Below are positions 1 to 32,103 of a stretch of DNA of 32,103 bases, piece after piece. The position numbers and the translations under genes were made by a program. Each line of letters starts with the position of its first letter. Position 1 is the first letter of the stretch. The notes beneath the pieces were generated by a model. That model had not been told where the DNA came from. It did not search any database and saw only the letters and a program-made list of their open reading frames with translations. This DNA is from Roseibacillus sp. (GTDB lineage: Bacteria; Verrucomicrobiota; Verrucomicrobiia; Verrucomicrobiales; Akkermansiaceae): positions 1 through 32,103 of the forward strand of contig NZAC01000065.1 in assembly GCA_002686085.1 (NCBI GenBank), read 5' to 3'.

Positions 1-641
1 CGGCAGAGGAAGCTCCCGCAGCAGCAGAGGAAGCTCCCGCAGCGGCAAAGGAAGCTCCCGCAGCAGCAAAGGAAGCTCCCGCAGCAGCAGAAGCTCTCGC
101 AGCAGCACCTCCGGTCCGTCAGGAATCTGGATTTGGTGGTCAGACGCCATCTGATGACGAAGACGGTCAGGAGCTCACGGAGAAAGTGGTTTTCATCAAC
201 CGTTGTGCCAAAGTGGTCAAGGGTGGTAGACGCTTTAGCTTCTCAGCTCTAGTGGTCTCGGGAGATAATGCCGGGAAAGTCGGTTATGGTTTCGGTAAGG
301 CGAACGAGGTTGCTGAATGTATCCGTAAGGCCAGCGACAATTCGAAACGAAATCTTGAGAGTATGACCTTGGCGGGTCACACCATCCCTCACGAGATCAC
401 CGCTGAATTTGGCGGTGGGAGAGTACTTCTTAAGCCGGCATCTCCGGGAACGGGAATTATCGCAGGAGGCGGTGTCCGCGCCGTTTGCGAAGCGGTGGGC
501 ATTAAGGATGTTCTCGGTAAATCTCTTGGTTCAAACAACCACGCTAACGTTGTGAAAGCCACATTGAAGGCGCTCTCGCTTCTCCGCAACCGCGACGAAG
601 TGATGAGTCTCCGAGGAAAGAAGAAGGCGAAGGCGATTTAA
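1..641 (+). CDS. rpsE: 30S ribosomal protein uS5 (5' end outside window)
   Basis: Small-subunit ribosomal protein S5, which helps maintain decoding accuracy. The reading frame is open from base 3 and enters from the left edge, so the true start is not visible. The S5 core begins near base 183 (EKVVFINR) and shows the N-terminal RNA-binding part ([20 protein letters not shown], then [10 protein letters not shown]) and the C-terminal part ([19 protein letters not shown], then [11 protein letters not shown]). A GTG at 186 could be mistaken for a start, but it lies inside the conserved opening of the family, and the upstream frame codes for a low-complexity Ala/Pro/Glu/Lys segment with no stop. 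The protein therefore carries an N-terminal extension of at least 60 residues that ordinary S5 lacks. It is followed by rplO, without rpmD in between. Confidence 0.95.
6..107 (+). repeat. 21-bp in-frame tandem repeat in rpsE extension
   Basis: Four 21-base units run from base 6 to 89, each coding for seven residues of the form (E/K)EAPAAA. A fifth, shortened unit (EALAAA, 18 bases) ends at 107. Units differ mainly at the first codon (gag versus aag) and at one gca/gcg position. More copies may lie upstream of the window. The unit length is a multiple of three, so copy-number change would alter the length of the S5 extension without a frameshift. Confidence 0.9.
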
Positions 642-683
642 ATTCTGACAGAAGTAATAAATTTAAATTTCGGGGAGGAGTGC

Positions 684-725
684 ATGATCCGCATTTTCCT
701 CAGAGCCCACAGGATAGTATCCTGA
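684..725 (+). other. 13-codon ORF with strong RBS in the place of rpmD
   Basis: The 116 bases between rpsE and rplO are too short for L30 (about 60 codons). They hold an ATG at 684 and 13 codons (MIRIFLRAHRIVS) ending in TGA at 723. A strong Shine-Dalgarno (ggggaggag, 672-680) sits three bases before the ATG, whereas rplO itself has no recognisable one. A perfect 6-1-6 inverted repeat (aggata g tatcct, 711-723) covers the end of the small ORF. It could be a leader peptide, a translational-coupling device for rplO, or chance. No homology is recognisable. Confidence 0.3.
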
Positions 726-757
726 AAACTTGATAAACTCATCGTTCAACACACAGT

Positions 758-1207
758 ATGAAACTTCACAACCTCAAACCCAATCCCGGCGCTAAGCATC
801 GTCGTAAACGTCTCGGTAATGGAGAAAGCTCTGGCCTGGGAAAGACCTGTGGACGCGGACACAAAGGACAGAAGTCCAGATCGGGAGGCGGTGTTCGCCC
901 TGGTTTTGAGGGAGGGCAGATGCCACTCCATCGTCGCCTTCCGAAGCGGGGATTCAACAACGTCCAGTTCCAGGATAAGATCGCCATTGTGAACGTAGGT
1001 CAACTCAACAAGAAATTTGAGGATGACGCTACTGTTGATGAAAAAGCATTACGCGCTGCCGGTCTGGTTTCCGGGCGATGTGATGCAATTAAAATACTCG
1101 GGCAGGGTGATCTTGAAAAAAAACTCAAGATCGTTGTTGATGCTGTAAGTGCTTCAGCCCGCGCCAAGGTTGAAAAAGCCGGAGGCTCCGCTGACACCGG
1201 TGCTTGA
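758..1207 (+). CDS. rplO: 50S ribosomal protein uL15
   Basis: Large-subunit protein L15, needed for late 50S assembly. The N-terminal basic, glycine-rich signature is clear: MKLHNLKPNPGAKHRRKR, then GLGKTCGRGHKGQKSRSGGG and FEGGQMPLHRRLPKRGFNN. The C-terminal half shows the usual conserved IKILGQGDL segment near residue 110. At 149 residues it has the normal family length. It lies 116 bases after rpsE, where most bacteria have rpmD, and 76 bases before secY; a strong hairpin sits in that second gap. No good ribosome-binding site precedes the ATG, which may mean translational coupling. Confidence 0.97.
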   Translation: MKLHNLKPNPGAKHRRKRLGNGESSGLGKTCGRGHKGQKSRSGGGVRPGFEGGQMPLHRRLPKRGFNNVQFQDKIAIVNVGQLNKKFEDDATVDEKALRAAGLVSGRCDAIKILGQGDLEKKLKIVVDAVSASARAKVEKAGGSADTGA

Positions 1208-1211
1208 TCTC

Positions 1212-1234
1212 TCCGGAAGAAGTGCTCTTCCGGA
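1212..1234 (+). promoter_or_regulatory. 9-bp perfect hairpin between rplO and secY
   Basis: tccggaaga, five-base loop agtgc, then tcttccgga: a perfect 9-bp stem starting five bases after the rplO stop codon. No T-tract follows (atagatcttc), so it does not look like a simple intrinsic terminator. An RNA-processing or 3'-end-stabilising site, or an attenuator tuning secY relative to ribosomal proteins, would fit. The structure is visible in the sequence; the function is inferred. Confidence 0.5.
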
Positions 1235-1283
1235 ATAGATCTTCGACGGAAATCCAAAATTACATTTCTCTAATTCCCAAGAC

Positions 1284-2777
1284 ATGATCACGGCATTCGC
1301 TAACATCTGGAAGGTTCCCGAGCTTCGGGACCGGATTCTGTTCACGCTTGCCATGGTTGTGATCGTCCGCCTCGGCGTGGCGATCACTCTCCCGGGAGTA
1401 GATGCCAGCGTCATTGATCGTTGGCTTGAGTGGAGAGTGGAAAATGATGAAGGTGGTAATGCAATCGGAGTTCTCCTGAACGTGTTTTCCGGAGGCGCGC
1501 TCCAGCAGTGCGGGATCTTTGCTCTGGGTATCATGCCGTATATCTCTGCTTCGATTATGATGCAGTTGATGTCGGCTGTGGTGCCAACCTTGGCGAAGCT
1601 GCGCCGCGAAGAAGGTGGTCAGCAGAAGATCAATCAATACACGCGATTCATCACCATTGTGATCGCAGTCGTTCAGGGATTTCTCTTGGCGCAGACCCTC
1701 CAGAATCCTGAGAATATTCCATACATGGAAGGTATTTCCCAACATGGGGGTGGAGACTTGGTTCCGGAAGGGGGCGGAGGATTTGTCGGACTGACAGTTC
1801 TCACTATTCTTGCAGGCACAATGTTCCTGATGTGGATAGGTGACCAGATCACAGAGCGTGGGATAGGAAATGGAATATCACTGATTATTTCGGTTAATAT
1901 TATCGCAGCGCTACCCGGGGCACTTGTTCAGGCGTTCAATACTTACGTGCAAGGTGCTGATGATAATCCCTTTAAGCCAATGGTTCTTGTTGGATTGTTT
2001 GCGCTACTTCTTGTCATTATAGCAGCGGTAATTGCCATCACTCAGGCGCAGCGTCGAATCGCAATCCAATACGCAAAGCGGGTTCGCGGTAAGCAGCTGA
2101 CAGGCCAGCAGACCCAGTATCTTCCACTCAAGGTGAACTACTCAGGTGTCATGCCTATCATTTTTGCAAGTGCGATTCTTTCTCTGCCGACGATGTTGCT
2201 CAGTTCTATTCCCGCCTTTGGTGATAAGGCATGGGTTGGTTGGCTTACCACCAATCTAAATCCACCAAGTATTCCTTACTTCATCATCTCGGCAGCGATG
2301 ATCTTTTTCTTCAGTTACTTCTGGGTCGCGACAATGTTCCAGCCGAGCGAGGTTGCAGAAAACCTTAAAAGGAGTGGAGGCTACGTGCCGGGGGTGCGAC
2401 CCGGAAAACCTACTGCGGACTTTCTTGATTTTACGATGACGAGGTTGACCTTCGCGGGGGCCCTCTTCCTCACCATGATCTACATTCTTCCTATGTTGTT
2501 GACTGTGGCCCTTGATTTAAACTTTGTGGTAACCAGCTTCTTTGGGGGGACGAGTCTGCTCATTCTTGTAGGCGTTCTTTTGGATATGTTGCGGCAGACT
2601 GAAACACATCTCCTGCAGAGGCACTATGATGGGTTCCTACGAAAAGGTAAGATCAAGGGTCGTGGTCGAGTGCAGGGAACCGGTGCTGCTGCTAGTGGAC
2701 GGGGACTTGTGTTTCTCTTGATTTTTGCAGCTGGCCTGATCCTGGTTGCGGTAATTGCGTGGGTGAAGAGCAAGTGA
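1284..2777 (+). CDS. secY: Preprotein translocase subunit SecY
   Basis: Central pore subunit of the SecYEG translocon. It starts MITAFANIWKVPELRDRILF and carries the family marks: the plug region with GVLLNVFSGGALQQCGIFALG, then IMPYISASIMMQLM, the cytoplasmic loop AKRVRGKQLTGQQTQYLPLK, and the C-terminal NLKRSGGYVPGVRPGKPT. At 497 residues it is longer than the usual 430-445. Most of the excess follows the tenth membrane segment: after the basic stretch FLRKGKIKGRGRVQGTG there is a further hydrophobic run at about residues 475-493 (LVFLLIFAAGLILVAVIAW) ending in KSK. That looks like an eleventh membrane helix not present in the Escherichia coli protein. It lies in the spc operon after rplO and 16 bases before adk. 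Confidence 0.97.
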   Translation: MITAFANIWKVPELRDRILFTLAMVVIVRLGVAITLPGVDASVIDRWLEWRVENDEGGNAIGVLLNVFSGGALQQCGIFALGIMPYISASIMMQLMSAVVPTLAKLRREEGGQQKINQYTRFITIVIAVVQGFLLAQTLQNPENIPYMEGISQHGGGDLVPEGGGGFVGLTVLTILAGTMFLMWIGDQITERGIGNGISLIISVNIIAALPGALVQAFNTYVQGADDNPFKPMVLVGLFALLLVIIAAVIAITQAQRRIAIQYAKRVRGKQLTGQQTQYLPLKVNYSGVMPIIFASAILSLPTMLLSSIPAFGDKAWVGWLTTNLNPPSIPYFIISAAMIFFFSYFWVATMFQPSEVAENLKRSGGYVPGVRPGKPTADFLDFTMTRLTFAGALFLTMIYILPMLLTVALDLNFVVTSFFGGTSLLILVGVLLDMLRQTETHLLQRHYDGFLRKGKIKGRGRVQGTGAAASGRGLVFLLIFAAGLILVAVIAWVKSK

Positions 2778-2793
2778 TCTATCCCTTGGTCTT

Positions 2794-3432
2794 TTGCTAG
2801 GTCAGGCGACAGTTCTTATGGGGCCTCCCGCGTCGGGAAAGGGCACTCAGGGGCGGCGTCTAGCAGAAGCGCAGGGCTGCGCCTACCTCAGCACCGGAAG
2901 GCAATTGAGGAAGGAGATCGAGGATGATACCCGACGTGGCCGGCTTGCGGAAACATTTCTCGAGAAGGGCCAGTATGTCCCTGACCACCTCGTAGTGGAC
3001 CTGGTAAATGAATGGCTTGGTCAAGCAAGTAGAGGTTGGGTCCTCGATGGCTTTCCGCGTACTGTCTCACAAGCTGAAGAGCTGGACCGAATCCTTGATC
3101 CAGAGGATCCCTCTCTGAGGGCAGTCTTGTTTGATGTTCATTCCGATGAACTTGAGAGGCGTGTGATCGGGAGAAGAGAATGCGGAGAATGCTCCTGGAC
3201 GGGTAATATTACTGAAGCATCTGAATCTGGAGGTAAGTGCCCTAGTTGTGGTGGGCAGCTTCAGCGACGTTTTGACGACATTCCTGAGAATTTTCGAAAG
3301 CGGCTCAAAGAGTTTCAGGATTTAACATTGCCAGTGGCCTCTTACTATGAGAGCTCCGGCCGCCTCCTGAAGGTGTGTGGAGTTGGCACGCAGGAGCAAG
3401 TGTTCAACCGACTCCAAAGTAAGCTAAGTTAA
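2794..3432 (+). CDS. adk: Adenylate kinase, zinc-LID type
   Basis: Catalyses ATP + AMP to 2 ADP. The P-loop is GPPASGKGTQ (residues 10-19), followed by the AMP-binding part (STGRQLRKEI) and WVLDGFPRTVSQAE. The LID holds two Cys pairs (CGEC and CPSC), the structural zinc-binding type. The segment FDDIPENFRKRL supplies conserved arginines. The best start is TTG at 2794, because the ATG at 2818 would remove the first beta strand that leads into the P-loop; no clear ribosome-binding site is visible. Length 212 is normal for the family. It lies 16 bases after secY and 4 before map, as in typical spc operons. Confidence 0.95.
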   Translation: MLGQATVLMGPPASGKGTQGRRLAEAQGCAYLSTGRQLRKEIEDDTRRGRLAETFLEKGQYVPDHLVVDLVNEWLGQASRGWVLDGFPRTVSQAEELDRILDPEDPSLRAVLFDVHSDELERRVIGRRECGECSWTGNITEASESGGKCPSCGGQLQRRFDDIPENFRKRLKEFQDLTLPVASYYESSGRLLKVCGVGTQEQVFNRLQSKLS

Positions 3433-3436
3433 CGTT

Positions 3437-4237
3437 ATGGCCAAACGCATTAAGATGCCGATTAAAACCGAGTCGGAGATTCGCAAAATGCGGGTTGCGG
3501 GCGAGGCTGCTAGTGAGGTTTTGCAGGCTAGTGCCGCTTTCATTAAGCCCGGACGGACTACTGCAGAAGTTGATGCCTTTGCCGCGGATTTAATTGCTGA
3601 GCGTGGGGGTATACCAACCTTCTTCGGGTATCGAGGGTTTCCAGGAAATATATGTATCTCGATTAACGAGGAGGTAGTCCATGGAATAGGGGGGAGCCGT
3701 AGAATCCAACCTGGAGACCTTGTCAGTATTGATATAGGCGTTACTCTTGGAGGCTGGATTGGTGATAATGCGGTAACCGTTCCAGTCGGCCCTGTCAGTC
3801 TGGAGAGTCAGAGATTGCTGGCCGTTACCGAGCAGAGCCTCTTTGAGGCGATTGACCATGCGCGAGAGGGAGTCCGCCTTGCTGACTTGTGTGGGAGCGT
3901 GGAAACATATGTCAATCGCCACGGGTTTACCGTGGTGCGCCAGTTAGTGGGTCATGGGGTAGGTAAGGAGCTGCATGAGAAGCCCGAGGTGCCAAACTTC
4001 AGGCCCAGTGGTTCTACGCCGAAATTGAAGGCGGGCATGGTTCTTGCCATTGAGCCCATGGTGAATACAGGGGTCGGAGAAGTGGATTGGCTTGATGATG
4101 GGTGGACTGTTGTGACTGCCGACCGAAAGCCGTCTGCTCATTTCGAACACACCGTTCTCGTGACGGATGGAGACCCAGAGATCTTAACGTGGCGTCCCCG
4201 AACCGCGCTGCCTGAGCAGCTGGGCGTGACTCTCTAA
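3437..4237 (+). CDS. map: Methionine aminopeptidase, type I
   Basis: Removes the initiator methionine from nascent proteins after deformylation. All five metal ligands are visible: D99 (SIDIGV), D110 (GDNAVT), H173 (GHGVGKELH), E206 (AIEPMV) and E237 (HFEHTV); H82 in VHGIGG is the conserved substrate-side histidine. Length 266 is normal for type I. The start ATG lies only four bases after the adk stop, so the two are surely cotranscribed. In many bacteria infA, rpmJ and rpsM follow; here the strand switches directly to an unrelated convergent gene. Confidence 0.97.
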   Translation: MAKRIKMPIKTESEIRKMRVAGEAASEVLQASAAFIKPGRTTAEVDAFAADLIAERGGIPTFFGYRGFPGNICISINEEVVHGIGGSRRIQPGDLVSIDIGVTLGGWIGDNAVTVPVGPVSLESQRLLAVTEQSLFEAIDHAREGVRLADLCGSVETYVNRHGFTVVRQLVGHGVGKELHEKPEVPNFRPSGSTPKLKAGMVLAIEPMVNTGVGEVDWLDDGWTVVTADRKPSAHFEHTVLVTDGDPEILTWRPRTALPEQLGVTL

Positions 4238-4269
4238 GAGGAGCATGTCGCAGTAGATATGGAAGCGGT

Positions 4270-4301
4270 AGGAGGGGGCTGTCCCTGTCCTCTCTTATTT
4301 T
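4270..4301 (+). terminator. Probable terminator of the spc operon
   Basis: About 32 bases after the map stop there is a stem of agga + ggg paired with ccc + tcct (4270-4291, loop ctgt, one internal mismatch and one G-U pair). It is followed by the pyrimidine/T-rich run ctcttatttt. It sits where map and the convergent minus-strand gene meet and overlaps the last codon of that gene. The stem is imperfect, so confidence is moderate. Confidence 0.45.
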
Positions 4302-7300
4302 AGCGACATGATCCAAGTGGAAAGATCGGCGATGTCCTGCGGGCTGAGGGTGTAGGCGAAACTGGACGGCATTCCCGAGTGCTTAGCGTCGACACGCTTT
4401 ACGATTTCGTCGGGATTCACTACGATCCGTTTTCCGGTGGGCAGGAAGATCTCTACCATTTGCGCCGTTTCTTCCTGAATCATACCGAAAAGTTCACGGC
4501 CGTCCTTCAGTTTGAGCCTGGTCTGCTGAAATCCCTCTACGATGTAGGCATCCGGTTCGAGAATAGACTTGATGACGTATTTGAGATCCTGACGTTTGTG
4601 GATTCCAACTAGGTCAGGACCAAGCACCACCCCCCTGCCCTGAACCTTGTGACAGGCAAAGCAGGTGCCTCGGCCGAAAAAGAGCTCTTTTCCGTGCTCA
4701 GGATCCGCCTTGGAGATGGCATGAGCCGCGGCCGCTACATTGGTTTTCCGAAGGCCGGTCTTGGTGAGAAAGAGGTGATACATGGAATCGCCACCACCGC
4801 CGCCAATCTTGTTACCCGCTATTATTACCTCTCCAGCCTCTACGGAACGACGGTAGAGTGGAAAAAATTCCCCATTACTAATACCCACTGCCATCGCGGT
4901 TTTTTCCATACCGGCAACGAGCGCCTCTGGGGGAGTAGCGCGGCCGTCGTAGGCGAGGTAGAGGGTAGCAGGCAAATTGATATTAAAGCGGAGAAATTCT
5001 CTCTCCGTAATGCTCTTGTCATCGTTGTGAGTGCGGATGTGCGTCGCACCTGCCAGAGGGTCTGGAATGTCAGTAAAGGTATAGTTACGATCAGCATAAA
5101 CAAGGGTGCCCCTCTGCAGAGCGTCAAGCTGTGCACGATAGGATTCCGCCATGCCCTTACCCTGAATGCTACGGATAAAGAGGCGATCTTTCCATTCCGA
5201 GTCACTGATTTGGTGAAGTGACAATGTTTCGACTGCAGAAAGGCGGCGCCCCTCCATGAATACGGCCGCCTTGAGGGTGGCGGTTTCAGTAACCGTGAGT
5301 TGCCTCATCATCTCCGGGGATTCTGCAGAAGGCTCAGATCCATCCATGGTATAGCGAACTGTCCCGGGAGTTGCCGCCGAAAAACCTACTTCCGTGGATG
5401 TACGAAAATACTCCTCATCTGTATGGAGGGTGAGGCTTTTCAATGGATTACCGGGAGAAGAGCCATTGCCACCCAAGAATTCGTCTGCACGGCGCTGTAA
5501 TTCGCGATCGCCTTCCTCCATCAGGCCTAGGGCAGCCATTTGGCGAATACCGGGACGGTCGTCTTTGAGAAGCTCTCGGCGCTTGTCCTCAGGGAGTTGG
5601 CGCCGCATTACCTGCCAGCTGGTGTAGTGAGTTACCCGGTCGGTCTCATTGGCAATGGCATCGAGAATGGCGGGGCTATATTTGTCCCAGCCGATACGAT
5701 CCAGTGAGCCCATCGCTGCCAGACGGATGCGCGGCTCCTCGCTGTCGAGCAGCTTGATAAGTGTTGGAATTGTGTTTACCGCTAGATTTTCGCCAAGAAT
5801 TCGGGTCGCTTGGATTTGGACGTTGAGTCTGTAGCCCTTAGCAGACGCCTGATTGCTCGTCCCAGATACCGTCCATTGATTGCTGGAAAAATCTACGATC
5901 TGAGCATGATCTCCACCGAGGTCTTTCTCGATATGACCAGCTGCCCATATGGCCCAAGTCGCCTGAGTCTCATTAAGGTCGCCGGACCGGATAGCTGCAA
6001 GGAGGTCGTTCCGAACCACATCACCCCGCCGGACAAGCTCGTCCTGTGAATGAACTCGCCAGACTTGGAGGTTGGAGCCTAGATCTTCGAGTAGTTCACG
6101 GAAGCTCCATTGGCTGATGTCCTTTGATCGCTTTGCGGTATCCCACGTTGAAGGGGGTATGAGCGGCGATTCTTCGTGGGTAAGGCGGAATACCCGGCCC
6201 TGATACTTTGCGTTCTCTTCCGGGGTCCACTTTTCTGCTGGAACATACTCGGTGCCGTAGACCGATCCCCAACCGGCGATATACAGGGCGCCATCTGGAC
6301 CAATTTCGATATCTGTGGGCCGAAAAAGTGAGCGCCCTTTGCCTCCTTTGTAGCCAAGGTCGCCTCCACGAGTAGCGCCGCCGTCGACAATCTTCCGTTT
6401 GGTTTCCGCAGGCACCTGTAAGGCCCCAACCCACTTTGGATTATAGAGGAAGATGCAGTTGTTGGTCCAGTCAGCAATCAGGTAGTGGTTGCGATACCGC
6501 GCTGGGAAGTGAGAGGAGCTGTAAAATGCAACTCCCGTTCCTGAACCGCTGACGCTGGGAAATAAATCCGAAGAAGGAGCGATGGCGATGTGTTTACCCA
6601 TCCAGTCAAATTTCCAAGGGTGGCGCATCGAATAGTGGCCGTGACGGATTGGCATGAAGATGCGCTCCCCGGGACGCCCCGGGTCATTGTCAGTGGCAAG
6701 CCAGTTAAATCCACTGTCCATGCACATATCCCATGGGTTCCGCATGCCACGGGCGAAAAGCTCCAGATCGTGGCCGCCGGCACGGCAGCGGAAAATGCCA
6801 CCTTCCATTTCCTGCTTGTTCAGCGGGTGGTAGCTTTTCGGGTAGGTGTCCCTGGTGTAGATCTTTGTCAGCGGATATTTCGTCACGTCATCAGACGCGA
6901 TCCCCTGCAGGTCACGAATAGGCTTGGGAGCATTTGGCTTTACCCAGGTATTGCCCATCGTGAAATAGAGCCAGCCATCAGGGCCCCAGTTCAGCCCGTG
7001 AACGCTATGGCGGAGGTTATTGAGGCCGGTATAAATAATCTGATATTCGTCTGCGACATCGTCTCCATCGGTATCACGCAGCACGGTCAATTCAGGGGCA
7101 TTAGCAACCCATAGTTCATTACCCTTCCAAGCCATCGACTGGACGCAGTTCAATCCCTCGGCAAATGTTTTTACCTTGTCGACAACCCCATCATTGTCGT
7201 TATCGATCAGGATCTTGATATAGTCGGTGGGCGAATCCTCCTTTGGGTGCCGGTATTGTGGGCCAGCTCCAACATAGAGGCGCCCTTTCCTGTCGAAGCA

Positions 7301-7462
7301 TAGCGAGGAGGGATTTATGATATGGGGCTCCCGCACAAAAAAGTTAATTGAAAAGCCTTGCTCAACTGAGGGAAGAGCGTCTTTGTCCACCTCGGCTAAA
7401 GCAGGGAGATTGATGCAGGCCGCGATAAGAAAAACAGAATGAACAAGGTGAGTGGGTTTCAT
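4295..7462 (-). CDS. PVC-type heme-binding CxxCH dehydrogenase-like protein
   Basis: Large secreted protein of a family expanded in Planctomycetes and Verrucomicrobia, annotated as membrane-bound dehydrogenase domain / PVC-type heme-binding proteins. Residues 1-23 form a signal peptide ending in ALA. About 25-440 form a beta-propeller with calcium-like acidic loops (DNDNDGVVDK, DTDGDDVADE). About 480-660 look like HEAT-type helical repeats. About 690-750 resemble a chitobiase-type C-terminal beta domain (GTVRYTMDGSEPS). The end is a class-I cytochrome c with the heme motif CFACH (934-938) and a likely axial Met at 1031 (SGMPSS). The substrate is unknown; oxidation of a sugar or alcohol with electrons passed to heme c is a family-based guess. 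It begins three bases after the cupin gene, so the two form an operon. Confidence 0.88.
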   Translation of the reverse strand: MKPTHLVHSVFLIAACINLPALAEVDKDALPSVEQGFSINFFVREPHIINPSSLCFDRKGRLYVGAGPQYRHPKEDSPTDYIKILIDNDNDGVVDKVKTFAEGLNCVQSMAWKGNELWVANAPELTVLRDTDGDDVADEYQIIYTGLNNLRHSVHGLNWGPDGWLYFTMGNTWVKPNAPKPIRDLQGIASDDVTKYPLTKIYTRDTYPKSYHPLNKQEMEGGIFRCRAGGHDLELFARGMRNPWDMCMDSGFNWLATDNDPGRPGERIFMPIRHGHYSMRHPWKFDWMGKHIAIAPSSDLFPSVSGSGTGVAFYSSSHFPARYRNHYLIADWTNNCIFLYNPKWVGALQVPAETKRKIVDGGATRGGDLGYKGGKGRSLFRPTDIEIGPDGALYIAGWGSVYGTEYVPAEKWTPEENAKYQGRVFRLTHEESPLIPPSTWDTAKRSKDISQWSFRELLEDLGSNLQVWRVHSQDELVRRGDVVRNDLLAAIRSGDLNETQATWAIWAAGHIEKDLGGDHAQIVDFSSNQWTVSGTSNQASAKGYRLNVQIQATRILGENLAVNTIPTLIKLLDSEEPRIRLAAMGSLDRIGWDKYSPAILDAIANETDRVTHYTSWQVMRRQLPEDKRRELLKDDRPGIRQMAALGLMEEGDRELQRRADEFLGGNGSSPGNPLKSLTLHTDEEYFRTSTEVGFSAATPGTVRYTMDGSEPSAESPEMMRQLTVTETATLKAAVFMEGRRLSAVETLSLHQISDSEWKDRLFIRSIQGKGMAESYRAQLDALQRGTLVYADRNYTFTDIPDPLAGATHIRTHNDDKSITEREFLRFNINLPATLYLAYDGRATPPEALVAGMEKTAMAVGISNGEFFPLYRRSVEAGEVIIAGNKIGGGGGDSMYHLFLTKTGLRKTNVAAAAHAISKADPEHGKELFFGRGTCFACHKVQGRGVVLGPDLVGIHKRQDLKYVIKSILEPDAYIVEGFQQTRLKLKDGRELFGMIQEETAQMVEIFLPTGKRIVVNPDEIVKRVDAKHSGMPSSFAYTLSPQDIADLSTWIMSLK

Positions 7463-7465
7463 TAC

Positions 7466-7927
7466 TCAGCAGTCGGGATAGAATACATCATCATCATTTA
7501 TATCGGGAATGCCTACAACAAGAACCCGCATTTTCCCTGTTGCCTCATGAACGACACCTGGGGGAATGTGGACCATTGTTCCGGGGAGAACTTTTTGTTC
7601 TTTTCCGTCAAGGGTCACTGAGCCTTCTCCCTCGAGAACGTAATATAGTTCGGTTGCACGCTTGTGGTAGTGAGCTCGAGCCCCGTCGATATCCACAGTA
7701 TGTGCCCATGCAGATACTCCCTTGTCTCCCTTGCTGATCAGTCGATGGCGGTGCCCACAGGCACTACGTTCGCGGGGGGCATCATGCTCGTGGCGGAGAA
7801 CGATGTTTCCCTGTGCCGGGGGAGTAGATTCATCTGCCATCGTCGAGATTGCATGCGCTGAACAGGCTGCCGTCGATCCCGAAATTGTCAGAAAATCAAG
7901 TGAATGAAGGGAGCGTCCCGATATCAC
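7466..7927 (-). CDS. Small cupin-domain protein
   Basis: Single-domain beta-barrel cupin. Motif 1 (GARAHYHKRATELYYVLEGE) gives the His-X-His...Glu metal site and motif 2 (PGTMVHIPPGVVHEATG) the second histidine. The barrel is thus probably metal-binding, but cupin fold alone does not define a substrate. The frame opens at a GTG at 7927, five codons after an in-frame stop; an ATG at 7840 would give a 124-residue core. The first 29 residues are moderately hydrophobic and could be a poor export signal, which would suit the secreted partner downstream. The stop lies three bases before the heme protein, so the pair is translated from one mRNA and may act on the same sugar-like compound. Confidence 0.85.
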   Translation of the reverse strand: MISGRSLHSLDFLTISGSTAACSAHAISTMADESTPPAQGNIVLRHEHDAPRERSACGHRHRLISKGDKGVSAWAHTVDIDGARAHYHKRATELYYVLEGEGSVTLDGKEQKVLPGTMVHIPPGVVHEATGKMRVLVVGIPDINDDDVFYPDC

Positions 7928-7975
7928 CTGCAGGTGGGGTCAGGAGCAATGATTAAAGCCAATGCATGGATTACC

Positions 7976-8980
7976 CTATCGCTGTGACCGGCGCATGGTC
8001 GCTATCCGGTATTTCATGATGGCGTCTGCGATAGCGCCGGCGAGGGTTTGCTGATAAGTTGGGTTCGCAATCAGCCGGGCTTCGTAAGAGTGGCTCATGA
8101 AGCCCCCCTCAAGGAGAATAGCAGGATGCTTTACTCCAGTCAGGACGCTAAAACGTGCGCGTCGAATGCCTCGGTCGGGTCTCCCGGTTTTGATGAGGCA
8201 GGTGCTGTGAATGGCGGTTGCTAGAGCTATGTTGGCGGAGTCCTGAGTGTTTCCGTTTCTAAGCTGAAAATCATCCTGGCGCAATCCTCTCCCATAGTGG
8301 GCAACGCCCGCAGGCGAGAGGGTGAAGGTCTCGATTCCCTCGGCGCGTCCGCGCCCACCCGAATTAAAGTGGACGCTGATGAAGATCGCATTTTGGAACC
8401 GGTTCGCGAGATCTACCCTCTCCTTCAAGGAGAGGTATCGGTCAGAGTTTCGAGTCATCACGACCTTGAAGCGGCGGGCCTCAAGCTGTTGTTTCAAGAG
8501 ACGCGATACAGCGAGATTATATTTCGCTTCTACTCCGTGGCGATTAACTGCTCCGGGGTCATTGCCGCCGTGACCCGGGTCAATAATGACGGTATCGAAG
8601 GGGGTTGCGGTCTTGATGTAGGACGGTCTCAGGACTGGATCCACCAGCTTGCTAAGGTCGATCCGCGAAATAAGATAACGCCCTTTTACTGGGACGACCT
8701 TGAAGCTGAACACGAACTTTACATTGTTCATGAACACCTCTTGTCCGCCAATCGTAAATCGAATTTTGACAGCCTTGTTCTCCAGCTCAAGAAATGAGCC
8801 TTTAACGGTCAGGGATTGAAATCCGTAGAATTCCTTAATGCTGCGGGCTGTGACATAGTCCTGCCCATTATGGCGAACGGTTTCCCATCCAGGCGCTGCA
8901 TATGCCGAGGACAGGAGTTGCCCTCCAAGCAGTATTACCGCGAGGAAAAAAATGATGGGAGGCCGGAAGGCAGATTTCAT
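7976..8980 (-). CDS. N-acetylmuramoyl-L-alanine amidase (Amidase_3)
   Basis: Zinc amidase that cleaves the amide bond between muramic acid and the stem peptide of peptidoglycan, in the periplasm. I chose the ATG at 8980 (334 residues) because a signal peptide begins there: KSAFRPP, then a hydrophobic core, then SSAYAA. A TTG at 9025 would place 15 polar residues ahead of it. Zinc ligands H137 (IDPGHGGND), E151 (GVEAKYN) and H204 (SVHFNS) and catalytic E291 (LLEGGFMS) are all present. Residues about 30-115 form an extra N-terminal domain resembling the copper-amine-oxidase-like domains often attached to such enzymes. It lies upstream of the cupin gene on the same strand, 48 bases away, and divergent from the SMP-30 gene. 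Confidence 0.92.
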   Translation of the reverse strand: MKSAFRPPIIFFLAVILLGGQLLSSAYAAPGWETVRHNGQDYVTARSIKEFYGFQSLTVKGSFLELENKAVKIRFTIGGQEVFMNNVKFVFSFKVVPVKGRYLISRIDLSKLVDPVLRPSYIKTATPFDTVIIDPGHGGNDPGAVNRHGVEAKYNLAVSRLLKQQLEARRFKVVMTRNSDRYLSLKERVDLANRFQNAIFISVHFNSGGRGRAEGIETFTLSPAGVAHYGRGLRQDDFQLRNGNTQDSANIALATAIHSTCLIKTGRPDRGIRRARFSVLTGVKHPAILLEGGFMSHSYEARLIANPTYQQTLAGAIADAIMKYRIATMRRSQR

Positions 8981-9124
8981 TGATGAGGAAGCCGCGATGG
9001 AGGAAATGGTAGGGTCTGAATCCAACTGCCGGCTCGATGATGAAAGGTTGGCTTGTTAGCGGGTTCCTCGCAATTAGAAAGCTGCTGGACACCGGCAAGG
9101 AGAGGGCTTAGGGATCGCAGCATT

Positions 9125-9979
9125 GTGAATGTTGAGCTAGCTGGGAAATATCGCGCTCAGTGGGGTGAAGGGCCCATATGGTGGAAGGGAAAACTGTATT
9201 ATGTTGATATTGAAGGGTGCACAGTGGTGGAGTTTACTCCCCAATCGGGGGAGGAAAAGTGTTGGCATGTTGGGGAAAGGGTTGGCTCGGTGGTCCCTCG
9301 GGAGAGCGGAGGTTTTGTGATTGCGGGAGATTCAGGATTCGGTTTTCTCGATGCCGAGAGCGGGGAGGTCAGGGCCGTGGGAGACCCGGAGCCCCACAAA
9401 CATGAGAACCGTTTTAATGATGGGAAATGTTCACCGGATGGGCGCTATTTTGCGGGTACGATCAGTCTAGCGAAACGCAAGGGCGATGCCGGCCTCTATC
9501 GATTAGATCCAAACCTCGAAATAGAGCGAATACTCGGAGGGATTACGAATTCCAATGGCCTTGTTTGGACAAAGGATGGGGAGACTCTTTTTTATATAGA
9601 TACCCCGCGGTTATCAGTGCTGTCCTTCCGTTATGAAGCGACGACGGGCTCTCTCTTCGATCAGCGGGAGGCCTTCTCAACTGCGGGGCGGGTGCCTGGG
9701 GTGCCAGACGGAATGACAATCGATACTGAAGGGAACCTCTGGATCGCATTTTGTCACGGCGGCTGTGTGGTCTGCTTTGATCAGTCGGGCAATGAGTTAG
9801 AGCGGATCTTGCTTCCATGCCGGGAGGTAACAGCCCCCACCTTTGGTGGAAAAGGCCTCGAGGATCTCTATGTGACGACAGGTCAACCAGCGGATGGGGT
9901 TGAGGAGGATGCGGGCCGTTTATTTGTTTTGTCTGGTTTGGGTGTTACAGGAAATCCCGCACATTGCTTCGGGGGTTGA
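9125..9979 (+). CDS. SMP-30/gluconolactonase/LRE-family protein
   Basis: Six-bladed beta-propeller hydrolase of the regucalcin/gluconolactonase family, which opens sugar lactones using one divalent metal. Metal-site residues expected from the family are present: Glu in WGEGPIW, Asn in NRFNDGKCSPDGRY, Asn in TNSNGLVWT and Asp in GVPDGMTID. The frame is open from a TTG at 9053, but homology begins around the GTG at 9125 (VELAGKYRAQWGEGP), which gives 284 residues, the usual size. No strong ribosome-binding site is seen. There is no signal peptide, so it is probably cytosolic. Its location opposite a secreted dehydrogenase-like protein and a cupin suggests, but does not prove, a role in sugar or sugar-acid metabolism. 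Confidence 0.88.
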   Translation: MNVELAGKYRAQWGEGPIWWKGKLYYVDIEGCTVVEFTPQSGEEKCWHVGERVGSVVPRESGGFVIAGDSGFGFLDAESGEVRAVGDPEPHKHENRFNDGKCSPDGRYFAGTISLAKRKGDAGLYRLDPNLEIERILGGITNSNGLVWTKDGETLFYIDTPRLSVLSFRYEATTGSLFDQREAFSTAGRVPGVPDGMTIDTEGNLWIAFCHGGCVVCFDQSGNELERILLPCREVTAPTFGGKGLEDLYVTTGQPADGVEEDAGRLFVLSGLGVTGNPAHCFGG

Positions 9980-10132
9980 GCTAGAGGCTTGCCCACATGA
10001 GATGATTGTACTTCCGTGCCCCTTAGCAGGGACCTATGTAACAATCTTGAATGATGGTGACCAAAGAGCAACAGGGGGAGTGCTTAAAGGGCTAATGAAA
10101 GCAGTATGGCAGTCCCAAATGGAGGTAGTAAC

Positions 10133-10477
10133 TCACAGGATGGTCCGGTTTCTCCGAATCTTTCTCGTTGGCTCGGGATCTTGCAAAGCTTCGCCGGAAG
10201 AGAATAGATGACTGCTCAATTCCCGGTGCCGTTGAAACCGCTTGCGGTGCTTGATGCTCCGGGAGTTTGCTCGTTTCCTCCAGCGCCGAAAACTCCCCGG
10301 CTTAAGATGTCGCCGCATCAGCTTGATAACCGCGGGCTCGCGAAGGCCCGAGACCTGATAGATTTCTTCGAAGGTAATCCGATCGGCCCAGGCGGCCCAT
10401 ATGATCCAATCCGTTGATCCCCGGGCTGGCTCGGGTAACGCTTTTCGGGTGGCCGGCCAATTTCCATGCTTCGCCAT
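10133..10477 (-). CDS. TIGR03643/DUF2805 family protein
   Basis: Small basic protein of unknown function. The family signature is clear: DRITFEEIYQVSGLREPAV, then IKLMRRHLKPGSFRRWRKRA, which looks like a helix-turn-helix with an arginine-rich helix. That suggests nucleic-acid binding (inference). The ATG at 10477 gives 114 residues; a TTG at 10504 would add nine. The family core is about 70 residues, so the last 45 residues (rich in Arg, Ser, His and Glu) are an extra tail. It is the last gene of the minus-strand run, 187 bases after priA. Confidence 0.75.
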   Translation of the reverse strand: MAKHGNWPATRKALPEPARGSTDWIIWAAWADRITFEEIYQVSGLREPAVIKLMRRHLKPGSFRRWRKRANSRSIKHRKRFQRHRELSSHLFSSGEALQDPEPTRKIRRNRTIL

Positions 10478-10543
10478 GATAAAATCTACTATACTGTAGT
10501 CCAAATACGATTATTCGCTAATGGTATCTGGTAGAGTGCTATA

Positions 10544-10559
10544 CATTCTTGCAAGAATG
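10544..10559. promoter_or_regulatory. 16-bp perfect palindrome upstream of TIGR03643 gene
   Basis: cattcttg followed at once by caagaatg, with no spacer. A gapless palindrome of this kind suits a dimeric DNA-binding protein better than an RNA hairpin. It lies about 67 bases before the ATG at 10477, in the intergenic stretch 10478-10664, which otherwise shows no gene. Whether it is an operator is inference. Confidence 0.35.
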
Positions 10560-10649
10560 CGGCCTCAACGGGAGTTACCTCAGGGCTCGATTACAGGTAG
10601 ATAGGAAACGAACTAATGGAGGAGGATGGTAACTAAGGAGGAATCTCAG

Positions 10650-10669
10650 GGCAATTTATGCAAATTACC
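10650..10669 (-). terminator. Hairpin at the priA stop codon
   Basis: On the minus strand ggtaattt, loop gcat, aaattgcc form an 8-bp stem with one G-U pair; it contains the TAA stop of priA (10665-10667). No T-run follows, so it may act only as a weak terminator or as a 3'-end stabiliser. Low confidence. Confidence 0.25.
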
Positions 10670-12914
10670 CGAAATCGTAAGCGTCCATATCAAAGACCAA
10701 GCTAACTTCCTCGGGTAAGGTGGTTGCGGAAAGTACCTGCTGAACATGCCGTGAGAGCACCCGAGGATTGTCTGATCTTATGAGAAGTTGGAAACGAAAA
10801 AGGCCATGAGACCTCGGAGTGGGAGCAGGATTTGGAGCGCCCAGTTCTATTCCACCCGGTAGATTGGTAGAGAGGCGTTGATGAAGATTCTGGAGTGTGA
10901 ATTCCGCCAGACGTTCGTGACTACATTTGCTCGTGAGCAAGGCCGCGTGAGTAAAAGGAGGAAAATTGAACTGCTGGCGAAAATCGTATTCCTGGTCGGC
11001 GAAGCCCTCATAATCGTGATGTCTTGCAAACTGCACGGAGGGAGAATGAGGAGTAAAGGTCTGGATGATTACTTCACCCTCCATTTCTCCCCGTCCGGAA
11101 CGGCCAGCTACCTGAGTAAGCAGCTGGAATGTTCTTTCTCCAGCCCGGAAGTCGGGTGCATGGAGCGAGAGGTCAGCATTCAAGATGCCTGCGAGGGTGA
11201 CGTTAGGAAAATCCAGTCCCTTTGCGATCATCTGCGTGCCTAGCAGGATGTCGATCTTCCGGGCCCGAAAGTCGCGCAGCGTGTTCCTAAGAGCATTTTT
11301 CTTCCGGGCAGTATCGGCATCCAAGCGGGCAAGCCGTGCAGATGGAAACACCTTTTTGAGAACCTCTTCGACTTTCTGGGTTCCATAGCCCTGCAGGAGT
11401 ATTGATCGATCATGGCACTTGGGGCACGCGCGAGGCACGATCGACTGGTAGCCACAAAGGTGGCAGATCAATCTCTCTTCCGTCCGGTGGTAGGTCAAAG
11501 GTACGGCGCAATGCTGGCACTCACAGACATGACCACAGCTCGGGCACTGCAGAGATCGGGCAAATCCACGGCGATTGAGAAAGAGAATTACTTGCTGGCC
11601 GGCCTCCAGTTTTTTTTCCATGTCAGTCCTGAGACGTTCAGAAAGAATTGCAGGTCCACCTTTTTGTTTCCGAGTCTCGTTGCGCATGTCTACAACCCGA
11701 ATGAGAGGGAGAGATTGGCCATCTGCTCTCTCGGTAAGTCGAACGAGATTGTATTTTCCTGACTGGGCGTTTTGGAACGATTCCAGAGAGGGGGTTGCGG
11801 AACCCAGAACCACTTGACATCGCTCAAGGTTTCCCCGGACCACTGCAAGGTCTCGACCCTGATACTTGGGCGGATTTTCCTGCTTGTAGGTGTTTTCGTG
11901 TTCCTCGTCCACGATGATCAGTCCGGGTGAGGGGAGAGGGGCAAATACTGCCGACCGGGCGCCAACGACTACCATGGCCTCTCCTTTCCGGATTCGGTGC
12001 CACTCGTCGAACCGCTCACCCTGAGATAGATTGGAGTGGAGAACCGCAACTTGATCATGAAGGGCAGAGAACCTTGATTTGAAATGTTGGACGGTCTGGG
12101 GCGTTAATGCGATTTCAGGAACTAGGACGAGGACGCTTTTCCCGCGGTCAAGGCAATGTTGTGCTGCTTGGAGATATACTTCGGTCTTTCCAGATCCGGT
12201 AACTCCATGGAGGAGGATCGGTTTGGGGAAATTACTTGTAGCCTCAGGGTCCAAATCTGGATCGAGGAAGGAATCCACTGAGGCGCAGATCTCCTCGTAG
12301 GCGTATCGTTGCCCGGGGTTCAGCTTGTGCGGGGTGCTCTGAAGAAAGACATCGCCAGCATCAGGGTCACGTCGGATCTCATGAGGCTGGACAGAAAGGT
12401 AGCCTGCATCCTCAAGGGATTTTACGCTGCCTCTTACCGAGGCGCCTCCAAGGTCATTGAGTGAAATCGGGCCCGATTTCTCCAGCAAGCTCAGGATGGT
12501 ATGCTGCCGGGGCGCCCGCCGTGAAAGTTTGTCGAGAGCCTCTGGATCAGGCATTTCAACGAGTGTCGCGACAAGGTGTGTCTTGGCAGAGTGAGTTTCT
12601 TGACGCACGGCCCCTGGGAGCATGGAACGCATGATCTGCTCAAGCGGCGTTCCGTAATAGCCTGCCATCCATCGAGCGAGTTGAATCAGTTTCTCCGTTA
12701 CGACAGGCTCAGGATCGATAAGCGAGGTTACAGGCTTAAGTTTAAAAGCAGAGCTTTGCGTTGAGCCAATGTCTAGGATCGTCCCGGTAGCAGAAGTATT
12801 GCGAAGAGGTACTTTTACCCTGCAGCCGGGGCGGGCAGAGACCCCCTCCGGAAGCGCATAATCAAAAATGAGCTCCGACGGTCCATCGATCAAGACTTTG
12901 ACAGCGCCCGGCAT
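10665..12914 (-). CDS. priA: Primosomal replication restart helicase PriA
   Basis: 3'-to-5' DNA helicase that reloads the replisome at stalled forks. The N-terminal part (about 1-200) holds the 3'-end DNA-binding and winged-helix domains. The helicase core shows Walker A GVTGSGKTE (237-245), the PriA-specific DEEH box (336-339), GSATPSLESF and the C-terminal helicase motif QVAGRSGRGE. Eight cysteines arranged as CPSC, CECQHC, CHLC and CPKC form the two zinc sites between the helicase motifs. Length 749 is typical. It begins 128 bases after dxs on the same strand; that gap contains a DnaA-box-like 9-mer and short GC repeats. Confidence 0.97.
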   Translation of the reverse strand: MPGAVKVLIDGPSELIFDYALPEGVSARPGCRVKVPLRNTSATGTILDIGSTQSSAFKLKPVTSLIDPEPVVTEKLIQLARWMAGYYGTPLEQIMRSMLPGAVRQETHSAKTHLVATLVEMPDPEALDKLSRRAPRQHTILSLLEKSGPISLNDLGGASVRGSVKSLEDAGYLSVQPHEIRRDPDAGDVFLQSTPHKLNPGQRYAYEEICASVDSFLDPDLDPEATSNFPKPILLHGVTGSGKTEVYLQAAQHCLDRGKSVLVLVPEIALTPQTVQHFKSRFSALHDQVAVLHSNLSQGERFDEWHRIRKGEAMVVVGARSAVFAPLPSPGLIIVDEEHENTYKQENPPKYQGRDLAVVRGNLERCQVVLGSATPSLESFQNAQSGKYNLVRLTERADGQSLPLIRVVDMRNETRKQKGGPAILSERLRTDMEKKLEAGQQVILFLNRRGFARSLQCPSCGHVCECQHCAVPLTYHRTEERLICHLCGYQSIVPRACPKCHDRSILLQGYGTQKVEEVLKKVFPSARLARLDADTARKKNALRNTLRDFRARKIDILLGTQMIAKGLDFPNVTLAGILNADLSLHAPDFRAGERTFQLLTQVAGRSGRGEMEGEVIIQTFTPHSPSVQFARHHDYEGFADQEYDFRQQFNFPPFTHAALLTSKCSHERLAEFTLQNLHQRLSTNLPGGIELGAPNPAPTPRSHGLFRFQLLIRSDNPRVLSRHVQQVLSATTLPEEVSLVFDMDAYDFG

Positions 12915-13001
12915 AGTGCGACGATATGCATAAACTCAGGGCTGTCCAACGTCGCAGATTAACTCAAGCTGTAGTCAAAAATGACCGATAGTCGCCCGGA
13001 C

Positions 13002-13010
13002 TGTGGATAA
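13002..13010 (-). promoter_or_regulatory. DnaA-box-like 9-mer
   Basis: The minus strand reads TTATCCACA, identical to the strong DnaA-box consensus. It lies between dxs and priA next to a GC-rich repeat. One exact 9-mer in a window of this size is expected by chance about once in four, so this is suggestive only. No cluster of further boxes was noticed. Confidence 0.3.
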
Positions 13011-13050
13011 CCTGCCTGCCCGCCTGCCCGCCTGTCAGGCTGTCAGGCTG
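13011..13050. repeat. Short GC-rich direct and inverted repeats at the dxs 3' end
   Basis: The stretch contains cctg-cctg, two copies of cctgcccg and two copies of ctgtcagg, plus the inverted motif cctg t cagg. The dxs stop codon (13043-13045) lies inside it. The arrangement suggests slippage-prone DNA and potential mRNA structure after dxs; it resembles no mobile element. Confidence 0.6.
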
Positions 13051-14959
13051 TGGCAGCTTTTGTCGGTAGATATGGAAGGATCTTCTCCAATGCGGACTCT
13101 GCGGTGATTCCGTGCTTTTCGCGGAGAATATCCACCTTGCCGTGTTCGACAAACTCGTCAGGCCAGCCCACCCTTTCAACAGGAGTGTTGATTCCTGCAT
13201 CATGTAAAAGCTCAATGACGGATGCACCAAATCCATTCTTCAGGACATGGTCCTCAAACGTGCAGATCACTTTGCAACGTTTAGCTACTTCAAGGATCAG
13301 TTCTTCGTCGAGAGGTTTGATGAAGCGGGGGTTGACCAAGGCTACGGAGTGACCCTGCTTTTCGAGCTCCTCAGCGGCCTCTACAGCAAGATCGTGAACG
13401 AACCCGAGGCCAATGAGAGCAACATCATTGCCGTCTTTGATAAGCTCTCCCTTGCCGATCTCCAGAAGGCGTGGACTCTCTTTGGGTTGGGCTCCGGTTC
13501 CCACTCCCCGTGGATATCGGACTGCGATTGGGCCCTCTTCATATTGGGCCATCGTCCAGAGCATATCCGCAAACTCATCCTCATCGACCGGCTGCATATG
13601 CACAATGTTCGGAATGTGTCTCAGGTAGCCAATGTCAAACAGGCCGTGATGAGTGGGGCCATCGTCACCGGAGAGCCCCCCCCTGTCCATGCAGAGGCGG
13701 ACAGGAAGCCCTTGCAGCGCCATATCATGAATAATCATGTCGTAGGCCCGCTGCATAAAGGTGGAATAGATTGCCAGAAAGGGTTTCAGTCCCTGAGTCG
13801 CGAGGCCACAGGCAAACAGGGCAGCATGCTCCTCTGCAATGCCGACATCGAAGTAGCGAGCTGGAATCTCTTCCTTGAAAATTTCAAGTTTGGTTCCACC
13901 GGGCATCGCTGCTGTGACCGCAACGATTTTTTCGTCTTCCTTTGCAAGGTTGGTCACGGTTCTTCCGAAAACCTCAGAGTAGGTGGGATTTCCGCCGCTA
14001 CTGGTCGATCCATCGACAACGTTGTAGGGGCCAAGTCCGTGGAACTTGCCTGGCTTTTCAAGCGCCGGTCTGTAGCCGCGGCCTTTTTCGGTAATGATGT
14101 GGAGGATAACAGGTTCTTCCTGCTCTTTGAGATATTCGAAGGTCCTGACCAGAAGGGGAAGGTTATGGCCGTCAATGGGACCAAAATAGCGGACGCCAAA
14201 TTTTTCGAATAGGACGTTGGGGAAAAGCAGGTTTTTCGCACTACGCTCGATCTTTTTAGCGAGGCGACGCACGCCCTGTCCTCCTACTCGTTCAACAAAC
14301 TCCGCCGCCTTTTGACGAACGTCAGAGTAGGCCTTGTTGGTCTGCAGGGCGTTGAAGTATTTCGCGATAGCTCCCACATTCTTGTCGATAGACCATTCAT
14401 TATCATTCAATACGACGATGAAGCGCTTGGTCGTCTCTGCGATATTATTGAGCGCCTCAAGGGTAGGTCCACAGGTGAATGCTGCATCGCCTGCAATCGC
14501 GACCACATGCTCGTCGTCTCCCTTGAGGTCTCTAGCTGCTGCCATTCCAAGGGCTGCGGACAATGCAGTGCCAGCGTGACCAGCTCCGTAGCAATCATGG
14601 TCCGATTCAGTACGAAGCAGAAACCCATTGAGGCCTTCGTATTGCCGGATGGAATCAATTTGGCCAGCTCTGCCGGTCAGCATTTTGTGAACGTAGCCCT
14701 GGTGGGATACGTCCATCACAAATCGGTCAACAGGCGTATTGAAAACTTTGTGGAGGGCGATAGTGAGTTCCACTACCCCGAGATTGGGCCCAAGATGGCC
14801 TCCGGTCCGGGCCAACGTCCGAATCAGTGTGTCTCGAATTTCCACTGCGAGCTGTTCAAGTTGCTCGTCGTCGAGAACCTTGACGTCGTCCGGACTTTGG
14901 AGCCCCGGTAGAAGGCTCGTATCGGAATGGGGCTGAGGGTTAGAGGAGTCGGATGTCAT
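13043..14959 (-). CDS. dxs: 1-deoxy-D-xylulose-5-phosphate synthase
   Basis: Thiamine-diphosphate enzyme condensing pyruvate with glyceraldehyde 3-phosphate, the first step of the MEP isoprenoid pathway. With the ATG at 14959 it has 638 residues, normal for DXS; an ATG at 15010 would deepen the overlap with xseB. Landmarks are GGHLGPNLG (H55), DVSHQGYVHKMLTGR, NDNEWSID, a catalytic Glu in FDVGIAEEHAA, YSTFMQRAYD and the DXS signature DGPTHHGLFDIGYLR. The thiamine motif is GDAAFT (157-162) where the family usually has GDGA, and several positions around it also differ from the common form, so this is a divergent DXS. The start overlaps the xseB end by 20 bases. Confidence 0.93.
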   Translation of the reverse strand: MTSDSSNPQPHSDTSLLPGLQSPDDVKVLDDEQLEQLAVEIRDTLIRTLARTGGHLGPNLGVVELTIALHKVFNTPVDRFVMDVSHQGYVHKMLTGRAGQIDSIRQYEGLNGFLLRTESDHDCYGAGHAGTALSAALGMAAARDLKGDDEHVVAIAGDAAFTCGPTLEALNNIAETTKRFIVVLNDNEWSIDKNVGAIAKYFNALQTNKAYSDVRQKAAEFVERVGGQGVRRLAKKIERSAKNLLFPNVLFEKFGVRYFGPIDGHNLPLLVRTFEYLKEQEEPVILHIITEKGRGYRPALEKPGKFHGLGPYNVVDGSTSSGGNPTYSEVFGRTVTNLAKEDEKIVAVTAAMPGGTKLEIFKEEIPARYFDVGIAEEHAALFACGLATQGLKPFLAIYSTFMQRAYDMIIHDMALQGLPVRLCMDRGGLSGDDGPTHHGLFDIGYLRHIPNIVHMQPVDEDEFADMLWTMAQYEEGPIAVRYPRGVGTGAQPKESPRLLEIGKGELIKDGNDVALIGLGFVHDLAVEAAEELEKQGHSVALVNPRFIKPLDEELILEVAKRCKVICTFEDHVLKNGFGASVIELLHDAGINTPVERVGWPDEFVEHGKVDILREKHGITAESALEKILPYLPTKAATA

Positions 14960-15257
14960 CTTCAAGAGATTCGGCGGCTGGGCCGTTACTTGCCGGGGGA
15001 TCCTCAACATCTTCCGAGTTGGGTGCGAGGTTCTTTTCTGCGGAGTTTCCTACTTCGATCAACTCTATTCGCTGTTTTGCGGCTGCAAGCACTTTTTCAC
15101 AGTGTTGAAGGAGTCCTGCACCCGTCTCGTAGTGGGCAACCAGTTCTTCAAGAGGGAGCTGATCTCCTTCCATGGCCTCTACGAGGCTCTCCAGTTCTTC
15201 CATGGCTTCTTCGAAGGTGTGAGCCTCCGAGCCTTTTGCCTTCTTTTTAGCCGCCAT
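14940..15257 (-). CDS. xseB: Exodeoxyribonuclease VII small subunit
   Basis: Small helical subunit that binds XseA to form the single-strand-specific exonuclease VII. The family core is clear (FEEAMEELESLVEAMEGDQL, then LEELVAHYETGAGLLQHCEK). I chose the ATG at 15257 (105 residues); the frame opens upstream but that part lies inside the preceding gene. After the core comes an acidic, Pro/Ala-rich tail of about 35 residues (SEDVEDPPASNGPAAES) not needed for the family fold. Its partner xseA is not in the window. It starts 10 bases after the membrane glycosyltransferase and overlaps dxs, a dxs-xseB linkage seen in many bacteria. Confidence 0.93.
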   Translation of the reverse strand: MAAKKKAKGSEAHTFEEAMEELESLVEAMEGDQLPLEELVAHYETGAGLLQHCEKVLAAAKQRIELIEVGNSAEKNLAPNSEDVEDPPASNGPAAESLEDDIRLL

Positions 15258-15267
15258 TATCGTGTCG

Positions 15268-17070
15268 TTAGGGTGTGCTTTGATTGCCGGATACAGACCA
15301 GAACACCAGTAGGCTATCCACGAATCGAACAGGATTGGGATACCGTGTGAGGATTGTCCTAAGTTCAGGATCAAGCTTGGCCAAGGTTCCCGGTCCGCTT
15401 CTGGCTGAGACCGACGCCCAGCCGTCTAGGACCAGAGGCGCCCATTCTTCATACTCGTTGTAGACCCCTGGCAATACTCTGCTGCTGTGGGAGTAGGGTG
15501 AGATCAGGAGCCCTGCAAACGGGCTGTCCTGGGTCGCCGAGAGCTCTTCCAGTTCCTTGAATACGCTGATACGGTTGGGTAACCAGAGAGCAGTTCGGTC
15601 AGCATACCAGGCAACTGCCCAAGGTTGATCGGTCACGACGATTTCGTCCTCACGAACCTGCGGGGCAAGTCCTGTGTTCAGAGCTGCCGGGTAATATGGT
15701 GGCCAGTGTGGAGGGACCGTGCCAGTTCGACCTACTTCCCGGACTTGTCGGGGAAGATCGAGGACCATGGGGCCACCGCTGATCAGAATGACCGCTACAA
15801 AGTGCGCATTTCGCAGAGGCGGAATCTGTGAAACAATCTGTAGTCGACTCCAAAGAATTGCGACAACTGCGAGGCCGTAGCCTGCAAATAGAGGCGCGAA
15901 CAAAATATGGAGTTGGTTAGGGTCCGTGCTTGCTCCTTCCTTCAAGCCAAAGATCGCCATACCGACCGACCCAAAGAGCCACATCAGGAGAAGACACCAT
16001 CGAAAGTTTGCGATGGATTTTCGTTTGAACGGATGCAGTAAAGCAATGAAGAAGAGAGGCGCAGTCAGTAGCGATCCGAGGTTCGTGAAGAGATTGCCAG
16101 CTTGCAGGATCGTGGTTCTAACGATTTTAAAAGGAAGGTTCTGCAGGGGGAGATAGGCATCCTGCAGGTTATAGGTCCGCATGACCGAGTCTTCGCTGCC
16201 TCCCAGTCCATTAAATACAGCGAGGATGGCTGTTCCTCCCATGCTGCCGCTATATTGCTTGTTTTTCAGTAACGGGAAGATCGCTAGCAGAAGAACTACA
16301 GCCAGGGCAGCAAGTCCAATTGCACCCCTCGGGCGCAGGAAAAACCCCGCGTATATGGCGAAACCAAGAACAATCCAGATCGCGAGCCAGTGGGTAAGAG
16401 CAAGAAGGCCGAGGAACCCAGCAGCCAGGAGAGCGGGGATCAGAGCTATCCGGCCCTCGGATGTTGACTCAATTGCCTTGTAGGCAAAAAGGCAGGCGCA
16501 GGAGAACAGCAGAAGCATGAACATCTGAGGAAGCCCCGTCTGAGAGAATTTCCAGTTAAGATCACAAAGGAGCATGAGCAGCGCGACGACGCCACCAATC
16601 TTGGGATCAAAAATTCTGGAAATCAGAAGGTAATTCACCCCGATTGCCATCAGGAAACAGATTACCGCCGTAGCTGCCACAACCCGGTCTAACTTGTAAA
16701 CCGTATCAGTTTCAGTCATGCGCCATTTATCTGCATCATCACCACCGACAAGTTTGAGAGCCCAGCTGAGCAGGATCGGATGCAAGGGAGCATGGTAAGT
16801 GTCACGGTTGGCATTTTTTATGACTGGGGCACCTTCTCGTATTTCTCCATTCTGCCACACTGAGACGGGGCGCAGAACTTTCGTTGTGAAGCTCTTATCC
16901 CTTGCGATTTCTCTGGCAATTTGTGCCTGGTCCATTCCCTTGGGAGAGTCCAATCCCCGGAACGTGACCAGAAGGTAAAGGAGCGAAAGACCGATCAGCA
17001 GGATGAAGAAAACAACGCGCCGGATAATGATTCCAGCCTGGATTGAGCTTGAGGGGTCTGCGGCACTCAT
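15268..17070 (-). CDS. GT-C/GT39-like membrane glycosyltransferase
   Basis: Polytopic inner-membrane protein of 600 residues with about 10-12 hydrophobic segments up to residue about 440, then a soluble C-terminal part. The layout fits the ArnT/PMT superfamily, which moves sugars from polyprenyl-phosphate donors: after the first membrane segment there is a loop with an acidic motif (SPKGMDQAQIAREIARD), followed by YHAPLHPILLSWAL, like the HPPLY segment of these enzymes. The acceptor cannot be told from the sequence, and another polyprenyl-linked membrane role is possible. It lies 15 bases after the NtrC-type regulator and 10 before xseB. A polyprenyl-dependent enzyme sharing an operon with dxs, which feeds isoprenoid synthesis, is a reasonable functional link (inference). 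Confidence 0.65.
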   Translation of the reverse strand: MSAADPSSSIQAGIIIRRVVFFILLIGLSLLYLLVTFRGLDSPKGMDQAQIAREIARDKSFTTKVLRPVSVWQNGEIREGAPVIKNANRDTYHAPLHPILLSWALKLVGGDDADKWRMTETDTVYKLDRVVAATAVICFLMAIGVNYLLISRIFDPKIGGVVALLMLLCDLNWKFSQTGLPQMFMLLLFSCACLFAYKAIESTSEGRIALIPALLAAGFLGLLALTHWLAIWIVLGFAIYAGFFLRPRGAIGLAALAVVLLLAIFPLLKNKQYSGSMGGTAILAVFNGLGGSEDSVMRTYNLQDAYLPLQNLPFKIVRTTILQAGNLFTNLGSLLTAPLFFIALLHPFKRKSIANFRWCLLLMWLFGSVGMAIFGLKEGASTDPNQLHILFAPLFAGYGLAVVAILWSRLQIVSQIPPLRNAHFVAVILISGGPMVLDLPRQVREVGRTGTVPPHWPPYYPAALNTGLAPQVREDEIVVTDQPWAVAWYADRTALWLPNRISVFKELEELSATQDSPFAGLLISPYSHSSRVLPGVYNEYEEWAPLVLDGWASVSARSGPGTLAKLDPELRTILTRYPNPVRFVDSLLVFWSVSGNQSTP

Positions 17071-17085
17071 GGTGGGAATCTGGAG

Positions 17086-18504
17086 TCAGTTTGCCCCCTT
17101 GGGGCTCGAGATTTCTTTCAATTTACGTTGGAGAGTCCGGCGGCTGATACCCAGAAGATCGGCTGCCTTGGTGCGGTTTCCATCCGTATAGCGAAGAGCG
17201 CTCCGGATCGTGGCCATTTCGATGTCATGCAAGTTAAATTCGCCTCCCGGCGCAAGGTCCTTTTCCGCGTCGGAGGGGGGATTCCCCGGTTCTGTTGTGC
17301 CAGTGGGAGCCCTGAGGCCGAGAAAGGAGGGAAGATGTCGCTCCTCGATGGTTTCTTCATTGGACATCACCACTCCATGTTCGATGGCAGTTCGTAGTTC
17401 ACGCACGTTCCCGGGCCACGAATAGAGCCGCAGGAGATTGAGTGCGCCATCACTCAGGGGTTTGAGAGAGCGTCCGTTTTCCTTCGCGAATTCGCGAAGA
17501 AAGGAGTTCGCAAGCAGGATAATATCCTCTGCCCGGTCGCGGAGTGGAGGCATCTGAACCGTTACTACGTTCAGACGAAAGAAAAGATCCTCCCTGAACC
17601 TTCCCATTGCCGCCATCTCTCGAAGGTTTCGGTTCGTGGCCGCGACAACCCGGACATCAACTTTGATCGGTTCATTAGAACCTACCCTTTCAATCGTTCT
17701 CTCGGAGAGGGCTCGCAGGAGTTTTACTTGGGTGGCGGCATCGATTTCCCCAACTTCGTCCAGAAAGAGAGTTCCTCCATCTGCTTGCTCAAAGCGCCCG
17801 ATTCTCCGCTGGTGCGCATTGGTAAAGGCTCCTTTTTCATGTCCGAATAGTTCGGACTCGAGAAGCTGCGGAGAGAGCGCAGCACAATTCACGATGACCA
17901 TTTTGTCGGCCGGCCGACCACTTAGGTCGTGCAGTGCGTGAGCGACGAGCTCCTTACCCGTTCCGGATTCACCTTCAATCAATACAGTTGCCCGCGTTGG
18001 TGCAATCTGAGTAACCATTTCTCCGATTTTAATGATGGCCGGCGATTTCCCTATGATACGATCAAGGCCTGCGTTTCGGATTTCAGCTTTTTTCTGAAGG
18101 GCATAATTCTCGGTTGTAAGGCGACGGTTCTCGCTCTCGATTTCCCTTCCTCGAGCTGCGCGGCTTACAAGGAGTTCGACCTCCTCGAGATTCAGAGGCT
18201 TGGTCACAAAATGCCACGCTCCTCGCCTCATTGCTTCAACGGCTGTGTCTACCGAGCCGTATGCAGTCATCATAATGCAGACGGGAGGCTTGGCTAGAGT
18301 GAGAGCCTCGTCCAGGAGGTCCATGCCGGAGTCTGGACCAAGACGCAGATCAGTCAGGAGGACATCAACGGGCTCGCTCTTGAGAACCTGCCGTGCTTCC
18401 CGGAGGTCTGATGCCACGTATACTTCGAATCTCTCGTCGAGGGCGAGGCGCAAGCCATCACGAGTCGGCTTTTCGTCGTCAACTATGAGAATGATTGCAT
18501 TCAT
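17086..18504 (-). CDS. NtrC-family sigma-54-dependent response regulator
   Basis: Three domains in order: receiver (1-120, acidic pair D9/D10, phospho-acceptor D52 in LTDLRLG, K102), AAA+ sigma-54 activator (145-385, Walker A GESGTGKE at 178-185, Walker B GGTLFLDE at 243-250) and a Fis-type helix-turn-helix (about 430-465, NRTKAADLLGISRRTLQRKL). The loop that contacts sigma-54 normally reads GAFTGA but here reads GAFTNA (225-230). The gene starts 34 bases after the kinase gene with an agagga ribosome-binding site, so the two are a cognate pair. Targets are not visible; it may control its own operon. Confidence 0.93.
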   Translation of the reverse strand: MNAIILIVDDEKPTRDGLRLALDERFEVYVASDLREARQVLKSEPVDVLLTDLRLGPDSGMDLLDEALTLAKPPVCIMMTAYGSVDTAVEAMRRGAWHFVTKPLNLEEVELLVSRAARGREIESENRRLTTENYALQKKAEIRNAGLDRIIGKSPAIIKIGEMVTQIAPTRATVLIEGESGTGKELVAHALHDLSGRPADKMVIVNCAALSPQLLESELFGHEKGAFTNAHQRRIGRFEQADGGTLFLDEVGEIDAATQVKLLRALSERTIERVGSNEPIKVDVRVVAATNRNLREMAAMGRFREDLFFRLNVVTVQMPPLRDRAEDIILLANSFLREFAKENGRSLKPLSDGALNLLRLYSWPGNVRELRTAIEHGVVMSNEETIEERHLPSFLGLRAPTGTTEPGNPPSDAEKDLAPGGEFNLHDIEMATIRSALRYTDGNRTKAADLLGISRRTLQRKLKEISSPKGAN

Positions 18505-18538
18505 AAGGTAATCCTCTGAAAGGTTTATTCAGGTCTTT

Positions 18539-19729
18539 TCAGACCTCGATAATAGATTTGGTCCTAGGTGAGGAGTCCTCGAGAAGACGGACGCGCTTCT
18601 CAATAAGTGGGAGGTAAATGTGGACGCTTGTTCCCTTGCCCTCTTCACTTTCAAACTTAATCTCGCCATTGTGTTCGCGCACAATACGTCGGACAATCAG
18701 GAGGCCGAGTCCGGTTCCTGATTTGCGTCCGGAGCGGAATGGTTCAAAGAGAGATCCCATCAATTCGGGCGAGATTCCCGACCCGTTATCACGAACGGAG
18801 ACCACGATCTCAAATTCATTGCTGGTAGAGTCAATGTGAATTTCCCCACCTGAACCCGGGAGAGCCTGATAGGCATTTTTGAGAAGGTTGAAAAACGCCT
18901 GCTTCATTTGGTCGCCATCTAAAAGTAGGGCGGGCAGATTTTCATCAAGGTTGATGTGAACAGCGACGTTTCTCTCCTCCATTTCGGGAGCCAATAATGC
19001 GAGCGTATCTTCGATAACCTGATTGAGATTAGCTGACTTCCGGATAGGCGTGGCAGGGCGGATCGCGTGAAGGAATTCCTTCAAAAGACTATCCAGTCGC
19101 TTGATCTCGTTCTGGGCGGTTGTAAGATGCTCTGCGAGATTACTCCTGTCCGAAGCGGGCATGTCAGTTATTTTGCGCTCCAGCAGTTGGAGGTGGATTC
19201 CAAGCGAATTCAGAGGGTTTCCTATTTCGTGCGCTACGCCCGCAGCGAGAAGGGTGAGAGCATTCAGTTTTTCGCTTTCAATGGTCTCCTCGGCTTCCCT
19301 GCGTGATTGGGTGATGTCACGGACAAGCATGACGTAGCCAAGAAGTTCTTCCTGTCCGTCAACATCCTCCACCAGTGGCGAGAGGTAAAAGTTGAGAAAA
19401 CGGTTCTCAGGGTAGAAGACCTCAAGATCTCGGTTGACTGACTGGCGCCCGGGCCCGGCGAGAGAGGGCCAGTTGAGGCCCCGAACTAGGCCATCCAGCG
19501 GTTGTCCCACAGACTCCTCTTCGTGCAGCCCAAAAAATCCACACGCAGCTCTGTTGAGAAAAGTCACTGCTCCGTCCGGATCCAGAATGAGGACGCCCTC
19601 TTCCAGGGACTGAAAGACGTTCTCCAGGAACCCTCTTTCTCGGACGAGACGGTCAACAAGAGTCTGGACCTGACGAGAATTCAGACGGTCTAGCCTGGCG
19701 ATCAGTTTTTCTATGAATCCAGTGTTCAA
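18539..19729 (-). CDS. Cytosolic PAS-domain sensor histidine kinase (NtrB-like)
   Basis: Autophosphorylating kinase that should feed the adjacent regulator. It begins with a coiled-coil-like stretch (1-35), followed by a PAS domain (about 36-140, LEEGVLILDPDGAVTFLNRA to YVMLVRDITQ). The HisKA dimerisation domain has H167 in GVAHEIGNPLNSL, and the ATPase domain shows the N box NLLKNAYQA, DNGSGI and SGTGLGLLIV. No membrane segment is present, so it senses something in the cytoplasm, or a partner protein, like NtrB. The start is TTG at 19729, with agagga immediately before it. It is the first gene of the long minus-strand run, and cutA is divergent 48 bases away. Confidence 0.92.
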   Translation of the reverse strand: MNTGFIEKLIARLDRLNSRQVQTLVDRLVRERGFLENVFQSLEEGVLILDPDGAVTFLNRAACGFFGLHEEESVGQPLDGLVRGLNWPSLAGPGRQSVNRDLEVFYPENRFLNFYLSPLVEDVDGQEELLGYVMLVRDITQSRREAEETIESEKLNALTLLAAGVAHEIGNPLNSLGIHLQLLERKITDMPASDRSNLAEHLTTAQNEIKRLDSLLKEFLHAIRPATPIRKSANLNQVIEDTLALLAPEMEERNVAVHINLDENLPALLLDGDQMKQAFFNLLKNAYQALPGSGGEIHIDSTSNEFEIVVSVRDNGSGISPELMGSLFEPFRSGRKSGTGLGLLIVRRIVREHNGEIKFESEEGKGTSVHIYLPLIEKRVRLLEDSSPRTKSIIEV

Positions 19730-19777
19730 TCCTCTTTTGCTGGTTGTCGGGAGACCGGTCTAGGTTACTGAGGGGCC

Positions 19778-20098
19778 ATGAGCAAAGTTCAGATTGTCCT
19801 CTGCAGTTTCCCAGACATCTCGAAGGCGCGACATATTGGCACACTCCTGATAGAAAGGCAACTGGTTGCCTGTGTAAATCTGATTCCTGGCGTGGAGTCC
19901 ATATTCAGCTGGGAGGGGAAAACCACATCGGAGCGGGAAGTTGTTGCCGTTTTCAAGACCACATCAGACCGGGTTGGCGAGCTTGAGGATGAGGTGGTTG
20001 CCCTGCATCCCTATGAGGTCCCCGAATTCCTGATTGTGACGGTAGACGGTGGCAGGAAGGATTACCTCAAATGGGTCGAGGCTGTGACCCGTAGGTGA
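19778..20098 (+). CDS. cutA: CutA1-type divalent cation tolerance protein
   Basis: Small trimeric ferredoxin-like-fold protein linked to divalent metal tolerance, though its true role is unsettled. The family pattern is plain: ARHIGTLLIERQLVACVNLI, IFSWEGKTTSEREVVAVFKT and ALHPYEVPEFLIVTV. Length 106 is standard. A good ribosome-binding site (gagggg) precedes the ATG. It is divergent from the histidine kinase with only 48 bases between, so the two promoters must overlap. Confidence 0.95.
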   Translation: MSKVQIVLCSFPDISKARHIGTLLIERQLVACVNLIPGVESIFSWEGKTTSEREVVAVFKTTSDRVGELEDEVVALHPYEVPEFLIVTVDGGRKDYLKWVEAVTRR

Positions 20099-20127
20099 TA
20101 ATCGGAGATCGTTAGTCCGGTAGAGAC

Positions 20128-20155
20128 TTGAGAAGCTTTTTAAATCTCTTAGATT
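20128..20155 (+). promoter_or_regulatory. Candidate sigma-70-type promoter
   Basis: TTGAGA (20128-20133, five of six matches to TTGACA), 16 bases, then TAGATT (20150-20155, four of six matches to TATAAT). Transcription would begin around 20162, only about six bases before the ATG at 20168. No ribosome-binding site precedes that ATG, which agrees with leaderless or nearly leaderless initiation. Predicted by eye only. Confidence 0.35.
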
Positions 20156-20169
20156 TCACAATGTGAAAT
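20153..20169. promoter_or_regulatory. 17-bp palindrome spanning the transcription and translation start
   Basis: atttcaca, a, tgtgaaat is a perfect 8-1-8 inverted repeat. It runs from the candidate -10 box into the AT of the start codon of the exported protein gene. This is the place where a repressor dimer would block transcription; as RNA, the one-base centre makes a hairpin unlikely. Reading it as an operator is inference. Confidence 0.45.
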
Positions 20170-21046
20170 GAGTCGTCAAATCACCATATTTTTTTGCTTA
20201 TTTGCGTTGGTTATTCTCTTCAGTAATGCCGCAGAGGTGGAGTGGAACGCAACGGGGGCTGTCAATGTTGTGCGTGGAGAGGACTTCCTCTCCATGGCTG
20301 CCAGTGGTGATTCGGTTACAGTTGAACTAAGCTATAACAACGGCAGTGAGGGAGAGATTTTCAGGCAGATCTTTGATCTGAATGATCAGCTTTTCTGGCA
20401 GCAAGAGGAGTATTACCAATCCGTCAACCTGGACATTGTCATTACTATAGGGCAGCACACCTGGCGAGGAACTCTTGAGTCTGGCTCCCCCGGACCTCCC
20501 TACACTATCGAGGTGCAGGATGTGAAGGTTGCGGGGGATACTGTTGACCGTTTCAGGCTGACAGTTGCCGAAGATGACGGAGGTAGTTTTCCGTTGTTTC
20601 CGGGGGAATTGGTGGCGACAGATAATCCCAGAATTCAAATTGAATTTAGCGATTCATCGTCTGGTGGTGATGCAGTGCCCAGCTACCTCGATTCTACGGA
20701 TCTTACCTGCGTGTCCCAGAGCTTTACCCGTATTACTGCGGCGAGGGGATTCATCTCAAGTGGTTCCGGTGACATTATTGATTTTACAGTCGACCCGCAA
20801 AGTATCAGGACGCGAATGCCGAACTTGGAATTGGTTGAATTACGAGAAGTCACTTATGACGCCGAGTTTGACGAGGTCGTATTGAGATGGGGTAGTGTCC
20901 CAGGCAGATTCTACGTGATTCAATATCTCGCTGAGGACTTCTGCTGGCGTGAAAAAAGCTCAACTCAGGCACAAAGCTCCGAAACCACGTGGGCTGTCCT
21001 TCCGTCGGGAGAAACGGAGCTTTACCGTATTGTCGAAGAGGAGTGA
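20168..21046 (+). CDS. Exported protein of unknown function
   Basis: Protein of 292 residues with a clear signal peptide (SRQITIFFCLFALVILFSNAA). The rest looks like beta-rich extracellular material: many alternating hydrophobic/polar stretches, a GEDF...SGDSVTVELSYNN segment, and two Cys (CVSQSF and FCWREK) that might form a disulfide. The last 50 residues (LRWGSVPGRFYVIQYLAEDF, then W, a Thr-Thr-Trp turn and ELYRIVEE) resemble the small C-terminal beta domain seen on many verrucomicrobial secreted proteins, of pattern GRxYxVxxSxDxxxW...FYR (recalled, not searched). No catalytic motif is recognised. Confidence 0.7.
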   Translation: MSRQITIFFCLFALVILFSNAAEVEWNATGAVNVVRGEDFLSMAASGDSVTVELSYNNGSEGEIFRQIFDLNDQLFWQQEEYYQSVNLDIVITIGQHTWRGTLESGSPGPPYTIEVQDVKVAGDTVDRFRLTVAEDDGGSFPLFPGELVATDNPRIQIEFSDSSSGGDAVPSYLDSTDLTCVSQSFTRITAARGFISSGSGDIIDFTVDPQSIRTRMPNLELVELREVTYDAEFDEVVLRWGSVPGRFYVIQYLAEDFCWREKSSTQAQSSETTWAVLPSGETELYRIVEEE

Positions 21047-21073
21047 CGGGGGATTACCCTTCTAGCGGCCCTG

Positions 21074-21349
21074 TTATCTGCTTATCACAAATCCTTTTGC
21101 ATTTTCAAGGAGAGGAATCTCCTCGGCGTGCATCTCCTTGATGAAGTGAGCGACTGCGCTCTCCTCAGTAAGCTCGCACAAGTAGGCATCGGTCTCGTCG
21201 GTCTCCCCCATGATCAGCAGCTCTACGGAGCCATCTGGGAGGTTTTTCACCGAGCCCACAACATCGTAACCTGTGGCCACCTCCTTGGTGGTATAGCGAA
21301 ACCCAACTCCCTGAACACGTCCGGAGAAGATGATTTTCTTTGCGATCAT
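21074..21349 (-). CDS. acyP: Acylphosphatase
   Basis: Hydrolyses the carboxyl-phosphate bond of acylphosphates. The 91-residue length and alpha/beta-sandwich signature fit: FSGRVQGVGFRYTTKEVA holds the phosphate-binding loop and catalytic R18, and VKNLPDGSVELLI holds N36. It is convergent with the exported-protein gene (27 bases apart). Upstream, 91 bases separate it from the next minus-strand gene. Confidence 0.94.
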   Translation of the reverse strand: MIAKKIIFSGRVQGVGFRYTTKEVATGYDVVGSVKNLPDGSVELLIMGETDETDAYLCELTEESAVAHFIKEMHAEEIPLLENAKGFVISR

Positions 21350-21440
21350 CTTCTAGAAGGTTACTCGCTGAATGCAGGGTCTGTCCACTGTGGAGAGGCC
21401 GTGCCGGTGGGGAAAGTGCGAAACAGCTAGCCTGAGAGGA

Positions 21441-22625
21441 CTAGCGAGGTCTTGGCTCATGCGGGGTCTGCAATAGAAAATCCCGGGTCTCGCTGTCTGC
21501 ACAGTTGGTGAAAGTAGTCGTGTTCCCATCTACAGAGGCAGAGATGAAACGCTTTGGAGTGCGGGAATCATCGTCGAGTTTGGCGAGTATTTCGGATGCT
21601 CTGTTGGCAGCAGTTTCCGTTTCCCATCGGCATATCCAGATGAGGTGATCGCCACTTGAATTCGCGAAGAGACGGTAGCGATCTCCTCGCCAGAGAAGGG
21701 CAAGAGCCTGCGCCTGCTCGTAGCTTTCCATCCACTCGATGAGGGTCTGAACCTGCAGGGCCCCGAGGGACTCCTCCAGTTGATTGACATGGTCAGGCGG
21801 AAGGACAGGGAGGGTGACTGGTGCGATCGAAGAATGGTCTCCTCCGAGCAGTTCGAGGGTGCTTCGGGGCGGGTTCTTAATAAGGTCCGGGAGAGTACGG
21901 CTTTGCGTCCGCAAACGTGTTTCGACAAAAATTCGGGCGGCGCCGCGTTCCTGAGGGAGCTCGCCCAGAGCCGCAAGGTAGATGGGAAGTCCAGCGAGGA
22001 GGGATTCCCTCTCAGTAACCAGGGAGGTCGGCAGAAGGAAGGATTCTCTCTTTTCCTCGCGAAGCTTTGCGGTAATTGACTCTGATATGGCTGAACGTAG
22101 AGCAGACTCGGCAATCCACTCGTCGTCACTCAGTTGACCGATCGCCATGGGGCTAATTTGCTCGATCAGAAGCTGCGAAAGTAATCCATGCAGGAGAACT
22201 TCATCCTCGGTCTGTGTTTCGTCGAAGTCCTCTGCGAGAAGTAGAGCGCCCTCGGCAGCATCAAGCCAGCCTCTCAACCCAATTGAATGAAGGGCGGAAA
22301 GTCCCTGCCTGAGGGATTGTCCGGAGAATTCACGAAACCCCAACAGGTCGAGAGCCCGAGACCGCCTGGCTAGACCCCCCGGCCCGAACTGGGCAGAGAG
22401 ATTCGCATCAACTCTTGCAAGCCAGGTCTCCCTCGGAACCGGGAGAAGAACAGGCGCGGCCTTGAAGCGAAGTCTGAGAATTTCCTCCACATAGGCTTCT
22501 GCGCTGGGGGCTTCTCCATTCTGCGTGTCCGTTCGGGGTAGCTGATCCGGTTTGAATACGACAAGAAGAACTCCCGCCGCGACGGCAGCAATCAAAAGGA
22601 TAAGAAGGCTTCCGGTGCCTCTCAT
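21441..22625 (-). CDS. Membrane-anchored protein of unknown function
   Basis: 394 residues. A single N-terminal hydrophobic segment (LLILLIAAVAAGVLLVVF, residues 7-24) is followed by a Pro/Glu-rich linker, then a mostly helical, Leu/Ala/Glu-rich body of about 280 residues. The final part has a small domain with YRLFANSSGDHLIWICRW. The first residues are compatible with an uncleaved signal anchor, which would place the body in the periplasm. No family was recognised. It follows the next unknown gene (22648-23223) on the same strand after about 20 bases, so these two are probably cotranscribed. Confidence 0.6.
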   Translation of the reverse strand: MRGTGSLLILLIAAVAAGVLLVVFKPDQLPRTDTQNGEAPSAEAYVEEILRLRFKAAPVLLPVPRETWLARVDANLSAQFGPGGLARRSRALDLLGFREFSGQSLRQGLSALHSIGLRGWLDAAEGALLLAEDFDETQTEDEVLLHGLLSQLLIEQISPMAIGQLSDDEWIAESALRSAISESITAKLREEKRESFLLPTSLVTERESLLAGLPIYLAALGELPQERGAARIFVETRLRTQSRTLPDLIKNPPRSTLELLGGDHSSIAPVTLPVLPPDHVNQLEESLGALQVQTLIEWMESYEQAQALALLWRGDRYRLFANSSGDHLIWICRWETETAANRASEILAKLDDDSRTPKRFISASVDGNTTTFTNCADSETRDFLLQTPHEPRPR

Positions 22626-22647
22626 TGGTTGTTAAACCGTGAAGTAT

Positions 22648-23223
22648 TCAGGGCTTGAAGGGATTATCCTTGGGAAAGGTTCCTCGTGCTCCGAAGACTT
22701 CCTCTGCCTTTTTGCCCTCCTTGAACGTGTAGACCTCGGGTGCGGTCTGGTTGCCCTGGGCGTCATAGTTGTAGTACATTATCCTTATTGGAGTCTCTTT
22801 GCCTGTTTCCGGGTTTGTTCGAAGTGCTCGTGCATCAAACATTCTTTCCGCCTGCAAGCGGCCAGTGGTTCTGCTGTAGCCATAGGAGACCTTATAGAGG
22901 AGGGATTCACGGCCATCGTAGATCTTACAGGCGAGAGGGTCTCCCTTCTGGTTGAGGCGGTAGACGACGATCATTTTTACCGCTCCGTTTGTGCCCCAGG
23001 TTCGCTTGACAAGTGTGCGGTCATCGGGGCTACGCCGAAACACTGTTCGCGATCCATCCTGATGGCGCTTGATACGCACGTTTGGCCCGTCTTTTTCCCA
23101 TTTCTCCTGAAACTTGTCTGGGAAAGACTTTTTCTCGTTCTGGCTCATTCCGATATCCGGGGTGAGCAAGAGCATCGAGATAGCGGAAAGGACCACCATG
23201 GGAAACGCCGGGTGAGAAAGCAT
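22648..23223 (-). CDS. Exported protein of unknown function
   Basis: 191 residues from the ATG at 23223; a GTG six bases upstream is an equally close alternative. A signal-peptide-like start (LSHPAFPMVVLSAISMLLL) precedes a basic, charged region (SFPDKFQEKWEKDGPNVRIK). A beta-rich part with Tyr-rich strands follows (VVYRLNQKGDPLACKIYDG, then VSYGYSRTTGRLQAERMF and MYYNYDAQGN). The repeated Y-x-Y/D-x-x-G strands recall the MORN-like or toxin-antidote-type beta repeats in secreted bacterial proteins, but I do not claim membership. It is divergent from folP, with 89 bases between the starts. Confidence 0.6.
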   Translation of the reverse strand: MLSHPAFPMVVLSAISMLLLTPDIGMSQNEKKSFPDKFQEKWEKDGPNVRIKRHQDGSRTVFRRSPDDRTLVKRTWGTNGAVKMIVVYRLNQKGDPLACKIYDGRESLLYKVSYGYSRTTGRLQAERMFDARALRTNPETGKETPIRIMYYNYDAQGNQTAPEVYTFKEGKKAEEVFGARGTFPKDNPFKP

Positions 23224-23312
23224 AAGCACAAGAGGTAGCTGTGAGTTTATAGGATAGCAACGGCTAATGAGAAGCTCCCGGGATGTGACCCCGGAATGAG
23301 TAAGATTGTCTC

Positions 23313-24224
23313 ATGAGCTTTTTTGATGCGGTCGGCGGGAAATTAGGGTTTTTTCTCTTTAAAGCGGTGATTTGGAAAGCACGTACAAATACCCTCCAAT
23401 TGGATCAGGGGGTTGTCATGGGAATTCTTAATGTGACTCCCGATTCCTTCTCGGATGGAGGACGTTATCTTGCAGTCGACCAGGCTCTGAGCAGGGCGCG
23501 CGCCATGATTGCCGAGGGGGCCGGGATAATCGATGTTGGTGGGGAATCAACGCGCCCAGGAGCATCTCCAGTTACTGTATCTCAGGAGTTAGCCCGAACG
23601 ATTCCGGTGATAGAGGGGCTCCGCTCCGAGTGGGCGGGCCTTATTTCCATCGATACGAGTAAAGCCGTTGTTGCGGAGCAAGCGTTGGCCGCCGGGGCGG
23701 ATATAGTCAATGATGTGTCGGGGCTGCGGGCAGACGAGAAGATGCTGGAGGTTTGTAGAACCGCGGGTTGCGGAATTGTCGTCATGCATATGCAGGGGCA
23801 GCCACGGACGATGCAAACCGATCCGAACTATGCCGATGTAAGGGCCGAAGTCCGGGATTTTTTTGAGGAGCGTTTCCTGACCCTAACGGCTTCAGGAATA
23901 GATGCCGAAAGCTTGGTTTTCGACCCTGGGATCGGGTTTGGTAAGAACTTGGGTCACAATCTTTCCCTGATCAGCGGTTTGGAGAAGCTGGCTGTGCGGG
24001 GTCGCCCACTTCTCATCGGGATTTCCCGAAAAAGTTTCCTCGGAAAGGTTCTGGATGATGACTCGCCTGACCTCCGGGAGTGGTCCACGGTGGCCTTGAC
24101 AGCAGCGAGCCGCATGCAGGGTGTGCTTCTTCACCGAGTTCATTCGGTAAAAGGGAATCGTGATGCCCTCAGGGTCGTCGAAGCTGTTCTGGCCTCGGAC
24201 GAGAGCACCCCGACTACGCCCTGA
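23313..24224 (+). CDS. folP: Dihydropteroate synthase
   Basis: Joins para-aminobenzoate to dihydropterin pyrophosphate in folate synthesis, the target of sulfonamides. Landmarks are MGILNVTPDSFSDGGRYL, IIDVGGESTRPGASPV, ISIDTSKAVVAE, IVNDVSGL, VVMHMQGQPRTMQ, VFDPGIGFGKNLGHNLSL and LLIGISRKSFLG, covering the pterin and phosphate sites. The end VHSVKGNRDALRVVEAVL is the usual close (the family normally has R-V-H-D-V). Length 303, including about 35 residues before the barrel. It is convergent with the VCBS gene, 22 bases apart, with no clear terminator between. Confidence 0.96.
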   Translation: MSFFDAVGGKLGFFLFKAVIWKARTNTLQLDQGVVMGILNVTPDSFSDGGRYLAVDQALSRARAMIAEGAGIIDVGGESTRPGASPVTVSQELARTIPVIEGLRSEWAGLISIDTSKAVVAEQALAAGADIVNDVSGLRADEKMLEVCRTAGCGIVVMHMQGQPRTMQTDPNYADVRAEVRDFFEERFLTLTASGIDAESLVFDPGIGFGKNLGHNLSLISGLEKLAVRGRPLLIGISRKSFLGKVLDDDSPDLREWSTVALTAASRMQGVLLHRVHSVKGNRDALRVVEAVLASDESTPTTP

Positions 24225-24246
24225 AGTTGAGCACAGAGAGCTGCAC

Positions 24247-25458
24247 TTACCCCTTGTTCCAGTAAATTACAACGTTTCGAGTAGATCGGCCGCAGGCGAT
24301 GATATCGGGCTTTCCATCCTTGTTAAGATCCACAACTTTCAGATCCTCGCAGGCAATCTTGTCGTCAATAAGGTGTGTGATCCACGTGCCTTGTCGCTTG
24401 CCCGGAGTATATAGTTTGATGCCTACCTTTCCCTCCTTATTGGGGTTGCGCCACCCTGCCACGACCTGAAGGCTTCCCGTGCCGAGAACGTCGGCGTATT
24501 CCAATGCATGACCTTGGCTGAGGCTGTCATCAAGGACGGTTCGCTTCCACCCTGTCTTTCCTGTTCCCTTGCCTCCAGTTCCCTCGTAAACGGCGACTGT
24601 GTTTCCATGGATGGGTTCGATACACGCGAAGGTGTTTCTTTGCCGTGCAGGCTCACCCTTGCCGAATTTACCAATACGTATCTCGCCCGCTCCTCCATTC
24701 ATGTCGGGTAAGGCGAGATCTCGCGATTGCCATTTCCCTTCGGTAAGTGAGACCGATCGGGCTCCCTCGGCTCCCCCGATGATTACGGTATCAAGGGAGC
24801 CATCTCGATAGATGTCAAACGAGTCAAAGTTATGAGTCTTGTGGAGTTCATTATTAATGATGGCGGTTTTCCAGCTTCCGCCTGCGGATGGATTGCTGGG
24901 AGGGAAGTAGGCGGTCACATTAACAGGCTTTCCCTCACCTCCACGATTCCCTCTCCCATGGAGAGGGAGGACTACGAGGGCATATTTTTTGTCGCCGACA
25001 TGAACCCACCGCATCCGGTGGGTCGTCGGATCGTGGGGAAGTTGGACTGGTTTTACCTTGCCCAGAGATCCCAGATAATGGATCGATCCGGATTGTTCTT
25101 CGCTGTCGGTGTTCCCTGGATTCCAGTTTCCACCGACGGCTACTTCCACCTTGCCATCTCCGTCAATGTCACGCGCTGCGATGCAGACATTATCCCGCAG
25201 TTGGGTGCGCTTATCCCCCTGATGGAAGGTGTGGAATAAATGCTTTTTCCATGAGGGGTTTTCATACCAGATAAAATCGCGCTTATCCGCGAGGAGGATA
25301 TCCTGATCGCCATCGCCGTCGACATCTCCGACAGCCAGACCGTAACCGATGGCGATTTGTGGGTCGATCGTCTGAGCTTTGAATGGAGCTTCAGCTAAGA
25401 GGAGGGAGCCGGTGCAAAATCCGAGAGTGAGAGAGGAGGAAATCGGTAAAATTTTCAT
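24247..25458 (-). CDS. Secreted VCBS/FG-GAP repeat protein
   Basis: 403 residues with an N-terminal signal peptide (LTLGFCTGSLLLAEA). Repeated blade-like units carry calcium-binding loops of the FG-GAP/VCBS type: VGDVDGDGDQDILLAD, ARDIDGDGKVEVAVGG, DSFDIYRDGSLDTVIIGG, ADVLGTGSLQVVAG and VDLNKDGKPDIIACG. This points to an extracellular seven-bladed propeller without an evident enzyme motif, of a type very common in PVC bacteria. Its function, perhaps ligand or polysaccharide binding, is unknown. Between 25459 and 25641 no gene is seen; the stretch must carry divergent promoters for this gene and cdaA. Confidence 0.85.
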   Translation of the reverse strand: MKILPISSSLTLGFCTGSLLLAEAPFKAQTIDPQIAIGYGLAVGDVDGDGDQDILLADKRDFIWYENPSWKKHLFHTFHQGDKRTQLRDNVCIAARDIDGDGKVEVAVGGNWNPGNTDSEEQSGSIHYLGSLGKVKPVQLPHDPTTHRMRWVHVGDKKYALVVLPLHGRGNRGGEGKPVNVTAYFPPSNPSAGGSWKTAIINNELHKTHNFDSFDIYRDGSLDTVIIGGAEGARSVSLTEGKWQSRDLALPDMNGGAGEIRIGKFGKGEPARQRNTFACIEPIHGNTVAVYEGTGGKGTGKTGWKRTVLDDSLSQGHALEYADVLGTGSLQVVAGWRNPNKEGKVGIKLYTPGKRQGTWITHLIDDKIACEDLKVVDLNKDGKPDIIACGRSTRNVVIYWNKG

Positions 25459-25612
25459 TAGCAGATAATGCAGTTCAGGACAGAGCGGGGAGTCTAAGTG
25501 CTCAGAGTGGCGACGGAAAGCTATTGCTTCTGTTATCTCCTGCCGAAAAGAGGGGTGGGCCTTCTTCAGGCGCCCCAGTGGGACCCTGATGACGATTACC
25601 GTTGCCTGAGCT

Positions 25613-25630
25613 AACCTTAAGGCTAAGGTT
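25613..25630 (+). promoter_or_regulatory. 7-bp hairpin directly upstream of cdaA
   Basis: aacctta, loop aggc, taaggtt, followed by tttcagggcaaa and the GTG start at 25642. The stem ends 11 bases before the start codon, so it borders the ribosome-binding region and could influence translation; with the short T-run it might also act as an attenuator. The structure is visible; the role is inferred. Confidence 0.4.
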
Positions 25631-25641
25631 TTCAGGGCAAA

Positions 25642-26517
25642 GTGTTAAATTTCTTGCAAGAGCACTGGCGCAGTGCAGTAGAGATCCTGATTCTCTGGGT
25701 CTTCATCTATCAGCTCTACCGTACGTTCAGGGCAACTCGGGGCGCTAGAATCCTTGTAGGGCTAGCGATGATTTTCGTGGTGTTGACACTCGCTTCCCAG
25801 CTTCTGCAGCTCGAGGTCATGCAATTCATCATTACACGGGTGGCGGTGGTGGCCGCCCTAGCTCTCCTGATTATATTCCAGCCAGAATTAAGGATGGCTC
25901 TCGCGCGCCTCGGAAGTTCCCGCTTGTGGTCTTTTAATTCGACTCAGCAGCAGGAGTTTCTGGGAACTCTCTCGGATGCGGTCTGGCAGCTCTCTAAAAA
26001 AAGATATGGAGCTCTTTTTGCAATCGAGCAGACCATGGGTTTGAAGGATCATATTGAGACCGGAGTCGAAATTAAAGGGGTGCTTAGCCCCGAGTTGGCG
26101 CTTACCATCTTTCATCCGAAAACCGCTCTGCACGATGGGGGAGTTATTTTGTCTGGAGAGAGAATTGTGGCGGCCTCGTGTGTGTTCTCGGTAAGCCAGT
26201 CCGAGGTCGGAGATCGTTCAATGGGCTTGCGGCATCGAGCGGCAATTGGTCTTACCGAGGAAAGTGACGCGGTGACGATTGTCGTTAGTGAAGAGACCGG
26301 GCAGGTCTCCATATGTATCGATGGCAAGATTGAGAGAAATCTAGAAGAGGATGCATTCAGGGAGCGATTAGAAGAAATTTTCCTCAGTGATAGTGAGGTT
26401 GACGACAATGAAAAAGGACCTGATGAAGAAGGACTTGATGAAGAAATTATTCGTGAACAACTGGATTCCCAAGATCGCGTCGCTGCTGGTGGCGATCGCT
26501 CTATGGTTTCTGATTAG
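25642..26517 (+). CDS. cdaA: Diadenylate cyclase CdaA
   Basis: Makes the second messenger c-di-AMP from two ATP. Three membrane segments lie at about residues 13-28, 36-56 and 62-80. The DAC domain follows at about 95-245 with YGALFAIEQTMGLKDHIETG, the catalytic Asp in LHDGGVIL (165-167, usually DGA) and MGLRHRAAIGL with the RHR motif (197-199). The start is GTG at 25642 with a weak site (cagggc). The last 40 residues are an acidic tail with a GPDEE/GLDEE repeat. It is the CdaA type (membrane-bound, partnered by CdaR in Gram-positives), not DisA. Its 3' end overlaps the next small gene by over 100 bases. Confidence 0.94.
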   Translation: MLNFLQEHWRSAVEILILWVFIYQLYRTFRATRGARILVGLAMIFVVLTLASQLLQLEVMQFIITRVAVVAALALLIIFQPELRMALARLGSSRLWSFNSTQQQEFLGTLSDAVWQLSKKRYGALFAIEQTMGLKDHIETGVEIKGVLSPELALTIFHPKTALHDGGVILSGERIVAASCVFSVSQSEVGDRSMGLRHRAAIGLTEESDAVTIVVSEETGQVSICIDGKIERNLEEDAFRERLEEIFLSDSEVDDNEKGPDEEGLDEEIIREQLDSQDRVAAGGDRSMVSD

Positions 26518-26572
26518 CGGATATCAGGAGGATAATCCAGTCATCGGCGACACGGTGCCGGGGAGTCGTTAG
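26408..26572 (+). CDS. Minimal CdaR/YbbR-like membrane peptide
   Basis: In another frame over the end of cdaA, a peptide of up to 54 residues carries KKLFVNNWIPKIASLLVAIA, then LWFLISGYQ. This is the pattern of the N-terminal membrane anchor of CdaR (YbbR-domain regulators of CdaA): basic, N-W-x-x-K-I, then a hydrophobic helix ending in W. CdaR normally has 300-480 residues with several extracellular YbbR domains; here only about 15 residues follow the helix before a stop, and bioD begins 57 bases later, so no domain fits. Starts at 26408, 26423 or 26438 are possible; the last two each have AAGGA four bases upstream. Whether it is translated needs testing. Confidence 0.6.
   Translation: MKKDLMKKDLMKKLFVNNWIPKIASLLVAIALWFLISGYQEDNPVIGDTVPGSR
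26414..26443 (+). repeat. 15-bp tandem repeat in two reading frames
   Basis: Two 15-base units, aaggacctgatgaag and aaggacttgatgaag, differ by one base. In the cdaA frame they code for PDEEG/LDEE-type acidic residues; in the overlapping frame they code for KKDLM-KKDLM. Each unit also holds AAGGA and an ATG four bases later, so the duplication has doubled a ribosome-binding-site/start module. Confidence 0.85.
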
Positions 26573-26629
26573 TCTCTCATGGTTCTTGGCCATGTTTCGT
26601 TCGCGTAAATCCTTTCCTCTCGCTGAAAA

Positions 26630-27298
26630 ATGTCTTTTCCATTGATAGTTACCGGAACTGATACCGGAGTTGGGAAAACGTATGTCACCTCTGAGCTCGT
26701 GCGTTCGCTTCGTAAAGAGGGAATAGATGCGGTGGGCTACAAACCAGTGTGCTGTGGAGACCGGGAGGACGCAGAGCTTTTGCTTGAGGCTTCTGAAAAC
26801 GCGGAGCCCATTGAAGCAATTAACCCGGTGTGGTATCAGGCGCCGGTGACGCCGTCGGTTGCGGCGGAGTTGGAGAGCAAGCCGGTTGCTCTTGGGGATA
26901 TACGTTCTCATGCAGAATCGATGGCAGAGCGCCACGAAATACTTGTTATGGAAGGCGTGGGAGGATGGGAAGTTCCCATGAGTGGGAGTGAAACTTTTGC
27001 TGACATGGCGGAAGGTCTCGGTTGGCCTACAGTGTTGGTAGTGGCGAACCGCCTCGGTGCGCTCAATCACACGCTTCTCACCGAGCATGCGATTCGAGAT
27101 CGTGGATTGCACCTCGCTGGCGTCATCATTAACCATCTTATCGAGGACCATGATATTGCCATGACGACCAACCGGGTTGTCCTCGAAGATCTGATTGCCA
27201 GTCCGGTCTCGTGCCTTGAGAATGGTGATGGACTGGCTGGTAGCGTGCTTTTGCAGGAGCTTCTGCAAGCCTTTCGAAACGGAGGATTCCGGGATTGA
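26630..27298 (+). CDS. bioD: Dethiobiotin synthetase
   Basis: ATP-dependent carboxylation of 7,8-diaminopelargonate to dethiobiotin, the next-to-last step in biotin synthesis. The P-loop is GTDTGVGKT (9-17), followed by GYKPVCCGDREDAELL, VMEGVGGWEVPM (the Walker-B-like loop) and VVANRLGALNHTLLT, with II-N-H in place of the nucleotide-binding N-x-x-x. Length 222 is normal. No other bio gene is adjacent. It begins 57 bases after the small CdaR-like peptide and may be cotranscribed with it. Confidence 0.95.
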   Translation: MSFPLIVTGTDTGVGKTYVTSELVRSLRKEGIDAVGYKPVCCGDREDAELLLEASENAEPIEAINPVWYQAPVTPSVAAELESKPVALGDIRSHAESMAERHEILVMEGVGGWEVPMSGSETFADMAEGLGWPTVLVVANRLGALNHTLLTEHAIRDRGLHLAGVIINHLIEDHDIAMTTNRVVLEDLIASPVSCLENGDGLAGSVLLQELLQAFRNGGFRD

Positions 27299-27369
27299 GA
27301 GAGTTTTTTTAGATTGAAGTGCTGGTTTCCGCCTTTGACTTTTCGTCCGTCCTCGGCACCCTTGAGGAG

Positions 27370-28566
27370 ATGAAGGCAACACCTTCCGCCCCCGATTCTA
27401 CCGGCCATTTTGGGCGGTTTGGGGGCATGTTTGTCCCGGAAACGCTGATGGCTCCCCTGAATGAGCTCTCGGAGGAGTATGAACGGGCCCGAGTCGACAG
27501 GGATTTTCAACGAGAGCTGAAAGGCTTGTTATCTGATTACTGCGGAAGGCCTACCCCTCTCTATCACGCTGAACGCTGGAGTGAATTGATGGGAGGAGCC
27601 AAAGTGTATCTGAAGCGCGAGGACCTTCTTCACACCGGCGCTCACAAAATTAACAATGCTATCGGACAGGCCTTGCTTGCACGCAGGTTGGGAAAACGTC
27701 GAATCATTGCTGAGACCGGAGCCGGCCAGCATGGTGTGGCTACTGCAACAGTCTGTGCTCGTTTCGGCCTTGATTGCACTGTCTACATGGGAAAGGTTGA
27801 TATGGAGCGGCAAGCTCCGAACGTGAGGAGAATGGAGTTGCTTGGGGCCAAGGTGGTTCCAGTTACCGCGGGGCAAGCGACCCTGAAGGAAGCGGTCAGC
27901 GAGGCGATGCGTGATTGGACTGCATCTGTTGAGACTACTCACTATATCATCGGCTCAGCGTTAGGATCTCATCCGTTTCCCATGATGGTGAGAGATTTTC
28001 ATAAGGTGATCGGGGTGGAAGCCCGCGAGCAGGTGTTGCGGAAGGAAGGGAGCCTCCCGAGCCTCCTGGTGGCCTGTGTTGGCGGCGGCTCGAACGCAAT
28101 CGGTCTCTTTCATCCCTTCCTTGATGATGAAAATGTGCGAATGGTGGGAGTGGAAGCCGGGGGGGATGGAATCATGCCCAAAAGGCATGCCGCCCGTTTT
28201 CAAGGAGGCAAACTTGGTGTCCTGCAGGGGACTAAGACCTGGTTGCTAGCTGATGATGATGGACAGATAGATCTTACCCACTCCGTAAGTGCCGGTCTGG
28301 ATTATGCGGCAGTGGGGCCTGAACATGCATTCCTTCAAGAGCTAGGAAGAGTGGAGTATACCTATGCTACCGATTCTGCTGCACTTGCGGCTTTTCAGCA
28401 ACTCTCGCAGATAGAAGGAATCATACCGGCGCTGGAAAGCGCGCACGCGGTGGCTTACGCGGCAGAGGTTGCTCCAAAGTTGCCTTCCGGAGACATCATT
28501 GTTGTGAACCTCTCCGGAAGAGGGGATAAGGACATGGATCAAGCATGTCGTCTTTTGGGAGAGTAG
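27370..28566 (+). CDS. trpB: Tryptophan synthase beta chain
   Basis: PLP enzyme condensing indole with serine. The ATG at 27370 (398 residues) is preferred because homology begins at [14 protein letters not shown]; the frame extends to a GTG at 27319. PLP lysine K93 lies in [16 protein letters not shown]. The conserved [37 protein letters not shown] and phosphate loop [12 protein letters not shown] are present, with [10 protein letters not shown] and [11 protein letters not shown] at the end. This is the classical TrpB1 type, which works with TrpA, yet no trpA lies next to it. It is 71 bases after bioD on the same strand. Confidence 0.97.
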
Positions 28567-28579
28567 GTGAAGGTGACCC

Positions 28580-28849
28580 TCACTGGTTTTTCCACCAGTT
28601 TGAATCCTTTTCCCAAGCTTCTTGCGGTGGGGGATCGGACAGATCTCCGGCGGCTTCATGGGGCTGGTCGATAGCCTTCTGGTCCTCATCCTCTATTAAT
28701 TCGCTCTCGATGTCACTGGGAGACGCCCCGCTGCGAGCCATCGTGAAAAGAATCGTTGCTATCATTCCCAGAGCGAAGCTGACCAGCGCGGTCATGGAGA
28801 TAGCGAGCATGTCCCCCGGGGCGAGGGCGGCGACTTCCATACAATTCAT
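28580..28849 (-). CDS. Small single-span membrane protein, unknown
   Basis: 89 residues. A hydrophobic helix at about 14-37 (MLAISMTALVSFALGMIATI) is followed by an acidic, Pro-rich soluble tail (DIESELIEDEDQKAID, then DPPPQEAW) ending in EKDSNWWKNQ. The double-Trp end is distinctive, and I recall similar tails on small PVC membrane proteins, but I cannot name a family. It is convergent with trpB, with 13 bases between. A 6-bp stem (28582-28599, actggt/accagt) lies in its last codons. Confidence rests on its typical membrane-protein composition and good fit between neighbours. Confidence 0.55.
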   Translation of the reverse strand: MNCMEVAALAPGDMLAISMTALVSFALGMIATILFTMARSGASPSDIESELIEDEDQKAIDQPHEAAGDLSDPPPQEAWEKDSNWWKNQ

Positions 28850-28995
28850 CGGAGAAGGACTATATGCGCAGCGTTTTCAAAGGAGCAACCGCGATATTTT
28901 GAAGCTGAAGAAAACGAGGGGAGGTGCAGGATTTGTGCAAGAATTATGGGACTTGGGGGTGTATGTTGTGGTTGGTGGCTACTTTCTGCTGCGGT

Positions 28996-29048
28996 GAGAC
29001 AGGAAAGTCCTCTGGTGCATTGACAAATGGAGGACTCCAGCTAGTCTC
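28996..29048 (+). promoter_or_regulatory. Structured leader upstream of rpmH
   Basis: The 243-base gap 28850-29092 holds no gene I can support. Near its end there is a nested inverted repeat: outer gagac (28996-29000) with gtctc (29044-29048), then agtcctc (29006-29012) with gaggact (29030-29036), and catt/aatg around loop gaca (29018-29029) after a five-base asymmetric bulge. It ends 44 bases before the rpmH start. It could be an autoregulatory leader or attenuator for the rpmH-rnpA operon. No promoter hexamers were convincing. Confidence 0.4.
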
Positions 29049-29092
29049 CGCGTCCCGCCAGCGTTAGCTGCCCCTGAAAACGCCTTAAAACC

Positions 29093-29278
29093 ATGAGCAA
29101 GCGCACATACCAGCCCTCCAAACGTGTCAGGAAGCGTCAGCACGGTTTTCGGGCGCGGATGGCGACCAAGGCGGGTCGCGGTATTCTCAAGCGTCGCCGT
29201 CAGAAAGGCCGGAAGCGTCTCCTCCCCAAGGGCGCCGAGATTCCCTACAAGCGGCACACCGTGCAGCACGGGAAGTAG
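29093..29278 (+). CDS. rpmH: 50S ribosomal protein bL34, C-terminally extended
   Basis: Large-subunit protein L34. The family sequence is unmistakable: [20 protein letters not shown], then [20 protein letters not shown]. Normal L34 ends just after the KGRKRL motif (44-47 residues); this one continues for about 15 more residues ([18 protein letters not shown]), giving 61. The reading frame and the basic composition of the tail argue for real coding. It starts the rpmH-rnpA-yidD-yidC cluster, 44 bases before rnpA. Confidence 0.97.
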
Positions 29279-29322
29279 CGCGGGCTGGCTTGGGCCTTCC
29301 GTAGGGGAAAATCCCTTGGATT

Positions 29323-29703
29323 ATGCGTGTTCCGCGCCGACTCAGTATGAAGCGGAGAGAGGAATTCGCCGCTGTAAGAAAGCATGGACGATCAATGGCC
29401 ACACGCAATTTCGTGATGGCAACTCTTCCCAGTCCTTCATTGGAGCATTTAAAGTTCGGGTTTATTACCTCGAGAAAATCGGCCCGCAAGGCCGTGACCA
29501 GAAACCTGATCAGGCGCCGCCTCAGGGCAATTCTCGTCAAGCATGGAGAGAAAATTGATCAGAGTCGCTATCTGGTGATCGTCGCAAGGCGCAAAGCATC
29601 AGAAGCAAGTTTCAGTGAGCTGGAGGCCGACTGGCTGCGGCTGGGCCAGCGATTGGGCGTTTTTGGGAAAGATGCGCTCGAGACCAATCTTCATCCATCA
29701 TAG
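29323..29703 (+). CDS. rnpA: Ribonuclease P protein component
   Basis: Basic protein subunit that helps the RNase P RNA bind precursor tRNA. Family marks are [37 protein letters not shown] and the RNR-type basic helix [13 protein letters not shown], then [12 protein letters not shown]. Length 126 is normal. The ATG at 29323 has no clear ribosome-binding site and another ATG at 29347 is possible; homology begins about there. It follows rpmH and precedes yidD by 11 bases. Confidence 0.95.
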
Positions 29704-29714
29704 GAAAAGGGGTC

Positions 29715-30029
29715 ATGAAGTGGGCTATTCACACTCTGATCAGAAGCTACCAGAAGCTCCTGCGCCCATTTTTGAGAGCGATATCGGGAGGGGGGAATTG
29801 TCGGTATCACCCAAGTTGTTCAAATTACTTTCTGGAGGCTACCGAGGTGCACGGGTGGTTAAAAGGGAGTTGGCTGGGGATTCGTCGGATTTTACGCTGT
29901 CATCCGTGGGGGGGCTGCGGTTATGACCCCGTTCCGCCGATGACGGAGAAGGTGACTGGGGAGAAAAGGGATCAATCCTCAATTACTGATCAGACTTCTG
30001 TCATCGACTCAACATCCCATCAAAAGTAA
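29715..30029 (+). CDS. yidD: Membrane protein insertion efficiency factor YidD
   Basis: Small amphipathic protein that assists YidC-dependent insertion at the inner membrane. The diagnostic sequence is clear: [52 protein letters not shown] and CGYDPVPP. Cysteine placement matches the family. The family core ends at about residue 75; a polar Ser/Thr/Asp/Gln-rich tail of about 30 residues follows. It has a good purine-rich ribosome-binding site (aaaagggg) and lies 15 bases before yidC. Confidence 0.95.
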
Positions 30030-30044
30030 AAAAGGAGTTTCATT

Positions 30045-31982
30045 GTGGATCGTAAGGCTTGGATCGTTATCGCGCTGTGCTGCCTCGGGCTGTACCTCAA
30101 TCTGAATTTTAGCCGCAAGAACGCGGAGGCGTTAAGGGAGCAGGAGCGAGAGGCTCTGGTTCAGAAAAAGGCTGCCCAGGGGAAAGAGGGAGGCTCGCCC
30201 GCAGCGACAGCTCCCGCCACAGGTGAGGGGGCTGCTGCTGGCTCGGAGAGGTCTGAGGAGGAAGCAAAGGTGCCGGAGACCGATCCAGTTTTGGAAGAAA
30301 AGACCTTCAAGCTTTCCAGCGGGGACGCTGTGTTCACCTTCACGAATTTCGGGGGAGGGATCAAACGCGCCGAAATGAGTGGTCAGTTCGCGGTGCAGGA
30401 TAAGGAGAATCTCGTTAGCCTGAATGAAAGTGAATCGGAGCCCATCGGTCGCCTGACAAACGGGGTCGACCAATATCTGGATCTCGTCTACGCCCATGTT
30501 CCCGCGTTGGATACCGATGCCAGTATCACCTTTATTGGTAAAACAAGGGATGGTCTACAGATCACCAAGACGTGGACGATTGAAAAGCAGGAGGGCGGCG
30601 CGGCCGCATCAGAAGAAGAGGGCGCCTCATTTCGTCTGACGCTTGACCTCGAATTCGAGAATGCCGGGGAGAGCCCATTGAACCTTAAGGATTATGGCCT
30701 CTTTGCGGGTTCAGCTGCGCCTCTCTGGGAAGGAGAGTGGGATCGTCATATCACTCTCTTCTACCAGAAAGATGGCGATTACAAGAAGCGGCGGGTGATT
30801 AAGTTCAAGAAGGGCAAGAAGCCACACTTTAAGGAGGATGCTGGGGTGCTTGGCTACGCTGGAGTGAGTAGCCAGTTTTTCGCCACTATCATCTCGCCGG
30901 AGAATCCTTACGATGCATGGGTTTGGGGAGATCGAAGAGCGGTTCAACTGCCTGGGATCGCCGGTGGGGGATCAGGGGAGTCGATTCGACTGGGGATGAG
31001 TTTGCCTGAAAAAAAACTGACGCCCAAGGGAGATAACAAGGAAGCTCTTTCCTTCAATCTATATATCGGCCCCAAAAACAGTCGCCTCCTTGGCTTGATT
31101 GGTGAGGAACATGATCGGGATTACGCGAAGGTCATGAACTACGGGGTGTTCAGCCCGATCAGCAAGTTTCTGAACTGGCTTTTGAATATCTTGTTTTCGA
31201 GCATTTTCTCCAACATATCAGATTCGTGGGGATGGGGTTATTCCATCGTGGTACTGACTATCATTATTCGGGGCGCGATGTGGCCTCTGCAGAATAAATC
31301 GACCCGTGCCATGAAGCGGATGTCGAAATTGCAGCCCCAGATCAAGGAGCTTCGTGAGAAGTACGCTGATGATCCTAACCGGATGAATCAGGAGATGATG
31401 AAAATGTATCGGGATTATGGGATCAATCCTCTGGGTGGATGTCTGCCTCTGTTGGTGCAAATCCCAATTTTCTTTGGATTCTACATCATGCTCCAGTATG
31501 CCGTTGAGCTTCGGCAGCAGCCTTTCCTCTGGGTGGAGGACCTGGCTCTTCCAGATACGGTGGCAACCTTGCCCTTCGCTTTTCCGTTCCTCGGGGATGG
31601 AGTGAACCTTCTTCCGATCGTCATGGCAGTTACGATGGTGCTTCAGATGGCACTCACGCCGAAGACGGGCGATAAGATGCAGCGCCGGCTTTTTATGATG
31701 ATGCCGGTCATCTTCTTTTTCTTCTGCTACAACTTTGCCTCTGCTCTTGCGCTCTATTGGACCACCTCCAATATTTTCGCGATCATACAGATGTTAATCA
31801 CCCGGCGACTGCCTGACCCGGAACTCAAAAAGAAGAAGGGCGCCGCAAAAAAGAGTTTTATGCAAAAAATGCAGGAGAGAGCTGAAGAGGCCCAGAAGGC
31901 GCAAAAGGCAATGAGGTCCCGGCAGATGGGAGGACAAGGGCCCAAAAAACCGAAGAAAAGAGGCCCTCGGACAGGAGGGTAG
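30045..31982 (+). CDS. yidC: Membrane protein insertase YidC
   Basis: Inserts and folds inner-membrane proteins, alone or with SecYEG. The start is GTG at 30045, supported by aaaggag seven bases upstream. Residues 4-20 form the N-terminal membrane anchor, followed by an Ala/Glu/Gly-rich linker (about 45-80) and the large periplasmic beta domain (about 85-360). The conserved insertase domain follows with five membrane segments: YSIVVLTIIIRGAMWPLQ holds the key Arg R409, and the C1 loop KLQPQIKELREKYADDPNRM and PLLVQIPIFFGFYIML are typical. The last 60 residues are very basic (KKKKGAAKKS, then KKPKKRGPRTGG), as in YidC forms that bind ribosomes. Length 645 is at the high end. Confidence 0.97.
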   Translation: MDRKAWIVIALCCLGLYLNLNFSRKNAEALREQEREALVQKKAAQGKEGGSPAATAPATGEGAAAGSERSEEEAKVPETDPVLEEKTFKLSSGDAVFTFTNFGGGIKRAEMSGQFAVQDKENLVSLNESESEPIGRLTNGVDQYLDLVYAHVPALDTDASITFIGKTRDGLQITKTWTIEKQEGGAAASEEEGASFRLTLDLEFENAGESPLNLKDYGLFAGSAAPLWEGEWDRHITLFYQKDGDYKKRRVIKFKKGKKPHFKEDAGVLGYAGVSSQFFATIISPENPYDAWVWGDRRAVQLPGIAGGGSGESIRLGMSLPEKKLTPKGDNKEALSFNLYIGPKNSRLLGLIGEEHDRDYAKVMNYGVFSPISKFLNWLLNILFSSIFSNISDSWGWGYSIVVLTIIIRGAMWPLQNKSTRAMKRMSKLQPQIKELREKYADDPNRMNQEMMKMYRDYGINPLGGCLPLLVQIPIFFGFYIMLQYAVELRQQPFLWVEDLALPDTVATLPFAFPFLGDGVNLLPIVMAVTMVLQMALTPKTGDKMQRRLFMMMPVIFFFFCYNFASALALYWTTSNIFAIIQMLITRRLPDPELKKKKGAAKKSFMQKMQERAEEAQKAQKAMRSRQMGGQGPKKPKKRGPRTGG

Positions 31983-31995
31983 AATTCTTTTCCTC

Positions 31996-32016
31996 TCCCG
32001 CAAATTTACAGCGGGA
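31996..32016 (+). terminator. Weak hairpin after yidC
   Basis: tcccgc, nine-base loop, gcggga form a perfect 6-bp stem 14 bases after the yidC stop. No T-tract follows (actcatgagc), so it is at best a partial terminator or an mRNA-stability element. Confidence 0.25.
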
Positions 32017-32072
32017 ACTCATGAGCTTCACACCTAGCTTGACCGGACGGCCCCGGATCCTAAGGTGGCGCC

Positions 32073-32103
32073 ATGGAAGCGCTTTCTGAAGCTCGCCAAA
32101 TCC
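32073..32103 (+). CDS. Possible start of a further gene (truncated by window end)
   Basis: An ATG at 32073 begins an open frame (MEALSEARQI...) to the edge of the window. aaggtgg lies a few bases upstream and could be its ribosome-binding site. A second ATG at 32021 gives only 22 codons before a stop. In many genomes jag or mnmE follows yidC, but ten residues are not enough to assign this one. Confidence 0.3.
   Translation, partial: MEALSEARQI

Follow-up and report, generated by a model that had tools for sequence, protein, structure and literature searches.

A CdaR-derived gene reduced to its membrane anchor follows cdaA in Roseibacillus and across most of its class

The usual picture of CdaR is that of a sensor, with YbbR domains that detect a signal outside the cell. 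It is a protein of about 320–490 aa, with three to four YbbR domains in Firmicutes, and its single N-terminal helix carries the pattern K-[IL]-x-[SA]-L-x-x-A-x-x-x-[WY], which in Bacillus (L172) reads NNRWAVKIIALLFALLLYVAV. In Firmicutes, CdaR binds CdaA through the transmembrane regions (PMC10243994, PMC6368335, PMC8573169); how it regulates the cyclase has been described as unclear, and it has been reported both as an activator and as a repressor (PMC8573169). Streptococcal CdaA–CdaR fusions, which carry YbbR domains, are also described (PMC10243994). Among solved structures we found no chain that includes the anchor, only YbbR domains (5hqh, 2kq1, 2kxy and 4qdy) and CdaA chains. Our literature search found no paper joining Verrucomicrobia, c-di-AMP and YbbR, and only passing mentions of Akkermansia together with a diadenylate cyclase.

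The window analyzed here, a 32,103-nucleotide stretch of DNA from Roseibacillus sp. (Akkermansiaceae), holds a cdaA gene with a very short gene directly downstream on the same strand. The features of the locus are as follows.

25642..26517, + strand: cdaA, with a GTG start and 291 aa, encoding a three-helix CdaA_N domain and a DAC domain with LHDGG and RHR motifs
26414..26418, + strand: AAGGA, a possible ribosome-binding site as read from the sequence, 4 nt before ATG 26423
26423..26572, + strand: anchor-only CdaR ('mini-CdaR'), 49 aa from ATG 26423, with conserved start and frame, pN/pS 0.24 and profile matches
26423..26517, + strand: 95 nt shared by the anchor gene and the 3' end of cdaA; here the frame coding for the acidic tail of CdaA is the relaxed one
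26456..26530, + strand: CdaR anchor signature NNWIPKIASLLVAIALWFLISGYQE (xNWxxKLxSLxLAxxxWxxI), matched by profile A1 at 4.4e-10 and by profile A3 at 6.1e-6 over 26456-26521
26630..27298, + strand: bioD, the next gene after the anchor gene (TIGR00347, 1.4e-47)

The cdaA product matches TIGR00159 at 2.5e-69 (over the cut-off), PF19293 at 2.7e-11 and PF02457 at 1.1e-36. It has the CdaA_N three-helix domain, the DAC domain and the DG[AG] and RHR motifs expected of CdaA, and it is the sole DAC protein in the genome. The active-site motif reads DGG rather than the usual DGA (LHDGG, 26130-26145), as it does in all 16 of the 16 Verrucomicrobiota CdaAs of alignment A2. A search of the window's genome (G000) for the c-di-AMP riboswitch RF00379 found none, and c-di-AMP must therefore be read out via proteins. 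Like the cdaR genes of Firmicutes and Porphyromonas, the short gene comes after cdaA, and many relatives have glmM downstream of it. This canonical cdaA-cdaR-glmM order holds for the majority of the class's other families; in the window, and for most of the window's family, bioD takes glmM's place.

The sequence-only reading had described a frame at 26387-26572 that overlaps cdaA and encodes a basic N-W-x-x-K-I segment, one hydrophobic helix and a short tail. We find it exactly there, in the +1 frame relative to the cdaA 3' end, reading MKK..NNWIPKI and one hydrophobic segment followed by ~17 polar residues and a TAG at 26570-26572. The start proposed for it needs revision. Counted mechanically from GTG 26387, the frame has 61 aa, and this GTG is merely the first start codon downstream of a stop and unlikely to be the true start. 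A start 14 codons upstream of the signature tryptophan is conserved in the genus alignment; in the window it corresponds to ATG 26423, which on this evidence is the likeliest start of the gene and gives the 49-aa product MKKDLMKKLFVNNWIPKIASLLVAIALWFLISGYQEDNPVIGDTVPGSR. A 15-nt tandem repeat at the beginning of the gene (26408-26443, MKKDL MKKDL MKK) supplies additional in-frame ATGs and also extends the acidic tail of CdaA. Because this repeat added ATG 26408 (54 aa), and because ATG 26438 (44 aa) is likewise preceded by AAGGA, the product may have 44, 49 or 54 aa. The product matches no family in Pfam or NCBIfam and its gene shares bases with the end of cdaA; annotation may well overlook it as a result. 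Viral contigs searched with the peptide as query contained no relatives.

Selection in the overlapping frames was compared over 13 loci of the genus and the near relative L051 (14 were collected, and one with an N in the compared stretch was omitted). The stretch comprises 22 codons around the helix and lies entirely within cdaA. On these identical bases, pN/pS is 0.24 in the anchor frame, 1.2 in the cdaA frame and 2.3 in the third frame; only the anchor frame is constrained, and the end of cdaA is therefore the passenger. Every genome of the genus with a contig extending to the locus has the ORF. Two of the checks that the sequence-only reading had proposed, alignment of the frame in relatives and comparison of both reading frames, come out in favor of a gene: the frame is conserved, has no stops and is under purifying selection. 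In another genus, g3, which is very probably Akkermansia since its member L080 is sister to Akkermansia sp. L136 in the CdaA tree, the overlap with cdaA is just 23 nt. Across nine species of g3, codons 1-29 show a pS of 0.185 and a pN of 0.000, and the tail after the anchor, which ends LEEIRRSHP, has a pN/pS of 0.17. The frame noted at 26387-26572 is a genuine gene.

To keep the test of descent from CdaR non-circular, one profile (A3) was built from 32 anchors taken solely from YbbR-bearing proteins of Bacillus, Clostridia, Lentisphaerales and Nitrospirota and from the short YbbR proteins of the class, and another (A4) from 28 anchors taken solely from anchor-only proteins. The two align with each other at an E value of 8e-14 (hhalign). 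A six-frame search of 25 whole genomes with A3 recovered the cdaA-linked ORF in 25 of 25, at ~1e-3 or better in 24, and the anchor ORF is its single match in the window's genome. It is likewise the single match of the joint profile A1, which includes the window's own anchor sequence, in six frames of the 3.95 Mb genome. Outside the class, A1 matches the N terminus of YbbR proteins of 320-390 aa; in G108, for example, the anchor (909314-909385) adjoins the YbbR region (908492-909289). Together with the position of the gene and with intermediates that carry one to three YbbR domains, the A3 search shows at the level of sequence that the anchor ORF descends from CdaR, and it bears out the proposal that this is a CdaR reduced to its membrane anchor. 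YbbR (PF07949) is absent both from the protein and from the entire genome, which is 96.5% complete. Because the position after cdaA and the homologous N-terminal anchor are present, the extracytoplasmic YbbR domains are absent, and the glmM neighbor is absent here as well, we call the gene CdaR-derived: by descent it is an ortholog, but it does not qualify as a YbbR-domain CdaR. Within the shared signature the two sets differ at Trp 3, which is near-invariant in the anchor-only set (4.1 bits) and variable in the YbbR-bearing set (1.6 bits).

The anchor tracks CdaA closely across the class. At an E value of 0.01 it was found in 75 of 80 genomes with CdaA and in none of 33 without it (113 class genomes; Fisher 1.4e-23, with counts uncorrected for shared ancestry), and 74 of 77 matches in the class lie on the same strand no more than 1 kb downstream of cdaA. 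Two of the five exceptions retain a form of the helix: G231 has the anchor in a 201-aa protein (L112), and in G235 (L079) CdaA continues in frame at its C terminus into a degenerate helix resembling the anchor, without a YbbR domain. In the remaining three (G224, G242 and G239) no anchor was found. At L116, L121, L071 and L133 glmM directly follows cdaA and no anchor was found, nor was one found in family f3; a few CdaAs thus have no anchor at all, and the subunit is therefore not strictly required. Another DAC protein, of about 457-497 aa, occurs in sixteen of the genomes that lack CdaA, and weak DAC matches of CdaA-less genomes occur in families f7, f9 and f49. The one example analyzed (L128, in G038) combines PTS_EIIA_2, DacZ_P and DAC; a search of these genomes yielded no anchor gene. 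Since the anchor is absent where only this other DAC protein occurs, it tracks the membrane cyclase and not c-di-AMP as such. In a genome of the window's own family (G123, L106:256-1278), the anchor forms the C terminus of CdaA itself, fused in frame, and the chain ends 14 residues past it; the arrangement resembles the streptococcal fusions but is without their YbbR domains. One genome (G181) has a regular cdaA followed by an anchor-only gene (L107) and also encodes a second cyclase of 510 aa with DAC and YbbR in one chain (L123, G181:C14).

The length of what follows the anchor falls into steps. Proteins with 13-46, 96-117, 191-199, about 266-290 and about 370-420 residues beyond the signature have 0, 1, 2, 3 and 4 YbbR domains (PF07949), respectively; L016 has 6 residues beyond the signature and L025 has none. 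The anchor-only proteins of relatives have 32-94 aa (median 50), in contrast to the full-sized CdaRs of Firmicutes. Short YbbR proteins of the class (f51, f52 and others) occupy the same place and carry the same anchor as the anchor-only gene but differ in having 96-199 residues after it, with one or two YbbR domains. The CdaA tree orders these lengths: Firmicutes and then Kiritimatiellota/Lentisphaerota have three to four YbbR domains, and one branch of the class (f51, f52 and others) has one to two, with f48 and f53 as a subgroup that is anchor-only. The other, large branch (97 support) comprises Verrucomicrobiales including Akkermansiaceae, Chthoniobacterales and families f8, f11 and f12; of its 67 rows, 61 are anchor-only and 6 lack an anchor. 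Taken alone, the tree points to two YbbR losses within the class; we make no claim of independent losses there, because a single clade of anchor-only and anchor-less members is not rejected (AU p 0.39). The anchor-only form spans most of the class, including Akkermansia and Chthoniobacterales, and occurs once in Candidatus Omnitrophota, where a 32-aa anchor-only ORF (L199) sits just after cdaA with a 4-nt overlap and pdxJ immediately next. This is the same reduction as a separate case in another phylum.

The features of the helix itself are consistent with a membrane partner of CdaA. Net charge across 83 proteins averages +3.2 before the helix and 0.0 after it, and by the charge rule the protein is predicted to be a single-pass protein with its N terminus inside and C terminus outside, as in CdaR. 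Conservation along the helix repeats at about 100 degrees, on one helix face, with best angles of 98 and 102 in the YbbR-bearing and anchor-only sets (permutation p 0.001 and 0.002). Such one-faced conservation is, as a sequence pattern, that of a helix packed against another. We think it likely that the ORF encodes a CdaR ortholog without YbbR domains that acts as an obligate intramembrane subunit, its helix face on CdaA setting the active state of the cyclase. The single helix would pack by one face (W3, K6, S9, L10, A13, W17 and V/I20 of the signature) on the CdaA transmembrane domain, and this packing would bring about the active form of the cyclase by fixing its oligomeric or membrane state. 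By analogy with Firmicute CdaR, the contact is presumed to run through the transmembrane regions, which the in-frame fusion in L106 fits indirectly; an effect on CdaA activity, and its direction, are likewise presumed. An acidic residue in CdaA helix 1 (TM1) is invariant E/D in almost all rows; it is Gly in two anchor-less rows of f68 (L116 and L121) and kept in the other four anchor-less rows, a distribution that is only suggestive of it as the anchor's partner.

Other readings of the gene differ widely in their probability. That the 3' end of cdaA is open by chance, or that the frame is a decaying remnant of cdaR, could be argued from the overlap and from the lack of any Pfam or NCBIfam match, and yet we give it a negligible chance: the selection contrast on identical bases, the pN of 0 past the overlap in the nine g3 species and the retention over most of the class all stand against it, and the selection and profile tests rule it out. 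Hardly more probable is a membrane leader peptide that couples translation of the next gene (bioD or glmM) and has nothing to do with CdaA. The gene does sit between cdaA and that next gene, but it is the next gene that varies (glmM, bioD, pdxJ and others) while cdaA is constant; L106 has the anchor within CdaA itself, genomes without CdaA have no anchor, and the profile matches CdaR and not leader peptides.

Two further readings concern what the helix does. It might constantly stabilize or position CdaA as a structural or assembly subunit that conveys no signal, the signaling part of CdaR having been lost and CdaA being controlled otherwise (for example by GlmM), a proposal that we rate somewhat below an even chance. 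The post-anchor tail of just 13-46 aa is strongly variable between families and, being short and variable, leaves little to sense outside; the fusion to CdaA in two genomes also suits a permanent subunit. Against a pure anchor stands the conserved LEEIRRSHP tail of the Akkermansia-like genus, which such a protein would not need. Clade-specific conserved tails after the anchor (LEEIRRSHP, EPGSIDQILSSLGL and WGLDEIRLS.PE) could instead point to an adaptor that binds CdaA in the membrane while a protein from another gene, periplasmic or in the membrane, senses in place of YbbR. We regard this as improbable, as there is no consistent second neighbor (glmM, bioD, pdxJ and others) and no YbbR protein elsewhere. 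A separate YbbR protein filling the CdaR role, the other outcome that would have spoken against the sequence-only reading, was rejected: searches of the genome and of genomes from the same family found none. Conceivably a periplasmic sensor, highly diverged, binds the anchor in trans, which counts against the subunit reading. That reading, in which the anchor-only protein would be a permanent intramembrane subunit of CdaA, is the economical one.

The outer, sensing part has been lost and the helix kept, and the helix alone must therefore still do something worth keeping. By removing the sensor and keeping the helix, evolution has separated the two functions of CdaR. A partner of ~50 residues that is easily mutated thereby becomes available for the study of CdaA, and K6, S9, L10, A13, W17 and V/I20 are the residues on the face with which every CdaR is expected to touch CdaA. 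There is perhaps an even chance that CdaR cannot be reduced beyond its membrane helix, that a helix-only partner of ~50 residues dates back to an early ancestor of most Verrucomicrobiae and has been retained ever since, and that CdaR acts inside the membrane, with YbbR domains as optional additions lost one by one. If this is true, a single-helix microprotein would be a general control subunit of a second-messenger cyclase.
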